The position numbers were made by a program, and so were the translations under genes. Below the pieces are notes generated by a model that searched no databases, was not told the DNA's origin, and saw only the letters and a program-made list of their open reading frames with translations. A DNA stretch of 64,000 nucleotides from Candidatus Phaeomarinobacter ectocarpi (GTDB taxonomy: Bacteria; Pseudomonadota; Alphaproteobacteria; CGMCC-115125), in assembly GCF_000689395.1 (NCBI RefSeq), contig NZ_HG966617.1:3260721-3324720 (forward strand), written 5' to 3'. Positions within the stretch are counted from its first letter, which is position 1; every line of letters begins with the position of its first letter. This document shows positions 1 to 64,000 of the stretch, piece by piece.

Positions 1-1
1 C

Positions 2-703
2 TATGAGGACGAGGAAATGGAGCCGACCCCGATGCCCTTCATCGTCGTCGTGGTCGATGAGATGGCTGACCTGATGATGGTCGCCGGCAAGGAAATCGAA
101 GGCGCCGTGCAGCGGCTCGCGCAGATGGCGCGTGCGGCGGGCATCCACATGATCACGGCCACACAGCGCCCGTCGGTGGACGTCATCACCGGCACCATCA
201 AGGCCAACTTCCCGACCCGTATTTCGTTCCAGGTGACGTCGAAGATCGACAGCCGGACAATTCTGGGCGAACAGGGTGCCGAACAATTGCTGGGCCAGGG
301 CGACATGCTCTACATGGCAGGCGGCGGCCGCATCCGTCGTGTGCATGGTCCGTTTGTCTCCGATGAAGAAGTCGAACAGGTCGTGCGTCACCTCAAGCAG
401 CAGGGCGCGCCACAATATCTCGAGCAGATCACTGCCGAACCCGAAGACGGCGGCGAGAGCCTGTTTGGAACCGGTGTGGAAGATGGCTCCGGCGACGAGC
501 TGTACGACAAGGCCATTGCCATCGTGGCGCAGGACAAGCGCGCGTCCACCAGCTACATCCAGCGCAAGCTGCAGATTGGCTACAACCGGGCCGCGCGCCT
601 GATCGAGCGCATGGAAGAAGAAGGCATCGTGTCTGCCGCCAATCACGCCGGCAAACGCGAAGTGCTGATCGGCGAAATCGGATCAGGCGACCACGCCTAC
701 TAG
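2..703 (+). CDS. ftsK: DNA translocase FtsK, C-terminal part (partial at window edge)
   Basis: FtsK is a septum-associated AAA+ double-stranded DNA pump that moves chromosome termini at division and activates XerCD at dif. The reading frame is open from the left edge, so only the last 233 residues are present. Visible parts are a Walker B strand ([11 protein letters not shown]) near the start, the RecA-like motor segment with [12 protein letters not shown] and a GQGDMLY loop, a linker, and a C-terminal winged-helix gamma domain (from about visible residue 165, [21 protein letters not shown]) that reads the orienting DNA sequences. The upstream membrane domain and Walker A lie outside the window. 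FtsK followed by LolA and Xth is a common alphaproteobacterial order. Confidence 0.96.
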
Positions 704-736
704 GCAGTTGTCCGGTTCGCCAACCCGCAAACGTCA

Positions 737-752
737 CAAAACCTCGGTTTTG
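737..752 (+). terminator. Compact inverted repeat after ftsK, possible terminator
   Basis: CAAAACC and GGTTTTG face each other with two bases between them (or six-base arms around a CTCG tetraloop), 34 bases after the ftsK stop and before lolA. The right arm contains four T residues. It could be a small terminator or an operator; the sequence alone does not decide. Confidence 0.35.
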
Positions 753-837
753 CCTGAATTGCTGTTCAGAGTAGGTTCACGCCCTGATTGCGATGCTGGC
801 ACCCATGCTGAGTGTCCTGAAACCGAAAGTCTGGCTC

Positions 838-1479
838 ATGCCGCGTATTCTGTCTTTTGTTCTTTGCGCCACCATGGCCGCGTTCCTGGCCATGGTGCCT
901 GCAAAAGCCCAGCTGGCCGCCCCTGCTCCCCTCAATTCCGAGGAGCTGGCGGACGTTGCGCGCATAAACGGCTTTCTCAACAACCTCAAAAACATGTCCG
1001 GCCGGTTTTTGCAGATCAATCCGGACGGCGTGCTCAGCGAAGGCGCGTTCTATATCGCCCGCCCCGGCCGCGCCCGCTTTGACTATGACCAGGAAGACCT
1101 GATCGTCGTCGCCCGAGGCCAGCAGCTGCTGATCAAGGAAGGCACCTTCGTCACCAACGAACTGCCCTTGGACGGCACGCCTTTGAAAATACTGCTTGGC
1201 CGCGACATTGACCTGGCAACGGATGCCCGGATCATCGCCGTGGACAGCCGTGCAGGCACCCTCGCCACAACGATTCAGGACCCAGATGCCCCTGAACTTG
1301 GCCAGGTCACCCTCATTTTCACCGGCCCGACCCTCCAGCTGCAGCGCTGGATCGTCACCGATGCCCAGGGCCTGCGCACCACGATCTCCCTCACCGAGAT
1401 CAACTACCCCGAGCGCATTGACCCTGACCTGTTCCGCCTGGAATCCGGCAACTCCACCTTCCGTGGGCGGCAGGACTAA
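838..1479 (+). CDS. lolA: LolA-like outer-membrane lipoprotein carrier
   Basis: Periplasmic chaperone that accepts lipoproteins from LolCDE and delivers them to the outer membrane. From the ATG at 838 it has 213 residues with a clean Sec signal (MPRILSFVLCATMAAFLA, then PAKAQ); an in-frame ATG at 793 would add 15 residues ahead of the signal and looks less likely, although neither start has a strong Shine-Dalgarno. The body has the typical LolA features: an early helix with MSGRFLQINPDG, then SEGAFYIARPGRARFDY and a beta-sheet body ending in FRLESG. Its position directly after ftsK is standard in alphaproteobacteria. Confidence 0.9.
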   Translation: MPRILSFVLCATMAAFLAMVPAKAQLAAPAPLNSEELADVARINGFLNNLKNMSGRFLQINPDGVLSEGAFYIARPGRARFDYDQEDLIVVARGQQLLIKEGTFVTNELPLDGTPLKILLGRDIDLATDARIIAVDSRAGTLATTIQDPDAPELGQVTLIFTGPTLQLQRWIVTDAQGLRTTISLTEINYPERIDPDLFRLESGNSTFRGRQD

Positions 1480-1538
1480 AGCCCTCCAAATCCTGCGAAA
1501 ATGCACCGGAATCGCCATTTTCCGGGCTGAAACGATAC

Positions 1539-1552
1539 TGAATGATCATTCA
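1539..1552. promoter_or_regulatory. Perfect 14-bp palindrome, operator-like
   Basis: TGAATGATCATTCA is a perfect palindrome in the 453-base gap between lolA and the next gene. Its length and symmetry are typical of a dimeric repressor site (for example TetR-type), but no such regulator is encoded nearby. Confidence 0.35.
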
Positions 1553-1618
1553 TCCACACTTATCCGCGTGCGGAATCGATGAGCGAACGGCCCAAAATCT
1601 GACAGAACCTTAATCTTT

Positions 1619-1630
1619 GCTTCATGAAGC
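1619..1630. promoter_or_regulatory. Perfect 12-bp palindrome upstream of the candidate RNA
   Basis: GCTTCATGAAGC is a perfect palindrome about 60 bases before the region that can fold into paired stems. It may be an operator for whatever is transcribed there. Function is inferred only from symmetry and position. Confidence 0.3.
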
Positions 1631-1639
1631 TGAAGGAAT

Positions 1640-1842
1640 TGCGTTGAAGGGGCCCCGATCACAGCCTACGTCTTACACATGAACGGGCGCAGACCTCTAT
1701 GCCCGGCTGAGCGCTGCCCCCCCGCTCGTTCACCGGTTGGTCTGCAACAGCCCGCCGTGCCGACGATCCCCCTCTCGGTACGAAAAGAGCGCACCATGCG
1801 CGGCCCCTGGCTGTCCCCGCAGCCGGGGGCTTCTCTTTTCCG
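1640..1842 (+). ncRNA. Candidate structured small RNA between lolA and the next gene
   Basis: This non-coding stretch contains nested complementary segments: GGGC plus GCAGACC (1685-1696) pairs with GGTCTGC plus GCCC (1738-1754) around an inner GAGC/GCTC helix, then GTGCCGA pairs with TCGGTAC (from 1757), and it ends in a GC-rich hairpin followed by TTCTCTTTT. Paired stems plus a terminal hairpin and T-tract are what a stand-alone small RNA looks like. It lacks the signature motifs of SRP RNA, RNase P RNA and tmRNA. A 6S-like RNA is conceivable but not shown. It could instead be the structured 3' end of the lolA transcript. Confidence 0.35.
1813..1839 (+). terminator. Intrinsic terminator before the 1933 gene
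   Basis: A seven-pair stem (GTCCCCG with CGGGGGC, including one G-T pair) closes a CAGC loop and is followed by TTCTCTTTT. It reads as a rho-independent terminator on the plus strand, ending either the lolA transcript or the candidate RNA. Confidence 0.6.
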
Positions 1843-1932
1843 GGGTCCAATTTGTGCTCCTCTCCGGCATCGGTTTTGGCCCGCATGATCCGCGTTCTGG
1901 TTTTTACCCGGGGACCGCGCTATTGAGACGCC

Positions 1933-2583
1933 ATGACCTCAAGCCAGACGACTTCGGGACAGTTCCCGCCAGATACCCCAGATTTGGATGATGACGACAT
2001 TCCCTCCGGACCGGAGATGGAAGCGCTGGAGGCTGAACTGCCAAGCCTCGCCCGCATCCGGCGGTTCGCGGTGGCGGCTGAGCGCGTGGACTGGTTTGCC
2101 CATGTGGGCGAACACCCCGGCCCGCGCACCATGGATATGGCCGAACACTATGTGGATGCCCTGGGGTTCCCCGACGCCCGCGTCGCCCTGGTGACGGACT
2201 GGGCGGAAGCCGCCGCCGCTGCTGAAACGCTGGATTTTGATTCCTCCGCCTGGGAGGCCGAAGAGCAGTTGCGCTCCGCCCTCACCATGGATGCGCTGGA
2301 ACTGATGAGCGAGGACGCCCTGCAGGTGGCCCTCACCCATGTGGCAGCCACCATTACCGACCCCATCAAGACCAGCGCCGAAGAAGCCCTTGCCATCTGG
2401 GACGAGCCCACCGACGAGATGCTGGACCTGGCCGTCGGCAGTGCCGTGCAGGCCTGCCACCAGGCTGTGCTGGTTCTTGCGGCAGGCGCTGAAGAAGATC
2501 ACCCCTTTGCCCTCCGGTTCCGTCTGTTCGAGGGCGGCCGCTGGCCGATTGGCGTCGCAGGCCTCAGTTTCAATCTGTTTTAG
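1933..2583 (+). CDS. Conserved hypothetical acidic protein upstream of xth
   Basis: I do not recognise a named family. The product has 216 residues, is strongly acidic and alanine-rich, and has no signal peptide or membrane segment. The N-terminal 25 residues are a disordered Asp/Pro-rich tail (DTPDLDDDD); the rest looks alpha-helical (for example AEAAAAAETLDFDSSAWEAEEQLRSA). It ends 12 bases before xth and probably shares its transcript, which weakly suggests a cytoplasmic housekeeping role. The steady G/C at third positions supports real coding. Confidence 0.75.
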   Translation: MTSSQTTSGQFPPDTPDLDDDDIPSGPEMEALEAELPSLARIRRFAVAAERVDWFAHVGEHPGPRTMDMAEHYVDALGFPDARVALVTDWAEAAAAAETLDFDSSAWEAEEQLRSALTMDALELMSEDALQVALTHVAATITDPIKTSAEEALAIWDEPTDEMLDLAVGSAVQACHQAVLVLAAGAEEDHPFALRFRLFEGGRWPIGVAGLSFNLF

Positions 2584-2595
2584 GAAAGTCGTCCC

Positions 2596-3393
2596 GTGTC
2601 CCTGAAAATCGCCACCTGGAACATCAATTCCGTCCGCCTACGGATTGAGTCCGTCGTCCGTCTGCTGGATCACCACAAGCCGGATGTCTTGTGCCTGCAG
2701 GAAACCAAGTGCCCGGACGACCTGTTTCCTGAAAAAGCCATCAAGGCGGCAGGATATGAGTACATCGAGAAGAGCGGCCAGAAGGGCTATCACGGCGTGG
2801 CCATCGTCGCGCGTGTGCCGCTTGAAAAGGCATCCATCAAACGGTTCTGCGGCAAGGAAGATTGCCGCCACATTCAGGCGACCGCAAAGGGTGTGGAGAT
2901 CCACAACTTCTATGTGCCTGCCGGCGGTGACGAACCGGACCCTGAGATCAATGAGAAGTTTGCCCACAAGATTCAGTTTCTCGAAGAGATGGCCAGCTGG
3001 TTCAAGAACGCCAAGCAGAAGACAACAGCCAAACGCGTTGTTGTCGGCGACCTCAACGTGGCCCCGCTTGAGCACGATGTGTGGTCGCACAAGCAGTTGC
3101 TCAAAGTCGTGAGCCACACCCCGCAGGAAGTCGAGCTGTTTGACAAGGTACTGGCGTCCCACAAGTGGATTGACGTGCCGCGCCTCTTTACGCCTGAAGA
3201 AGAAAAACTGTTCTCCTGGTGGAGCTACCGCTCAAAGGACTGGCAGGCATCCAATCGCGGACGGCGGCTGGACCACATCTGGGCAAGCCCTGCCATGGAC
3301 GGCATGGCTAAATCTGTCACCACATTCACCGACGCGCGCAGCTGGGAAAAACCCTCTGACCACGCGCCGGTGATTGCAGAGTTCAAGCTTTAG
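2596..3393 (+). CDS. xth: Exodeoxyribonuclease III (AP endonuclease)
   Basis: Mg-dependent AP endonuclease and 3'-5' exonuclease of base-excision repair, 265 residues, the usual size. Signature motifs are present in order: KIATWNINSVR at the start, LCLQETKCPD with the metal-binding glutamate, VVVGDLNVAPLEHDV with the catalytic Asp-Asn pair, a late RRLDHIWAS, and the terminal SDHAPVIAEF with the catalytic Asp-His. The start is a GTG at 2596 downstream of a weak AGGAAAG. It converges on the crotonase gene, and the two stop codons overlap by a few bases. Confidence 0.96.
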   Translation: MSLKIATWNINSVRLRIESVVRLLDHHKPDVLCLQETKCPDDLFPEKAIKAAGYEYIEKSGQKGYHGVAIVARVPLEKASIKRFCGKEDCRHIQATAKGVEIHNFYVPAGGDEPDPEINEKFAHKIQFLEEMASWFKNAKQKTTAKRVVVGDLNVAPLEHDVWSHKQLLKVVSHTPQEVELFDKVLASHKWIDVPRLFTPEEEKLFSWWSYRSKDWQASNRGRRLDHIWASPAMDGMAKSVTTFTDARSWEKPSDHAPVIAEFKL

Positions 3394-4169
3394 GAAGCAC
3401 CACTTTTGACGAAGCTGGCTGACGCCGCTTTGGCATCACGACTGGCACTGCTCAGGGCGCTTTGGTCCGCGTCCGCATAGGCGCTCACCTTGTGCAATGC
3501 GCCGGACATGGCGTTGACGGCTTCCTTCACCATGCGCGTGGCAACCGGCGGCATGGACGCGGCCTGCGTCGCAAGGTTGGTCGCCACCTCAACGGCACTG
3601 CCTGCGTCCGCCAGCTCATCAACCAGCCCCCAGTCCAGGGCGTGTTCCGGCGACATGCGCTCACACAGAATGCAGATGCGCTTGGCCCGCGCAGGCCCAA
3701 CCATGGATACCAGCCGTGGCAGCGCACCCCATTGCAGGTTGATGCCGATTTTCACTTCAGGGACATAGAGGAAGGCGTCTCGCGACATGACGCGCCAATC
3801 GAGAGCCAGCGGCAATGCCACGCCGGCGCCCACCGCCATGCCTTCAATGGCGGCCACCGTGATCTGCGGCATGTCTTCCCATGCCTGGCACAGCTTCACG
3901 CCGCGATAATAAACCTCTCGCAGTTCAAGGTCGCTGGACGCGTCATCATCACGGGTAGACCGTTCCTTGAGGTCAATGCCAGCGGAGAATGCATCCGCTC
4001 GTCCGGTGAGAACCACCGCGCGGGTTTCAAGATCATCATGAAACCTGCGCGCAACTTTGGTCAGTTCGATAATCAGCGCCTGATTGAATGCGTTGAGACT
4101 GCCGCCACGGTCAAACGTGACCACCGCAACATCACCCCGTTTTTCGACGTTCACCAGATTGTCCGACAT
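3390..4169 (-). CDS. Enoyl-CoA hydratase/isomerase family protein (crotonase fold)
   Basis: 259 residues of the crotonase superfamily, which act on acyl-CoA thioesters. Visible: an oxyanion-hole region DAFSAGIDL (about residues 59-67) and the second oxyanion segment AIEGMAVGAGVALPLALDWRV (about 109-129), then YVPEVKIGINLQWGALPRL. The usual GxGGTQRL loop after PE is replaced by LQWGALPRL, so the reaction may not be classical hydration; the substrate is not deducible. The next gene on the same strand upstream is a PaaI-type thioesterase, so the two may work on the same CoA esters. Confidence 0.88.
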   Translation of the reverse strand: MSDNLVNVEKRGDVAVVTFDRGGSLNAFNQALIIELTKVARRFHDDLETRAVVLTGRADAFSAGIDLKERSTRDDDASSDLELREVYYRGVKLCQAWEDMPQITVAAIEGMAVGAGVALPLALDWRVMSRDAFLYVPEVKIGINLQWGALPRLVSMVGPARAKRICILCERMSPEHALDWGLVDELADAGSAVEVATNLATQAASMPPVATRMVKEAVNAMSGALHKVSAYADADQSALSSASRDAKAASASFVKSGAS

Positions 4170-4244
4170 GTCCTGAGCCTTCCGTTTTGTTGTTGGGGGA
4201 AGCTTAGCAAAATGCCGCCGAACGCCGAGGGCTAATCCGGCGCT

Positions 4245-4709
4245 CTATTTGTCCGCCGGTTTGTCTTCGCGCTTCTTGAGGGTCACAAGCGTGCAGGTGC
4301 TTGATCCCTTGGCAAGCAAAGTGCCGTCCGCATCCAGCAACTCACCTTCAACAAACACGACAGACTTGCCGCGCCGCAGGACGCGGCCACGGCCCGTCAA
4401 CCGGCCCGGTTTGGCGACGGACAGCATGGAGACTTTCATTTCCAGCGTTGGAGAAATCTGTCCCCATTCGAGTTTCAACCCAACAGCAATCGCCAGAATG
4501 TCATCCATCATGGCTGCAACCATGCCGCCGTGAATGCCGCCCCACAGATTGCAGAGGTTGTCGGTTGCATCAAACGCCAGCTCAACGGTGCCCGCATCCA
4601 CATCGCAATCAATCACCTCAAGACCAAGATAGGCACTTGCCGGGGATTTGCGTTTGAAGATGGCTTTGATGTTTGGCGGCCAGTCTTCTGTTTCACGGGC
4701 ACTTGCCAT
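4245..4709 (-). CDS. PaaI-type hotdog thioesterase
   Basis: 154-residue single hotdog-fold protein that probably hydrolyses an acyl- or aryl-CoA. The family motif is visible in LWGGIHGGMVAAMMDDILAIAV (about residues 55-75), where HGG-x-MxxxxD carries the active-site acid, followed by the beta-strand TLEMKVSMLSVAKPGRLTGRGRVLRRGKSVVFVEGELLD. A good ribosome site (GGAGA) precedes the ATG. It lies 75 bases upstream of the crotonase gene on the same strand, a plausible two-gene unit. Confidence 0.9.
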   Translation of the reverse strand: MASARETEDWPPNIKAIFKRKSPASAYLGLEVIDCDVDAGTVELAFDATDNLCNLWGGIHGGMVAAMMDDILAIAVGLKLEWGQISPTLEMKVSMLSVAKPGRLTGRGRVLRRGKSVVFVEGELLDADGTLLAKGSSTCTLVTLKKREDKPADK

Positions 4710-4754
4710 CGGTCTCTCCTGATTGGTCGATTTGTATTTGAATTGAATGAGGTG

Positions 4755-5267
4755 TCAGGCGCCGCGTACCGGATCGCGAGCTGGTTCACGCGTTGCTTCA
4801 CGTGCCTGTGCGCGGATGCCGCGCGCCAGTCCGCGCAAGTCCATGCCCAAGGAGCGCATCATGGCGCGTCCCATGGTCGGGTACTCACCGATGAGCCGGG
4901 CAACGAGTGGCCGATCAATTACCAGCAGCCGCGTGTTTGTTTTTGCCGTCAGGCGGACGGCGAGCACCGTCTCCGCCATTGCGCCTTGTGCATTGATGAG
5001 GGCACCGGGTCCCGCAACGTCATCCCCCACAAGCAGCCGCCCCCCGCTCACCAGATACGCCGGCGCACCGCGCACATCAGCATCCTGCAGGACGGTGCCG
5101 GCGGGTACGTCTTTTACTTCTGCGGAGAAAGCCAGCAACCGCAACTGCGCGGGCTCTACATCCCGAAACAGCGATGAGCGCGCAAGAGCAGAAACCAGCT
5201 CTTCAAGCGGTAGGGCCGGATATATGCTATCTGACGCCGGGCGCGGCTTGGGGGTGTCATCTGTCAT
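4755..5267 (-). CDS. Cyclic nucleotide-binding (CNB) domain protein
   Basis: 170 residues. After an N-terminal tail come LEELVSALARSSLFRDVEPAQLRLLAFSAEV, VPAGTVLQDADV and SGGRLLVGDDVAGPGALI, which is the beta-roll of a CNB/CRP-type effector domain, then a helical C-terminus rich in Arg/Ala. No helix-turn-helix is visible, so it is a sensory domain protein and not a CRP repressor. A longer reading from 5489 would overlap the divergent thioesterase, so I chose the ATG at 5267. A Crp-like gene near xth is frequent in this genome neighbourhood. Confidence 0.8.
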   Translation of the reverse strand: MTDDTPKPRPASDSIYPALPLEELVSALARSSLFRDVEPAQLRLLAFSAEVKDVPAGTVLQDADVRGAPAYLVSGGRLLVGDDVAGPGALINAQGAMAETVLAVRLTAKTNTRLLVIDRPLVARLIGEYPTMGRAMMRSLGMDLRGLARGIRAQAREATREPARDPVRGA

Positions 5268-5354
5268 GGACATAGTTTGTGGCAAAGCATCCCCCACCAT
5301 GCAAGCCCGCCACGCCTGCCCCGACCGGGCCACTAAAGACAGGAACGCCGAACC

Positions 5355-5798
5355 ATGACTGCCCCTGCCTGGGACCATGAGAACCCCTACGTCGCGTCGT
5401 TCAAAGTTCAGGATGCCGACATTGATGCCTTTGGGCACGTCAACAACGCCGTCTATGTCCGCTGGATCAATGACGGCGCGTGGGAACACTCCAAATCACT
5501 CGGCCTCGACTTTGAAAAGTATCGCGAGCTGGATTCCGGCGTCATCGTTGTGCGCCATGAGATCGACTACAAGAGTTCTGCCATGCCCGGCGAGACCGCC
5601 CTGGTCGCCACCTGGATCAGCGCCAATGACGGGCGCGTGCGCCTCAGCCGCCGTTTTCAGATTTGCGATGAAGCCACCGGACGAACACTTGTGCGGGCGC
5701 ACACCAACTTTGCCGTCATCGCCCTGACCTCAGGCCGACCCCGTCGCATGCCGCAGGAATTCATCGAAGGCTACCCGGTGATGTGGCCCGCCGACTGA
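5355..5798 (+). CDS. Acyl-CoA thioesterase, 4HBT/YbgC type
   Basis: 147-residue hotdog protein of the 4-hydroxybenzoyl-CoA thioesterase group. The diagnostic DIDAFGHVNNAVYVRWINDGAW segment carries the catalytic Asp and HVNN-xxY pattern near residues 22-43, followed by VVRHEIDYKSSAMPGE and the strand LVRAHTNFAVIAL. It probably releases fatty or aromatic acids from CoA; the substrate cannot be read from the sequence. It is transcribed away from the CNB gene with an 87-base gap that must hold both promoters. Confidence 0.88.
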   Translation: MTAPAWDHENPYVASFKVQDADIDAFGHVNNAVYVRWINDGAWEHSKSLGLDFEKYRELDSGVIVVRHEIDYKSSAMPGETALVATWISANDGRVRLSRRFQICDEATGRTLVRAHTNFAVIALTSGRPRRMPQEFIEGYPVMWPAD

Positions 5799-5814
5799 CG
5801 ACCCCGGATTGCTG

Positions 5815-6075
5815 CTAGTCCCGTTTGCCGGACAGCATGATCGCCACACCCATGGCGAGACTGCCAAAGGTGACGGACAGTCCCATGAAAAACAGGATGG
5901 CGAACAGCCACCCTTCGGGCGACGCGAAAAGCAGCGTGCGCAGATTTGCGGTGTTGGTTGCAATCAGCGCACCGCCAAATACCAGACCGGCCGCAAGCCC
6001 CGCCAGCATATGGCTGAGCATGAAACGGACGAGCTTTTGTTCCGCGCTGGGTTCCACGCTGGGCTCCTTGGTCAT
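5815..6075 (-). CDS. Small two-helix membrane protein, unknown
   Basis: 86 residues: a charged N-terminus, one membrane segment at about 22-40 (MLAGLAAGLVFGGALIATN) and a second at about 57-80 (WLFAILFFMGLSVTFGSLAMGVAIM), ending in SGKRD. GGAAAG stands six bases before the ATG. No family recognised; probably an inner-membrane protein of unknown role. It converges on the upstream thioesterase with only 16 bases between stops. Confidence 0.7.
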   Translation of the reverse strand: MTKEPSVEPSAEQKLVRFMLSHMLAGLAAGLVFGGALIATNTANLRTLLFASPEGWLFAILFFMGLSVTFGSLAMGVAIMLSGKRD

Positions 6076-6233
6076 CAGGCTTTCCGGTCAGTGATGCTTG
6101 TCCAAGCCTCGCACAGCTGCGACGAAACCGCAGATGCGGCGCCGTGTCACTGGTCAGAATACGCCGGTTTAGGCACATATCCCCCACGCATCCGGGGGGA
6201 GACGGAAACGCTAATTTGCTAGGGCTCTAACCG

Positions 6234-6434
6234 ATGACAAACCCCAATTCCCTTTTGTTGACCATGGTCAACGCACTGCTGGTTCTCGTGCTGGCCGCCA
6301 TCCTGGTCAGCCCCATGGTCTTCTTTTATGCCGCCCTCATCGGCGCGCCGGTGATGTTGTGCCTTCTGGTCATCATCACCTTGACCACCCGTGCCAAGGC
6401 ACCGATGGACACAAAAAAGGCTGCAGCCGCATAA
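6234..6434 (+). CDS. Small membrane protein, unknown
   Basis: 66 residues with two closely spaced hydrophobic helices (about 8-27 and 31-52, ALLVLVLAAILVSPMVFFYA then APVMLCLLVIITL) and a basic, alanine-rich end. No family recognised. Its last codons form the left arm of a hairpin that also ends the convergent response-regulator gene, so the 3' end of this gene is constrained by RNA structure. Confidence 0.6.
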   Translation: MTNPNSLLLTMVNALLVLVLAAILVSPMVFFYAALIGAPVMLCLLVIITLTTRAKAPMDTKKAAAA

Positions 6435-6448
6435 GCGACGGCAGCCTT
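6417..6448. terminator. Bidirectional terminator inside a gene end
   Basis: AAGGCTGC (6417-6424) pairs with GCAGCCTT (6441-6448) around a 16-base loop. On the minus strand the stem is followed by a run of six T, a strong terminator 22 bases after the response-regulator stop; on the plus strand it is followed by GTTTGTT. The left arm is coding sequence of the small membrane protein. Confidence 0.8.
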
Positions 6449-6469
6449 GTTTGTTAAGCGCTGGAAAGC

Positions 6470-7159
6470 CTACGGGACCAGACGGTAGCCGCCCGTTTCA
6501 GTCACAAGTATCTCAGCGTTTGAGGGATCGGCTTCGATCTTCTGGCGCAGTCGATAGATGTGCGTTTCCAGCGTGTGCGTCGTGACGCCCGCATTGTAGC
6601 CCCACACCTCGTGCAGCAGCACGTCGCGGCCAACCACACGGTCGCCGGAGCGATACAGATATTTGAGGATCGCAGTCTCTTTTTCCGTGAGGCGCACCTT
6701 CTTGTTGGCTTCTTCTTCAAGCAGCAGCTTTGCCGCCGGCTTGAATGTGTATGGTCCAATTTTGAAGACAGCGTCTTCGCTCTGCTCATGCTGGCGCAGC
6801 TGGGCACGAATGCGCGCGAGCAGCACCCCAAAGCGGAACGGCTTGGTGACGTAGTCATTGGCACCTGAATCAAGGCCCAGAATTGTGTCAGCGTCAGAGT
6901 CATGGCCGGTCAGCATGACAATCGGGCATTTCACGCCCTGGCCACGCAGCAGGCGACAGACCTCCCGGCCATCCATGTCAGGAAGACCAACGTCGAGGAG
7001 GACGAGGTCCACATGGGCGTCTTTTGCTAGCTTGACGGCATCGGTGCCTTTGTCAGCGGTGGTGACTTCAAATTCCTGATGCAGGTCGAGCTGCTCGGCG
7101 AGGGATTCACGCAGGGCGTCGTCATCGTCGACTAGAAGGATTTTCCGGATATTGCTCAT
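6470..7159 (-). CDS. OmpR-family response regulator, transcription factor
   Basis: 229 residues: receiver domain 1-120 with acidic pocket DDDD (11-14), phospho-acceptor D56 in LLDVGLPD, T84 and K106 in VTKPF, and a winged-helix DNA-binding domain from about 135 to the end, with RLTEKETAILKYLYRSGDRVV and the recognition-helix region VTTHTLETHIYRLRQKIE. No sensor kinase gene is adjacent, so it is an orphan locally. The HTHTLETHIYRLR type resembles envelope regulators such as CenR of Caulobacter and Rhizobiales, which is only a guess from memory. A histidine kinase 52 kb away in the window (58790) is a possible but unproven partner. Confidence 0.93.
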   Translation of the reverse strand: MSNIRKILLVDDDDALRESLAEQLDLHQEFEVTTADKGTDAVKLAKDAHVDLVLLDVGLPDMDGREVCRLLRGQGVKCPIVMLTGHDSDADTILGLDSGANDYVTKPFRFGVLLARIRAQLRQHEQSEDAVFKIGPYTFKPAAKLLLEEEANKKVRLTEKETAILKYLYRSGDRVVGRDVLLHEVWGYNAGVTTHTLETHIYRLRQKIEADPSNAEILVTETGGYRLVP

Positions 7160-7483
7160 AAGGGCCCCCGCCGCTTAATTGGCCGAATGCGGAGCACTCT
7201 CCGCTGGCTTGTTTCTACACTGTTACGCCATTTCGAGGCCCTCTTACAAAGGGTACCCCGCAACATTGGCGTGGGGCTTATGTAGGGGGCCGACCCGTAC
7301 ACGTGCCACACACAGTCTTTCACCTACGCGTCAACCGCCCGTGAGCGGCGGGCCTCCCCAAGCTTGCCGACCCCCCGGCAAATTGTGCCGGTCCGGCGAC
7401 CGGCTGACCAACCTAAGTCGTTGAAATATCTTGATATTTGTCTGGTTCAAGACTTGCAACACTAAGCGCAAGGGAGCCCGAAC
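7160..7483. promoter_or_regulatory. 324-base divergent intergenic region
   Basis: It separates the response-regulator gene from the unknown gene at 7484 and must hold promoters for both directions. The left half carries GC-rich complementary pieces (GGAGCACTCTCC at about 7191). Near the right end is a GG-N10-GC element described separately. I see no gene or RNA signature. Confidence 0.4.
7448..7461 (+). promoter_or_regulatory. Candidate sigma-54 type (-24/-12) element
   Basis: CTGGTTCAAGACTTGCAAC (from about 7442) contains TGG and TTGCA with ten bases between the GG and GC doublets, the spacing required by RpoN. The bases between them do not match the full consensus (TGGCACG), so this is a weak match. 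It lies about 35 bases upstream of the start at 7484. Approximate position. Confidence 0.3.
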
Positions 7484-8281
7484 ATGCAGACCGCAGCCAT
7501 CACAGCACCGTTACCCGCCGCACCTTATCAGGAACCAACGCACCGTTTTGGGCGCGCGCTGGACGACCGGCTGCCGGCAACGGGCATGCATCCAGCAGGC
7601 TTACATGCCGCTGAAAGCGCCGTTGAAGGGTCGCCAATCACAACTGCCTCCACGGTTGCCGCGACTGAGGCTGCGACGGATGAGGACGGTTTTTCGTTCG
7701 ATGACCTGCTGGATATCGTCAATCCGCTGCAGCATCTGCCCGTGGTGTCCACGGTGTACCGTGAGATCACCGGCGACGAGATCCGCCCGGAGTCCCGTGT
7801 CCTGGGCGGTGGCCTGTTCGGCGGCGTCCTGGGCGCAGCAGCCTCCCTGGTTGATGTGGCAGTGGAATCCTTTTCCGGCGACAGCATGGGCGGCCACGTG
7901 ATGACCGCCCTGTTCGGGGACGATGAGGCTGAGCCTTCTGCAGACGAAAAATCGATCCAAACGGCGGCACGCGATGCCGCCACCACACCATTGCCTGTCC
8001 CCGCGGCCCTGCCGCCAGTACCCGCCGCCCTTCCAGCGACCACCAAACCCGCAGTACGCTCCGCGACGCCACAGACACAGCCACAGGCACAATCGATCAC
8101 CTCCGATCCCGCGTCAGAACCCCCATTGCCGTCGCTGTCTTCGTCGGCCTTTGACGCGTTGCTTCAATCGTTTGGAGCCCCGGCAACACCGGCCAACACT
8201 AATGACAATCCGCAGCCCGGTTTGGCCTATGCCCCGGCTGCGGCGGCGTCGCAAGGCCGCCTGGTCAACAAGGCCCTTTAG
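7484..8281 (+). CDS. Conserved unknown protein with a short conserved core and disordered tail
   Basis: 265 residues. The N-terminal 65 and the C-terminal 115 are low-complexity Ala/Pro/Thr-rich tracts. The ordered core at about 68-145 reads FSFDDLLDIVNPLQHLP then VVSTVYREITGDEIRPESRV and a Gly-rich GGGLFGGVLGAAASLVD. I recall this INPLQHxPVVxTxYR core in other alphaproteobacterial hypotheticals, but know no function for it. The Gly/Ala segment could touch a membrane. AAGGGAG stands before the ATG. It is followed by the L,D-transpeptidase gene on the same strand. Confidence 0.7.
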   Translation: MQTAAITAPLPAAPYQEPTHRFGRALDDRLPATGMHPAGLHAAESAVEGSPITTASTVAATEAATDEDGFSFDDLLDIVNPLQHLPVVSTVYREITGDEIRPESRVLGGGLFGGVLGAAASLVDVAVESFSGDSMGGHVMTALFGDDEAEPSADEKSIQTAARDAATTPLPVPAALPPVPAALPATTKPAVRSATPQTQPQAQSITSDPASEPPLPSLSSSAFDALLQSFGAPATPANTNDNPQPGLAYAPAAAASQGRLVNKAL

Positions 8282-8335
8282 GCGCCACGCAGCAAGGATG
8301 CTGTTTGACACCCGGCATGCTGATAGACTCTCACC

Positions 8336-8872
8336 ATGGATATTGATGTTTGGCAGCATGGCCCACAGGCACATGGCGGCAGGTTGCGCATTGGCGACAC
8401 GGTCATGCGCTGCGCCCTTGGCAGGAACGGTGTCACGTCCCCGGGGCGCGAAGGCGACGGCGCATCACCGGCAGGGACCTTCGCGCTGCGGCACGTTCTC
8501 TACAGGGGCGACCGGGGATACAGGCCATCGACGGCCCTGCAGGCCAGACCCATTGGACCGCGCGACGGGTGGTGCGATGAGAGTGCTGACCCGGCCTACA
8601 ATCGGCCGGTCCGCCTGCCCTATTCGTCAAGCGCCGAAAAACTGGCAAGGCGCGACCGGCTCTATGATGTGGTTGTCGTGCTTGGACACAATGATGCCCC
8701 TGTTGTGCCAGGCCTTGGGAGCGCGATCTTCATGCATGTGGCACGACCAGACTTTGGGCCGACGCTGGGATGTGTGGCGCTTGATCCTGATGACCTGAGT
8801 TATGTGCTGCGTCGTGTGACACCCAGAAGCAGCATCACCATTCACCCATATCCGTTTGGGCAGTCGGTTTAG
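8336..8872 (+). CDS. L,D-transpeptidase (YkuD) family protein
   Basis: 178 residues of YkuD type, the enzymes that make 3-3 crosslinks or attach proteins to peptidoglycan. The catalytic region is HVARPDFGPTLGCVAL (about residues 138-153) with His and the nucleophilic Cys; the usual SHGC motif is here TLGC. GVTSPGREGDGASPAGTF is the typical early loop. There is no signal peptide, a common feature of this short alphaproteobacterial branch, so its location is uncertain. Its stop overlaps the convergent YggS stop. Confidence 0.85.
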   Translation: MDIDVWQHGPQAHGGRLRIGDTVMRCALGRNGVTSPGREGDGASPAGTFALRHVLYRGDRGYRPSTALQARPIGPRDGWCDESADPAYNRPVRLPYSSSAEKLARRDRLYDVVVVLGHNDAPVVPGLGSAIFMHVARPDFGPTLGCVALDPDDLSYVLRRVTPRSSITIHPYPFGQSV

Positions 8873-9558
8873 GGATGCGGTGTCCGCTTGCCGAAAATGG
8901 CGCTGCCAACCCGGACATGCGTCGCGCCATGCGCAATGGCAACGTCGTAGTCCGCGCTCATGCCCATGCTCAAACCGTCAATGCCATTGCGCCTGGCGAT
9001 CTCGGCCAGGAGATCAAAATGCGGTGCCGGGTCTTCGTCAGCCGGCGGGATACACATCAAACCGGCAATGCGCAGGCAATGCTCCTCACGGCAGGCCGCA
9101 ATGAACCCGTCAGCGTCAGCAGGCGATGCGCCGGACTTTTGCGGCTCTTCGCCGGTATTGATCTGCAGATACAGATCCGGATCCCGCCCCTGCGCCTTGA
9201 TTTCACGCGCAAGCACCCGCGCAAGCTTGACCCGGTCCACGGAATGAATGGCGTCGAACAAGGCCACCGCATCCTTGGCCTTGTTGGTTTGCAGGGGACC
9301 AATCAGATGCACATGGGCATCAGGAAAAGTTTCCCGCAGCGTCGGCCACTTCTCCTGCGCTTCCTGAACTCTGTTTTCACCAAACACCCGCTGGCCCGCC
9401 TCAAGGACAGGAACGATCGCCTCGGCTGGAAAGGTCTTGCTGACGGCGACAAGCGTAACGGCATCGGACGCGCGTCCCGCATCAGCCGCGACGGATTTAA
9501 TCCGGGTACGGATGGCTTCAAGTGGGCCATGGGGGCTGGGGTCTGGAGGTGTGCTCAT
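8869..9558 (-). CDS. YggS/PipY-type PLP homeostasis protein
   Basis: 229 residues, alanine-racemase-like TIM barrel without the second domain. The PLP lysine is K41 in TLVAVSKTFPAEAI. Other family marks are FGENRVQEAQEKWP, HLIGPLQTNKAKDAV, NTGEEPQKSGASP and the terminal SMGMSADYDVAIAHGATHVRVGSAIFG. The family balances pyridoxal phosphate and amino-acid pools. The ATG at 9558 shares bases with the ATG of the divergent ThiE-like gene. A longer reading from 9723 lies wholly over that gene and is rejected. Confidence 0.93.
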   Translation of the reverse strand: MSTPPDPSPHGPLEAIRTRIKSVAADAGRASDAVTLVAVSKTFPAEAIVPVLEAGQRVFGENRVQEAQEKWPTLRETFPDAHVHLIGPLQTNKAKDAVALFDAIHSVDRVKLARVLAREIKAQGRDPDLYLQINTGEEPQKSGASPADADGFIAACREEHCLRIAGLMCIPPADEDPAPHFDLLAEIARRNGIDGLSMGMSADYDVAIAHGATHVRVGSAIFGKRTPHP

Positions 9559-10189
9559 GGGAGCTGACCATAAGGCCGCGCTGCATACCATCGCAAGGCT
9601 TGCGGACCTGCAGTTTGCCCCTCGGCGGCAGGACCAGTGGCCAAACCTGATCGTCATGACCGACCGTGCGGTGCAGGGAGACGCCTGGCATCTGGCAGAC
9701 ACTGTTCCCGCAGGAACCATCATCTGCCTGCGCGACTATGACCTGAAAAACCGCGCGCACTACACAGCAAGGCTGGCGGCCGCCTGTCGTCATCACAACG
9801 TGCGTCTTGTGGTGGGTGGAGACGTCCCGCTTGCTTTGAGGGTTGGCGCCTGGGGAGTGCACATACCCGAAGGTTTGTGGAGACAGAGCATTCAGGACGT
9901 GGCGCGGGCGCGAAATCATGGTCTCCGAATTTCAACCGCTGTCCATAGTCGACAGGCGGCAAGGTCTGTTGTCATCGCGGGGAGAGCCCTGTGCGACGTG
10001 GCGCTGGTGTCGCCGGTCTTTGCGACACAAAGCCATCCTAAGCATCCGGTTCTTGGACCGCTGGGCCTCGCCGGCGTTCTCGAGGCGCTGCCAACGCCCG
10101 CTTACGCTCTGGGCGGCGTGAGGCCAGGGACGATAGGCCGTTTGACGGGTCTGCCCCTATGCGGCGTTGCGGGCATTCGCTTTACCTGA
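9557..10189 (+). CDS. ThiE/TenI-like protein (thiamine phosphate synthase family)
   Basis: 210 residues with the TIM-barrel pattern of ThiE/TenI: LIVMTDRAV at the first strand, IICLRDYD, VRLVVGGD, AWGVHIPEG, ISTAVHS, ALVSPVFATQSHP and YALGGVRPGTIGRL. The phosphate-binding and pyrimidine residues of true ThiE (VHLGQED, GPxFxTxTK) are replaced, so catalysis of thiamine phosphate synthesis is uncertain; it may be a TenI-like or degenerate paralogue. The start at 9557 overlaps the YggS start; the conserved core only begins near 9650, so a later non-ATG start is possible. Confidence 0.8.
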   Translation: MGADHKAALHTIARLADLQFAPRRQDQWPNLIVMTDRAVQGDAWHLADTVPAGTIICLRDYDLKNRAHYTARLAAACRHHNVRLVVGGDVPLALRVGAWGVHIPEGLWRQSIQDVARARNHGLRISTAVHSRQAARSVVIAGRALCDVALVSPVFATQSHPKHPVLGPLGLAGVLEALPTPAYALGGVRPGTIGRLTGLPLCGVAGIRFT

Positions 10190-10243
10190 CACCGGATCCC
10201 GCACCATGGGCGGCCGGGCCTTGAACCAACGACCAGGCTTCAG

Positions 10244-10282
10244 ACAAAAAGAAAAGGGCGGGTCCAAAGACCCGCCCTTCCC
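10244..10282 (-). terminator. Strong terminator of the porin gene
   Basis: An 11-base-pair perfect stem (10254-10264 with 10269-10279; arms AAGGGCGGGTC and GACCCGCCCTT) closes a four-base loop. On the minus strand it is followed by TTCTTTTTG. It lies 25 bases beyond the porin stop and separates it from the convergent ThiE-like gene. Confidence 0.92.
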
Positions 10283-10304
10283 AAAGTACCGAGTGGTATG
10301 AAGC

Positions 10305-11579
10305 TTAGAACTTCACGCCGAATTCGGTGAAGAGAGCAGAACCTTCGCGGTTCACAGCTTCGTCTTCAGCGTACTTGTAACCGAGAGTGACGTTAGCGCC
10401 ACCGCCCAGTGAGTAAGCAACACCAGTCACGATTGCAGACAGGTCAACTTCGTCGAAGTTGCGAGCTACTGCACCCGGGTTGATTGATGCGTCACGGTTA
10501 GCTTCAGCGTATTCAACACCGAAAGTCCAAGGACCTGTGCCGTATGTTACGCCAACGTCCCATGCCTTGTAATCTTCAAGAACACGAGGCTGAGCCGTAC
10601 CAACACCGAACTGTGAAGCGTCTGTTTCCTTGACGGCGTATGCGCCACCAATTGTGAAGCCAGCGAAGCCAACGCTTGCGCCAGCTGCCCAGTCTTCAAG
10701 ATCAGGTGCGCTGTTGCCGATGACCTGAGGTGTGCCGTTAACGTTGGTGTTAACAACGCCACCGTCAGCTGTCAGGTAAACGAAGGATGCGCCAAGGTCT
10801 ACGCCGTTGAATGCGTATTCCCAGGTGATACCAGCTTCGAAGATGTTCTCGATCGTGTTGTTGCCCGAGAATGAGTCACCGAATGACTCGTCACCTGAAA
10901 GCTCTTCAAGTTCTGGTGTGAACGAAAGACCAATCTGGAAGCCAGCAAGACGTGGCGTGAAGTAGATGATCTTGTCGCTGTCGCCAGAGAAGTCGACCAC
11001 AGTGTTGATGATGCCATCGTTACCGGACTGAACCAGTGCACCAGCACCACCAGCGCCAACAGCCGCTGTTGTGTTGGAGAACAGGCCTGCGCCACGGTTG
11101 TCGCCGGCACCCAGTGGGTCGAGGTCAGTGTCGTTAGCAAACGTTTCCAGGAAAGGAGACGGAGCAACGATTGGCATCTGATCGCCAACGCCGTCCTGTG
11201 CACCGAACTGGAATTCACCGAAGGCGCCGCTTACCCAGAGGTAGGCTTCGTCAACAGTGTCGGATGCGCCACGCTCACCGGATTCAAGCTCAAACTTGAC
11301 GCCGACTTCAACGCCGTTGTCGAGAGTTGTTGAACCCTTGAAGTGGATTTCAGCTTCACGACCGAAACGGATAGTCCGCTGGTCCTGACCCTGAAGAAGG
11401 CCGATCGGCGCAGGTGCAGCAGCGCGGGTTGTACCCTCGCCTGCATCATTGTCGAAAACAGCCGCGATTGAGCCGACGAAATAACCGCCGACCTTAATGT
11501 TGATCTTATCAGCAGCCATGGCAGGCGCGGTCGCAAAAGCGGCGGCCACCAGGGCAGTAGTTCCAAGAAGCTTCTTCAT
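10305..11579 (-). CDS. Outer-membrane porin (Gram-negative porin family)
   Basis: 424 residues with a signal peptide (MKKLLGTTALVAAAFATAPAMA, cleavage after residue 22), many alternating beta strands, and a terminal phenylalanine (EFGVKF) recognised by the BAM machinery. The mature part starts with KINIKVGGYFVGSIAAVF and carries the typical IRFGREAEIHFKG and EFQFGAQDG pieces. Trimeric diffusion pore by family; the solute is unknown. Its third codon positions are much richer in T than those of its neighbours (GCT, GTT, GGT), the bias of a highly expressed gene. Its 5' side faces a 454-base gap. Confidence 0.93.
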   Translation of the reverse strand: MKKLLGTTALVAAAFATAPAMAADKINIKVGGYFVGSIAAVFDNDAGEGTTRAAAPAPIGLLQGQDQRTIRFGREAEIHFKGSTTLDNGVEVGVKFELESGERGASDTVDEAYLWVSGAFGEFQFGAQDGVGDQMPIVAPSPFLETFANDTDLDPLGAGDNRGAGLFSNTTAAVGAGGAGALVQSGNDGIINTVVDFSGDSDKIIYFTPRLAGFQIGLSFTPELEELSGDESFGDSFSGNNTIENIFEAGITWEYAFNGVDLGASFVYLTADGGVVNTNVNGTPQVIGNSAPDLEDWAAGASVGFAGFTIGGAYAVKETDASQFGVGTAQPRVLEDYKAWDVGVTYGTGPWTFGVEYAEANRDASINPGAVARNFDEVDLSAIVTGVAYSLGGGANVTLGYKYAEDEAVNREGSALFTEFGVKF

Positions 11580-12033
11580 CTGTCCCTCACATTCGAAAAG
11601 AGGTGTGCACTAGAGCACGAGAACATGCCCAAACGGGACGAGGTTCGCCCCCCATGCTCGAGACGCAAACTCTGACATTGGGGGCCAATCGTCAAGCAGT
11701 CCGGGCCTGATCCGGGTTCGGACGCATGCATATGTGGCCTTGGGGACACAATTCCCTAACGAGGGATTACCAAAACCACCCTTTTGGAGGCGAAATGGCA
11801 GGATATCTTGGAAAACAGCGCCCCATTCTGGAACTGCCATTCAGCAACACGGGCACCTGCCACACCTGTTGCAGGCCCTTGCGGTCATGCTTAGTGTTGC
11901 ATCAATGTCTCACCTTGCCCATGGGTCCGGAAGCCCGTTTGTGGCGAAGTGTAAGGGGTCGTGATGCCCCTGCGGTTTCTTGTGGCTTGCTAAGGGCCAC
12001 AACGGCTCGTTATAAGCAAATATCAAGGGCTTA
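11580..12033. promoter_or_regulatory. 454-base divergent region upstream of the porin
   Basis: It lies between the porin (leftward) and the DUF3576 gene (rightward) and must carry the porin promoter and leader. A hairpin TTGTGGC with GCCACAA is present at about 11980-12003. A short open frame here (11726-12034) has no coding character. No RNA signature seen. Confidence 0.4.
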
Positions 12034-12657
12034 ATGCGTTTTGGCGGTTGCCCTGCCGCCTTTCCAGACCGGATTGCGGGTCGGCCTGTGCAAGTTGGAT
12101 ATACATTGAATTACCTCAAGATTTTCGCTGTCTCTATTGCCATCGCATTCGGCCTTAGTGCGTGCGGCACCGGTATTGAGACTGAGAACCGCTTCCCCAC
12201 GGAGAAGCCCGGCGGCAAAAGTGACCCCTTTGGCAGGGCCGGCAATGAGCCCGGCGTTTTTGGTGAAGGCGGGCTGTTTGGCCTGGGCGGCGGCGGCAGC
12301 AGCGATGACGGCAATGCAAACGGCATTGGCGTCAACAGCTTCCTGTGGCGCGCGTCCCTCGACACAACTTCCTTTATGCCGCTTTCTTCAGCTGACCCGT
12401 TCGGTGGTGTCATCATCACCGACTGGTTCACAGCACCAGAAGCACCTTCCGAGCGCTTCAAGATGACAATCTACATTCTCGACACCAGCCTGCGCGCTGA
12501 TGGTGTGAAAGTATCGGTCTTCAAGCAGGCCCAGGCGCCTGACGGGGCTGGTTGGGTCGATGCAGCAGTGACGCCGGGCACGGCCGCACAGCTTGAGAAT
12601 GCAATTCTCATCCGTGCCCGCCAGTTGCGCATTGATACGCTAGCGGCGGAAGAGTAA
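12034..12657 (+). CDS. DUF3576 lipoprotein
   Basis: 207 residues. AAGGG precedes the ATG at 12034; an in-frame GTG at 12088 or TTG at 12106 would give a more usual signal length. The hydrophobic IFAVSIAIAFGLSAC ends in a lipobox (LSAC), so it should be lipidated and sorted to the outer membrane by Lol. A Gly/Ser-rich spacer follows, then a folded domain with NSFLWRASLDTTSFMPLSSADPFGGVIITDWF, the DUF3576 core. Function is unknown. It lies just before leuS and ends at its own terminator. Confidence 0.87.
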   Translation: MRFGGCPAAFPDRIAGRPVQVGYTLNYLKIFAVSIAIAFGLSACGTGIETENRFPTEKPGGKSDPFGRAGNEPGVFGEGGLFGLGGGGSSDDGNANGIGVNSFLWRASLDTTSFMPLSSADPFGGVIITDWFTAPEAPSERFKMTIYILDTSLRADGVKVSVFKQAQAPDGAGWVDAAVTPGTAAQLENAILIRARQLRIDTLAAEE

Positions 12658-12707
12658 GCCTCACCCCGCCCAAATCGATCACATCAAGATCACCACATAC
12701 ATTTTAC

Positions 12708-12735
12708 GGGCACGGGTGTTTTGAACCCCGTGCCC
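12708..12735 (+). terminator. Terminator after the DUF3576 gene
   Basis: GGGCACGGG pairs perfectly with CCCGTGCCC around a ten-base loop and is followed by AATTTGTTTG. It ends 20 bases before the leuS ATG, so it could also act as a leader hairpin of leuS. Confidence 0.75.
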
Positions 12736-12755
12736 AATTTGTTTGAGCAATCCAG

Positions 12756-15377
12756 ATGACCACGTCAGTTCCAGACCGCTACAACCCAAAGACATCAGAA
12801 CCCAAATGGCAGCAGGCCTGGGACGAACGGCATGTCTTCCAGACACCGCCGACCGATGACGACCGCCCGAAATACTACGTGCTGGAAATGTTCCCCTACC
12901 CGTCCGGCCGCATCCACATGGGCCACGTGCGCAACTACGCCATGGGAGATGTGGTGGCCCGGTACAAACGGGCACGCGGCCATGCCGTGCTCCATCCCAT
13001 GGGCTGGGACGCCTTTGGCATGCCGGCTGAAAACGCCGCCATGGAAAAAGGTGTGCACCCCAAGGGCTGGACCTACGACAACATCGCCGCCATGCGCGAG
13101 CAGCTGAAAGTGATCGGCCTTGCCATCGACTGGGACCGCGAGTTCGCCACCTGTGACCCGGAGTATTATCAGCACGAGCAGGCCCTGTTCCTGGACTTCC
13201 TGGAGGCTGGCATTGTCGAGCGCCGCAAGTCCACGGTGAACTGGGACCCGGTCGATAACACGGTGCTGGCCAACGAGCAGGTCATTGACGGCAAAGGCTG
13301 GCGCTCAGGCGCACCGGTTGAACGCCGTGAGCTGACCCAGTGGTTCTTGAAGATCTCGGATTATTCCGACGAGTTGCTGGAAGGCCTCGACTCGCTGGAC
13401 AGGTGGCCGGAAAAAGTCCGGCTGATGCAGAAGAACTGGATCGGCAAGTCGCAGGGCGCGCGCGTATTCTTCCCGCTGTCGGGAGATAGTGCGCATACGG
13501 ACGAAAAGCTCGAGGTGTTCACCACCCGGCCGGACACCCTCTTTGGTGCCTCCTTCTGCGCCATTTCTCCGCAGCATCCCCTCGCTGCTCGGCTGGCGAA
13601 AGACAATGCACCGATCGCAGATTTCATTGCTGATTGCGCCAAGGTCGGCACCAGTGAGGAAGCAATTGAGAAAGCTGAGAAGCGCGGCATCGACACCGGC
13701 CTGACAGCACAGCATCCGTTTATCGACGGCAAGCAACTGCCGGTCTACATCGCCAACTTCGTGCTGATGGAATATGGCACCGGCGCCATCTTTGCCTGTC
13801 CGGCCCACGATCAGCGCGACCTGGATTTCGCCCGCAAATATGATTTGCCGGTGACGGCTGTTGTGGCGCCCAAGGATGCCGATGCGTCTGAGTTTGCCTC
13901 CACATTGGAAGCCGGCAGTGAGGCTTATACGGGCGATGGCGTTGCCATCAATTCCGAGTTCCTCAATGGCCTCGCCGTTGGCGAAGCAAAAGCAAAAGCC
14001 ATTGCCGCCCTTGAAGACAAGGCATTGGGCGAAGGAACAACAAACTATCGTCTGCGCGACTGGGGCATTTCACGCCAGCGCTACTGGGGGTGCCCGATCC
14101 CGATCATCCATTGCGATGATTGCGGTGTCGTGCCCGTGCCCAAAGCAGACCTGCCGGTGACCTTGCCTGAAGACGTGACGTTTGATGCCCCCGGCAATCC
14201 GCTGGACCGCCACGCCACCTGGAAAGACGTCACCTGCCCCAATTGCGGCAAGGCCGCGCGCCGCGAGACCGATACGTTTGACACCTTCGTGGATTCGTCC
14301 TGGTACTTTGCCCGCTTCACAGCACCGAACGCTGAGACGCCAACAGATCGCGCAGCCGCCAACAAGTGGTTGCCGGTCGACCAGTATATCGGCGGCATCG
14401 AGCACGCGATTTTGCACCTGCTCTATTCGCGTTTCTTTACCCGCGCCATGCAGAAGACCGGACATGTGGATCTGGCTGAACCCTTCGCCGGGCTGTTCAC
14501 CCAGGGCATGGTCAACCACGAGACCTACAAGTCAGCCGACGGCACATGGCTGTCCCCCGCCGAGATTGATTTCCAGACAATTGATGGCGCACGCACCGCA
14601 ACCGCACGCGACACCGGCAACCCGGTCTCGATCGGTAGCGTTGAAAAGATGTCGAAGTCGAAGAAGAACACCATCGACCCGACCGACATCATCAATGAAT
14701 ACGGTGCCGACACGGCCCGCTTCTTCATGCTGTCCGACAGCCCGCCCGAGCGCGACGTGGAGTGGACCGAAGCCGGTGTCGAGGGCGCATGGCGTTTCAC
14801 CCAGCGTCTCTGGCGCGCGGTCACCGGCAATGCCGCCGCGATGCCTGATCCTGGAACACCTGCCCCGGCTGATTTTTCAGATGCAGCGCTGGCCCTGCGC
14901 AAAGAAACGCACAAGGCCATTCAGGGTGTGACGGACGGGATCGACTCCTTCCGCTTCAACAGTGCGGTGGCCCGGCTTTATGAACTGGTGAATGCCCTGT
15001 CTGGTTTCAAAATCGGCGCGGGCAATGCCGGTGACGGTTTTGCCGCCCGCGAAGCAAGTGAGACACTCGTCCAGCTCGCCGCTCCCATGATCCCGCATCT
15101 GGCGGAAGAAGCATGGGCGACTCTGGGCCATGAAACCCTGGTGGTTGATCTGCCTTGGCCGCAGGCAGATGACGCGTTGCTGGTGGAAGACAGCGTGACC
15201 TTGGCTGTGCAGGTAAACGGCAAGCGCCGCGATGAACTGACAGTTGCGCGCGATGCTGATCAGCCTACTATCGAGCAGGCGGCACTGGCACTGGACAAGG
15301 TGCAAAAGGCGCTAGACGGCAAGCAGGTGCGCAAGGTCATTGTGGTGCCCGGGCGCATCGTCAATATCGTTGGATAA
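12756..15377 (+). CDS. leuS: Leucyl-tRNA synthetase
   Basis: 873 residues, class I synthetase charging tRNA-Leu in the cytoplasm. The HIGH-type motif is [19 protein letters not shown] near residues 48-66 and the KMSKS motif is [13 protein letters not shown] near 630. Between them lie the CP1 editing domain (with PDTLFGASF) and zinc-like CPNCGK clusters. The C-terminal anticodon domain ([16 protein letters not shown], then [14 protein letters not shown]) and the terminal tRNA-binding domain ([11 protein letters not shown]) are present. It is followed by lptE after five bases, a fixed alphaproteobacterial operon leuS-lptE-holA. Confidence 0.99.
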
Positions 15378-15381
15378 TCAA

Positions 15382-16101
15382 ATGCAGGTATCAGGGGTCG
15401 GCATGGGCGTGAAGGCGGTAGCAGTTGGACTGGGTCTGGCGCTGGTAGTGGCGGCGTGCAGCTTTCGGCCGCTCTATGGCACCAGCGACGAGGGCAACGC
15501 GGCGCGCATTGGCAGTGAAACCATTGCGATTGGCCCAATTGGCGATGATCGTGTGGGTCAGCAGCTGCGCAATGGCCTGATCAATCGTTTGACGCCCCGC
15601 GGCCAGCCTGCTTTTCCCGCCTATCAGCTTGATGTGACCATCACCGATTCACTGGGCGACTTGCTGGTGCAGGAGGATTCAACTGTCCTGCGCCGCAACT
15701 ACAAGCTGACGGCGTCCTATCGCCTGATTGAACTCGCCACCGGAGATCGCCTCTACAGTTCGACGCTCAGCCGGACCGCATCGCTGAACCGATCTGATTC
15801 AGAATACGCCAACGTCATCGCGCAACGCGATGCAGAGGAGCGCGCCGCGGAGGCGGTTGCCGATGTCCTGGCCCAGCGTCTTGCCATCAAGTTGGCGCAG
15901 CTGGCCTCGCCAAAGGAACGCCGGCGCGCGGCCATTGCGGAAGCCGCAAAGATTGCCGCCGCCAAGGTCGACCGGACCTATCCCCCCGAGCCGCTGGACT
16001 CACCTCTCTCACCCCCGCCGGAGGATGACGACGAGGATGACGACGGGGAAGAAACCGAGGCGCGCTTTCCGGCACCCGTTGCTGTACAGCCTGGCGAGTA
16101 G
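15382..16101 (+). CDS. lptE: LPS-assembly lipoprotein LptE
   Basis: 239 residues from the ATG at 15382 (another at 15403 would put the lipobox at residue 19). The signal AVAVGLGLALVVAAC ends at a lipobox cysteine, so this is an outer-membrane lipoprotein that plugs the LptD barrel. RPLYGTSDEG after the cysteine is typical of LptE in this class. The body ends by about residue 195; the last 45 residues are an acidic Pro-rich tail (PPPEDDDEDDDGEET) absent from most homologues I know. It lies between leuS and holA. Confidence 0.9.
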   Translation: MQVSGVGMGVKAVAVGLGLALVVAACSFRPLYGTSDEGNAARIGSETIAIGPIGDDRVGQQLRNGLINRLTPRGQPAFPAYQLDVTITDSLGDLLVQEDSTVLRRNYKLTASYRLIELATGDRLYSSTLSRTASLNRSDSEYANVIAQRDAEERAAEAVADVLAQRLAIKLAQLASPKERRRAAIAEAAKIAAAKVDRTYPPEPLDSPLSPPPEDDDEDDDGEETEARFPAPVAVQPGE

Positions 16102-16151
16102 CCGCGCGCTTCTTTGTGGCCCACGCCCCTAGGTAGAAAGGGCACCAGCAG

Positions 16152-17180
16152 GTGAAGCTCAAAGCCGCCGAGATCGAGCGTTTTGTCAAGACGCCGCCGG
16201 ACACTGTCCGCGCCGCATTGATCTATGGGCCCGATCTGGGCCTGGTGCGCGAACGGGCAAAAACCCTGCTCAACGCCCTGACCGATACGCCGGATGATCC
16301 CTTCAGTGTCGCGGATCTGGAAGAACAGGCTCTCAAGGGTGATCCCGCTCGCCTTGCAGATGAAGCAGGTGCCGTTGCCATGTTTGGCGGACGCCGTGTT
16401 GTGCGCGTGAGAGACGCGGGCGAGGCAGCGGCCAAGTCCCTCGCTGGATATCTCGATCAGCCCGGCGATGGCTTTGTTATTCTCGAAGCCGGAGAACTCA
16501 CGCCGCGCTCGGCCCTGCGCAAACTGGCTGAGTCATCGAAGGAAGCAGCCGCCCTGCCCTGTTACGCAGACACGGCGGAAAATCTTGAGCGCCTGGCACA
16601 AGGCATGTTCCGCGAGGCCGGACTGGATGCGGATCATGCAGTGCTCACCACGCTGGTCGATCAACTGGGGGCGGACCGCCAGCTGTCACGCAACGAGATT
16701 GAAAAACTCATTCTCTACAAGGGCGGCGAGAGCCCCGTCACCCTTGAGGATATTGAAGCCAGCGTCGGCGGTGCAGATGCGCGCGGCCTTGATGATGCCG
16801 TGGATGCTGCTGCCAGCGGCGACATGCAGGCATTCGACACGAGCTTTGCCAAACTGGTTGAAAGCGGCGTCGCACCCGAGCGTATGATCCGTACACTGAC
16901 AATGCATCTTCAGCGCCTGCATCTGGTACTCGGGCGTGTTGAACGTGGCGGCCGCCTTGACGAAATTTTGCGCTCCTTGCGCCCGCCCCTGCATTTCTCA
17001 CGGCAACCCGCCATGCGTCGCCAATGTGCGGTCTGGTCCCGCCGTCGGCTTGATGGCGCGCTGGCGATGCTGGCCGATGCAGAAGCCAATTGCCGAGGCG
17101 CCGGTGCGCTGACGGAACCTCTCGTCGCCCGCGCGATGATGAGCATCGCCCGCGCGGCAGCAGCAGGACGCCGAGGCTGA
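16152..17180 (+). CDS. holA: DNA polymerase III delta subunit
   Basis: 342 residues, clamp-loader subunit that opens the beta clamp. GTG start after AGAAAGGG. Typical pieces are LIYGPDLGLVRERAKTLL at the start, AMFGGRRVVRVRD, then VILEAGELTPRSALRKL and the helical C-terminus LEDIEASVGGADARGLDDAVDAA. The gene closes the leuS-lptE-holA operon. Its stop codon lies inside the first copy of a 40-bp tandem repeat, and the last codons (AAGRRG) match the start of the repeat. Confidence 0.95.
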   Translation: MKLKAAEIERFVKTPPDTVRAALIYGPDLGLVRERAKTLLNALTDTPDDPFSVADLEEQALKGDPARLADEAGAVAMFGGRRVVRVRDAGEAAAKSLAGYLDQPGDGFVILEAGELTPRSALRKLAESSKEAAALPCYADTAENLERLAQGMFREAGLDADHAVLTTLVDQLGADRQLSRNEIEKLILYKGGESPVTLEDIEASVGGADARGLDDAVDAAASGDMQAFDTSFAKLVESGVAPERMIRTLTMHLQRLHLVLGRVERGGRLDEILRSLRPPLHFSRQPAMRRQCAVWSRRRLDGALAMLADAEANCRGAGALTEPLVARAMMSIARAAAAGRRG

Positions 17181-17274
17181 GTGCATTGCCCGTACTGCAG
17201 CAACAGGCCGCCGACGCTGAGTGCGTCGCCCCTACGGCAAAAACAAGCCGCCGACGCTGAGTGCATCGGCGGCC
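17171..17274. repeat. 40-bp tandem repeat, about 2.6 copies, spanning the holA stop
   Basis: Copies start at 17171, 17211 and 17251 with a period of exactly 40 bases: CCGA[GC]GCTGAGTGC[AG]T followed by a diverged Gly/Cys-poor spacer ending in AAC/GCAA-GGCCG or AAGCCG. The last copy contributes both arms of the parB terminator. The first contains the holA stop TGA, and every later copy contains the same GCTGA. It looks like duplication of the holA 3' end by slippage. Confidence 0.8.
17236..17274 (-). terminator. Terminator of parB
   Basis: GCCGCCGA (17247-17254) and TCGGCGGC (17266-17273) pair around an 11-base loop. On the minus strand TTGTTTTTGCC follows, a proper T-tract, 40 bases after the parB stop. 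The hairpin is built from the third copy of the 40-bp repeat. Confidence 0.8.
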
Positions 17275-17312
17275 CTGAAAGAAGCAATTAAATTGTCAGT
17301 TTGGAAAGGCGG

Positions 17313-18206
17313 CTAGATCTTGCCGTTCGCCAGACGACGGCAGATCTCGTCGAGTTGCTCAAGCGTCTTGTAATTGATCAGCACCTTGCCGCCGGTATCA
17401 CCCTTGTGGTCAATCGACACCGCCAGCCCCAGAGAATCCGCGATATTGCGCTCCAGGGATTTGGTGTCCGCGTCTTTCTCGGCAGAAACACTCGCCTTTT
17501 TGGCCTTAACCGCCTTGAACGGCTTCTTGCCCAGCGCTTCGGCTTCCCGCACCGACAGGCCATCGGCGATGATCTGCTTGGCAAGCGCCACCGCATCATC
17601 ATGGCCCATGATCGCGCGGGCATGGCCGGCGCTCAGGTCACCGGCGGCGAGGAAGCCGCGGACTTTCTTGGGCAGCGAACGGAGTCGCAATGTATTGGCA
17701 ACATGGCTGCGACTCTTGCCGATGAGTTTGGAGACATCGGCCTGGGTGTAGCTGAACTCCTCCATCAGCCGGTCATAGCCATCGGCTTCTTCAATCGGAT
17801 TGAGGTCGGCACGCTGGACGTTTTCGATGATCGCGATTTCGAGGGTCTCAGCATCACTGAGATCCCTAACCACCACCGGCACCCGATCAAGCTTCGCAGC
17901 CTGGGCAGCCCGCCAGCGCCGTTCACCGGCAACAATCTCGAATGAGTTCGTCGCGCCTGAAACCGGCCGCACAACGATAGGCTGAATGACCCCCTTCTCG
18001 GCGACAGAGGCGGTCAGATCGGCCAGGTCTTCCTTCGTGAAATCACGACGTGGCTGAAACGGGTTGGCCTTCAAAAATTCGATCGGGACCGTGTTGGGGC
18101 TGATGGTCGCCGCAGGCTGACCACGCTTGTCCGCCGGCGCGTCGTCTCCGATCAGAGCCGCAAGCCCGCGTCCCAGTCCGCGTCGTTTTCCCTCGTCTGC
18201 CGCCAT
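17313..18206 (-). CDS. parB: Chromosome partitioning protein ParB (parS-binding CTPase)
   Basis: 297 residues. The CTP-binding domain has PVVGERRWRAAQAAKLDRVPVVVRDLSD (with GERR near residue 115), the adjacent central HTH has YTQADVSKLIGKSRSHVANTLRLR, and the C-terminus has the dimerisation helix LEQLDEICRRLANGKI. ParB loads at parS and slides along DNA, organising the origin region with ParA. The parA gene lies 126 bases upstream, and two perfect parS sites are at 19828 and 21914. A basic N-terminal tail (KRRGLGRGLAALIGDD) carries the ParA-stimulating segment. Confidence 0.98.
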   Translation of the reverse strand: MAADEGKRRGLGRGLAALIGDDAPADKRGQPAATISPNTVPIEFLKANPFQPRRDFTKEDLADLTASVAEKGVIQPIVVRPVSGATNSFEIVAGERRWRAAQAAKLDRVPVVVRDLSDAETLEIAIIENVQRADLNPIEEADGYDRLMEEFSYTQADVSKLIGKSRSHVANTLRLRSLPKKVRGFLAAGDLSAGHARAIMGHDDAVALAKQIIADGLSVREAEALGKKPFKAVKAKKASVSAEKDADTKSLERNIADSLGLAVSIDHKGDTGGKVLINYKTLEQLDEICRRLANGKI

Positions 18207-18332
18207 TTTTTCGTATCCTTCAGTCGCTGCGATCTTGGCTGGGGCACAGGTATGGCCTGGCCCTACTTTGCTGTCGCCCGCTTATGTTTCGGTCTCAGGT
18301 TCCGGCTTGTCGTCAGGCGCCGGGTCGCCCTT

Positions 18333-19241
18333 TCAGGCAGCGGCGTGCTTGATATCCCGCTCGCGCTGAATGAGCTCGGACGCCAGTTTCATATAGGCTT
18401 TGGAGCCTGCACATTTGTAGTCATAGACAAGTGCCGGTTTGCCAAAACTGGGCGCCTCGGAGATGCGCACATTGCGCGGGATCACCGTGCGGTAAACCTT
18501 GTCGCCCATATATTCGCGCACGTCGGCGGCCACCTGATCAGACAGATTGTTCCGCTTGTCGAACATGGTCAGCACGATGCCCTGAATCTCAAGATCAGGA
18601 TTGAGGCTCGTCCGCACCCGCTCGACGGTGTGCAGCAGCTGGCTCAACCCTTCGAGCGCGAAGAACTCGCACTGAAGGGGAACCAGAATGGCGTCCGCTG
18701 CAACCATGGCATTGATCGTCAGCAGATTGAGCGATGGCGGGCAATCCACCAGAACATATGAGTATGCGCGGCCTGCTTCAGATGAGGTGAAAGCATCCAG
18801 CGCATTGTCGAGGCGGTGCGAGCGCTGCTCGAAATCAGCCAGCTCGAGTTCTGCGCCCAGCAGATCCATGGAGGACGCAACAAGTGACAGACCCGGAACG
18901 GTCGTCTCGATCGTCGCGTCCTTGATTTCAGCTTCGCCGATCAGCACCTCGTAGGCCGTCACCGGACGGCTGTTGCGATCAACACCCAGACCGGTCGACG
19001 CGTTGCCCTGGGGGTCAAGATCGACAACCAGCACCCGCTCGCCGACAGCGGCCAGCGCGGTGCCCAGATTGATGGCTGTGGTGGTCTTGCCGACGCCGCC
19101 TTTCTGGTTGGCCAGAACAAGCACCCGAGGCTCCCCCGGCTGGACCGCAGCGCGGATCGCAGACAGGTCAATCGGCGTGGTGTCAGACCGGCCTGCAGCA
19201 GGTGTTGAATTCTGATCAGTTGGCTGTTTCGGCGCGGACAC
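18333..19241 (-). CDS. parA: Chromosome partitioning ATPase ParA
   Basis: Walker-type ATPase that binds nonspecific DNA and pulls ParB-parS complexes. Deviant Walker A is NQKGGVGKTTTAINLG, followed by VDLDPQGNASTGLG and VDCPPSLNLLTINAM. I chose the GTG at 19241 (302 residues) because GGAGG lies nine bases upstream; an earlier ATG at 19298 would overlap rsmG more deeply. The reading frame overlaps the end of rsmG by 26 bases, showing translational coupling. ParB follows on the same strand. Confidence 0.97.
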   Translation of the reverse strand: MSAPKQPTDQNSTPAAGRSDTTPIDLSAIRAAVQPGEPRVLVLANQKGGVGKTTTAINLGTALAAVGERVLVVDLDPQGNASTGLGVDRNSRPVTAYEVLIGEAEIKDATIETTVPGLSLVASSMDLLGAELELADFEQRSHRLDNALDAFTSSEAGRAYSYVLVDCPPSLNLLTINAMVAADAILVPLQCEFFALEGLSQLLHTVERVRTSLNPDLEIQGIVLTMFDKRNNLSDQVAADVREYMGDKVYRTVIPRNVRISEAPSFGKPALVYDYKCAGSKAYMKLASELIQRERDIKHAAA

Positions 19242-19878
19242 GGGCAAGCTCCTCCAGCTTGAGTATGACCCCATCCCCGGCGGTAATACTTGGGGCATGA
19301 GAGGCCTTAATCGTCCAACATTTTGCGGCCTCGGTCAATTCCAACACTACATCTCGTCCCTTCATAAAGAGACCCGTGGAATCCTGTGACCAAAAGGGCG
19401 CAATCATTTCGAGCAGTTTTGGCAGCGGCGCTACCGCCCGCGCCGAGATCACATCGGGGTATCCGCCCACTCGTTCGACAACATTTTCAGCCGCCTTTTC
19501 GACCCGCATCGGCAGCACCCGAACGGGTGCTTTCGTCTGTGCAATGACAGTCTGCAGAAAGGCGCATTTGCGGGTGTCGCTTTCGATCAGAACAGCTTCC
19601 GCACCCGGATGAGTTTCCATCATCATGATGCCCATCACGAGACCCGGGAAGCCGGCCCCGCTGCCCACATCAAGCCACAGCTTTATATCGTCCGGCGCGT
19701 GCGCCAGCAGCTGGGCTGAATCTGCAAAGTGCCGCTCCCATGCCGTATCCACCGTGGACGGCGCCACGAGGTTGATGGACGCCTGCCATTTGACGAGCAA
19801 CGCCCGATAGATCTCGAGCCGTTCGTGTGTTTCACGTGAAACAGCAGCCAGGCCGGAAAGGGATTCTACGTCAGTCAC
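19216..19878 (-). CDS. rsmG: 16S rRNA 7-methylguanosine methyltransferase RsmG (GidB)
   Basis: About 220 residues. It methylates G527 of 16S rRNA. Motifs: LWLDVGSGAGFPGLVMGIM for S-adenosylmethionine binding, LIESDTRKCAFLQTVIAQT, and VISARAVAPLPKLLEM. I favour the GTG at 19878; a GTG at 19896 is possible but sits inside a perfect DnaA box. The gene carries a perfect parS site (19828-19843) as coding sequence near its start. It follows mnmG and precedes parA, as in most proteobacteria. Confidence 0.95.
   Translation of the reverse strand: MTDVESLSGLAAVSRETHERLEIYRALLVKWQASINLVAPSTVDTAWERHFADSAQLLAHAPDDIKLWLDVGSGAGFPGLVMGIMMMETHPGAEAVLIESDTRKCAFLQTVIAQTKAPVRVLPMRVEKAAENVVERVGGYPDVISARAVAPLPKLLEMIAPFWSQDSTGLFMKGRDVVLELTEAAKCWTIKASHAPSITAGDGVILKLEELARVRAETAN
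19828..19843. other. parS site 1 (perfect palindrome)
   Basis: TGTTTCACGTGAAACA matches the canonical parS 16-mer exactly. It lies within the first codons of rsmG, 46 bases from a perfect DnaA box. It is the nucleation site for ParB sliding clamps. Confidence 0.97.
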
Positions 19879-19888
19879 TTGCAGACCT

Positions 19889-19897
19889 TTATCCACA
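19889..19897 (+). promoter_or_regulatory. Perfect DnaA box at the rsmG start
   Basis: TTATCCACA, the exact DnaA consensus, overlaps the outer candidate start codon of rsmG. It may allow DnaA control of rsmG-parAB or help origin-region organisation. Confidence 0.75.
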
Positions 19898-19917
19898 GGA
19901 AATGCCCGAGCGGGGGA

Positions 19918-21825
19918 TTATTCAGCGGCGACGCCGGACCCTGATGGCCGCGAGCGCAGATGCATCAGCAACGCGGTGATGCCTGCAGCTGTAACACCCT
20001 CAACGCGGGCAGCCTGCCCCAGGGTTGCCGGCTGCACCCGTGTCAGCCGCTGCTGGCATTCAATCGACAGACCGGGAACCTCCGTGTAGTCGAGACCCGC
20101 GGGCAACCGCACATTCTCGTCGCGCTCGAAGGCCTTGATGTCAGACGCCTGACGCTCAAGGTACACCGCGTAGCCGCCCTCGATTTCCATCTGCGATGCC
20201 ACAGCCGGATCAATCCCCTGCAGCTCAGGCCAGACGCGGCCCAGCCAGGCCATGTCCACTTCCTTGTAGCGCAGCATCTCAAAGGCGGTCCGGCGCACCC
20301 CGTCCTGATTGATCTTCAGACCGTGTTCTGCGGCTTCGCGCGGGATCATGGTCAGTGCGTCCAGACGTGCGCGGGTGGCATCCAACGCCGCACGCTTCCC
20401 GGCAAAATGGCTGGCCCGTTCAGACCCGACACACCCAAGGGCCACGCCCTGCTCCGTCAGCCGTTGATCCGCATTGTCCGCCCGCAGGCTCAACCGGTAT
20501 TCGGCACGGCTGGTGAACATGCGATAGGGCTCACTCACGCCGCGCGTCACCAGATCATCGATCATCACACCGATATAGGAGTTGGACCGTTCAAAGCTGA
20601 TCGCCTCGCCACCACTGGCAAGACGTGCCGCATTGAGGCCCGCAACAAGCCCCTGTGCGGCTGCTTCTTCATAGCCCGTCGTCCCGTTGATCTGGCCAGC
20701 GAGAAACAGACCGGGCACGGACTTCACAGCCAGACCAACGGACAGTTCCCGCGGATCCACATAGTCATATTCAATGGCATAGCCGGGCTGGATCATGCGG
20801 GCGTCTTCCAGCCCCGGAATGGTGGTCAGCATCGCCAGCTGCACGTCTTCGGGCAGCGACGTCGAAATACCGTTGGGATAGACCGTGTGATCATCCAGAC
20901 CTTCTGGCTCCAGGAAGATCTGGTGCCGGTCTTTCTCCGCAAAGCGGACGACCTTGTCTTCGACGGACGGGCAATAGCGCGGCCCCGTCCCTTCGATCTG
21001 CCCGGAGTAAAGCGGCGCACGATCAAGGTTGGCGCGAATGATGTCGTGGGTAGCGTCTGTGGTGCCGGTCACATAGCAGCTGATCTGCTGCTGAGTGATT
21101 TCAGTCGTCAGGGACGAGAATGGCTCAGGCGGCACATCGCCCTTTTGTTCCGGAAGCGATTCCCACCTTATGGTCCGCCCGTCGAGACGGGGTGGAGTGC
21201 CAGTCTTGAGTCGGCCCAGATTGAGTTCAAAGCGATCCAGCGTCTCAGCCAGACCAATGGCCGGCGCATCACCAATGCGTCCGCCGGACGACTTCACCGG
21301 GCCCATATGGATGATGCCGCGCAGGAACGTGCCTGTGGTCAGAACCACCCCTGCCCCATGCAGCTGCCGGCCATCATCCAGGACAACGCCGGACACCGTC
21401 CGGTCGGTCACGATGAGGTCTTCCACCGGAGCCTCGACCACACTGAGATTTTCCGTCCGGCCAATCGCCCGCTGCATGGCATTCCGGTACAGCGCCCGGT
21501 CGGCCTGCGCCCGTGGTCCACGCACCGCCGGGCCCTTGCGCCGGTTCAGCATCCGAAACTGGATGCCACCCTTGTCCGCCACCTGGCCCATCAGACCATC
21601 CAGCGCGTCAATCTCACGAACCAGATGTCCCTTGCCAATGCCACCAATGGCCGGGTTGCAGGACATCTCGCCGATGCGGTCTGCCCTATGGGTCACCAGC
21701 ACCGTCTGCGCGCCCATGCGGGCAGCGGCGGCAGCAGCTTCACAGCCCGCATGACCGCCACCAATGACGATCACGTCAAAGCGGGAGCCATCAACAGGCG
21801 AAATGATATTGGGCATCAGGGTCAT
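19918..21825 (-). CDS. mnmG: tRNA uridine 5-carboxymethylaminomethyl modification enzyme MnmG
   Basis: 635 residues from the ATG at 21825 (a second is at 21816; a TTG at 21849 would be longer). It acts with MnmE to modify the wobble uridine of several tRNAs. N-terminal FAD fold [24 protein letters not shown], then [22 protein letters not shown] and [19 protein letters not shown], and the helical C-terminus [30 protein letters not shown]. It is flanked on each side by a DnaA box and parS. Next gene upstream on this strand is its partner mnmE. Confidence 0.98.
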
Positions 21826-21888
21826 GGGAGCGGTGCATAGCGCAATCAAGCGGCGAACTAAAGGACGCAGACAGGGGAGCAGCCATCT

Positions 21889-21897
21889 TTATCCACA
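21889..21897 (+). promoter_or_regulatory. Perfect DnaA box upstream of mnmG
   Basis: TTATCCACA in the 196-base gap between mnmE and mnmG, 17 bases from parS site 2. With the TTAA array nearby, this gap looks like a cell-cycle control region. Confidence 0.75.
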
Positions 21898-21913
21898 GCT
21901 TTGGACTCCATTT

Positions 21914-21929
21914 GTTTCACGTGAAACAT
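21914..21929. other. parS site 2 (perfect palindrome)
   Basis: TGTTTCACGTGAAACA, identical to site 1, intergenic between mnmE and mnmG. The two sites are 2.07 kb apart and about 12.6-14.6 kb from the putative origin, a usual distance in alphaproteobacteria. Confidence 0.97.
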
Positions 21930-21984
21930 TGAGGCCCGGTGGCTGTGAATCATCGGCAGTACGCCATGAAACACATGGACCGGG

Positions 21985-22020
21985 TTAAGGCGCCGTTAAC
22001 ACCCGTTAACAACCCTTAAC
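21985..22020. promoter_or_regulatory. Helically phased TTAA array with a CtrA-type site
   Basis: TTAA occurs at 21985, 21996, 22006 and 22016, steps of 11, 10 and 10 bases. The first two form TTAA-N7-TTAAC, the full CtrA consensus; the others are TTAAC half-sites with six-base gaps. The array lies about 160 bases upstream of the mnmG start and ends two bases from the mnmE stop. CtrA control is inferred from the motif. Confidence 0.6.
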
Positions 22021-22021
22021 T

Positions 22022-23359
22022 TTATTTGCCGATGCAGAAGTCCCGGAAGATTACGTCGAGCACGTCTTCGACATCCACAGTCCCAACCAGTCGCCCGAGC
22101 GCCCGCAGGGCCATCCGCATTTCCTCACTGACGAGAGCCGCCTCGCCATCTGTTTCCTGGGCTGCCTCGTCAAGACCACGCTGCAACGCATCTGCTGCGT
22201 CCCGCAAGGCCGAAGCCTGTCGAGCGCGGCCAACAACAGCCGCCGCCCCCGAGCCACCGGCAAGATCACGGGCAGCATCTGCCAGCCATGCTTCCAGGGC
22301 GTCCAGCCCCTCTCCTGTGGTCGCAGACAGGCGAAGGTCACAGGGCTGCCCTTCTCCCTCACCGGCAATGTCAGCCTTGTTGCCAATCACCAGCCGGCGC
22401 GTTGTTTCAAGCCCCTCCGGCCACACAGGATCCTCAGCGTTGCTGAGGTCACAGACCCACAAGGCAATGTCGGCAGTGGCCGCTTTGGATTTCGCCCGCG
22501 CAATGCCCTCACGCTCGATCGGATCATCGGTGTCGCGCAAACCAGCGGTATCCGCCAGAACCACCGGGATTCCACCCAGATCAAGGCGCACCTCGATGAT
22601 GTCGCGGGTTGTCCCTGAGATATCAGAGACGATGGCGGCCTCCCGCCGGGCCAGCCGGTTCATGAGACTGGACTTGCCCACATTGGGCGCCCCCAGAATG
22701 GCAACCTGCACGCCATCGCGCATGACTTCGCCCGCACTGGCAGACGCCAGTATCTGCGTCATCTCCCCGTGCACCCGGGAGATCATCGACACCGCCTGAT
22801 CGGACAGGCCTTCGGGCAGTTCTTCGTCGCTGAAATCAATCTCGGCCTCGATCAGCGCCAGCGCCTTCACAAGCTGCGCCTTCCAGTCCGCGCATCTGGC
22901 CGTAAGCCCACCTTCGGCCTGCGCCAGCGCCAGCCGCCGCTGTCCGGCTGTTTCCGCATCAATGAGGTCGGCAAGGCCTTCAACCTGGGTCAGGTCCATA
23001 CGGCCATTGGCAAAGGCGCGGCGGGTGAATTCGCCCGGTTCCGCCATCCGATGCCCGGCAAGGGTTCCCAGCACATCAAGGACGCCAGCCACCACCGCCG
23101 TGCTGCCATGCACATGCAGCTCCGCCATGTCGTCGCCGGTAACCGTGCCGGGGCCCGGCAACCAGAGCACCAGTGCCTGATCAAGCTGCTCGTCTGTTCG
23201 AGGGTCGGTCAGCCGCCGCACCACCGCCTTGCGCGGCGACGGCAGATCAGTGCCGCTGAGCGCCGTCAGGGCGTCCGCGGCATGCGGACCACTGATGCGA
23301 ATGACCGCGATCCCTGCCCGCCCCTGACCGCTGGACAGGGCAAAAACGGTGTCGTCCAT
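22022..23359 (-). CDS. mnmE: tRNA modification GTPase MnmE
   Basis: 445 residues. N-terminal tetrahydrofolate-binding domain (IAVIRISGPHAADAL), central helical part, an inserted GTPase domain with GAPNVGKSSLMNRL, DISGTTRD and DTAGLRD, and the terminal FCIGK with the catalytic cysteine motif. The GTPase switches the MnmEG complex that modifies wobble uridines. It lies 18 bases after the DUF6489 gene; mnmG follows after a 196-base gap that carries parS and a DnaA box. Confidence 0.98.
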   Translation of the reverse strand: MDDTVFALSSGQGRAGIAVIRISGPHAADALTALSGTDLPSPRKAVVRRLTDPRTDEQLDQALVLWLPGPGTVTGDDMAELHVHGSTAVVAGVLDVLGTLAGHRMAEPGEFTRRAFANGRMDLTQVEGLADLIDAETAGQRRLALAQAEGGLTARCADWKAQLVKALALIEAEIDFSDEELPEGLSDQAVSMISRVHGEMTQILASASAGEVMRDGVQVAILGAPNVGKSSLMNRLARREAAIVSDISGTTRDIIEVRLDLGGIPVVLADTAGLRDTDDPIEREGIARAKSKAATADIALWVCDLSNAEDPVWPEGLETTRRLVIGNKADIAGEGEGQPCDLRLSATTGEGLDALEAWLADAARDLAGGSGAAAVVGRARQASALRDAADALQRGLDEAAQETDGEAALVSEEMRMALRALGRLVGTVDVEDVLDVIFRDFCIGK

Positions 23360-23377
23360 GAGGGTGGTAATCCGGAA

Positions 23378-23695
23378 TTAGCTACGCTTGCGTCGAGTCT
23401 TAGGGGCCTTCTTTGGTGCGGGTGAATCGCTCTCGGGCTCCTCGTCCGACGCACCATTTCCACCAACCGCCGACTTCGCCACGCCCCAGAACAGCTTCTG
23501 CAACTTGTCGATGCCTTCAACGCCCACAGGCAGCGCCAGCTTCACCAGCAGCTCGGGATCCACATAGGCAACGTTGCGTTTGATCTGGTCACTGATCTGC
23601 GCCACCAGCTCTTCCTGCATGGGCGCCAGGTCCGGCAGGCCGATGACCTTGCGGGCTTCCTCAGGGGTCATCTCGATGTCGATGTTGATCTTCAT
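23378..23695 (-). CDS. DUF6489 family protein
   Basis: 105 residues, starting MKINIDIEMTPEEARKVIGLPDLAPMQ (ATG at 23695; GGAGC just upstream), a soluble alpha/beta domain, then a helical part GIDKLQKLFWGVAKSAVGG and a basic tail KKAPKTRRKRS. I recognise the family name but no role. It is next to mnmE in many alphaproteobacteria, so it may be linked to polarity or translation, but this is inference. Confidence 0.8.
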   Translation of the reverse strand: MKINIDIEMTPEEARKVIGLPDLAPMQEELVAQISDQIKRNVAYVDPELLVKLALPVGVEGIDKLQKLFWGVAKSAVGGNGASDEEPESDSPAPKKAPKTRRKRS

Positions 23696-23773
23696 GCGTT
23701 GCTCCTGCATTCCTGATGGCGTCGGTTCACCGTTGTGAACCCTTATGCACCGCCCTACGTCGTGAAAGCCACC

Positions 23774-25798
23774 ATGTCACAAAACCTGCTCCGCGAAGAG
23801 ACCAGCCCGTATCTTCTTCAGCACAAGGATAACCCCGTGCACTGGCGCCCGTGGGGTCCTGCTGCCCTGGCGGAAGCCAAAGCCAGCAACAAGCCGATCC
23901 TGCTGTCGGTCGGCTACGCCGCCTGCCACTGGTGCCATGTGATGGCCCATGAAAGCTTCGAGGATGACGCCGTGGCCGCGGTGATGAATGAGCTGTTCGT
24001 CAACATCAAGGTGGACCGTGAAGAGCGCCCGGACATCGATACAATTTACATGTCCGCCCTGCATCATCTGGGCGAGCAAGGCGGCTGGCCGCTGACCATG
24101 TTCCTGACACCGGACGGGGAGCCCTTCTGGGGCGGCACGTATTTTCCCAAGACCGCAGGCTATGGCCGGCCGGGCTTTCCCGATGTCTGCCGGGAAGTCT
24201 CACGCATCTTCCATGATGAAAGCGAGAAGGTGACCAAGAACGCCGACGCCCTGCGCGCAGCCCTCAAGGAACAGGCAAAGGCCCAGGACCCCGGCGAACC
24301 GGCACCCGAAATCCTCGACAATGTGGCGGACCGGCTGGTGCGCAATGTGGACCCGGAACATGGCGGTGTCGGCAGCGCCCCCAAATTCCCCCAGCCCTTC
24401 CTGTTGGAACTGCTGTGGCGGGCCTGGCTGCGCTCTGGCGACGAACGCGCCCGCAACTCTGTGACCCTCACCCTCACCCGCATGTGCCAGGGCGGCATCT
24501 ACGATCATTTGGGCGGCGGCCTGGCGCGCTATTCCGTCGATGAACGATGGCTGGTGCCGCACTTTGAAAAAATGCTCTACGACAATGCCTGCCTCATCGG
24601 CCTGCTGAGCGATGTGGCCACCGGCACCGACTCCACTCTGTTTGCGGCCCGCCTTCATGAAACGGTCGGCTGGGTGCTGCGCGAAATGGTGACCGAGGAG
24701 GGCGCGTTTGGCGCCAGCCTTGATGCGGACAGCGAAGGCGAGGAAGGCAAGTTCTATGTCTGGTCCGAAACCGAAATCGACGCCGCCCTCACCGACTTCG
24801 CCCCTGACGATGTTGCTGACTTCAAGCGCATTTATGACGTGACGCCGAACGGGAATTTCGAGGGCCACACCATCCTCAACCGCCTGGACCACCCCGAGGA
24901 CCTACCCACCGATCAGGAAGCCCTGTTTGCCCGCATGCGCGAAGTCCTGTTCACCACCCGCGCGCCACGCATTCGCCCCGGCTGGGACGACAAGATCCTG
25001 ACCGACTGGAACGGCCAGATGATTGCAGCTCTCGCCAGGGCCGGCGCCGCCCACGACGAGCCGGTCTGGCTGGAAGCAGCGCAGAGCGCGTTTGAGTTCA
25101 TCTGTACACGAATGATCATGAACGGCAGGCTGCATCACGCGTTCAGGGCGGGTAAGTTGCAACACCTTGCCATGGCGGACGGCTACGCCAACATGATTTC
25201 AGCCGCCCAGGCCCTTTACGAGGCGACCGCGGACGACACCTGCCTGACACAGGCCAAAGACTGGGCCGACGAACTTCACACCCATTATTGGGACAACGAC
25301 GGCCACGGCTACTTTTTCACAGCAGACGACGCCGAAGCCCTGGTGGTGCGCACCCGCAGCGTAACCGATGACGCAACGCCCTCCGCCAATGCCACCATGA
25401 TCGAAAATCTCGCCCGGCTTTACTATCTCACCGGCGACGAAACCTATCGAGACCGGGCCAATCAGATCATCCGGACATTCGCCTCTGATCTGGCACGTAA
25501 TTTCTTCCCCATGTGCACCTATCTCAATGGCCTGGATACGCTGCTCAATGCCACGCAGGTGGTCATTGCCGGCACCGGCCCGCAAGCCGATGCGTTGCGG
25601 CAGGTGGCCCTCAAATCACCCCTGCCCTCGCTCGTCCTCAATGTGGCCAGTAACGACCTGCCCGCCAGCCACCCGGCCCACGGCAAGACCGTGCCCAAGG
25701 ACGCCGAAGCTGCGGCCTATGTCTGCCAGGGCACAAATTGCTCGCTCCCGGTCGACAATGCGGATGCCCTCCACAGCATGCTGGCCCGGCCGGTGTAA
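23774..25798 (+). CDS. DUF255 thioredoxin-domain protein (YyaL/SPATA20 type)
   Basis: 674 residues. The N-terminal thioredoxin-like DUF255 domain opens [24 protein letters not shown] and carries a CxxC active site in [16 protein letters not shown]; the rest is a long alpha/alpha toroid of the cellobiose epimerase/GlcNAc-epimerase-like fold (for example [28 protein letters not shown]). The ATG at 23774 fits the conserved start; an in-frame one at 23735 adds 13 residues. The family's function is unsettled. It lies divergent from the DUF6489-mnmE unit. Confidence 0.93.
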
Positions 25799-25958
25799 GC
25801 GGGCCGGACTGAAAGTGGGGATTGAACCACCCCATCACATCCACCCCCCCTTCCAATCCAGAGGCAATGCGCCACATTTGCTTGCGTGGCCGCCCCTGCA
25901 CGCTAAGGTGCGCGGCAACAGTCAGGATATTCCTCACCCAAGCTATGGAGCGCGACAC

Positions 25959-26657
25959 GTGAGCGGACAGGACATCGAGATCAAAGGCCCCGACGGCACA
26001 TTTGGCGGCTACCTCGCCACCCCGGACAATGGCAAAGGCCCCGGCATCGTCGTCATCCAGGAAATTTTCGGCGTCAATCAGGTGATGCGCGATATCTGTG
26101 ACCAGCTCGCCCGCGAAGGGTTTGTCGCCCTGTGCCCGGACCTGTTCTGGCGGCTCGAGCCCGGCATTCAGATCACCGACAAGACGGAAGAAGAATGGGC
26201 CAAGGCATTTGAGCTGTTTGGCAAGTTTGACGTGGACGCCGGTATCATTGACGTGGACGCCACCATCGAGCATCTGCGCCAGATGGAAGTCTGCAACAAC
26301 AAGGTCGGCGCTGTGGGCTATTGCCTCGGCGGCCTCCTCGCTTACCTGACCGCTGCCCGCACGGACGCAGATGCCAGCGTCGGGTTTTACGGTGTCAACA
26401 TTCAGGAAAAGCTGGATGAGGCCGAGCAGATCAAAAAGCCACTGATGCTGCACATCGCGGAAAAGGACGAATTTGTCCCTGCTGAAGCCCAGGCCGCCAT
26501 CAAGGAAGGCCTTGCGGGGAACGATCACATCACGGTGCATTCCTATGCAGGCCGCGACCATGCCTTTGCCCGTGAAGGCGGCGCCCATTTCCATCAGGAC
26601 GACGCCGATCTCGCCAATGGACGCACGCTGGCATTCTTCCGCCAGCACCTCGCCTAG
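25959..26657 (+). CDS. Dienelactone hydrolase family protein
   Basis: 232-residue alpha/beta hydrolase. The nucleophile elbow GYCLGG (about residue 122) has the Cys nucleophile of dienelactone hydrolase. The start of the core is GIVVIQEIFGVNQVMRDICDQLAREGFVALCPDLFWR; the acid is in AEKDEFVP and the base is in GRDHAFAR. By family it opens lactones or esters. The start is GTG at 25959 with GGAG before it. The gene stands in tandem with DUF255 and a quinone reductase gene. Confidence 0.93.
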   Translation: MSGQDIEIKGPDGTFGGYLATPDNGKGPGIVVIQEIFGVNQVMRDICDQLAREGFVALCPDLFWRLEPGIQITDKTEEEWAKAFELFGKFDVDAGIIDVDATIEHLRQMEVCNNKVGAVGYCLGGLLAYLTAARTDADASVGFYGVNIQEKLDEAEQIKKPLMLHIAEKDEFVPAEAQAAIKEGLAGNDHITVHSYAGRDHAFAREGGAHFHQDDADLANGRTLAFFRQHLA

Positions 26658-26748
26658 GCGCTGCCGGGTTCAAAACTGACTCAATACGGGCCTCGTTCCG
26701 TACACGAATCAAATCAACGCGCACCCAGTGACAGGCAGGAACGTTTCC

Positions 26749-27723
26749 ATGGTCAAAGCCATTCGCATTACTGAAACCGGCGGGCCGGAAGTTCTCAAGC
26801 TCGTGGACGTGGATCTCGCCGATCCAGGCGCAGGCGAAGTGCAGGTGAAACACACGGCCATCGGCCTCAACTACATCGACACGTACTTTCGGACCGGGCT
26901 CTATCCCGCTCCCATACCCTGTGGCCTGGGGCTTGAAGCCGCCGGCGTGGTCACAAAGGTCGGCGACGGTGTCACGGCTTTGAAAGAAGGCGACCGCGTT
27001 GCCTATGGATCAGGACCACTGGGCGCCTATTCAGAAGCACAAAACGCCCCTGCCAACCGTCTGGTGAAAGTGCCTGACGGTGTGAGCGACAAAGACGCTG
27101 CCGCCATGATGCTCAAAGGCATGACGGCCCACTACCTTCTGCGTCGTACCTACGAAGTCAAAGCCGGTGACACGATACTGTTTCACGCAGCCGCCGGCGG
27201 CGTTGGCCTAATTGCCTGCCAATGGGCAAAGCATCTGGGCGCGACAGTGATCGGGACAGTTGGCAGCGAAGAGAAGGCTGCCCTCGCCAAACAGGCCGGT
27301 GCCGACCACACGATTCTCTACCGCGACGAAGACGTACCCGCGCGCGTTCGCGAGATCACCGGCGGCAAGATGGTGCCGGTCGTCTATGACGGTGTCGGCA
27401 AGGACACGTTCAATATGTCGCTGGATTGCCTGGCCCCGCTGGGACTGCTGGCAAGTTTCGGCAATGCGTCAGGCCCCGTCCCGCCCTTTGACCTGAGTAT
27501 CCTCAATCTCAAGGGATCGCTCTTCGTGACCCGCCCCTCTCTGGCTGCCTATACCGCCAGTGATGAAGATCTCGCCATGACGGCCGCTGACCTGTTTGAA
27601 GTCATGGCAAAAGGTGCGGTCAAAGCAGATGTCCGTCAGGAATATGCTTTGGCAGACGCGGCACAGGCCCACAAAGATCTTGAAGGTCGAAAAACAACCG
27701 GTGCAACGGTTCTGATCCCTTAG
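26749..27723 (+). CDS. NADPH:quinone oxidoreductase (MDR family)
   Basis: 324 residues of the medium-chain dehydrogenase/reductase type without structural zinc. N-terminal GroES-like domain (VKAIRITETGGPEVLKLVDVDL and GLEAAGVVTKVGDGVTALKEGDRVAYG), then the Rossmann part AAAGGVGLIACQWAKHLGATVIGTVGSEEK with NADPH contacts. It resembles QorA (one-electron quinone reduction). The ATG at 26749 has GCAGGAAC upstream. It ends the tandem of plus-strand enzymes. Confidence 0.93.
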   Translation: MVKAIRITETGGPEVLKLVDVDLADPGAGEVQVKHTAIGLNYIDTYFRTGLYPAPIPCGLGLEAAGVVTKVGDGVTALKEGDRVAYGSGPLGAYSEAQNAPANRLVKVPDGVSDKDAAAMMLKGMTAHYLLRRTYEVKAGDTILFHAAAGGVGLIACQWAKHLGATVIGTVGSEEKAALAKQAGADHTILYRDEDVPARVREITGGKMVPVVYDGVGKDTFNMSLDCLAPLGLLASFGNASGPVPPFDLSILNLKGSLFVTRPSLAAYTASDEDLAMTAADLFEVMAKGAVKADVRQEYALADAAQAHKDLEGRKTTGATVLIP

Positions 27724-27747
27724 AACGGCAACCCCAACACGGGAGCT

Positions 27748-28419
27748 CTACTGGCCGGCCAGCAAACTCTTGTCTGGCGTCCCGGCACCCACGTCGATGA
27801 ACGCCGTGTTTTCGACCGCGAGCAGATGCTGCTTCTGCGGGTGATAGGACAGGGGATCCAGCACATCACGCGCCTTGCACCACTGTAGCGTGCCAATCAG
27901 ACGCGGTGGCCCATCGCCGACAGAAACCGGCAGAAACGTCATTTCAAATGCTTGGCCGAATTGAAGGTCACTGTCAGTACGCACCACCATCACGCACCCA
28001 CAGGGATGGTCGCCTACGCCCTGAAACAGATTGCGGCGCGAGTCGCGGCGCTCCGGCGCCACATACGCGAGCATGTCCTGGCCGGTCAGATCGACGCCCG
28101 CGCTTTCTGTAAGAGCACTGCCCCACAGGCGATGCACAAGGTCCGGACCCTGCCATTCGAGATATCGAACATAGGGCGCAAGGGTCCGCATGTGAGGGGG
28201 AGAAATATCTTCTTTGTGGGGTACCGTCTTGTCACCGCGTATGTGCCACCAATGGGCAAGAAACGCGTGCGCGACAGGCGTCAGACGTACATCACCGTGG
28301 TGACGCGGGACTTCCGATAAGGGAGCGGCAACCTTGGCGGCTGCCGAATTGGCAACCTCCGGGCGCAAAGCCGAATAGGCCCATCCAGACACAAGAGGCG
28401 AATTATGTGTTTCGCTCAC
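27748..28419 (-). CDS. Single-domain PAS protein, copy 1 (PAS_5 type)
   Basis: 223 residues. After a 50-residue disordered N-terminus comes a PAS_5 domain: AFLAHWWHIRGD, APYVRYLEWQGPDLVHRLWGSALTESAGVDLTG, PCGCVMVVRT and LPVSVGDGPPRLIGTLQW, then a short end with FIDVGAGTP. There is no output domain. The start is a GTG with GGAAGAGG. It is the last (leftmost) of three paralogues on this strand; see the other two. Such small PAS proteins include the Caulobacter polarity regulator MopJ, which is a family hint and not evidence of role. Confidence 0.85.
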   Translation of the reverse strand: MSETHNSPLVSGWAYSALRPEVANSAAAKVAAPLSEVPRHHGDVRLTPVAHAFLAHWWHIRGDKTVPHKEDISPPHMRTLAPYVRYLEWQGPDLVHRLWGSALTESAGVDLTGQDMLAYVAPERRDSRRNLFQGVGDHPCGCVMVVRTDSDLQFGQAFEMTFLPVSVGDGPPRLIGTLQWCKARDVLDPLSYHPQKQHLLAVENTAFIDVGAGTPDKSLLAGQ

Positions 28420-28544
28420 GTGAACCTCTTCCTGAGAGTGGGGAGCCGACAAACGGTGCGACAGTGCGAAGCTGACCTGCCGCCCAGTTAAGGCACGAAG
28501 CGCACCAAGAAACCGTTACCACTTTAATTCACAGTTGAACGGTT

Positions 28545-29114
28545 CTAGGCCGGAACGCCGAATCCAAGGTCAAGATACCGGAACGAATGGATGACGGTTT
28601 TGGGATCATCCGCCAGCTCAACACGCTCACCCGGCACTGCATCCACAAAGGACCCCGGACCAATCATGCGCAGCTGGCCATCGGACCCGGCAGCGACCGG
28701 CAGCGTCAGAAATTCAAACAAGCGGGTCATGCCGGATATATCCGTCACCCGGCGTTGCTGCACAAAACCACATGGCAGGCTGTGGAGGTTCTTGAGCCGC
28801 ACTTGTTCAGCAGCGCGCTCGGATTCCGGCAAAAGATCAAATACGTTGCGCCCGGTCAGATCAGCATTCATCCAGTCCGCAAGGGCGGTGCCCCACACCT
28901 TGAAGACAAGTGATCCGGCGCCATCCCATCGCAAATATCTGACATAGGGCAGCAGGCTGATAAAATCAGACGGGCGAACATCATCGGCCGCAGGTATTTT
29001 CGATGCTCCGCGTACGTCGTTCCAGTACGCGAGAAACGCCTGCGAGCGATGCGAAAGGGCTATGCCCTCTTCCAACTCCGGCAGATCTGTAGCTGATGTA
29101 TCCGTTGCTAGCAT
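28545..29114 (-). CDS. Single-domain PAS protein, copy 2 (PAS_5 type)
   Basis: 189 residues, the shortest of the trio. The same order of motifs as copy 1 occurs: AFLAYWNDVRG, LPYVRYLRWDGAGSLVFKVWGTAL, NADLTG, PCGFVQQRR and LPVAAGSDGQLRMIGPG, ending YLDLGFGVPA. No output domain, signal peptide or membrane segment. The conserved GTALADWMNADLTG core strongly differs in its neighbours, so the three copies have diverged. Spacing to copy 1 is 125 bases, to copy 3 only 58. Confidence 0.85.
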   Translation of the reverse strand: MLATDTSATDLPELEEGIALSHRSQAFLAYWNDVRGASKIPAADDVRPSDFISLLPYVRYLRWDGAGSLVFKVWGTALADWMNADLTGRNVFDLLPESERAAEQVRLKNLHSLPCGFVQQRRVTDISGMTRLFEFLTLPVAAGSDGQLRMIGPGSFVDAVPGERVELADDPKTVIHSFRYLDLGFGVPA

Positions 29115-29172
29115 GGGGAAAAACTATCGAGGATTCCTCTGCGAGAGGTTAACCCTCAAACTAGTTGGCCGG

Positions 29173-29850
29173 CTAAAGCTCAGCACCGTCTGGCACCCCA
29201 AAACCAATATCAATGAAGCTCCGCTCCAGGAGGTCCATCGGTTTTGAGCGGTCCGACGTGCCATCCCAGTGGTCCGGCACCTCGCGCAGCATGATCGATC
29301 CAATGATGCGATCGCCATTTGTCATCCCGTCACCGCTGTTGGAAATCGCAGCAACCGGCAAATGAAGAAGCTCTATTTCCCGGCTACCGCCACCGGCAAT
29401 GTAGGATCGTCGGATGGTCACGCTGCCGCACGGCTGGCCATGGAGCATTTTGAAGGCCGCGAGTTCATCGTCGTATTGGTCAGGCCCCATGAGGTCGAGC
29501 AGGTTCGTGCCGGTCAGGTCCGCACCAAACGCTGTACTCAGGGCACTGCCAAAGACCCGGATGCGCAGATCATCAGCCGCTTCCCAGCTGAGATACCGCG
29601 AATAGGGCAGCAGCTCGCGGAAGTCTTTCGGGCTGATCTGGGAGGTATCCGGCATGGGGTTGGTGCCGCGCGTGCCGTGCCAATAAGCCAGCATCTCGCG
29701 TCCCACATGGGTCAGTTCCATACCGTTGGAAACCGCCGGAAGGTCATCATACTGGCCAGAAAAGGGCGTTTTGACCGAGCGAACGAAATTGGGGTCGAAG
29801 GCAGGCGTCGACCATCCGGGGACTTCACGACCAGGCCCGTTGTCACGCAT
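29173..29850 (-). CDS. Single-domain PAS protein, copy 3 (PAS_5 type)
   Basis: 225 residues from the ATG at 29850, which has GGTGGAG before it (an earlier one at 29871 adds seven residues). After a 50-residue N-terminus comes EMLAYWHGTRG, LLPYSRYLSWEAADDLRIRVFGSALSTAFGADLTG, PCGSVTIRR and LPVAAISNSGD, then SFIDIGFGVP. Being nearest the rho gene (which begins 49 bases... upstream of its stop side on the same strand), it lies downstream of rho and may be read with it. The role is unknown. Confidence 0.85.
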   Translation of the reverse strand: MRDNGPGREVPGWSTPAFDPNFVRSVKTPFSGQYDDLPAVSNGMELTHVGREMLAYWHGTRGTNPMPDTSQISPKDFRELLPYSRYLSWEAADDLRIRVFGSALSTAFGADLTGTNLLDLMGPDQYDDELAAFKMLHGQPCGSVTIRRSYIAGGGSREIELLHLPVAAISNSGDGMTNGDRIIGSIMLREVPDHWDGTSDRSKPMDLLERSFIDIGFGVPDGAEL

Positions 29851-29919
29851 TTGTCTGCTCCACCCACGCATTCAGTGCGGACGATACATGTCCGACACCA
29901 AAAGAGTACGGCAAGAAGG

Positions 29920-31185
29920 TTACGTGTTCATTGAATCGAAGAACTCGTCGTTCGATTTGGTCTGCTTGAGCTTGTCGAGCAGGAACTCGATCGCGTCCGT
30001 CGTGCCCATCGGGTTGAGGATACGGCGCAGCACATACATCTTCTGCAGCACCTTCTTGTCGACCAGCAGTTCTTCCTTACGCGTACCGGACTTGAGAATG
30101 TCCATGGACGGGAAGGTCCGCTTGTCGGCGACCTTACGGTCGAGCACGATTTCCGAGTTACCGGTGCCTTTGAATTCCTCAAAGATCACTTCATCCATAC
30201 GGCTGCCGGTATCGATCAGTGCCGTTGAAATGATGGTCAGTGAACCACCTTCTTCAATGTTACGGGCCGCACCAAAGAAGCGCTTGGGCCGCTGCAACGC
30301 ATTGGCATCCACACCACCGGTCAGCACCTTGCCTGAGGACGGCACAACCGTGTTGTAAGCGCGGCCAAGGCGGGTGATCGAGTCGAGCAGGATCACGACG
30401 TCGCGACCATGTTCCACCAGGCGCTTGGCCTTCTCGATGACCATCTCCGCCACCTGCACGTGACGCTGGGCAGGCTCATCAAAGGTTGACGACACAACTT
30501 CACCCTTCACCGAGCGCTGCATGTCCGTCACTTCTTCAGGACGCTCATCAATCAGCAGCACGATCAGATAGCATTCGGGATGATTGGCCGCGATCGAGTG
30601 CGCAATGTTCTGCAGAAGCACCGTTTTACCGGTCCGCGGTGGCGCCACGATCAGCGCACGCTGGCCCTTGCCCAGCGGCGACACGATATCGATGACGCGC
30701 GACGACTTGTCTTTGATGGTCGGGTCTTCGACTTCCATCTTCAGGCGCTCATCAGGATAAAGCGGCGTCAGATTGTCGAAGTGGACCTTGTGCTTGGCCG
30801 CGTCCGGGTCTTCGAAGTTGATGGTGTTGACCTTGAGCAGCGCAAAGTAGCGCTCGCCATCTTTCGGGCTACGGATATCACCTTCCACCGTGTCACCGGT
30901 GCGAAGGGAGAAGCGGCGGATCTGCGACGGCGAGACATAGATGTCATCAGGGCCTGGCAGATAGTTGGCGTCCGGTGAGCGCAGAAAGCCGAAGCCGTCC
31001 TGCAGCACTTCCAGAACACCTTCGCCGATAATGTCGACGTCCTTTTCGGCCATGTTCTTGAGGATGGAGAACATCAGCTCCTGCTTGCGCAGGGCACTGG
31101 CGTTTTCCACTTCATACTCTTCCGCAGTGGAGAGCAGCTCAGTTGGGCTTTTGGCTTTGAGGTCGGCGAGTTTTACAGGATCCAT
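29920..31185 (-). CDS. rho: Transcription termination factor Rho
   Basis: 421 residues, hexameric RNA-dependent ATPase. N-terminal RNA-binding cold-shock-like domain ([36 protein letters not shown]), then the motor with Walker [17 protein letters not shown], Walker [17 protein letters not shown], and the R-loop [28 protein letters not shown] precedes the ATG. A 462-base gap lies upstream, which may hold an autoregulatory leader, as in other bacteria. PAS genes follow on the same strand. Confidence 0.98.
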
Positions 31186-31647
31186 CGGGTCTTCTTTGAA
31201 ACTTTAAAGGGTGCCCCATGACCACTTTGGCGCAGGAGGCAAAACGGGGATGGGCAACGACCTGCCGTCCGGCAAGCCGCGCCCTGAATGGGAAAAATCC
31301 TAATGGCCGCTAGGAACGGCGATCCGGCAACGTCTTTGTTTTTAAAACTGACCGCTTGTGGCGCGGTCATGACATCAGCTTCGGTATGGATTTGTGAGGA
31401 GGCGGGGCAGTCTCTGGACACGACATTGGGAAGAACCCCAACACCAGCAACCAGAAAAGGGTGAAAGCGAATTTGTCTAACGGTCGGAAGTAGTCAGATT
31501 TGCCGGGAGGCCAAATAGGGTGACACCGGCAAACGTCCGGATGACGTTGGGGACAATATCTCTATCGACCCGACAAGCTTACCGGAATCCGCAGCCAAGC
31601 GCAAAGCCATAAAGATGGCCGCGATTTTCCCCGACCGTGCAAACAAC
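31186..31647. promoter_or_regulatory. 462-base rho leader / hemJ 3' region
   Basis: No gene found. It carries a hairpin-forming TGCCG/CGGCA pair near 31260-31278, an AT-rich block at about 31340 (GTTTTTAAAAC) that could be a promoter, and a perfect inverted repeat TTTGCCGG (31499-31506) with CCGGCAAA (31526-31533). The region is where rho initiation signals are expected. Confidence 0.4.
31499..31533. promoter_or_regulatory. Inverted repeat TTTGCCGG / CCGGCAAA
   Basis: Eight-base perfect arms with a 19-base spacer in the gap between hemJ and rho. It may be an operator or a terminator hairpin for hemJ; there is no T-tract on the minus strand immediately after it. Confidence 0.4.
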
Positions 31648-32094
31648 CTAGAACGGCTTCACGATCACCAGAATGACGATGAAAATCGTCGCCACCGGCC
31701 CGATCTCATTGATCATCCGGAAAAACTTCTCGCTTTTTGGCCGCTCGTCACGCTCGAACTTCTTGCGCCAGGCAGACAGCATGCCGTGCAGGGCGCTCAG
31801 ACCCACAACAAGTGTCAGCTTGGCGTGCAGCCACCCGGCCTGGCCAAACCCCTCAAGGCCCGGATACAGCGTGAAGACAAGCAGGATGCCAAATAGCCAG
31901 GTGGCAATCATCGCCGGGTTGATGATGATCCGCATCAGCCGCCGCTCCGCCAGCTTCATGGTCTCTGACATCTCGGAGCCAACAGCGGATGGATAGTGAT
32001 AGATGAAAAGTCGCGGCAGCATATACATGCCGGCCATCCAGAAGATCACCGAAATGACGTGGAGCGCCTTGATCCACAGATAATAATCCGCCAC
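31648..32094 (-). CDS. hemJ: Protoporphyrinogen oxidase HemJ
   Basis: 148 residues, four membrane helices. It converts protoporphyrinogen IX to protoporphyrin IX in the inner membrane, the step before ferrochelatase. The conserved start YLWIKALHVISVIFWMAGMYMLPRLFIYH carries the heme-ligand-type His (H12), and RRLMRIIINPAMIATWLFGILL is typical of the UPF0093/HemJ family. It follows hemH on the same strand after 35 bases, completing hemE-hemH-hemJ. Confidence 0.95.
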   Translation of the reverse strand: MADYYLWIKALHVISVIFWMAGMYMLPRLFIYHYPSAVGSEMSETMKLAERRLMRIIINPAMIATWLFGILLVFTLYPGLEGFGQAGWLHAKLTLVVGLSALHGMLSAWRKKFERDERPKSEKFFRMINEIGPVATIFIVILVIVKPF

Positions 32095-32129
32095 CGGTTT
32101 TCTCCCTGATTTCTGGTTCTATTCAGCTC

Positions 32130-33152
32130 TTACGCGGCTGCTTTTGCCGGACATTTGCCGCAGGTGCCAGGACATATCCGTCTGCCACCCGCAGGCGCCA
32201 CACCGTCCCCGGCCCCCAGCACGGCGGCTTTCAGCGCCTCGACATAATGCGGGTTTGTGCCCAGCGCAGGTACCCGCTTGTAGGACACAACACCTGCTTT
32301 TTCTGCCAGCTCGGCATATTCGATATCAAGCTCGACCAGGGTCTCGGAATGCTCAGAGACAAACGCGATCGGCACAACGACAAGTGACTTGCCCTCCTGG
32401 CCTGCCCGCTCAATCTCATCATCGGTCGACGGCCCGATCCACTCCAGCGGACCAACCCGGCTTTGGTAGCAGGTGACGTAGTCAAGGTCTGATTGCCCCA
32501 GGGCCGAGACTGTCGCCGCCACCGTCTGCTCGACCTGCCATTGATAGGGGTCGCCACCGTCGACGACCTTCTTCGGCAGGCCATGCGCGGAGAACAAAAC
32601 CCGGGTATTGGGCTCGGAGACATAGGAGCGGAGCAAATCTGCGTGCGCCGCGACATATATGCGGTCCGTCGGGTAACAACACACAGTTTTCGTGTGCACT
32701 GCAAAATCGTGTTCCCGCGCCTGCTTTTCCCAGTCGAGGACCGACGACCCGGTGGTCGTTGTGGAGAATTGCGGATAGAGCGGCAGCAACGTCACTTCGT
32801 CGGGCCCAAACGCCTTCAATTCGCCGATGGCTTCCGCCGCAAACGGATGCCAGTAGCGCATGGCGATCACGACCTTGAAGTCATCCACGGGATTTTCAGC
32901 GTTCAGGGCCGTTTCCAGCGCAGTTGCCTGGGCCTGAGTCAGCTCTAAAAGCGGCGATTTTCCGCCGATATGCCCATAGATTTCCTGGGCAACCGGCGCC
33001 CGGCGCGTGGAAATCAGTTTTGCGACGAGCCACCGCAATGGCTGCGGCAGACCGATGATCGCCTTGTCGCTGAACAGGTTGAACAGGAACGGCTGCACCG
33101 AGGAAAGCTGGTCCGGTCCGCCCAGATTGAAGAGAACAACAGCGCGTTTCAT
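32130..33152 (-). CDS. hemH: Ferrochelatase
   Basis: 340 residues. It inserts Fe(II) into protoporphyrin IX. Start KRAVVLFNLGGPDQLSSVQPFLFNLFSDKAIIGLP is standard, catalytic His is in LFSAHGLPKKVVDGGDPYQ, and acidic FVSEHSETLVELDIEYAELA lies near 260-280. The C-terminus has CPGTCGKCP (C327, C331, C334), three cysteines close together where some alphaproteobacterial ferrochelatases hold a [2Fe-2S] cluster. Translation is coupled to hemE by a four-base overlap (ATGA). Confidence 0.97.
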   Translation of the reverse strand: MKRAVVLFNLGGPDQLSSVQPFLFNLFSDKAIIGLPQPLRWLVAKLISTRRAPVAQEIYGHIGGKSPLLELTQAQATALETALNAENPVDDFKVVIAMRYWHPFAAEAIGELKAFGPDEVTLLPLYPQFSTTTTGSSVLDWEKQAREHDFAVHTKTVCCYPTDRIYVAAHADLLRSYVSEPNTRVLFSAHGLPKKVVDGGDPYQWQVEQTVAATVSALGQSDLDYVTCYQSRVGPLEWIGPSTDDEIERAGQEGKSLVVVPIAFVSEHSETLVELDIEYAELAEKAGVVSYKRVPALGTNPHYVEALKAAVLGAGDGVAPAGGRRICPGTCGKCPAKAAA

Positions 33153-34210
33153 CGGTTGCGCACCCTTTCCACCACCTGACCCACATGCTCCGGCGGCGTC
33201 TGCGGCACAATGCCGTGGCCCAGATTGAACACGAAAGGCTTGCCATCAAACGCTTCGATGATCGTATCCACCGCCTTCAGCATCTTGTCGCCGCCGGCCA
33301 CCAGCAGCAGCGGATCAAGATTGCCCTGGCAGACCGTTTTGTCCGCCAGCTCAGCGACAGCCCATGACAGCGGCACCGATGGATCAAGACCCACCGCATC
33401 AACCGCGGTCTCAGCCACATAACGCGGCAACAGGGGGCCTGCCCCTTTAGGGAAGCCAATGATGGGTACTGTCACCCCAAGCGCTCTGAGACGCTCAACC
33501 AGCGCCTTTGTCGGCGCAATGGACCAGCGGGCGAACTCATCCTCCGGCAGCACGCCGGACCACGTATCGAACAGCTGCAGGATGTCAGCACCTGCCTGCA
33601 CCTGACGCAGCAGATACTGCGCGGTGGATTCCACCAGCACATCCATTAGCGCTTCAAACGCGTCGCGCTGCTGATAGGCAAACAGCCGCGCAGGCGCCTG
33701 ATCTGGCGTACCCCGCCCGGCAATCATGTAGGTCGCAACCGTCCAGGGCGATCCGGCAAAGCCGATAAGATCTGTTTCACCCGGCAGCGATGACCGCAGG
33801 ATGGACACCGTCTCATAGATGGAAGACAGGGCATCGGCTGCCCCATCCACATCGAGGGCTGCAACCGCTTTGCCATCTTCGAGCGGCTCAAGCCGTGGAC
33901 CTTCGCCGGTTTCAAACCAGAGCTTTTGTCCCAGCGCCTGGGGAATGAGCAGAATGTCCGCAAACAGGATCGACGCATCAAAGCCATAGCGCCGGATCGG
34001 CTGAAGGGTCACTTCACTGGCAAGCTTCGGGTCAAAGCAAAGATCAAGAAAGCCGCCCGCCTTCTCCCGCGTTTCACGATACTCGGGAAGATACCGCCCG
34101 GCCTGGCGCATGAGCCATACGGGAGGAGGTGACATCACCTCTCCCTTGATTGCCTTTAGAAGCCTGCCGTCTGGTCGAGACGCTTGAGAAGTCTTTAGGT
34201 CGCTCGGCAC
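33149..34210 (-). CDS. hemE: Uroporphyrinogen decarboxylase
   Basis: 353 residues; removes four carboxyls from uroporphyrinogen III. Family marks: PVWLMRQAGRYLPEYRETREKAGGFLDLC at 31-60, the central IGFAGSPWTVATYMI, and FNLGHGIVPQTPPEHV near the end. It is the first gene of the hemE-hemH-hemJ set, transcribed away from the candidate origin. In Caulobacter the replication origin directly adjoins hemE, as it does here. Confidence 0.98.
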   Translation of the reverse strand: MPSDLKTSQASRPDGRLLKAIKGEVMSPPPVWLMRQAGRYLPEYRETREKAGGFLDLCFDPKLASEVTLQPIRRYGFDASILFADILLIPQALGQKLWFETGEGPRLEPLEDGKAVAALDVDGAADALSSIYETVSILRSSLPGETDLIGFAGSPWTVATYMIAGRGTPDQAPARLFAYQQRDAFEALMDVLVESTAQYLLRQVQAGADILQLFDTWSGVLPEDEFARWSIAPTKALVERLRALGVTVPIIGFPKGAGPLLPRYVAETAVDAVGLDPSVPLSWAVAELADKTVCQGNLDPLLLVAGGDKMLKAVDTIIEAFDGKPFVFNLGHGIVPQTPPEHVGQVVERVRNR

Positions 34211-34725
34211 GTCACTCTTCCAAACTATGATTCTTACTTAAATAGATGAGGATAGTAGGGGGCAGGGAAAGCGGGGATTGTGGCGCTGTCCCTAAGTCAC
34301 CCCGAGATATAAACCGGTTCGCATGCTGACCCATAGGCCTTGCAGAAAAGACCTGTGGGCAAATGCACCAATCACAGTGACAGTAGGCGAAAGGATTATG
34401 GGGAAAACAGGATCAAGTGACGCAGGCATCCACACTTACCCCCGCAATCCCCGTGTTCAGACCAAACACCACCCTTGTCCATCCACAGACTCATGGAATT
34501 GCCGTTAACACTTCATTAACCCTTGTGATTCACAGGCCCCCGGCTGAAAGCCGAATCTATCCACATAAGCAGGACATCACACATGGCTTATCCCGGAGCC
34601 CAATCTGGCCTGCATGAGCCTGCAGACCGCCAAGTGATGGCTGCCGCAAACCGTGCCAAGCCATTGCCAGCCAAGCTTTAGAGCGGTAACCACGACTGTC
34701 TTTCGTCCTCCAAAGGCTCATCCGC
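34211..34725. other. Putative replication origin (oriC) between hemE and ppsR
   Basis: This 515-base gap is in the same position as the Caulobacter origin (hemE and RP001/DUF299). Genes on its left read leftward and on its right rightward, so transcription leaves it both ways. It has one perfect TTAA-N7-TTAAC site (34505-34520), imperfect DnaA boxes CTATCCACA (34557), GCATCCACA (34426) and CCATCCACA (about 34488), TTGTGATTCACAG, GANTC sites at about 34228 and 34527, and an AT-rich block at its hemE end. No intact DnaA consensus box is seen, so the case rests on synteny and strand switch. Confidence 0.75.
34505..34520. promoter_or_regulatory. CtrA-type site in the putative origin
   Basis: TTAA-CACTTCA-TTAAC matches the full CtrA consensus with a seven-base spacer. 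In Caulobacter CtrA blocks initiation at origin sites of this kind. It lies 37 bases before an imperfect DnaA box. Confidence 0.65.
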
Positions 34726-35574
34726 GTGACCGCACCCACTGCACCCAGTGACAGCAAGTCGTTCTTTCATCTGCATCTCGTGTCTGATTCAACAGGCGAG
34801 ACACTGAATGCTGTGGCGAAAGCCGCGGTTGCCCAGTTTGAGATGGTGCACCCGGTGGAGCACATCTACGCGCTGGTCCGTGGGCCGCGCCAGCTGGATC
34901 GGGTCCTGCGCCAGATTGAGTCCTCGCCCGGCATCGTCATGTTCACCATGGTCAACGACAAGCTGCGGCGGGAACTGGAAACCCGTTGCCGCGAGCTGCA
35001 GATCCCGTGCATTGCCGTACTTGATCCAGTGATGCAGGTACTGGGTGCCTATTTGGGAACCGAGCGCACGGAAAAGCCCGGGTCCCAGCACACATTGGAT
35101 GCTGAATATTTCAGCCGCATCGAAGCGCTGAACTACACCATGGCCCATGACGACGGACAGAACCTGGATACCCTGGAAGAAGCCGACATTGTATTGGTGG
35201 GCGTTAGCCGCACATCGAAAACACCAACATGCATGTATCTGGCAAACCGGGGCATCAAGGCCGCGAATTACCCGCTGGTGCCCGAAGTCCCCGTTCCGCC
35301 TCAGATCGAAGCGCTGGAGTCTCCCCTGGTTGTCGGCCTGGTCGCCTCGCCAGAACGGCTGATGCAGATCCGCCGCCAGCGCCTTTTGTCTCTCAAGGAA
35401 GATTCGCAGACGGACTATGTTGATCTTGACCTGATCCGCAGCGAAGTGACTGCCGCGCGCAGGCTCTATGCTCGCCACGGTTGGCCCATCATCGACGTGA
35501 GCCGCCGCTCCATCGAAGAAACGGCCGCCGCCATTCTCAATCTTCATACCGAACGCCTGGCCCCGTCTGACTAG
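34726..35574 (+). CDS. ppsR: Pyruvate, water (phosphate) dikinase regulatory protein (DUF299)
   Basis: 282 residues with a GTG start. The DUF299 family is a bifunctional Ser/Thr kinase and pyrophosphorylase that switches PEP synthase or pyruvate-phosphate dikinase. Start FFHLHLVSDSTGETLNAVAKAAVAQF, the P-loop-like GVSRTSKTPTCMYLANRGIKAANYPLVPEVPVP, and the end VSRRSIEETAAAIL are the family marks. It lies right of the putative origin, as RP001 does in Caulobacter. It begins the plus-strand run ppsR-maf-aroE-coaE-dnaQ. Confidence 0.95.
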   Translation: MTAPTAPSDSKSFFHLHLVSDSTGETLNAVAKAAVAQFEMVHPVEHIYALVRGPRQLDRVLRQIESSPGIVMFTMVNDKLRRELETRCRELQIPCIAVLDPVMQVLGAYLGTERTEKPGSQHTLDAEYFSRIEALNYTMAHDDGQNLDTLEEADIVLVGVSRTSKTPTCMYLANRGIKAANYPLVPEVPVPPQIEALESPLVVGLVASPERLMQIRRQRLLSLKEDSQTDYVDLDLIRSEVTAARRLYARHGWPIIDVSRRSIEETAAAILNLHTERLAPSD

Positions 35575-35610
35575 AACAACGGATTAGGCCGCCTGATTTG
35601 TGAGTACCGA

Positions 35611-36237
35611 ATGTCTTCAACACCTCCCACCATCATTCTGGCATCCGGGTCAGCCGTGCGCGCCAACCTCATGCGCGGTGCCCACATCCCGTTTAAAGTT
35701 GTGCCCGCCGACATAGACGAAAGCATTCTGAAAACGGAGCTTGAAAACAGCCCGGTCGCAAATGGCGAACATGGTGCCGGTCCGGACATCGCAACAGCCC
35801 TTGCAAAGGCCAAAGCCGAGATTGTGTCAAAGGCCCACCCCGATGCGCTAGTGATCGGGGCTGACCAGGTCATGACCCTTGGCAAGACCTGCTACGACAA
35901 ACCGCGCGATATGGCAGAAGCCCGCAGCCGCCTATGGGAGTTTCGTGGCAAGCCACACCTCCTCCACGGCGGTGTCGCCTTGGCGAAAGGTGGCGAAACC
36001 ATCTGGGACTACTACCAGCCATCTCACCTCACCATGCGCAATTTCTCTGAGGCGTTTCTCGATCACTATCTGGAGACAGCAGGCGATGCGATCCTGAAAA
36101 GCGTCGGCGCCTATCAGCTTGAAAGCATCGGTGCGCAATTGTTTGAAAGCATCGACAGTGATTACTTCTCGATTCTGGGTCTGCCGCTGCTGCCCTTGAT
36201 GGCTGAGCTGCGCCGTCTTGGAGCGCTACCGGAATGA
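35611..36237 (+). CDS. Maf-like nucleotide pyrophosphatase
   Basis: 208 residues. Maf proteins hydrolyse modified or canonical NTPs (YceF-like) to prevent misincorporation, or affect septum formation. Motif IILASGSAVRANLMRGAHIPF at the start, VIGADQVMTLG in the middle (catalytic Asp), and ESIGAQLFESIDSDYFSILGLPLLPLM near the end are typical. The stop overlaps the aroE start by four bases (ATGA), so it is translated together with aroE. Confidence 0.93.
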   Translation: MSSTPPTIILASGSAVRANLMRGAHIPFKVVPADIDESILKTELENSPVANGEHGAGPDIATALAKAKAEIVSKAHPDALVIGADQVMTLGKTCYDKPRDMAEARSRLWEFRGKPHLLHGGVALAKGGETIWDYYQPSHLTMRNFSEAFLDHYLETAGDAILKSVGAYQLESIGAQLFESIDSDYFSILGLPLLPLMAELRRLGALPE

Positions 36238-37112
36238 GTGACACCGACGTTCCAGAAACCGGCCCGCGAAAAGTCTGCGTCATTGGATGGCCGGTGGAGC
36301 ATTCGCGCTCGCCTACAATTCACAACACATGGCTCAAACGTCATGGCGTCGAAGGCGAATATACTAAGCTTGCCGTAAAGCCCGAAGAGTTGCCGGATAC
36401 ACTTCGTTATCTGCCCACTCTTGGTTTTCGGGGGGCCAACGTCACCGTCCCACACAAGGAAGCAGCCTTTGAGGCGCTTCAGCCTTTTGTGGATGCCCCG
36501 GCGGAACGCCTGCAGGCCGTGAACACGATTTACCGCGACCCGGACACGGGAGACATTCGTGGTACCAACACGGACGGCGCTGGATTCTGGACACATCTAA
36601 AACAATCCGTACCCGGATTTAATGGCAAGACTGCTGTTGTGCTCGGTGCCGGCGGCGCCGCACGCGCCATCGTGGATGTGCTGGAAACCGAAGGCCGCAT
36701 GAAAGTGCGCCTCGTCAATCGCACCGTTGCCCGTGCAGCCAGCATGGTGGCGGACATTGAAGCCAAGGCGACCGTTTATGGCTGGGACCAGTTGCCGGCG
36801 GCTCTTGAAGGGGCTGACCTTCTGGTCAACACGACCACGCTTGGCATGGAAGGCCAGTCGCCCCTTGAAATAGACCTCGCCCCATTGCCCGACAACGCGG
36901 TGGTCTATGACATTGTCTATGTGCCGCTTGAAACACGGCTGCTCGCTCAAGCCCGCGCCCGAGGGCTAGCGGTGGTTGATGGTCTGGGCATGTTGCTGTG
37001 GCAGGCGGCGCCCGGCTTTGCAAAATGGTTTGGCGTTGAGGTTGACGCAGAAGATGTAGCTGCAGCACGCGTGCTCATTGAGGCTGACCTCAAGAACAAG
37101 GAAAACAACTGA
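36234..37112 (+). CDS. aroE: Shikimate dehydrogenase
   Basis: 292 residues; NADPH reduction of 3-dehydroshikimate in the aromatic pathway. Substrate motif [23 protein letters not shown], catalytic [10 protein letters not shown], the NADPH fold [18 protein letters not shown] and NRTVARA, and [13 protein letters not shown] at the end. It overlaps maf by four bases and coaE by one, a tightly packed operon running away from the putative origin. Confidence 0.97.
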
Positions 37113-37732
37113 TGCTGCTTGTAGGTCTCACCGGTTCCATCGGCATGGGCAAATCCGAAACTGCGAAGATGTTCGCGAAGCTCGGCATCCCTGTCTATGA
37201 CGCCGACGCCGCCGTGCACGCGATCTACGAAAAAGGTGGCGCTGCCGTTGAACCTCTGCGCGCTGAATTTCCAGACGCCATTGTTGATGACGCGGTGGAC
37301 CGGGTGAAGCTGTCCAAGCTGGTATTGAACAACAAGGACGAGCTGAAAAAACTCGAAAGCATTGTGCACCCGCTTGTCGGGGCAACGCAGCTTCAGTTTT
37401 TGAAGGACGCCAGTGACGCCAACGCGCCCATGGCCGTACTCGACATTCCGCTGCTCTACGAAACTGGCGGTGAAGCCCGCGTCGATGCGGTTGTTGTTGT
37501 GTCCGCCCCGGCAGATGTGCAGCGCGCCCGCGTTCTCGAGCGTCCGGGCATGACCGTTGAAAAATTCGAACAGATCCTCGCCAAGCAGGTGCCGGATGCG
37601 GACAAGCGGGCGAAGGCTGATTTTGTTGTGGAGACTGACAAGGGCCTCGACCATGCATTTGAACAGGTGCAGCGAATCACCGAGGATTTGAAGTCCTGGG
37701 AAGCCACAGTGCTCAAGGAGCGTCTGGGTTAA
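37112..37732 (+). CDS. coaE: Dephospho-CoA kinase
   Basis: 206 residues; last step of coenzyme A synthesis. P-loop [29 protein letters not shown], then [25 protein letters not shown] and the lid with [22 protein letters not shown]. The start ATG overlaps the aroE stop. dnaQ follows, as in many alphaproteobacteria near the origin. Confidence 0.97.
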
Positions 37733-37805
37733 GGCCGACCCGATGCGTTGGGGAACGCATGCCACATTTTGATTGGGACCGCTGACACAGCGGAGCGTCA
37801 CGCAT

Positions 37806-38504
37806 ATGCGCGAAATCGTATTCGATACGGAAACCACCGGCTTTAAACCGTCTGAAGGTCACCGGCTGGTGGAAATCGGCTGTGTGGAGCTGGTCAACCA
37901 TGTGCCGACCGGCAACGTCTATCACACCTATATCAATCCCCAGCGCGACATGCCCGAAGGGGCCTTTGAAGTGCACGGACTGTCCGAACAGTTTCTGTCG
38001 GACAAACCGCTCTTTGAACATGTGGCGGATGACTTTCTGGAGTTTGTCGGTGACGCGCCGTTGGTCGCGCACAACGCCAACTTCGATATGACGTTCATCA
38101 ATGCGGAACTCAAAGCGGCCAACAAGCCGACCCTGCCCGACGGACAATCCATCGACACACTGGCGATCGCCCGCAAACGGTTCCCTGGTGCCCAGGCATC
38201 GCTTGATGCTCTGTGCCGCCGGTTCAATGTGGACAATTCATCCCGCGAAAAACATGGCGCGCTGTTGGATGCGGAACTGCTGGCCGAGGTTTATCTCGAG
38301 CTCATCGGCGGACGCGAACCGGGCCTGGTGCTCGAAGAGAAAAAGGCGGCAGAAGCGGCTCGAAATGGCGGGCCGGTGACACCACGCCGTGCACGGCCTA
38401 CGCCCCTGCCCTCACTGATCACAGATGACGAGCGGACAGCACATCGCGCCTTCGTCGCCGAATTTGGCGACAAAGCGGTGTGGCTGAAAGAAGCGTCTAA
38501 CTAG
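37806..38504 (+). CDS. dnaQ: DNA polymerase III epsilon subunit (proofreading)
   Basis: 232 residues from the ATG at 37806; a longer frame from 37773 is possible but the conserved start MREIVFDTETTGF (Exo I with D7 and E9) fits this one. ExoII is HNANFDMTFIN, ExoIII is HGALLDAELLAEVY. The C-terminal tail with KKAAEAARNGGP binds the polymerase. The gene is 73 bases after coaE. It converges on secB. Confidence 0.96.
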   Translation: MREIVFDTETTGFKPSEGHRLVEIGCVELVNHVPTGNVYHTYINPQRDMPEGAFEVHGLSEQFLSDKPLFEHVADDFLEFVGDAPLVAHNANFDMTFINAELKAANKPTLPDGQSIDTLAIARKRFPGAQASLDALCRRFNVDNSSREKHGALLDAELLAEVYLELIGGREPGLVLEEKKAAEAARNGGPVTPRRARPTPLPSLITDDERTAHRAFVAEFGDKAVWLKEASN

Positions 38505-38509
38505 TTGGC

Positions 38510-39040
38510 TTAGGCGTCGGCGGCCGGCGCGCCGGACTCTTCGGCTGCCTGCTTTTCAGCCTGCGCCTGCTCAAGCCGCTGACGGTAAAGCGCTGCAAAA
38601 TCGATCGGGTCGATCATCAGCGGCGGGAAGCCACCGTCGCGTGTCATGTCCGCAATCACCCGACGGGCAAACGGGAACAGAATGCGCGGGCATTCAATCA
38701 GCAACACCGGCTGCAGGCCCTGCTCGGGAATGTTTTCCAGCCGGAACACCGCGCCATAGACGAGCTCCACGAGGAACACCTGATTGCCGTCAACCTTGGC
38801 GTCCGCCGTCAGCCGCAGCTCAACTTCATAGTCGCTGTCTTTCTGGCCCGGCACGCGCACATCAACAGCAACGTTGATCTGTGGTGACTGGTTGCTGAAG
38901 CCGCCCGGCGCGTTTGGGTTCTCGAAGGACAAATCCTTGATGTACTGGCCAAGAACGCGGATCTGCGGCGCCTGGGGCTGTGCCCCGTCGCCTGCACCAT
39001 TCGCAGCACCATTTGTGTCAGCAGCGGATGTATCGGACAT
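38510..39040 (-). CDS. secB: Protein-export chaperone SecB
   Basis: 176 residues, tetrameric chaperone that keeps preproteins unfolded and hands them to SecA. Core: IRVLGQYIKDLSFENPNAPGGF, INVAVDVRV, YEVELRLTADAKVDGNQVFLVELVYGAVFRL, and RILFPFARRVIADMTRDGGFPPLMIDPIDFAALY, the typical order. The N-terminal 20 residues are an alphaproteobacterial extension and the end is Ala/Glu-rich. It converges on dnaQ, five bases apart. Confidence 0.97.
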   Translation of the reverse strand: MSDTSAADTNGAANGAGDGAQPQAPQIRVLGQYIKDLSFENPNAPGGFSNQSPQINVAVDVRVPGQKDSDYEVELRLTADAKVDGNQVFLVELVYGAVFRLENIPEQGLQPVLLIECPRILFPFARRVIADMTRDGGFPPLMIDPIDFAALYRQRLEQAQAEKQAAEESGAPAADA

Positions 39041-39150
39041 GTGTTGTTGGCCTTGAAAAGAGAGTGATCAGGGTGAGCTGAGATATCGAAGGCGGTGGCT
39101 AACATGGTCCCCGCCCCATCGCAAGCAAGCGGCAACTCACGCGAGTACGA

Positions 39151-39732
39151 CTACTTGTCCCGCCAGGGGCTGTCCTTGGCACCGGGTGTGCCGTCGGGCG
39201 TATCGGATTCAATGACAGATCCGTCGATCGTTTTCGGCGACGAAGCGCCGGACGTCTTACCCGTCGCGGGGCTTGAGGCGTCATTGGCTGGCGGGCGCTG
39301 TTCCGTCCACATATCGGCTTCATCTGCGTAGTGCATGCCCGAACCGGACATGCTGCCGGACATATGAAAGGACCCGCTTCGCTTGGCACGTTCCACAATG
39401 CGGCTGCGCAGGGCGGTCCGGATCTGCGGGATGAATAGGGAAAAGCCGATGGCATCTGTCAAAAAACCCGGGGTGAGGAGCAGCCCGCCGGCAAATACCA
39501 GAAACATCCCGTCAAAGGCCTGTTCAACGGGCATCTCTCCGCGCTGAAGCTTGGCTTGTGCGGTTTGCGCGGTGGAAACACCCTGCCGCCGCAGCATCCA
39601 GGCGCCCAGAAAGGCCGTGCCGATTACCACCGCAATGGTCGCGGGCGTACCGATCGCACCGCCCACTTCAATGAACAGGGCGATTTCAATAAGCGGGATG
39701 CCGATAAAAGCCAGCAACAGATAGAAGAACAT
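39151..39732 (-). CDS. fxsA: FxsA family membrane protein
   Basis: 193 residues; helices at about 2-22, 24-46 and 74-96 (LLLAFIGIPLIEIALFIEVGG, then PATIAVVIGTAFLGAWML, then MFLVFAGGLLLTPGFLTDAIGF). FxsA in E. coli suppresses F-plasmid exclusion of T7; its normal role is unclear. The C-terminal 90 residues are a polar, disordered tail. It is next to secB in many alphaproteobacteria. Confidence 0.92.
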   Translation of the reverse strand: MFFYLLLAFIGIPLIEIALFIEVGGAIGTPATIAVVIGTAFLGAWMLRRQGVSTAQTAQAKLQRGEMPVEQAFDGMFLVFAGGLLLTPGFLTDAIGFSLFIPQIRTALRSRIVERAKRSGSFHMSGSMSGSGMHYADEADMWTEQRPPANDASSPATGKTSGASSPKTIDGSVIESDTPDGTPGAKDSPWRDK

Positions 39733-39982
39733 TCACTCACCAGGTTTGTGGGTTTAGGCGGCGGTCTGGGGCATCGCAGCGGATTGGGGCATCAAAGACA
39801 TCCGACAAAATATCGGGCTGGCGCCTGACTTCTGCTACCCTACCTTGATCTACACCTATATCTAAGTAGGCATGCCCGGGTCGCTGGACCAGAGCAAGCC
39901 GCAAAAGCTATGCTGTCAGGCGTCTGGCAGCGCCCAATTCGTTCAAAAGTCTGCCCCAATCCATGGAAGCCGCAAACCGCAC

Positions 39983-40708
39983 ATGACCGCCGATACCCTG
40001 ATCAATCTTCTGTTTCTCGCCATTGCGGTGGTTGTGTTCTTCCGGCTGCGCGCTGCATTGGGCAAGCGCACGGGCAATGAACGCCCGCCGCATGATCCCT
40101 ACGCATCAGGACCGTTCGAGCGCCGCAAACAGGGCGAAGACAATTCAGCTGACACCCTGGACAATGACGACAATGTCATTCCCCTGCCCGGCCACGAGCC
40201 GACACGCGACGCACAGATCGAAACAGCGCCGCGCCCGGCCTATGCGCCGGAAGGCTCGGCCCTGGCCAACGGTCTGGCGCAGATCGAGCTGGCCGACAGC
40301 AACTTCACCCCGGAAGGGTTCCTGGACGGGGCCGGCAAGGCTCACGAAATGATCGTCAATGCGTTTTCAGCGGCGGACCGTGACACGCTGCGCCAGCTTC
40401 TGGACGATGACGTCTATCGCGACTTTGAAGCCGCCATCGAAGACCGCGAAGTGGAAGGCCGCAAACTCGAGCAGAGCTATGTGGGTCTATCATCCGCTGA
40501 CATCACCGAGGCCGAACTCGACAATGGCCGCGCCCGGGTGACCGTGCGGTTTGCCAGCGAAATCATTTCGGCTCTGCGTGCCGCCAATGGCGACATCGTG
40601 GAAGGCAGCCCCGAAGCGGTGCGCCAGGTCGTCGACGTCTGGACCTTCGAACGCGACACCAAGGCCCGCGACCCCAACTGGAAGGTCGTCGCCACAGGTG
40701 GCAATTAG
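39983..40708 (+). CDS. Tim44/TimA-like domain protein
   Basis: 241 residues from the ATG at 39983. One N-terminal helix (LINLLFLAIAVVVFFRLRAALG) anchors it in the inner membrane, then a charged linker, then a Tim44-like domain with GFLDGAGKAHEMIVNAFSAADRDTLRQLLDDDVYRDFEAAIEDRE and EIISALRAANGDIVEG. Alphaproteobacterial relatives are ancestors of mitochondrial Tim44, but what they do is not established. The next gene is mltA, 26 bases on; the two are commonly paired. Confidence 0.88.
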   Translation: MTADTLINLLFLAIAVVVFFRLRAALGKRTGNERPPHDPYASGPFERRKQGEDNSADTLDNDDNVIPLPGHEPTRDAQIETAPRPAYAPEGSALANGLAQIELADSNFTPEGFLDGAGKAHEMIVNAFSAADRDTLRQLLDDDVYRDFEAAIEDREVEGRKLEQSYVGLSSADITEAELDNGRARVTVRFASEIISALRAANGDIVEGSPEAVRQVVDVWTFERDTKARDPNWKVVATGGN

Positions 40709-40734
40709 GCCGACATCAACGCGGGGAGACGGCC

Positions 40735-41997
40735 ATGCCCACGCCCATTGCAGGTCGCTCCACCAGTGTCCGGGCGGCGATCGCCATCGCCGTTCTGGCC
40801 GGTATGGCCCTACTTGTCGGACTCGTATGGCTCATGACTGAAGAAGGGCCTACCCCGCCTGAGGCCGCAACAATGGTCCTGTCCGAGACAGACTTCGGAC
40901 AACTGGACGGTTGGGAGGCGGACGACCACGCTCAGGCGCTGGCTGCAATGCGCCAATCCTGCAAAATCCTAAAGCGCGTGCCCGCTGATCGGGCGCTGCG
41001 CGGCGACCCGCAGCTCGGAATGACCGCCGGAGACCTGCATCCGGTCTGTGATCTGGCGGAAAAGACCGCCGATCAGGACGCCAAAACCTTCTTCGAAAAC
41101 GCCTTTATTCCATTCCATGTCCGGAACGGTAGCGAGAATACGGGCCTCATGACGGGTTATTACGAGCCCGAAATGAAAGGCTCCCGCACAAAGAGCGAGG
41201 CCTACCCGGCGTCGGTTCTGGCCCGCCCGGACAATCTGGTGATGGTAGAACTGGGAGATTTTCGCGATAGCCTGCGCGGTCAGCGCATCGCAGGCCACGT
41301 GGAAAACGGCCGTTTGAGGCCTTTTGCGGACCGCACACAGATCGTAGAGGGCGCCCTGGACGAGGAGGGCCTGGAACTCATCTGGCTACCCTCCGCCATT
41401 GATGCCTTCTTTCTCGAGATCCAGGGCTCGGGGCGGGTCGTCCTGCAGGATGGCCCGGATGCCGGTCAGGTCATACGCCTGTCCTACGCCGGCCAGAATG
41501 GACACCCCTACACCGCTATCGGTAGGCCCTTGATTGACCGCGGTCACATCCCCCGCGAGGAGATGTCCATGGCCGCGATCCGCACCTGGCTCGAGAACAA
41601 CCCCGACGAGGCCCAGGAGGTGATGAACCTGAATGCATCGTTCGTCTTCTTCACCGAGTTGGTGGTCGAACACCCTGAGCTTGGACCCCCCGGTGCCCAG
41701 TCGGCGCTGCTGACCCCCCATCGCAGCATCGCGGTCGACCGAAAGCACCATGCGCTGGGTTTGCCCTTCTGGTTTGAACTGCCGAGCGCCTCAGCCGCCA
41801 GTCCAGACGGCCCAATTCGCCGGTTGATGATGGCGCAGGACACAGGTGGGGCTATTCGAGGTCCCGTTCGGGCCGACTACTTCGCCGGTGTCGGGGAGCA
41901 GGCCGGTGACATCGCTGGTCAGATGCAGGACCGGGGCAGCCTTACCATGCTGTTGCCCCACGCGGTGGCCGAGCGTGCCCGGAAAATCACATGGTAA
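40735..41997 (+). CDS. mltA: Membrane-bound lytic murein transglycosylase A
   Basis: 420 residues. It cleaves peptidoglycan to 1,6-anhydromuropeptides. N-terminal hydrophobic segment (ASIAIAVLAGMALLVGLVWLM) with no lipobox, so it is anchored by a helix and not lipidated. Family marks are TGYYEPEMKGSRTKSEAYPASVLARP, IEGSGRVVL..., and the C-terminal 3D domain with QDTGGAIRGPVRADYFAGVG. Signal and size fit the alphaproteobacterial MltA. It follows the Tim44-like gene. Confidence 0.94.
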   Translation: MPTPIAGRSTSVRAAIAIAVLAGMALLVGLVWLMTEEGPTPPEAATMVLSETDFGQLDGWEADDHAQALAAMRQSCKILKRVPADRALRGDPQLGMTAGDLHPVCDLAEKTADQDAKTFFENAFIPFHVRNGSENTGLMTGYYEPEMKGSRTKSEAYPASVLARPDNLVMVELGDFRDSLRGQRIAGHVENGRLRPFADRTQIVEGALDEEGLELIWLPSAIDAFFLEIQGSGRVVLQDGPDAGQVIRLSYAGQNGHPYTAIGRPLIDRGHIPREEMSMAAIRTWLENNPDEAQEVMNLNASFVFFTELVVEHPELGPPGAQSALLTPHRSIAVDRKHHALGLPFWFELPSASAASPDGPIRRLMMAQDTGGAIRGPVRADYFAGVGEQAGDIAGQMQDRGSLTMLLPHAVAERARKITW

Positions 41998-42126
41998 ACC
42001 CAAAAGACTCAAAGATTCGCCCGCTGCCGGAATGGCTTGCAGGGCAAAGATTCGCCTGTCGCGAAGTTGGCTGCGAATGTGGCCGCGAGACGTGGGTTTC
42101 ACAGTCCGCGCGGGCTGGCCGCTGAT

Positions 42127-42750
42127 ATGGCGAAACGACGCCCACCCAGAGGCCTGGACACCACCGAACAACAGCTTTGGCAGAAGGTCACCCAGGCTGT
42201 GACGCCGCTGTCCAGCCGCCCGGACATGTCCGAGCTGCTGAAAATGGAAAAGCCCAAACAACGCATTCCGGGTTCGAAACAAAAAAAGGCAGCCAGCTCG
42301 CCCGCAGCGCAGCCCAATTTTGTGCCGCAGATGCAGCCAAAAAAGCACGCAAAACTGCCAGATCCCCACGATGCCGGCACCCTCGACGGTGGATTGCAGC
42401 GCAAGCTGCGGCGCGGGCGCATAGATCCGGATGCCAAGATCGACCTGCACGGCCTCACCCAGGCTCAGGCTCACCAAAGATTGCGGGCGGATCTGCCCCG
42501 CCATCGCGGCAATGGCGTGAGATGTCTTCTAGTGGTGACCGGAAAAGGGTCGGCGTCTGCCCTCGCCCGCCACACGCTCCATGGCAGTGTGATTTCAGAA
42601 ACACCGGAGCGCCGCGGTGTGCTTCGCGACAGCCTGCCGCGCTGGTTGGCGGATGCAGAATTCCGTCCCCACGTGGCGGCCGTCCGCCCGGCCCACCCGC
42701 GTCATGGGGGTGGCGGCGCCTTTTATGTGTGGCTGCGGCGCCAGCGGTGA
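42127..42750 (+). CDS. Smr/MutS2-type DNA-binding or nuclease domain protein
   Basis: 207 residues from the ATG at 42127 (start MAKRRPPRGL is the usual family beginning; the preceding 30 residues to 42037 are not conserved). Smr domain: IDLHGLTQAQAHQRLRADL (about residues 103-121), RCLLVVTGKGS, and AHPRHGGGGAFYVWLRR. Family members are DNA nicking or RNA-cleaving nucleases. The N-terminal 90 residues are a basic Pro/Lys-rich linker. It ends at a hairpin at 42751. Confidence 0.9.
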   Translation: MAKRRPPRGLDTTEQQLWQKVTQAVTPLSSRPDMSELLKMEKPKQRIPGSKQKKAASSPAAQPNFVPQMQPKKHAKLPDPHDAGTLDGGLQRKLRRGRIDPDAKIDLHGLTQAQAHQRLRADLPRHRGNGVRCLLVVTGKGSASALARHTLHGSVISETPERRGVLRDSLPRWLADAEFRPHVAAVRPAHPRHGGGGAFYVWLRRQR

Positions 42751-42774
42751 CGCCGAAAAGATTCGCGTTCGGCG
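42751..42774 (+). terminator. Hairpin after the smr gene
   Basis: CGCCGAA pairs perfectly with TTCGGCG around ten bases that include GATTC. It starts directly after the smr stop. AAAATC but no T-tract follows on the plus strand, so it may be a weak terminator. Confidence 0.5.
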
Positions 42775-42889
42775 AAAATCAGTCCGGCCCCGAATCAAGC
42801 CAGTTTTCGATTGAGATTCGCGGACTCGTAATGCGCCGCGAGCGCCGGATTCGCTGCCAGCGACCAATCCTTAGTGAAACAGCTGAAAT

Positions 42890-44197
42890 CTAAAGGATGA
42901 ATTTCTGCAGATCGGTGTCTTTCGCCAGGTCGCCAATGCGACTTTCCACATAGGCACGGTCGACACTGATGACGGCACCGGATGCGTCCGTGGCTTCAAA
43001 GCTCACCTCGTCGAGCACCCGCTCCATAACCGTGTGCAGGCGTCGCGCGCCAATGTTCTCGACACTGCCATTCACCTCGGTGGCAATGTCCGCAATCGCG
43101 TCGATGCCCTCTTCCGTGAAGTCCAAGGACACGTCTTCGGTGCCCATCAGCGCCACATATTGCTTCACGAGGCTCGCTTCGGGCTCTGTCAGGATGCGTT
43201 TGAGGTCATCGCGTGTCAGTGCGGTCATCTCAACACGGATCGGTAGGCGCCCCTGCAGCTCCGGCAACAGGTCTGAGGGCTTCGACACATGAAACGCGCC
43301 CGACGCGATGAAAAGCACATGGTCGGTTTTGACGGGCCCATGCTTGGTTGACACGGTCGTGCCTTCGATCAGCGGCAGCAGATCGCGCTGCACGCCTTCG
43401 CGGCTGACGTCCGCGCCCTGGCGCTCTGACTTGGCGCATACCTTGTCGATCTCATCCAGAAACACGATGCCGTTGTTCTCGACCAGGCTGATCGCCTCGC
43501 GGGTCACCTGCTCATCGTCAAGTAACTTGTCACTTTCATCCTGGATCAGCACCTCGTAGCTGTCGCGGACTTTCAGCCGCTTGGGCTTGGTGCGCCCGCC
43601 AAAGGCTTTGCCCAGCATGTCGTTGAGATTGATCATGCCCACATTGCCGCCTTCGGGCATGCCGGGAATGTCCATCATCGGCATGCCGCCGGTATCGCGC
43701 ACTTCCAGGTCAATTTCCTTGTCGTCCAGCAGCCCGTCGCGCAGCTTCTTGCGGAAACTGTCGCGGGTCCCTTCGCTGGCACCGGCACCCACCAGCGCTT
43801 CAAGCACCCGGTTTTCCGCCGCCGCATGGGCGGAAGCCTTCACTTCCTCGCGCTTGGTCTCGCGCACCATGCCGATGGCTGCTTCCACCAGGTCGCGGAC
43901 AATCTGCTCAACATCGCGGCCCACATAGCCAACTTCCGTGAATTTCGTCGCTTCCACCTTGATGAACGGCGCCTGCGCCAGCTTGGCCAGGCGGCGGGAA
44001 ATCTCGGTCTTGCCGACACCCGTTGGCCCGATCATGAGGATGTTCTTGGGCATCACTTCGTCACGCAGCGCCGGGTCAAGCTGCTGCCGCCGCCAGCGAT
44101 TGCGCAGCGCAATGGCCACGGCGCGCTTGGCGTCCTTCTGGCCCACAATATGTCGGTCGAGTTCAGCAACAATCTGGCGAGGGGAAAGCGCGGTCAT
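42890..44197 (-). CDS. hslU: ATP-dependent protease ATPase subunit HslU
   Basis: 435 residues, AAA+ unfoldase of the HslUV protease. Start [33 protein letters not shown], Walker [20 protein letters not shown], inserted I-domain, Walker [17 protein letters not shown], and the C-terminal tail ending FIL that docks into HslV. I chose the ATG at 44197 (AAGGA upstream) and reject the extra 17 residues from 44248. hslV precedes it on the same strand. Confidence 0.98.
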
Positions 44198-44262
44198 GGG
44201 GTTAGTCCTTGGGAAGTCTGAAAGGGTGGGGTGGTCTGGCAGCCTCAACCGGTGAATGCGGC

Positions 44263-44820
44263 TTAAGCCTCGTCGAGCGTTTCGACAACCAGATTGCCGT
44301 TTGTGTAAACGCAGATATCCGCCGCAATGCCCATGGCCTTGCGCGCAATGGTTTCTGCGTCTTGATCGGTGTCCGCCAGTGCACGGGCAGCGGCAAGCGC
44401 GTAATTGCCGCCGGAGCCGATGCCGGCAATGCCGTTTTCAGGCTCCAGCACGTCACCGGTGCCGGTGAGGATGAAGCTTTCGGACTTGTCTGCCACCAGC
44501 ATCATTGCTTCGAGCTTGCGCAGATAGCGGTCTGTTCGCCAGTCCTTGGCCAGTTCCACACAGGCACGGGCCAGCTGACCGGGATATTGCTCAAGACGGC
44601 TCTCCAGCCGCTCAAACAGCGTAAAAGCGTCCGCCGTCGCACCGGCAAACCCGCCAATGACCGTGCCGCCACCCAGAACCCGGACCTTGCGGGCGGTGGA
44701 TTTCATCACGGTGTCGCCCATGGAGACCTGACCATCCCCGGCAATCACCACTTTGCCACCCTTGCGGACGGTCAGAATGGTCGTGGCATGCCAGTTGGGG
44801 AAGTTGTCGGATGAAGCCAT
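44263..44820 (-). CDS. hslV: ATP-dependent protease proteolytic subunit HslV
   Basis: 185 residues from the ATG at 44820. It is the threonine protease. Predicted catalytic Thr is T13 in [25 protein letters not shown], preceded by 12 residues ([12 protein letters not shown]) that must be removed, as in other alphaproteobacteria. The K and the [16 protein letters not shown] segment are standard. The gene lies upstream of hslU, 65 bases apart; the 3' side upstream (44821-45135) holds a long inverted element. Confidence 0.97.
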
Positions 44821-44957
44821 GGGGGGAGGGGTCCTGTTGAGAAGAGGCGGATATCTGCCGCAAGAGGTGGCCCGCCGCGCGCTTGGGGTCAAGCCATGCC
44901 CCGAAATCACCTAAATTGGTGTAGGGGCCAACCGAGCCAGACCACCACACTACTCGT

Positions 44958-45075
44958 ATCCCTCCGGCTTGACCGGAGGGCCCACTCGCACTGCCACATG
45001 GCAAAGTGTTGCCATGACATGCGAACGCTGCGGCAAGTGGAAAAGCGAGTAGGCCCCCGATCAAGTCCGGGGACA
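44958..45075. repeat. Intergenic palindromic (REP-like) element, inverted pair
   Basis: Two related 30-base copies face each other: the left one contains CCCTCCGGCTTGACCGGAGGG then CCACTCGC (44960-44989); the right one, read in reverse, gives CCCCGGACTTGATCGGGG then CCTACTCGC (from 45074 back to 45045). Each is itself a palindrome around CTTGA. A 55-base centre holds GCCACATGGCAA and similar inverted pieces. It resembles the dispersed alphaproteobacterial GGACTTGATCC repeats. Confidence 0.7.
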
Positions 45076-45135
45076 CAGATGGGCCAGGTTACTGGCCCCC
45101 TCGACAGAGAGGTGACTTTTCGGCCTTTCCAAAAA

Positions 45136-45639
45136 TCAATCAATCGGCAGCCCGGCTTCCTTGAGCCGTTCTTCCAGCCGCGCCATGCGGGCCATCACCG
45201 GGGCGACTGCGGAATCCACCGCCTCCTGGGTAAACCGCTGGGTGATGTGGGCATTGCAGTTGGTTTCCCAGTACTCGACTTCGATGACGATCGCCCGCTC
45301 CACTTGGGCATCATAATTGGGGTCGCGCAGCGCACGGATAATGTCCGGATCCGTTACAATCCCCGCCTTACCTCGTATTTTGACCCGCCGCTGGGCGGGA
45401 TAATCCATGAAGAACAGGAACACATTCTCGTTTTCGCCGAGATTCCCAACCGTGATGTAGCGTCGGTTGCCTGCGTAGTCCGCAAAGCCAAGCGTGGTCG
45501 GCGACATGACCTTCAAGAACCCTTCCGGCCCACCGCGATGCTGCACATAGGGGCGGCCCCTGGCATCAGCAGACGCCATGTAGAAATGGTTCTGATGGGC
45601 AATGAACTCGGCAACGGCGTCGTTGATCTCAGAGGGCAT
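45136..45639 (-). CDS. Pyridoxamine 5'-phosphate oxidase-like flavoprotein
   Basis: 167 residues, split-barrel FMN fold of the PNPOx-like group. It starts PSEINDAVAEFIAHQNHFYMASADARGRPYVQHRGGPEGFLKV, then GFADYAGNRRYITVGNLGENENVFLFFMDYPAQRRVKIRGKAGI, the region where FMN binds. The actual reaction is unknown; the sequence does not show PNPOx-specific residues with certainty. It lies between hslV and hisB, and on the strand opposite hisB. Confidence 0.87.
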   Translation of the reverse strand: MPSEINDAVAEFIAHQNHFYMASADARGRPYVQHRGGPEGFLKVMSPTTLGFADYAGNRRYITVGNLGENENVFLFFMDYPAQRRVKIRGKAGIVTDPDIIRALRDPNYDAQVERAIVIEVEYWETNCNAHITQRFTQEAVDSAVAPVMARMARLEERLKEAGLPID

Positions 45640-45805
45640 GGGGGTGTCCGGCGTCTTAGGGGTTCTGTAGGAGAAAAGCTGTCATGTGACCCCGCATATG
45701 GCACCTTGTGCGCGAAGCTGCTAGACCGCGCTTCACACGAGTTTTTGAAGCCCCGCCCGAGGCCCCGATCCTGGGGGTCGGGCCGGGCCCTGAAGGCAGA
45801 CGGAC

Positions 45806-46417
45806 ATGGACAGCGAACGCGACGGCCGCATCGCCACAGTTGAGCGCAAGACCAAGGAGACGGAAGTCTTCGTGTCGCTCAATCTGGATGGCACTGGAGA
45901 GTATGACGTGGATACCGGCATCGGTTTCCTCGACCACATGCTTGAGCAGCTCTCACGCCACTCGCTGATTGATCTAAAGGTCCGCGCCGAGGGCGACCTG
46001 CACATTGATTTCCACCACACGACGGAAGATTCCGGCATCGTCATCGGCGAAGCCGTGCTGCAGGCATTGGGTGATCTCAAAGGCATTACCCGCTACGGCA
46101 ATGCCATCATCCCTATGGATGAAACCTGCACGCGGGTGACCCTTGATGTGTCCCAGCGGCCCTACCTGATCTGGAAGGTGGACTTCACCAAGCCCAAGCT
46201 TGGCGACATGGACACCGAGCTGTTCAAGGAATGGTTCCAGGCGTTCGCGCAGGCGGCCGGCATCACGCTGCACATCGAAAACATGTATGGCGAGAACAAC
46301 CACCACATCGTGGAGAGTTGCTTCAAGGGTCTGGCCCGTGCTCTGCGTCAGGCCATCGAGATTGACCCGCGCAAGGCGGACGCCATTCCCTCCACCAAGG
46401 GCGTGCTCGGCAGCTAA
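45806..46417 (+). CDS. hisB: Imidazoleglycerol-phosphate dehydratase
   Basis: 203 residues; the dehydratase-only form. Metal-ligand motifs: [34 protein letters not shown] and [21 protein letters not shown]. It opens the hisB-(membrane protein)-H-A-F...E cluster. The first histidine genes of the pathway (hisG, hisD) lie elsewhere. Confidence 0.98.
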
Positions 46418-46432
46418 CCGGCAGCATCGGCC

Positions 46433-47242
46433 ATGATCAGCGCCACCTTTGAAATTGTAGTGGTCTTCCTGTTTCTGGCGGTGTTCAGCGTCAGTTTCTG
46501 CACGTCCGTATTTCAGATCTGGCGCGCTGCTGTTCGGAGGGTGCAGGGCGGCGCGTGGGATCTCGACTGGTATTTTGTCGCCATCGTCGCGTGCGTGCTG
46601 CAATTCGTGCTCGTGGTCATCTGGGTGGACCCTGCACTGGTGGGTCAGGCGAGTGACCTGGGCGCGGACGAATTGACAAGTGAACTGGCGGGCTTTGTCC
46701 CAGCAGTCATTTCTGCCGTGATTGCCACGGTTGGTCCCATAGCCCTGCCCATTGCACGGGCGTTTGCCACGGCGCGCATCGACCGGCTGACCTACCTGTT
46801 CAGCGCAGCATCGATTGTGTCGCTACCCTTTGCGCTGGTCCTCGTCACGCTTTACCTGTCCTACCTCGCTGCCACCATCACGCAAACACCTGCGGACTAC
46901 CTCTTCATGTTCTCTCTGCAGACCGATTTTCCTGCGTGTCGGCAAACTTTGATTGATTTTATAGGCCTACCGGTGCCACAGACACTGGCGGCCACTCCCT
47001 CCGAAGCGGCAGCACTCCTGTGGTTCTGGGTGGACATGTCCCTCGCAGCCATACTCCTGGACTTTATGGAAATTTACGGCTGCGGCGTGTCCTACCTTTC
47101 CCATGACAGTGACAGTTTCCTGGTCTCCACACTGGTATTTGCCTATCGCAGCTTTGCGTCGGTGATGTTTGCAGCTGTGTTGCTCATGCCGCTTCGTCAG
47201 ATGCTGGCGGCGCGGGCGGATGCAGGGGAGCGCCTGTCATGA
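46433..47242 (+). CDS. Multi-pass membrane protein within the his cluster, unknown
   Basis: 269 residues with about six hydrophobic segments (near 5-28, 48-68, 85-105, 118-145, 190-210 and 240-258). No family recognised; no signal peptide beyond the first helix. The ATG stands 16 bases after hisB, and its stop overlaps hisH (four bases), so it is translated in the operon. Two cysteine-bearing loops (near ACRQTLIDF and YGCGVSY) may face the periplasm. What it contributes to histidine synthesis, if anything, is unknown. Confidence 0.8.
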
Positions 47243-47904
47243 CGTACAGACCTACCCTTGCCATCATCGATTACGGATCCGGCAATCTGCGGTCCGCAGA
47301 AAAGTCATTTGAACGTGCCGCCCGGGAAGTCGGCGTGGACGTGGACATCTGCGTCACCAGCTCACCGGACCTGGTGGCTAAGGCAGACCGTATCGTGCTG
47401 CCCGGCGTCGGTGCCTTTGCGGACTGCCGCCGCGGTCTGTATGCAGTTGATGGCATGGTCGAGGCGCTGCGGGACGCAGTCGAAAACCGCGCCGCACCCT
47501 TCTTTGGGATCTGCGTCGGCATGCAGCTGATGGCGACGCGCGGCCTTGAACACGGCACCCATGAAGGTCTGGGCTGGATACCCGGAGACGTCACCGAAAT
47601 CACCCCCAACGACCGCACGCTCAAGATTCCCCACATGGGCTGGAATGCGCTCGAACCTGTCGATGTGGCGGGCCAGCCGCACCCGGTCTTTGACGGCCTT
47701 GAACACGGCGAGCACGCTTACTTCGTGCACTCCTACGCCATCAAGCCCACCCAGCCCGAACACGTGCTCGCCCGCGTCCACTATGGCGGCGAAATCACGG
47801 CTGCCGTGGGACATAACAACATGGTTGGCACTCAGTTCCACCCGGAAAAGAGCCAGCTCGTCGGCCTGCGCCTGATCGCCAACTTCCTGCAATGGACCCC
47901 TTAA
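47239..47904 (+). CDS. hisH: Imidazole glycerol phosphate synthase, glutaminase subunit
   Basis: 221 residues. Class I glutamine amidotransferase: [16 protein letters not shown] at the start, nucleophile C92 in [11 protein letters not shown], and His/Glu of the triad in [10 protein letters not shown] near the end. It supplies ammonia to HisF. It overlaps the membrane-protein gene by four bases and precedes hisA by four. Confidence 0.98.
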
Positions 47905-47908
47905 CACC

Positions 47909-48640
47909 ATGATCCTGTTTCCCGCCATCGACTTGAAAGACGGCCAATGTGTGCGCCTCGTACAGGGCGACATGGACCGCGCCACGGTGTTTTCAGACAC
48001 ACCCGCGCAGCAGGCAAAAGTCTTTGAGACCCAGGGCTTTGAATGGCTGCATCTGGTGGATTTGAACGGCGCCTTTGAAGGCAAGCCGGTGAATGGGGCC
48101 GCAGTCGAAGACATCCTCAAGACCGTGTCGCTTCCCGCCCAACTGGGCGGTGGCATCCGGTCGCTGGCGCAGATTGAAGCCTGGCTCGACAAGGGTATCG
48201 CCCGCGTCATCCTGGGCACTGCAGCCCTGCGCGACCCGGACCTCGTCAAGGAAGCCTGCAAGAAGTGGCCAGGCAAGATTGCCGTCGGGATCGACGCCAA
48301 GGATGGCTTTGTCGCTGTCGAAGGCTGGGCTGAGGTGTCGGACATTCAGGCGCTGGATCTCGCCAAACAGTTTGAGGACGCAGGGGTGGCGGCGATCATC
48401 TACACGGACATCGCCCGCGACGGGGCCATGCAGGGCATGAATGTTGACGGCACGGCTGACCTTGCCAACTCGGTTGGCATTCCGATCATTGCCTCCGGCG
48501 GCGTGACCAATCTGGACGACCTGCATGCTCTCAAGGCGGCAAAGGCACCAGGCATCGTCGGCGTCATTTCCGGCCGCGCCATCTATGATGGCCGGCTCGA
48601 CCCTGCTGAGGCGCTGGCCTTGCTGAAGGAGGCCGCATGA
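47909..48640 (+). CDS. hisA: ProFAR isomerase
   Basis: 243 residues, TIM barrel. Catalytic D8 in [20 protein letters not shown], second Asp in [16 protein letters not shown]. Two phosphate-binding motifs ([15 protein letters not shown] and [15 protein letters not shown]) are in the half-barrel positions. Its stop overlaps the hisF start. Confidence 0.98.
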
Positions 48641-49410
48641 GCCTCAAAGCCCGCGTCATTCCTTGCCTGGACGTGAAAGATGGCCGCGTCGTCAAGGGCG
48701 TGAACTTTGTCGATCTGCGCGATGCCGGCGACCCGGTGGAGGCGGCAACCGCTTATGACGCGGCGGGCGCAGACGAACTGTGCTTCCTTGACATCACCGC
48801 CAGCCACGAAAAACGCGGCACGCTGATTGACGTTGTGCGCAGAACCGCAGAACGCTGCTTCATGCCGCTGACCGTCGGTGGCGGTGTCCGGACTGTGGAT
48901 GATGTGCGCCAGCTGCTGCTCGCCGGTGCCGACAAAGTGGCAGTCAATACGGCAGCCGTCACCAATCCTGACTTCATCAAGGAAGCGGCCGAGAAATTTG
49001 GCTCACAGTGCATTGTCGTGGCCATTGACGCCCGGCAGGTGTCAAAGGATGGAGAGCCCGACAAATGGGAAATCTTCACTCATGGCGGGCGTACCGAAAC
49101 CGGCATTGATGCAGTCGAATTCGCGCAGAAAATGGTCAATCTGGGGGCAGGGGAACTGCTTATCACCTCCATGGACCGCGACGGCACCCGCTCGGGCTTT
49201 GACGTCGCCCTGACCAGCGCCATTGCTGACAAAGTGCGCGTGCCGGTGATCGCGTCGGGCGGTGTCGGCAATCTGGATCATCTGGTCGAAGGTGTTCGCG
49301 ACGGCCATGCCACTGGCGTGCTGGCGGCCTCCATTTTTCACTTTGGCGATCACACCGTCAGTGAAGCCAAGGCCCATATGGCGCAGTGTGGCGTAGACGT
49401 CCGCCCATAA
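48637..49410 (+). CDS. hisF: Imidazole glycerol phosphate synthase, cyclase subunit
   Basis: 257 residues, TIM barrel homologous to HisA. Catalytic D12 in [20 protein letters not shown], second Asp in [15 protein letters not shown], and phosphate sites [15 protein letters not shown] and [14 protein letters not shown]. In most alphaproteobacteria hisE follows at once; here a CYTH-CHAD gene and a pentapeptide gene come first. Confidence 0.98.
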
Positions 49411-49422
49411 GCCCGCTCTTGC

Positions 49423-51159
49423 GTGAGCGCAGCAGGCACGCCATCTTTCAGCATGTCTTCGGCCCGCAAAAATACGACAAGTAAAGCGTCAAATCCCAGC
49501 GCATGCCGGGAAGCCCCGCGCGAGATTGAGCTCAAGCTGGTGGTGGACCCCCCGACACTGGCCCGTATTCGCAAGGCCGGGGCGCTGTCGCGGCTGCCGG
49601 TCGTCTCAGGATCAGGGCGCAGCACGGTCCACAACCTCACCTCCTTGTACTGGGACACAGAAAATCATGCTCTTGCCCGCGCCGGCATGGCGTTGCGCGT
49701 CCGCCGGGACGGTGGCCGCGTGGTACAGGCCCTCAAGGCGGCAGACAGCCGGGGCGCGCCGGGCGGTCTTGCGGCCAACCGGGCAGAAGACCAGGCCATG
49801 CGCCCGACCGCTGACGCTCTCGCCGCTCCTGATCTGTCCCTGGTGGCGGATGAGCAGCTGCGCGCGCGTGCCGTTTCCGCCATAGGCGATGAAGACCTGA
49901 TCCCGATTTTCGAAAGCGCCATCTCCCGCGTTGCGAGGGTGCTTGAAACCTCTGGCAACGGATCGTTTGAGGCAGCGCTTGATCTGGGTGAGGTGCGTCT
50001 GCCGCCGTCAGAGGAGGGCACGCCGGGCCTGCGAACTCCCATCTGCGAGATCGAGCTGGAGCACATCAGCGGACCTGTCGAGACCCTGTTTGATGTGGCC
50101 CGGGCGCTGGCGGACAAGTACCCGGTCAAGGTCGGAACTGTCTCCAAGGTGCAGCGCGGATTTGCTCTGGCGGCCCGGCCCGGCAGTCTTGATCAACCGC
50201 GCAAGGGTCCTTCGGTCAAGGCGGGTAGGTCTCCCGTCAAGCCCGGTATGACCACACGCGCAGCCTATGGTGCACTGCTGGCGCACTGCGCTCGCCAGAT
50301 GGCAGCCAATCAGTCGGCCATCCTCGTCGACCAGGATCCATCCGGCATCCATCAGATGCGTGTCGCCATGCGCCGCCTGCGGTCGGTCCATGCGGCTTTC
50401 AGGCCGGTCCGGCCGCCGTCGGGCAGCACGGAAATAATCGACCAGGTCAAACGCATGTTCAGGCCGCTTGGAACAGCCCGTGATCTGGATATTTTCTGTA
50501 CCGAAACGATACCAGCCCTCGACAAGGAGGCCGCGGGAGTAGGGCCATCCCTGGTGCCTCTGGCCGCAGCGGCCCGGGAGTTGCGCCGCGAGGCCTGGGC
50601 CCAAGCCATGCGCATCGTGGACGACCGTACCTTCACCCACATGCTGCTCGAACTGGGGCATCTAAGCGCCTCTGCGAGTGTTCCGAACGGTGGTAGTGCC
50701 ACAGCGCCGGACGGGACCAAGAAGGATCCCCCGCTCGCACAGTTTGCGGTCTCCCGGCTGGACCGGCGCTACCGCCAGGTGCAACGGCAGGCGCGTGATC
50801 TGGAGAGCATGGACGACGAGGCGCGGCATGATCTGCGCAAGCGCCTCAAGACCCTGCGATACGAGGCAGCGTTCTTCGCGCCGCTGTGGCCACGTGATCA
50901 GGTGAAGGCATTCGTGAAGCCCCTGAAGCGGCTGCAGGATGCGTTCGGGGCGATCAACGATGCGGCCACCGCGGCATCCGTCGCACGGCTTGCAGCGGAC
51001 CAGATTGGCGGCGATCGCGCCCACGAAGCAGCCGGCTTTGTTGGCGGATGGTATGCAGCCCGTGCTGACCTGGCGTTTCGACAGGTGGTCGAGATATGGC
51101 CGTTCTTCGAGGAGCTGCCGCGGTTCTGGCAGACCGAGGCGCAAATAGACCCGAATTAG
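49423..51159 (+). CDS. CYTH and CHAD domain protein
   Basis: 578 residues (GTG start at 49423; an ATG at 49453 would also serve). N-terminal CYTH triphosphatase fold with the E-x-E-x-K pattern in REIELKLVV (residues 34-38), then metal-site segments SLYWDTENHALARAGMALRVRRDGGRVVQALK. The second half is a CHAD helical domain with HQMRVAMRRLRSVHAAF (from about 310) and RKRLKTLRYEAAFFAPLW (about 470). CHAD binds polyphosphate; CYTH probably hydrolyses triphosphate or inorganic polyphosphate. Inserted between hisF and hisE. Confidence 0.94.
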   Translation: MSAAGTPSFSMSSARKNTTSKASNPSACREAPREIELKLVVDPPTLARIRKAGALSRLPVVSGSGRSTVHNLTSLYWDTENHALARAGMALRVRRDGGRVVQALKAADSRGAPGGLAANRAEDQAMRPTADALAAPDLSLVADEQLRARAVSAIGDEDLIPIFESAISRVARVLETSGNGSFEAALDLGEVRLPPSEEGTPGLRTPICEIELEHISGPVETLFDVARALADKYPVKVGTVSKVQRGFALAARPGSLDQPRKGPSVKAGRSPVKPGMTTRAAYGALLAHCARQMAANQSAILVDQDPSGIHQMRVAMRRLRSVHAAFRPVRPPSGSTEIIDQVKRMFRPLGTARDLDIFCTETIPALDKEAAGVGPSLVPLAAAARELRREAWAQAMRIVDDRTFTHMLLELGHLSASASVPNGGSATAPDGTKKDPPLAQFAVSRLDRRYRQVQRQARDLESMDDEARHDLRKRLKTLRYEAAFFAPLWPRDQVKAFVKPLKRLQDAFGAINDAATAASVARLAADQIGGDRAHEAAGFVGGWYAARADLAFRQVVEIWPFFEELPRFWQTEAQIDPN

Positions 51160-51257
51160 AGACAATTTGAGTGATTTGATGGGGGCGGATTTAACGCGTG
51201 CAGGTGCATAAGGAAGGTCACGCGATCCTGAAACCCTGTAATTCCGTGGACCCCCAC

Positions 51258-52415
51258 ATGGCTGACGCCGCCGCACAATCTGCCACAAAGCCGCCGCAGG
51301 CTGCCGTAAAGCCGGCGGATCAGGCTGAAATCTCGGCAGGGGTCGGGGATATGCTGGACTCGCTCACCCATAAGAGCCGGGGACCGGAAATTGCACCCGG
51401 CACCCGCATTGAGCTGGAGCTTCTCAGGGCGCTCAATGCGCTGCACATCAAATACATCAATGGCGTCCGCGGCGGCCGCAAGCTGATCCTGCGGGCCTGC
51501 GACCTATCAAAACTTGATCTTTCCGGCATGAACCTGGAAGGCGCAGACCTCATGGGCTGCTCGTTTCGCGGCGCGCGCCTTGAAACCACGCGCCTGTGCC
51601 ATGCCAATCTGTTCGGAGCCGATTTTACCCGGGCAAACCTGACCGACGCCGACCTGGAACGCGCTGACATGCGCGGCGCTCGCCTGGATGAAGCCAATCT
51701 CAGCTACGCCAATCTGGCGCAGGCGGATTTGCGGGCCGGGCGGGTGATTGACGCGGAAGAAGTAGCAGAACGGCCGGATTCCGGCGTTGTCTCCATGATC
51801 GGAGCCATGCTCCGCGAGACCGACCTGACTGAAGTCCGCATGAAAGAAGCTGATCTCACCGAAGCCCGGATCGTCTCTGCCCGCATGGTCCAGACCGACG
51901 CCCGGCAGGTGTCCTTCACCCGTGCCCAGCTCAAGGGCGTGGATATGCACGGTGCGCAGCTCGCGGATGCGGATTTTGAAGGTGCCAGCGTTGATCGCGC
52001 GAGCCGCATGAGCGCCAATCTGATGCGGGCGGGAAACATTGCCGCCCTGCCGTCCAAAAGTCTTGTTGATGAGAAGCTGGCGCTCCATGAGCGCTGGGTC
52101 AAAAGTGACGGAAAACTGGGAACCCGCGGTGATTTCACCGGTCAGGACCTGTCCGGGATGGATTTGTCGCGCCGCATGCTGGCGGCTGCCATTCTCAAGG
52201 ACGCCATCCTCGTGGATGCCAATCTGATGGGCAGCCGGCTGGCGGCTGCTGATCTGTCCGGTGCCAACCTTGTTGGCGCCAAGCTGGACAAGGCAGATTT
52301 GCGCGGCGCCGATATGCGGGGCACCTGCACCCGTGGTGTCGCTATGGGCGATGCCAAATCCGGCGAACTTGCAGGGACGGGCCTGCGCACCCGTACGGCG
52401 GACGCAGACGCCTAA
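51258..52415 (+). CDS. Pentapeptide-repeat protein
   Basis: 385 residues from the ATG at 51258 (a GTG at 51198 would add 20). Long runs of A[DN]LxX repeats, for example LDLSGMNLEGADLMGCSFRG and ADFTRANLTDADLERADMRG, form a right-handed quadrilateral helix; a second block is DADFEGASVDRASRMSANLM and AADLSGANLVGAKLDKADLRG. Between them is a non-repeat linker (MIGAMLRETDL). No signal peptide or output domain, so probably a soluble structural or DNA-mimic protein; some family members inhibit gyrase. It precedes hisE. Confidence 0.93.
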   Translation: MADAAAQSATKPPQAAVKPADQAEISAGVGDMLDSLTHKSRGPEIAPGTRIELELLRALNALHIKYINGVRGGRKLILRACDLSKLDLSGMNLEGADLMGCSFRGARLETTRLCHANLFGADFTRANLTDADLERADMRGARLDEANLSYANLAQADLRAGRVIDAEEVAERPDSGVVSMIGAMLRETDLTEVRMKEADLTEARIVSARMVQTDARQVSFTRAQLKGVDMHGAQLADADFEGASVDRASRMSANLMRAGNIAALPSKSLVDEKLALHERWVKSDGKLGTRGDFTGQDLSGMDLSRRMLAAAILKDAILVDANLMGSRLAAADLSGANLVGAKLDKADLRGADMRGTCTRGVAMGDAKSGELAGTGLRTRTADADA

Positions 52416-52523
52416 ATCAGCAATTTTCCTGGCCCGTAACGGCGAGTTGGCAGCCTATCCGCAAATCTGGTAGGCCTGCGCGGCAGGCAAAAGCCTGTGT
52501 CTCGACCCAATACAGGCGCTTGA

Positions 52524-52883
52524 ATGTCCAATTCCAAACAATCCAAAGCCAACCCGAAGGCAGGAACGGAAGTTCTCGATCGCCTGGCTGCGTCCATTGC
52601 CGCGCGCAAAGGCGCGGATGCGTCGGAGAGCTATACTGCCAAGCTGTTGAGCCGTGGCATTGAAAAATGCGCGCAAAAGCTGGGTGAAGAGGCGGTTGAG
52701 ACGGTCATCGCCGCCGCGGCGCGTAACAAGCCTGAAGCGGTCAAGGAAAGTGCGGATGTGCTCTATCACCTGATGGTGCTCTGGGCAGCCCTGGATATTG
52801 ACCCCAGTGAGGTCTATGGCGAGCTTGCCAGTCGCGAAGGCACATCCGGCATCGCTGAAAAAGCCAGCCGCAAGACGTTCTGA
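52524..52883 (+). CDS. hisE: Phosphoribosyl-ATP pyrophosphatase
   Basis: 119 residues, all-alpha NTP-PPase (MazG-like). LDRLAASIAARKGADASESYTAKLLSRGIEKCAQKLGEEAVETVIAAAARNKPEAVKESADVLYHLMVLWAA contains the ExxE and ESADVLYHL metal motifs. It is separated from hisF by two unrelated genes but still in the same direction. The HIT gene starts six bases later. Confidence 0.97.
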   Translation: MSNSKQSKANPKAGTEVLDRLAASIAARKGADASESYTAKLLSRGIEKCAQKLGEEAVETVIAAAARNKPEAVKESADVLYHLMVLWAALDIDPSEVYGELASREGTSGIAEKASRKTF

Positions 52884-52888
52884 CCGCC

Positions 52889-53284
52889 ATGGCTCAGCCC
52901 TACGATCACGACAACGTCTTCGCCAAAATCCTGCGCGACGAGATCCCGTGCAAACGCGTCTATGAGGATCCGTTTGCTCTGGCGTTCCATGACATCAACC
53001 CGCAGGCACCCGTCCACGTGCTGGTCATTCCCAAGGCCCCCTATGTGAGCCTGGATGACTTCCTGGCGGAGGCAACCGACCCCCAGATCACCGGTTTCTT
53101 CCGGGCGGTGGGAAAGGTTTCACGTGCCCTTGGACTCGCTGAGAGCGAAGGCGGATCGGGTTTCAGGGCCCTTGCCAATGCCGGCGGGGACGCTCATCAG
53201 GACGTCCCGCACCTGCATGTGCATCTGTTCGGCGGCAAGCCACTGGGGCCAATGCTGGCAAAACAGCCTGAATCCCCCGAATGA
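52889..53284 (+). CDS. HIT family nucleotide hydrolase
   Basis: 131 residues, histidine-triad phosphoramidase or nucleotidyl hydrolase (Hint type). Start DNVFAKILRDEIPCKRVYEDPFALAFHDINPQAPVHVLVIPKAPY, and the signature PHLHVHLFGGKPLGP. It follows hisE by five bases, the common hisE-hinT pair of alphaproteobacteria. Confidence 0.96.
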   Translation: MAQPYDHDNVFAKILRDEIPCKRVYEDPFALAFHDINPQAPVHVLVIPKAPYVSLDDFLAEATDPQITGFFRAVGKVSRALGLAESEGGSGFRALANAGGDAHQDVPHLHVHLFGGKPLGPMLAKQPESPE

Positions 53285-53420
53285 CTCGCTAATCGCGAAG
53301 CTCCAGCGCGCTTGAGGATTCACGAAACGAGTTATTCCGGAACCGGAATTAACGAGATTCGCGATCCGCTATCTGCACAAGCCCAAGAAGATTCACAGGC
53401 AAAAATGGTTTGGTCGGAGC
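53283..53420. other. Convergent intergenic region with four GANTC sites and a palindrome
   Basis: Between the HIT and adenosine kinase stops. GANTC occurs at 53283, 53317, 53356 and 53390. A palindrome ATTCCGG-AA-CCGGAAT (53334-53349) may form a hairpin without a T-tract. I see no gene. Confidence 0.6.
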
Positions 53421-54413
53421 TTAGAGCCCTTTTGACGCCACCAGATCGGCCAGTGCACCTTCCGGACGCGGGCCCATATGCGAGATCACTTCCGCAGCGC
53501 AGATGGACCCCATGCGGCCGCATTCAACAGGCGACCGACCCGTTGACCAGCCAAACATGAAGCCTGCCGCGAACTGGTCGCCGGCACCGGTGGTGTCCAC
53601 CAGGGCAGATGGCTTGTCCGCGTCGACCACATGGACCTCGCCATCGACCACGATCACTGACCCGGCAGCGGAGCGTGTGAGGGCGGCGACGCGGGCCTCG
53701 CCACGGACGGCCTGAAGAGCTTCATCGAAAGTGTCGACCTGATAGAGCGACATGATCTCAGCTTCGTTGGCAAACAGGATATCCACATTACCTTTGACCA
53801 GATCGCGGAACTCGTCGCGGTAGCGATCAACACAGAAGGAATCCGAAAGGGTCAGGGCCACCTGGCGCTCGGCGTCATGGGCAGCTTTCGCAGCCTTCAC
53901 AAATGCTTCTTTCGCAGCCGGTGGGTCCCACAGATAGCCTTCAAGATAGGTAATGGCGGACTTCGAGATGACTTCCACGTCCACATCGTCCGGCGTCAGG
54001 TCCTGTGCTGCACCCAGATAGGTGCTCATGGACCGTTCTGCGTCCGGGGACACCACAATCAGGCAGCGGCCGGTCGCCGGACCGCGATCCGCAGCGCTTG
54101 TGTCAAAAGCGACGCCAAGCGAGCGAATATCATGCGTGAAGGCTGTGCCCAGCTGGTCATTGCGGACCTTGCCGATGAAGGCGGCCTTGCCGCCCAGGGA
54201 CCCGACCCCGGCAATGGTATTGGCGGCTGAGCCACCTGAAACCTGCACGGTCTGGCCTAGAGCGTCATACAGCTCCGTCGCGCGGGCTTCATCCACCAGC
54301 GTCATCGCGCCTTTCTCAATGCCATTGGCGACCAGGAACGTGTCTTCTGCATGGGCCAGAACATCGACAATTGCGTTGCCAAGTCCGACAACGTGAAACT
54401 CAGGGGCGCTCAT
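53421..54413 (-). CDS. Adenosine kinase (PfkB family)
   Basis: 330 residues. N-terminal VGLGNAIVDVLAHAEDTFL, early glycine motif SGGSAANTIAGVGSLGGKAAFIGKVRNDQLG, and the C-terminal PfkB signature DTTGAGDQFAAGFMFGWS with the catalytic Asp. The SGGSAANT and long insert resemble the adenosine kinases of alphaproteobacteria. It recycles adenosine released by methyl-transfer reactions. Confidence 0.92.
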   Translation of the reverse strand: MSAPEFHVVGLGNAIVDVLAHAEDTFLVANGIEKGAMTLVDEARATELYDALGQTVQVSGGSAANTIAGVGSLGGKAAFIGKVRNDQLGTAFTHDIRSLGVAFDTSAADRGPATGRCLIVVSPDAERSMSTYLGAAQDLTPDDVDVEVISKSAITYLEGYLWDPPAAKEAFVKAAKAAHDAERQVALTLSDSFCVDRYRDEFRDLVKGNVDILFANEAEIMSLYQVDTFDEALQAVRGEARVAALTRSAAGSVIVVDGEVHVVDADKPSALVDTTGAGDQFAAGFMFGWSTGRSPVECGRMGSICAAEVISHMGPRPEGALADLVASKGL

Positions 54414-54592
54414 CAGCGAAACTCACTTGTTGCGATAGGTGGATGTGCCGGGCTGTCAGAACGTTAGCGCCATCGCGCGGTGGGACTGCATCCAGCAGGT
54501 ATGAAAGGAGCGCGACTATAGAATCCGGATCAGCACCGCGCTACCACCAATGGGCCCGCCTTTGACCCCCCCTTTTTGACCAAGCCTTTTAG

Positions 54593-55309
54593 ATGCCCAA
54601 AAGATGGGGCATGGTGCCCGTCATGATTGGCGCATTCGGTAAAACCCTCTCTCAAATTTTCTCCAAACCCTTCCGCAGCATCCTGTGGCGGTCGCTGGGC
54701 ATGACCCTGCTGCTGCTGGTCACGCTGGGCGCGGTGGGCCTGTGGGGCACCGGGTACATCCCCAATCTGGGTATCGGCTGGGCGGATACGATCATTGATG
54801 TGCTGATAGACGCCGCCGTCATCGTCGGGCTCATCTTTCTGGTGATCCCGGTGACCGCCATCTTCATCCCGCTGTTTCTGGATGAAGTGGGGCAGGCGGT
54901 GGAGGAACGGCACTTTCCTGCTAGTATCGGCCCCCGAAAGCAGGGCATCATTGAAGGCCTGTGGCTGGGCATCAAGGGCCTGTTCGTGCTCCTAGCGGTC
55001 AACCTGGTGGCGTTGCCCCTGGTCTTTTTGTTGCCCGGCTTTGGCTTTGTCATCTTCCTGGTCGTGAACGGGTTCCTGCTGGGCCGTGAGTTCTTTGAGG
55101 CGGCGGCTGTTCGTCACTACCCGCCAGCGCAGATCAAGCAGCTTCGCAAACGCCATTCCGGACGGGTGTTTGTCGCCGGCATGGCCGTTGCCGCCCTCCT
55201 TGCCATCCCTATTGTCAATATTCTCGTGCCCCTGTTCGGCACTGCCTTTATGGTGCACGTGCTTCAAGGCGTGATGGCGCGGGACACGACACCGACACCC
55301 GCCGTCTGA
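54593..55309 (+). CDS. EI24-domain membrane protein (CysZ-like)
   Basis: 238 residues; ATG at 54593, with alternatives at 54611 and 54623 that fit the conserved start MIGAFGKTLSQIFSKPFRSILWRSLG. Helices lie at about 37-60, 75-100, 128-165 and 205-230; the middle includes LFLDEVGQAVEERHFPA and LLGREFFEAAAVRHY, typical of the EI24/CysZ fold. CysZ transports sulfate; whether this protein does is unknown. It lies in its own unit before a small lipoprotein gene. Confidence 0.87.
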   Translation: MPKRWGMVPVMIGAFGKTLSQIFSKPFRSILWRSLGMTLLLLVTLGAVGLWGTGYIPNLGIGWADTIIDVLIDAAVIVGLIFLVIPVTAIFIPLFLDEVGQAVEERHFPASIGPRKQGIIEGLWLGIKGLFVLLAVNLVALPLVFLLPGFGFVIFLVVNGFLLGREFFEAAAVRHYPPAQIKQLRKRHSGRVFVAGMAVAALLAIPIVNILVPLFGTAFMVHVLQGVMARDTTPTPAV

Positions 55310-55341
55310 CGGTCGGCCTGACCATCTATTGGGAACAAAAA

Positions 55342-55737
55342 ATGCGATCCAAACCGCTTACGGCCACAGGCGTGGTTCTGTTTATCGCCGGATTTCTGGC
55401 GGCCTGCGCCCCGCAAGCCGGGACGGGGCAATCAACCCTGGTCAGCCCCACGCCACAGCGCACAGTTGTATTGCGCCAGGCCCCTGATCCCAAGAGCCTT
55501 ATAGGTGTGACCCCGCAGGCGGTGGAGCAGCAGCTGGGCGCCCCGGCCTTTGACGGCAGTGACGGCGAAGCGCGCATTTGGCGGTACTCAGGCAGCAACT
55601 GCGCCTTGCTTGTCATTTTCTATCCAGAAGCAGACGGCAGCATAAAATCCACCCATCTGGATGCCCGTCGTCTGCAGGGGGGATCGACCCCGATTGAGCC
55701 GTGCCTGCGTGAAGTGGTCAACGCACCCCGCGCCTAA
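55342..55737 (+). CDS. Small lipoprotein, unknown
   Basis: 131 residues. Signal peptide with lipobox at VVLFIAGFLAAC (cysteine 22), then an Ala/Gly/Thr-rich spacer and a folded domain that starts PKSLIGVTPQAVEQQLGAPAFDG, which looks like the small BamE/OmlA-type fold. The end (PIEPCLREVV) carries a second Cys that could pair with CALLVIFY. The stop overlaps the nth stop. Role unknown. Confidence 0.75.
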   Translation: MRSKPLTATGVVLFIAGFLAACAPQAGTGQSTLVSPTPQRTVVLRQAPDPKSLIGVTPQAVEQQLGAPAFDGSDGEARIWRYSGSNCALLVIFYPEADGSIKSTHLDARRLQGGSTPIEPCLREVVNAPRA

Positions 55738-56453
55738 GACCCGGCTTTGGATTTTGCCTTGGCCCCGGTCTTCATTTTGGTCTTTGTCTTGGTTTTGGCT
55801 TTCGGCTTCGGCGCGGTCTCAGCAGTCGTCTTGCCCTTGAAGCTGCACAGATCCGCCACGTAGCAAGAGGGACAATCCGGTTTGCGCGCCTTGCAGATGT
55901 ACCGCCCATGCAGAATGAGCCAGTGATGGGCGTGCTGCATGTAGGGTTTGGGAATCCGCTTGAGCAGCTTGAGCTCAACTTCCAGCGGGGTTTTGCCCGG
56001 GGCCAGCCCCAGCCGGTTGGACAGCCGGAATATGTGCGTGTCCACCGCCATGGTGTCTTCGCCAAACGCCACATTCAGCACCACATTGGCCGTCTTGCGG
56101 CCGACGCCCGGCAGCGCCTCCAGTGCCTCCCGGTCGCGGGGAACCTCGCCGCCATGTTGCGAGATGAGCTGCTGCGACAGGGCAATCACATTCTTGGCCT
56201 TGTTGCGATAAAGCCCGATGGTCTTGATGTAGTCGCGCACTTTGGCTTCGCCGAGCGCGACGATCTTTTCTGGTGTGTCCGCGACCGCAAACAACGGCCC
56301 GGTGGCCTTGTTGACGCCGATGTCCGTGGCCTGAGCAGACAGCACGACCGCGACGAGCAGCGTGTAGGTGCTGGAATACTCAAGCTCGGTTTGCGGGTTG
56401 GGGCTCTTTTCCTGAAAGCGGCGGAAAAGTTCTTCGCGTATGGCAGGTTTCAT
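55734..56453 (-). CDS. nth: Endonuclease III (DNA glycosylase/AP lyase)
   Basis: 239 residues; removes oxidised pyrimidines. Helix-hairpin-helix LPGVGRKTANVVLN with catalytic Lys, catalytic Asp in VDTHIFRLSNRLG, and the [4Fe-4S] ligands CKARKPDCPSCYVADLC (C-x6-C-x2-C-x5-C). A Lys/Ala/Thr-rich tail of about 30 residues (KPKAKTKTKTKMKTGAKAK) follows, an added DNA-affinity tail. I chose the ATG at 56453; the longer frame from 56495 overlaps the DUF2244 start region. Confidence 0.97.
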   Translation of the reverse strand: MKPAIREELFRRFQEKSPNPQTELEYSSTYTLLVAVVLSAQATDIGVNKATGPLFAVADTPEKIVALGEAKVRDYIKTIGLYRNKAKNVIALSQQLISQHGGEVPRDREALEALPGVGRKTANVVLNVAFGEDTMAVDTHIFRLSNRLGLAPGKTPLEVELKLLKRIPKPYMQHAHHWLILHGRYICKARKPDCPSCYVADLCSFKGKTTAETAPKPKAKTKTKTKMKTGAKAKSKAGS

Positions 56454-56556
56454 GGGCCGGACTTTACCGCAAGCCTGCGGTGGAACCACACGCAATTTGC
56501 GTCATCTGGCCGCATCGGCTTGGCAGCACCCCGCCCGCCGCTCTAGCTTCTTGGAC

Positions 56557-57069
56557 ATGACGGATGATCAGGACGAACATGTCTTCTTTGATGCGGTGTT
56601 GCACCCGCATCGCTCCCTGCCGCCCAAAGGGTTTCTGGCAGTGATGATTGCGATCGGCGTCATCAGCTTTGTTGCGGGCGGGGCGTTCCTGCTCATGGGC
56701 GCGTGGCCGGTATTCGGCTTCTTCGGCCTCGACGTGGCGCTGATCTATTTCGCGTTCCGCATGAACTATCGCGCCGGGCGCGTGGTCGAGCATGTGCGCT
56801 TGACCGACAAGACCCTGACCATTGAGCGGGTGCATCCATCCGGCAAAGTCCAGCACTGGCAGATGGAGCCCACCTGGGCGCAGGCGCGCATGACGGTGAC
56901 GGCGCGGGGCCGCACCCTGCGTCTCAAATCCCGCGACACCTGGGTCGAGATCGGCAAGTTCATGCCGGAAGAAGAACGCGAAAGTTTTGCCGACGCGTTC
57001 ACCGCAGCTCAGGCCCGACGCCGCGACAACATCGGACTGCTGGGTGCAGAAAACGCGCAGCTAACCTGA
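56557..57069 (+). CDS. DUF2244 membrane protein
   Basis: 170 residues from the ATG at 56557. Two helices (about 28-48 and 52-70: FLAVMIAIGVISFVAGGAFLLMGAW, PVFGFFGLDVALIYFAFRM) then a soluble domain with RVVEHVRLTDKTLTIERVHPSGKVQHWQMEPTWAQARM and LRLKSRDTWVEIGKFMPEEERESFADAF. This is the DUF2244 arrangement found near respiratory genes in other bacteria; function unknown. It is divergent from nth. Confidence 0.88.
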   Translation: MTDDQDEHVFFDAVLHPHRSLPPKGFLAVMIAIGVISFVAGGAFLLMGAWPVFGFFGLDVALIYFAFRMNYRAGRVVEHVRLTDKTLTIERVHPSGKVQHWQMEPTWAQARMTVTARGRTLRLKSRDTWVEIGKFMPEEERESFADAFTAAQARRRDNIGLLGAENAQLT

Positions 57070-57091
57070 ACGGCTCAAGAGCCCAAACGAC

Positions 57092-57724
57092 CTAGGAATA
57101 AGTGCGATCCGCCAGGATCTTCTTGGACAGGACCTTGCCGTCGTCATCCAGCTCATAGGCAATGGGAACGCCGGTTGCGATATTCACTTCCACAATTTCA
57201 TCCGGACCCAGATTATCCAGCTGCATGACAAGCGCCCGAAGTGAATTGCCGTGGGCGGCCACGAGCACCCGCGTGCCCGCCAGCACCTTCGGCATGATCT
57301 CCGCATCAAAGTAAGGCAGCACACGATCAGCGGTCATCTTGAGGCTTTCGCCACCGGGCGGGGGAATGTCGAAGGACCGGCGCCAGATATGCACCTGTTC
57401 CTCGCCCCATTTTTCGCGGGCATCATCCTTGTTGAGGCCCGCAAGATCGCCATAGTCGCGCTCGTTCAGGGCTTCATTCTCAATCACCGGAATGTCGCTC
57501 TGGCCAAGGGAGGCGAGCGCCAGCTTGTTGGTCTCCTGGGCGCGCTTGAGGCCGGATGTGTAGGCCACATCAAACTCAAGACCGGCAGCCTTCATCAGCT
57601 TACCGGCTTCGGCAGCTTCCTTGCGGCCTTGCTCGGTCAGCTCGACATCGCGCCAGCCTGTGAAAAGGTTCTTCTTGTTCCATTCGCTCTGGCCGTGACG
57701 GACCAAAACCAGCGTGTGAGCCAC
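57092..57724 (-). CDS. gpmA: 2,3-bisphosphoglycerate-dependent phosphoglycerate mutase
   Basis: 210 residues. Active site [29 protein letters not shown] (phospho-His in RHG) and the second His in [19 protein letters not shown]; the Glu is in [42 protein letters not shown]. Interconverts 3- and 2-phosphoglycerate. It follows dapB on the same strand with a 34-base gap. Confidence 0.97.
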
Positions 57725-57758
57725 GATGCGTCTCCTGTTGAGGTATCAAGTGTTGTTT

Positions 57759-58574
57759 CTAGAAGTCAGACAGGCCGAGGACGTCCAGCATGTCAAAATT
57801 GCCGGGGCCCTTGCCCTGTCCCCATAGCGCTGCCTTGACCGCGCCGCGCGCGAAGATCGAACGATCCTCGGCAATATGTGTGAGAACAATGCGCTCTTTT
57901 TCAGCAGCAAAAATAGCTGAGTGTTCGCCCACGACCGAGCCGCCGCGCAAGGCGGCAAATCCAATGTCGCCCGTCTTGCGCGCGCCGGTCTGTCCATCGC
58001 GTCCACGGTCCGACACATCGTCGAGCGTGACACCGCGCCCGGCCGCGGCTGCCTCGCCCAGCATCAAGGCTGTGCCCGACGGCGCATCCACCTTGTGCCG
58101 GTGATGCATCTCGACAATTTCGATGTCCCAGTCGGTGTCCAGTGCCTGTGCCACCCGCTTGGTCAGCGCCGTTAGCAGATTGACGCCCAGGGACATGTTG
58201 CCTGCGCGCACAAGGGTCGCATGGCGTGACGCGGCTTCAAGGCGCGTCTCGTGCTCAGGGGCAAATCCGGTGGTGCCGATGACATGAACGATGCGCGCCT
58301 GCGCCGCCAGATCCGCAAACTCAACCGTTGCGTCCGGCGCCGTGAAATCAAGCACCGCATCCACCGCCGCAAAAACCTCCAGCGCATCACTGGTGACAGG
58401 AACGCCCATCTCGCCGATGCCTGCCAGTGTGCCGGCATCAGCACCAATGTCTCCATGGCCGTCGCGCTCCAGCGCGCCGGCGATGGTGCATCCGTCAGTT
58501 TCATGGATAGCGGTCAACAGCGCGCGGCCCATGCGGCCAGCAGCGCCGGTGACGGCAATACGTATGGGGGCCAT
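57759..58574 (-). CDS. dapB: 4-hydroxy-tetrahydrodipicolinate reductase
   Basis: 271 residues from the ATG at 58574. NADPH motif [22 protein letters not shown], substrate motif [26 protein letters not shown], and conserved [11 protein letters not shown]. It makes tetrahydrodipicolinate for lysine and meso-diaminopimelate (cell wall). dapB-gpmA is a conserved order in alphaproteobacteria. Confidence 0.97.
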
Positions 58575-58739
58575 CGGAAACGTCCACTCAGATTGGCGGC
58601 ACAACGCGTGCAACCTTTGGTCAGCGCGGTTGTATCAGGCCGACTTGCTGCCGCAAAGCACCGACCGCCATGGGGCAGCCATGCACCCGTTTTTTGGCAG
58701 CAGCACTCATGATTTGAGGTTTAATGGTTTGTTGGGGAG

Positions 58740-58786
58740 ATGGGGGCATTCTACTAAAACGAGTGTAAATATAAGAAAGCCCCCAT
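58740..58786 (+). promoter_or_regulatory. Hairpin just before the histidine kinase start
   Basis: ATGGGGGC (58740-58747) pairs with GCCCCCAT (58779-58786), with TCT and AGA as a further inner stem after a small bulge. The 31-base loop is AT-rich. It ends three bases before the kinase GTG, so it can mask the ribosome site or act as a terminator. No T-tract follows. Confidence 0.5.
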
Positions 58787-58789
58787 AAC

Positions 58790-59926
58790 GTGTTGTCCAC
58801 ACCCATCCCATTTTCAGTGCTGATCGGGCCAATGACCGGGTTTTTGACCCGGCCGCGCAAAGACGCATTGGCGGCGGTGACCTTGGGCGTCGTGGCCTTC
58901 ACCATTTCGTCTTTCTATGGGATTGAAGCGCGGTGGCATGATTTTGCCACTCGATTTGGGCACCAGGCGCATCTCGAAGAACTTCCAATCGCCTTTATGA
59001 CAGCAGGAGTGGGGTTTGCCTGGTTCGCGTGGCGGCGGTGGCGCGACTTTGAAAAAGCCGCCGGGCACCGGCGCACGACAAACCATGCCTTGTCGGAGCA
59101 ACTGGACCGCAATCAGGAAATCATCGCCGAGCTGAGCACGGCCCGCCAGAAGGCCATGGAGCTGGACCGCGCCAAAACCCGGTTTCTGGCCCATATGAGC
59201 CATGAACTGCGCACACCCCTAAACGCCATCATGGGTTTTTCGGAGTTGATGCAGCATCAGGTGTATGGGCCCCTGGGTGACAAGCAATACGAAGAATATG
59301 TGTCCACGATCCATGAATCCGGCCAGCATCTGCTGGACTTGATCAATGATCTGCTGGACCTGACCCGTATCGAGTCAGGTGATATGACGCCTCACCGTGA
59401 AGTCTGCACCATGCGGGATTTGGGGGAAGGGGCCTGCAAGATGCTGCGCGACCAGGCTGCGGCCGCAGGTATCCACCTTGATCAGATTTGTCTTGAGGCG
59501 GCAGACGTGTCCGTCAATGTGGACCGCCGCATGATCCGCCAGATATTGATCAACCTGATTGCCAACGCCATCCGCCATACGTCCCGGATGGGCCATGTCA
59601 CCGTCACCGCCATAAAGACACCGCACGGGGAAATTGGCTTTTCCATTGCGGATACGGGCGAAGGCATGGATCCGCAGACGGTCAAACGTCTGGATCAGGG
59701 GTTCGCCGAAGTCGAAAATGCATTCCGGCGCGAACATCATGGCGCAGGTCTTGGCCTGCCCCTGTCCCGCGCCATCGCCCAGGCCCATGGCGGGTCCATG
59801 ATCATTTCCAGTGCTTTGGGCGAGGGCACCACCATAGACGTGCTGTTGCCCAGTGACGTGATCGTCGATGCGAGACCCGTCTCAGCCCTTGAGCCCGCCG
59901 CAGCTGAACTCAAGCGCGCCGTCTAG
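58790..59926 (+). CDS. Membrane sensor histidine kinase
   Basis: 378 residues, GTG start. Two membrane helices (about 26-42 and 66-82), a coiled linker with [23 protein letters not shown] (H138, phospho-acceptor), the ATPase domain with N box [13 protein letters not shown]1 box ADTGEGMD, and G2 box [18 protein letters not shown], ending at about 350. There is no periplasmic sensor domain of size (only some 20 residues between helices), so it may sense the membrane or partner proteins. No response regulator lies next to it. The stop overlaps the dnaJ stop by four bases. Confidence 0.93.
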
Positions 59927-61083
59927 CTCGCAGCGCCGTTCAAGAACTCTTTCACCCGCGAAAAGAAACCTTCTGACTCCGGGCTTGTCTTGTCAGTGGA
60001 CTCGCCCTGGAACTCTTCCAGCAGCTTCTTCTGCTTCTTGGTGAGGTTCATGGGCGTTTCCACATTCACCTGGATATAGAGGTCGCCGTGCTGCGAGGAC
60101 CGCAACACCGGCATGCCCTTGCCTTTAAGGCGGAACTGCTTGCCGCTCTGGGTGCCTTCGGGAACCTTGACCTTTACCCGCGCACCCTTGAGGGACGGAA
60201 CTTCAATCTCTCCGCCCAGAGCCGCTGTCGGCATGGAGATGGGCACGCGGCAGAAAAGGTCTGCGCCATCACGCTGGAAGAACTGATGCGGCTTGATCGA
60301 CAGGAAGATGTAGAGATCACCGGGCGGGCCGCCGCGCGCGCCGGCTTCACCCTCATTGGACAGGCGAATACGCGTGCCGTCTTCGACGCCGGACGGAATG
60401 TTGACCTGGAGGGTCCGCTCTTTTTCGGTGCGGCCCGCGCCATTGCAGGTGTCGCACGGGTCCTGAATGACCTCGCCACGCCCCCCACAGGTGGGGCAGG
60501 TGCGCTCAACGGTGAAGAAGCCCTGAGACGCACGCACCTTGCCCGCACCGTGGCACATGCCACAGGTGGAAGGGGACGTACCCGGCTTTGCGCCGGACCC
60601 GGAGCATGTCTCGCATGAGACGGCCGTCGGCACCTTGATCTGTGCCGTCTTGCCTTCATTGGCCTCGTCGAGGCTGATTTCCATGTTGTAGCGCAGGTCT
60701 GCGCCACGGGTCCGACCGCCGCCACGACGGCCCCCGCCAGCGCGCTGTCCGCCGACAAACTCGCCGAACAGATCATCAAAGATGTCTGACATGGAGGACG
60801 CGAAGTCCTGCCCGAAGCCTGGGCCGCCCGGTCCACCGGGACCACCCGGGCTGCCATTCTCAAACGCCTGATGGCCAAAGCGGTCATAGGCTGCCCGGCT
60901 CTGCGGGTCCTTGAGGGCGTCATAGGCTTCGTTCAATTCCTTGAACTTGGCTTCTGCGTCAGGATTGTCCTGGTTCTGATCCGGGTGATATTTTTTTGCC
61001 TGCTTGCGAAAAGCAGATTTCAGCGCCGCATCATCTGCGTCGCGAGGCACACCCAGAATGTCGTAAAAGTCGCGTTTTGCCAT
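59923..61083 (-). CDS. dnaJ: Chaperone DnaJ
   Basis: 386 residues. J domain with HPD at 33-35 (YHPDQNQ), Gly/Phe-rich region (about 76-105), four CxxCxGxG zinc repeats ([41 protein letters not shown]), and the C-terminal peptide-binding domain. It stimulates DnaK ATPase and presents unfolded substrates. dnaK lies upstream on the same strand. Confidence 0.98.
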
Positions 61084-61131
61084 GGCGTGATATTCCGTAG
61101 GCGGAACACTTGCGAAGTCCTTACCCGAAGA

Positions 61132-61163
61132 CCCCGGCGCTGCGGATCACCGCAACGCCGGGG
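61132..61163 (-). terminator. Hairpin between dnaK and dnaJ
   Basis: CCCCGGCG and CGCCGGGG form eight pairs, then TGCGG with CCGCA five more around ATCA. A very stable hairpin, not followed by a T-tract. It lies 26 bases after the dnaK stop and may give partial termination or mRNA protection, so that dnaK exceeds dnaJ. Confidence 0.65.
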
Positions 61164-61189
61164 AGTATCAGGGCAGACCGGCCAGCGTG

Positions 61190-63136
61190 TTACGCCGCGC
61201 CGTCCTTCTTGTTGTTGTCGTCGTCGACTTCTGTGAAGTCGGCGTCAACCACATCATCACCGGCCGGATTGTCGGCAGCTTCAGAGGCAGCATCTGCAGC
61301 CGCATCCTGGCTCGCCTGTTCCGCCTGGCTTGCCGCATACATGGCTTCGCCCAGCTTCATGGAGGCCTGACCCAGCTCTTCAGACTTGGTCTTGATCAGT
61401 TCGGGATCAGGATCCTCAGCCTCAAGCGCGGTCTTGACCTCGGCGATGGCCGCTTCAATAGCACCCTTGGTTTCCGCATCCACCTTGTCGCCGTTTTCTT
61501 CCAGCGCTTTTTCGGTGGAGTGAACCAGCGCTTCAGCGCCATTGCGGGCTTCCACTGTTTCACGACGCTTCTTGTCGTCTTCAGCGTGGCTTTCAGCATC
61601 CTTGACCATCGCGTCAATGTCAGCGTCTGACAGACCGGACGATGCCTGAATGCGGATCGCCTGCTCCTTGCCGGTTGCCTTGTCCTTGGCGGTCACGTTG
61701 ACGATGCCGTTGGCATCAATGTCGAACGCCACTTCCACCTGCGGCACGCCGCGCGGTGCAGGCGGAATGCCCACAAGGTCGAACTGGCCGAGCACCTTGT
61801 TGTCCGCCGCCATTTCGCGCTCGCCCTGGAACACGCGGATGGTCACCGCGTTTTGATTGTCCTCAGCGGTCGAGAAGGTCTGGGCCTTCTTGGTGGGGAT
61901 CGTCGTGTTGCGCTCGATGAGGCGCGTGAACACACCACCCAGCGTTTCAATACCGAGCGACAGTGGCGTCACGTCGAGCAGCAGCACGTCCTTGACGTCG
62001 CCCTGCAGAACGCCGGCCTGAATGGCGGCGCCCATGGCCACAACCTCATCCGGGTTCACACCCTTATGCGGCTCCTTGCCAAAGAACTTTTCAACGACTT
62101 CCTGGATCTTCGGCATGCGTGTCATGCCGCCGACCAGAACAACTTCGTCGATGTCTGATGCCTTGAGGCCTGCGTCTTCCAGTGCCTTCTTGCAGGGGTC
62201 GATCGTGCGCTGCACCAGCTTGTCCACCAGCTGCTCCAGCTTGGCGCGGGTCAGCTTCGTGGTCAGGTGCTTGGGGCCGGACGCGTCAGCGGTGATGAAC
62301 GGCAGGTTCACTTCCGTCTGCGTCGCGGACGACAGCTCGATCTTTGCCTTTTCAGCGGCTTCTTTCAGGCGCTGCAGGGCAAGCTTGTCGCCCTTGAGGT
62401 CAATGCCGTTTTCCTTCTTGAACTCGTCCGCCAGGAAATCGACCAGCAGCATGTCGAAGTCTTCACCACCAAGGAAGGTGTCACCATTGGTGGACTTCAC
62501 TTCAAACACGCCGTCGCCGATCTCGAGGATCGACACGTCAAACGTACCACCACCAAGGTCATAGACCGCGATGGTCTGACCGTCGGCCTTGTCCAGGCCA
62601 TAGGCGAGGGCAGCCGCGGTGGGCTCGTTGATGATGCGCAGCACTTCAAGGCCGGCAATCTTGCCTGCATCCTTGGTGGCCTGACGCTGGGCGTCGTCGA
62701 AATAGGCAGGAACCGTAATCACGGCCTGCTCGACGGTTTCGCCAAGATAGCTCTCAGCGGTCTCTTTCATCTTCTGCAGAATGAACGCAGAAATCTGCTG
62801 CGGCGAATACTTCTCACCATGGGCTTCAACCCAGGCCGCGCCATTGTCCGCCTCGACGATGGAGTAGGGCACCATGCCCTTGTCCTTTTTGACCGTCGGG
62901 TCGTTGATGCGGCGGCCGATGAGGCGCTTGATCGCAAACAGGGTGTTTTCAGGGTTGGTAACCGCCTGGCGCTTGGCCGGCTGACCCGTCAGACGTTCGC
63001 CGTCTGCGGTAAAGGCCACCATGGAAGGCGTCGTGCGTGCGCCTTCTGAATTCTCGATAACTTTCGGGTTGGACCCGTCCATGACCGCAATGCACGAATT
63101 TGTCGTGCCAAGGTCAATGCCGATGACTTTCGCCAT
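61190..63136 (-). CDS. dnaK: Chaperone DnaK (Hsp70)
   Basis: 648 residues. ATPase domain with [18 protein letters not shown], phosphate-2 loop [16 protein letters not shown], adenosine motif [17 protein letters not shown], linker [22 protein letters not shown], peptide-binding sheet and helical lid, ending in the acidic [18 protein letters not shown]. General folding chaperone with DnaJ and GrpE. Upstream (63137-63413) is the heat-shock promoter region; I cannot assign a sigma-32 box with confidence. Confidence 0.99.
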
Positions 63137-63413
63137 TTACTTCGTCTCCACGTTACTTTTAGGCGGACCAGGAATGCTGCGGCCTTACTCTTCAAGCACC
63201 GAACTGCATCCGTGTTGCGGGACCTATACGCGCCTTAACAGCAAACGTCAGGCCCTGCAGGTCCCCTCGTGTTGAACCTACAAAAAAGCGTGTCCAAAAA
63301 GACCCGCAACTTCAGGGCGGTATATAAGTAGCAGGCGGGTGCACTGCAACACTCGCGGCCCGAATTCGGGGCCAATTTTCCATAATTCTACTGTGAATCG
63401 AGGAATACTGGGA

Positions 63414-63734
63414 ATGAGTCAGCATCCAGATGGTCCCAACAGAGGGATTCTGCGTGTCCAACGCATGTTGTTGGGTTTCGTGGCGCTCCCGCTTGCTCTT
63501 TGGTCCGTGCAGATGGCGGCGCTCATCGGCTGGACATCAACGCATTGGGCAATACAGACGGTTTCATTTGTGTACCTCTTTATTGCTCCCGCTGCTTTGG
63601 TTGCGTGCGGAATTGGCTGTTTGCTGCCATTGGAAAGACTTCAAAATGCCTGTGTGGGAGCAATGAAGGTGGCGATTCTGGTGGCTCTTGCTCACTTTGT
63701 GCTGCTGATTGCAGTGTCATTTCTGACAGGCTGA
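63414..63734 (+). CDS. Small membrane protein upstream of alkB, unknown
   Basis: 106 residues from the ATG at 63414, with about three hydrophobic segments (MLLGFVALPLALWSVQMAALIGW, VSFVYLFIAPAALVACGIGCLLPL, VAILVALAHFVLLIAVSFL). No family recognised. It is divergent from dnaK (277 bases apart) and its stop is five bases before the alkB start, so both may be co-transcribed. Confidence 0.65.
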   Translation: MSQHPDGPNRGILRVQRMLLGFVALPLALWSVQMAALIGWTSTHWAIQTVSFVYLFIAPAALVACGIGCLLPLERLQNACVGAMKVAILVALAHFVLLIAVSFLTG

Positions 63735-63738
63735 AAGC

Positions 63739-64000
63739 ATGACGGGCTTTTGTAACAAACTGACGCCTGCGCCCGGCGTTGATCTGCACTCGGGAGCTCT
63801 GGATACAACAGCCCAGCGCAGGCTGCTGGACGATATTCGCGAGATCACCGGACAGGCGCCGCTTTATAATCCCACCATGCCGCGCACCGGCAAGCCGTGG
63901 ACCGTCCGCATGACCAGTTGCGGCCCTCAGGGGTGGGTGTCGGACCGGTCCGGCTACCGCTACCAGCCAAATCACCCCGAAACAGGCAATCCATGGCCCG
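63739..64000 (+). CDS. alkB: AlkB-type 2-oxoglutarate/Fe(II) dioxygenase, N-terminal part (partial at window edge)
   Basis: The frame starts at 63739 and runs off the right edge with 87 residues. It reads PAPGVDLHSGALDTTAQRRLLDDI, YNPTMPRTGKPWTVRMTSCGPQGWVSDRSGYRYQPNHPETGNPWP, which is the substrate-lid part of AlkB. By family it demethylates 1-methyladenine and 3-methylcytosine in DNA. The catalytic HxD...H motif lies beyond the edge. Confidence 0.9.
   Translation, partial: MTGFCNKLTPAPGVDLHSGALDTTAQRRLLDDIREITGQAPLYNPTMPRTGKPWTVRMTSCGPQGWVSDRSGYRYQPNHPETGNPWP

Follow-up and report, generated by a model that had tools for sequence, protein, structure and literature searches.

In Caulobacter the replication origin, Cori, lies between hemE and the gene for a COG1806 protein (PMC1914354), and its DnaA sites are moderate and weak only (PMC4468827). 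A passage in PMC6399470 describes DnaA binding at parS in the same organism, where it triggers partitioning at levels too low for initiation. The genome of Candidatus Phaeomarinobacter ectocarpi has been reported as circular, 3.4 Mb in size and oriented by DnaA (PMC4110880). It is a single contig of 3,415,905 bp (C1 in coordinates below) with dnaA at base 118, and the window analysed here is a 64-kb stretch of it, bases 3,260,721-3,324,720. The gap between hemE and ppsR in this window is very probably the chromosome replication origin, of the Caulobacter Cori type, and that judgement covers the whole explanation developed below. It is based on position, motifs, conservation, a switch in both strand skew and word polarity, and collinearity with a relative.

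The gap and its flanking genes carry the following features, in window coordinates and with the strand where one applies:

33149-34210, minus strand: hemE, left flank of the predicted origin (TIGR01464 match above cut-off)
34211-34725: predicted chromosomal origin, the hemE-ppsR gap (motifs, conservation, skew change point, word polarity)
34211-34260: candidate unwinding region (presumed role), the most A+T-rich 50 bp of the gap at 64% A+T
within 34211-34260, at the hemE-proximal end: block GATTCTTA..AATAGATGAGGATAGTAGG, conserved in the genus alignment
34229-34233: GANTC site GATTC, invariant in the four gaps of the genus
34488-34492: GANTC site GACTC, invariant in the four gaps of the genus
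34505-34519: CtrA-type palindrome TTAACACTTCATTAA, conserved in the genus with one A/G change in congener G001
34527-34531: GANTC site GATTC within TGTGATTCACAG, invariant in the four gaps of the genus
34553-34557: GANTC site GAATC, absent from some congeners
34557-34565, plus strand: DnaA box CTATCCACA, one mismatch, letters varying among congeners
34726-35574, plus strand: ppsR (DUF299 / COG1806), right flank of the predicted origin (NF003742 match above cut-off)

The gap is 515 bp long (C1:3,294,931-3,295,445) and, as the original prediction had it, hemE is read leftwards and ppsR rightwards. The PpsR protein shares 97% identity with that of Candidatus Phaeomarinobacter, the closest relative with a name. 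The genes to the left run parB, parA, rsmG, mnmG, mnmE, rho, a UPF0093 gene, hemH, hemE and those to the right ppsR, maf, aroE, coaE, dnaQ, secB, fxsA, an order also known from Caulobacter. The long runs of genes said to follow the same divergence are present nearby, with hemE, hemH, the UPF0093 gene and rho all on the minus strand and ppsR, maf, aroE, coaE and dnaQ all on the plus strand, but the claim was overstated for the window as a whole, where each side has 31 genes, of which 19 conform on the left and 20 on the right.

The motifs described for the gap were all found. The perfect TTAA-N7-TTAA palindrome placed at 34505 is there (34505-34519); it is one of two in the 64-kb window, against 0.05 expected from shuffling, and the 1.6 Mb of sampled genome contain five in all. 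Of the imperfect DnaA boxes, one has at most one mismatch, CTATCCACA at 34557. The GANTC sites number four in the 515 bp, compared with 1.93 per kb in intergenic DNA. A perfect CtrA palindrome accompanied by a DnaA box with at most one mismatch occurs in two of the 338 intergenic regions of at least 150 bp in the sampled genome, the hemE-ppsR and mnmE-mnmG gaps. The G+C content of the hemE-ppsR gap is 53%, against 57-62% in its surroundings. A search of the gap against plasmids gave no match, and Rfam and tRNA scans over the 64-kb window found nothing.

Conservation was followed across the class and within the genus. Among 107 alphaproteobacterial ppsR loci, hemE adjoins ppsR on the opposite strand in 97, usually with a gap of 0.3-0.7 kb. 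DnaA boxes with at most one mismatch average 2.06 per gap in these loci and 0.09 after shuffling, an enrichment of about 20-fold, and TGGGGATAA-like words are likewise enriched. The rule that the origin sits between hemE and ppsR is thus backed quantitatively over about a hundred loci of the class. In an alignment of the four gaps of the genus, little or nothing changes in the CtrA palindrome, in TGTGATTCACAG next to it and in the GATTC block near hemE; the third of the gap nearest ppsR varies. On both arms, a congener shows collinearity about the gap for 88 of 88 orthologues. Within the GATTC region, AGATTCTTA is a GANTC site set in a wider near-palindrome (34229-34233 in the window) that recurs in 15 of the 97 hemE-ppsR gaps, where 0.3 would be expected.

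The position was then compared with signals along the whole chromosome, using sampled stretches that make up 47% of the 3.416-Mb contig. Genes were called on these stretches and third-position skew was computed separately for the two gene strands, so that the coding effect is removed. A skew shift at another locus, such as 21.9 kb, had been named as evidence that would count against the origin; over 470 kb the best change point of the strand-corrected skew lies between hemE and ppsR, with a gain of 99.5 log units, the mnmE-mnmG gap reaching 78.1 and dnaA 52.6. When genes were resampled, the 10-90% bootstrap range ran from -32 to +15 kb, so that skew alone resolves the position to tens of kilobases, a range that includes the gap at 21.9 kb. 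At the hemE-ppsR gap the skew steps from -0.12 up to near zero and stops short of +0.12.

Oriented words give a second measure. GCGGTGG is commoner on the leading strand of both arms (181 vs 84 and 180 vs 47), and a polarity switch at the hemE-ppsR gap ties for best likelihood, although it is better than one at mnmE-mnmG by 2.3 log units only. Between the origin and about 1.37 Mb the KOPS-like word GGGCAGGG is mostly on the plus strand; past there it is almost always on the minus strand, so its polarity switches near the hemE-ppsR gap and back again near a dif-like site, the only match in the genome:

C1:1341070-1341091: dif-like site CATAATATATATTATGGAAAAT

With this site, at 1.341 Mb, as terminus, GGGCAGGG is polarised on both arms. 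Taking the point opposite the origin as terminus instead gives a false impression that the word is unpolarised on the right arm. The dif-like site has counterparts in congeners and in more distant relatives. It lies 1.46 Mb clockwise of the origin, 43% of the way round and not opposite, and the left replichore to dif is the longer in three of three genomes (about 57, 55 and 55%). The site was seen to be off-centre in the same direction in G001 and in G010, a member of another family. There is also a second skew change point at C1:1.566-1.59 Mb, near the antipode of the origin and about 0.24 Mb past the dif-like site. Taken together, skew, word polarity, congener collinearity and conservation of the gap support the placement of a putative origin between hemE and ppsR.

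The original prediction had left the start site open, having noted perfect DnaA boxes at mnmG. The perfect boxes are at 19889 and 21889. Both belong to a group of features on the hemE side of the gap:

17313-18206, minus strand: parB, partition gene
18333-19298, minus strand: parA, partition gene
19828-19843: perfect parS inside rsmG
19889-19897, plus strand: perfect DnaA box, 45 bp from parS
21889-21928, plus strand: predicted centromere in the mnmE-mnmG gap, with a perfect DnaA box and parS
21985-22019: another perfect CtrA-type palindrome, the second in the window, with more TTAA half-sites after it

The two parS sites are the only perfect ones in the genome, both 13-15 kb to the left of the hemE-ppsR gap, and neither is more than 50 bp from a perfect DnaA box (19889 and 21889). 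In the mnmE-mnmG gap, the stretch of 40 bp that runs from the DnaA box to parS is the same, letter for letter, in three congeners, and this exact arrangement was not found in the other 253 genera searched. With parS and a perfect DnaA box side by side, the mnmE-mnmG gap resembles a centromere and is predicted to be one. Four TTAA half-sites, one pair of them forming the perfect CtrA palindrome, are clustered at 21985-22019, directly upstream of mnmG and beside parS.

The same gap could be read as the origin itself (21850-22021), with the hemE gap serving merely as a promoter region. It combines a perfect DnaA box with a perfect CtrA palindrome, 40 bp of it are kept within the genus, and it falls inside the bootstrap range of the skew change point. 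Its skew fit is nonetheless 21 log units poorer and, at 172 bp, it is short for an origin. It contains parS, at which DnaA acts in Caulobacter according to the passage mentioned above, and its exact box-parS arrangement has no counterpart in the other 253 genera searched, in contrast to the hemE gap with its class-wide conservation. Perfect boxes at mnmG and poor ones at the origin are in fact the expected pattern, because the boxes of Caulobacter Cori are weak and DnaA acts at parS. An origin at mnmE-mnmG is therefore very improbable. An origin at dnaA, the start of the record (C1:118), is scarcely credible: dnaA is the start site in many bacteria and the contig is cut there, but a contig start at dnaA is a convention, the skew fit is 47 log units poorer and the parS pair is 121 kb away.

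It might also be argued that the hemE-ppsR gap is a divergent promoter region and nothing else, and that its motifs are the CtrA and GANTC elements of ordinary promoters. Divergent genes do require promoters, and the DnaA box of the gap is weak. That account leaves unexplained the chromosome-wide switch of skew and word polarity at the gap, the enrichment of DnaA boxes in the same gap in many orders and the nearby pair of parS sites, and it is very unlikely to be correct. Some observations do count against the origin: the single DnaA box with at most one mismatch and the single perfect CtrA site fall below the numbers reported for Cori, and the right arm is without a mirrored skew. The wide bootstrap range of the skew change point and the small margin of GCGGTGG polarity over mnmE-mnmG weigh on the same side. 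On the preferred reading, the genus has its origin in the hemE-ppsR gap, 121 kb from where the record conventionally begins and apart from the nearby predicted centromere.

A sequence of events can be proposed for the hemE-ppsR origin, in which the binding and roles of DnaA, CtrA and methylation, as well as their order, are taken over from Caulobacter. DnaA would assemble on the weak boxes in the gap and open its hemE-proximal end, which is rich in A+T. Initiation would be restrained by CtrA sitting on the conserved palindrome, and methylation of the GANTC sites may signal replication status. Two forks would then depart from the gap in opposite directions, and ParABS would separate the copied region through the pair of parS sites, which lies 13-15 kb to the left. 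The perfect DnaA boxes beside parS would probably serve segregation and not initiation.

The predicted origin is thus ordinary for its class; the one-sided skew around it is unexplained. Fourfold-site skew after strand correction is -0.151 (GC) and -0.127 (TA) on the left arm (1.59-3.29 Mb), compared with -0.035 and -0.014 on the right arm (3.295 Mb to 1.34 Mb), with intervals well apart. The expected value for the right arm is the mirrored +0.15, and no reversal of sign between the arms was seen. Congener G001 is alike at third positions (GC -0.131 left and -0.07 right; TA -0.124 and -0.004), and G010 has a weaker offset (GC -0.179 and +0.042; TA -0.147 and -0.013). The offset has the same orientation relative to hemE-ppsR in the congener and, more weakly, in G010; a further genome, G012, showed no offset in the same pipeline.

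Raw counts of GCGGGCG point the same way. Across whole genomes its two strands carry 612 vs 1245 and 2684 vs 1156 copies in the two single-contig members of the genus, which, in a comparison of 243 alphaproteobacterial genomes, are the most unequal where counts reach at least 400; the ranking is suggestive only, because many of the genomes compared are split into arbitrarily oriented contigs, which evens the counts. An imbalance of 7 to 18% was found in six of six members of family f9. Unequal GCGGGCG counts were noted in families f9 and f85, so one-sided skew may extend past the genus.

Several simple causes were considered and set aside. Recent inversion or scrambling of the right arm was rejected: the congener is collinear at all 88 orthologues, KOPS-like words hold their polarity there and the per-gene spread is similar on the two arms (dispersion 2.08 and 2.30). 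Gene-strand imbalance is removed by the split according to strand, co-orientation being 369 of 633 genes on the right and 366 of 669 on the left. An artefact of the analysis is unlikely, given that G012 lacks the offset in the same pipeline, the congener has it and the raw word counts agree.

Asymmetric firing, with a dominant leftward fork and a rightward fork that is often late or absent, would, over evolutionary time, have the right arm copied both ways and so leave it with hardly any skew. This fits both the one-sided skew and the longer left replichore to dif. Against it, GC and TA skew in G010 imply different fractions, and word and gene polarity favours rightward forks on the right arm; it is an unlikely explanation. 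Alternatively, mutational differences specific to the lineage could set the arms apart, or a rearrangement could have taken place long ago and partly relaxed since. No report of one-sided skew on a main chromosome was found in the literature searched. It breaks the expectation of mirrored strand bias on both replichores, and a plain cumulative GC-skew plot could misplace the origin in such genomes. It also offers a natural test of the causes of skew.

The closest known system is Cori of Caulobacter crescentus (PMC1914354, PMC4468827), and the original prediction was right that the predicted origin sits in the same place, between hemE and COG1806 (PMC1914354). The two share their flanking genes and orientation, an A+T-rich end, a CtrA palindrome, DnaA boxes that are apparently weak and, on the side of hemE, parS at a distance of no more than about 15 kb. 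They differ in that there is one perfect CtrA site here and five are reported there, and in that parS is 13-15 kb away here and about 8 kb away there. The origins of Rickettsia (hemE/COG1806) and Wolbachia (hemE/COG1253) are predictions too, made from gaps that adjoin hemE and contain DnaA and CtrA sites (PMC1914354); unlike those predictions, the present one has added support from chromosome-wide skew, word polarity and dif.

The Caulobacter centromere, as Mera et al. 2014 is cited in PMC6399470, also has a DnaA box beside a parS near the origin, as seen here at 19.8 and 21.9 kb of the window. The difference is that the box here is perfect and its 40-bp arrangement conserved exactly in this genus only, and that binding is predicted. 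For the one-sided skew alone, a parallel is provided by the unidirectionally replicated chromids of Pseudoalteromonas (PMC7858055), whose skew is likewise unmirrored between arms. In those chromids, however, dif adjoins ori, whereas here 43% of the circle separates the dif-like site from the origin. On this chromosome both arms show polarity in KOPS-like words and in gene orientation, which favours bidirectional replication.
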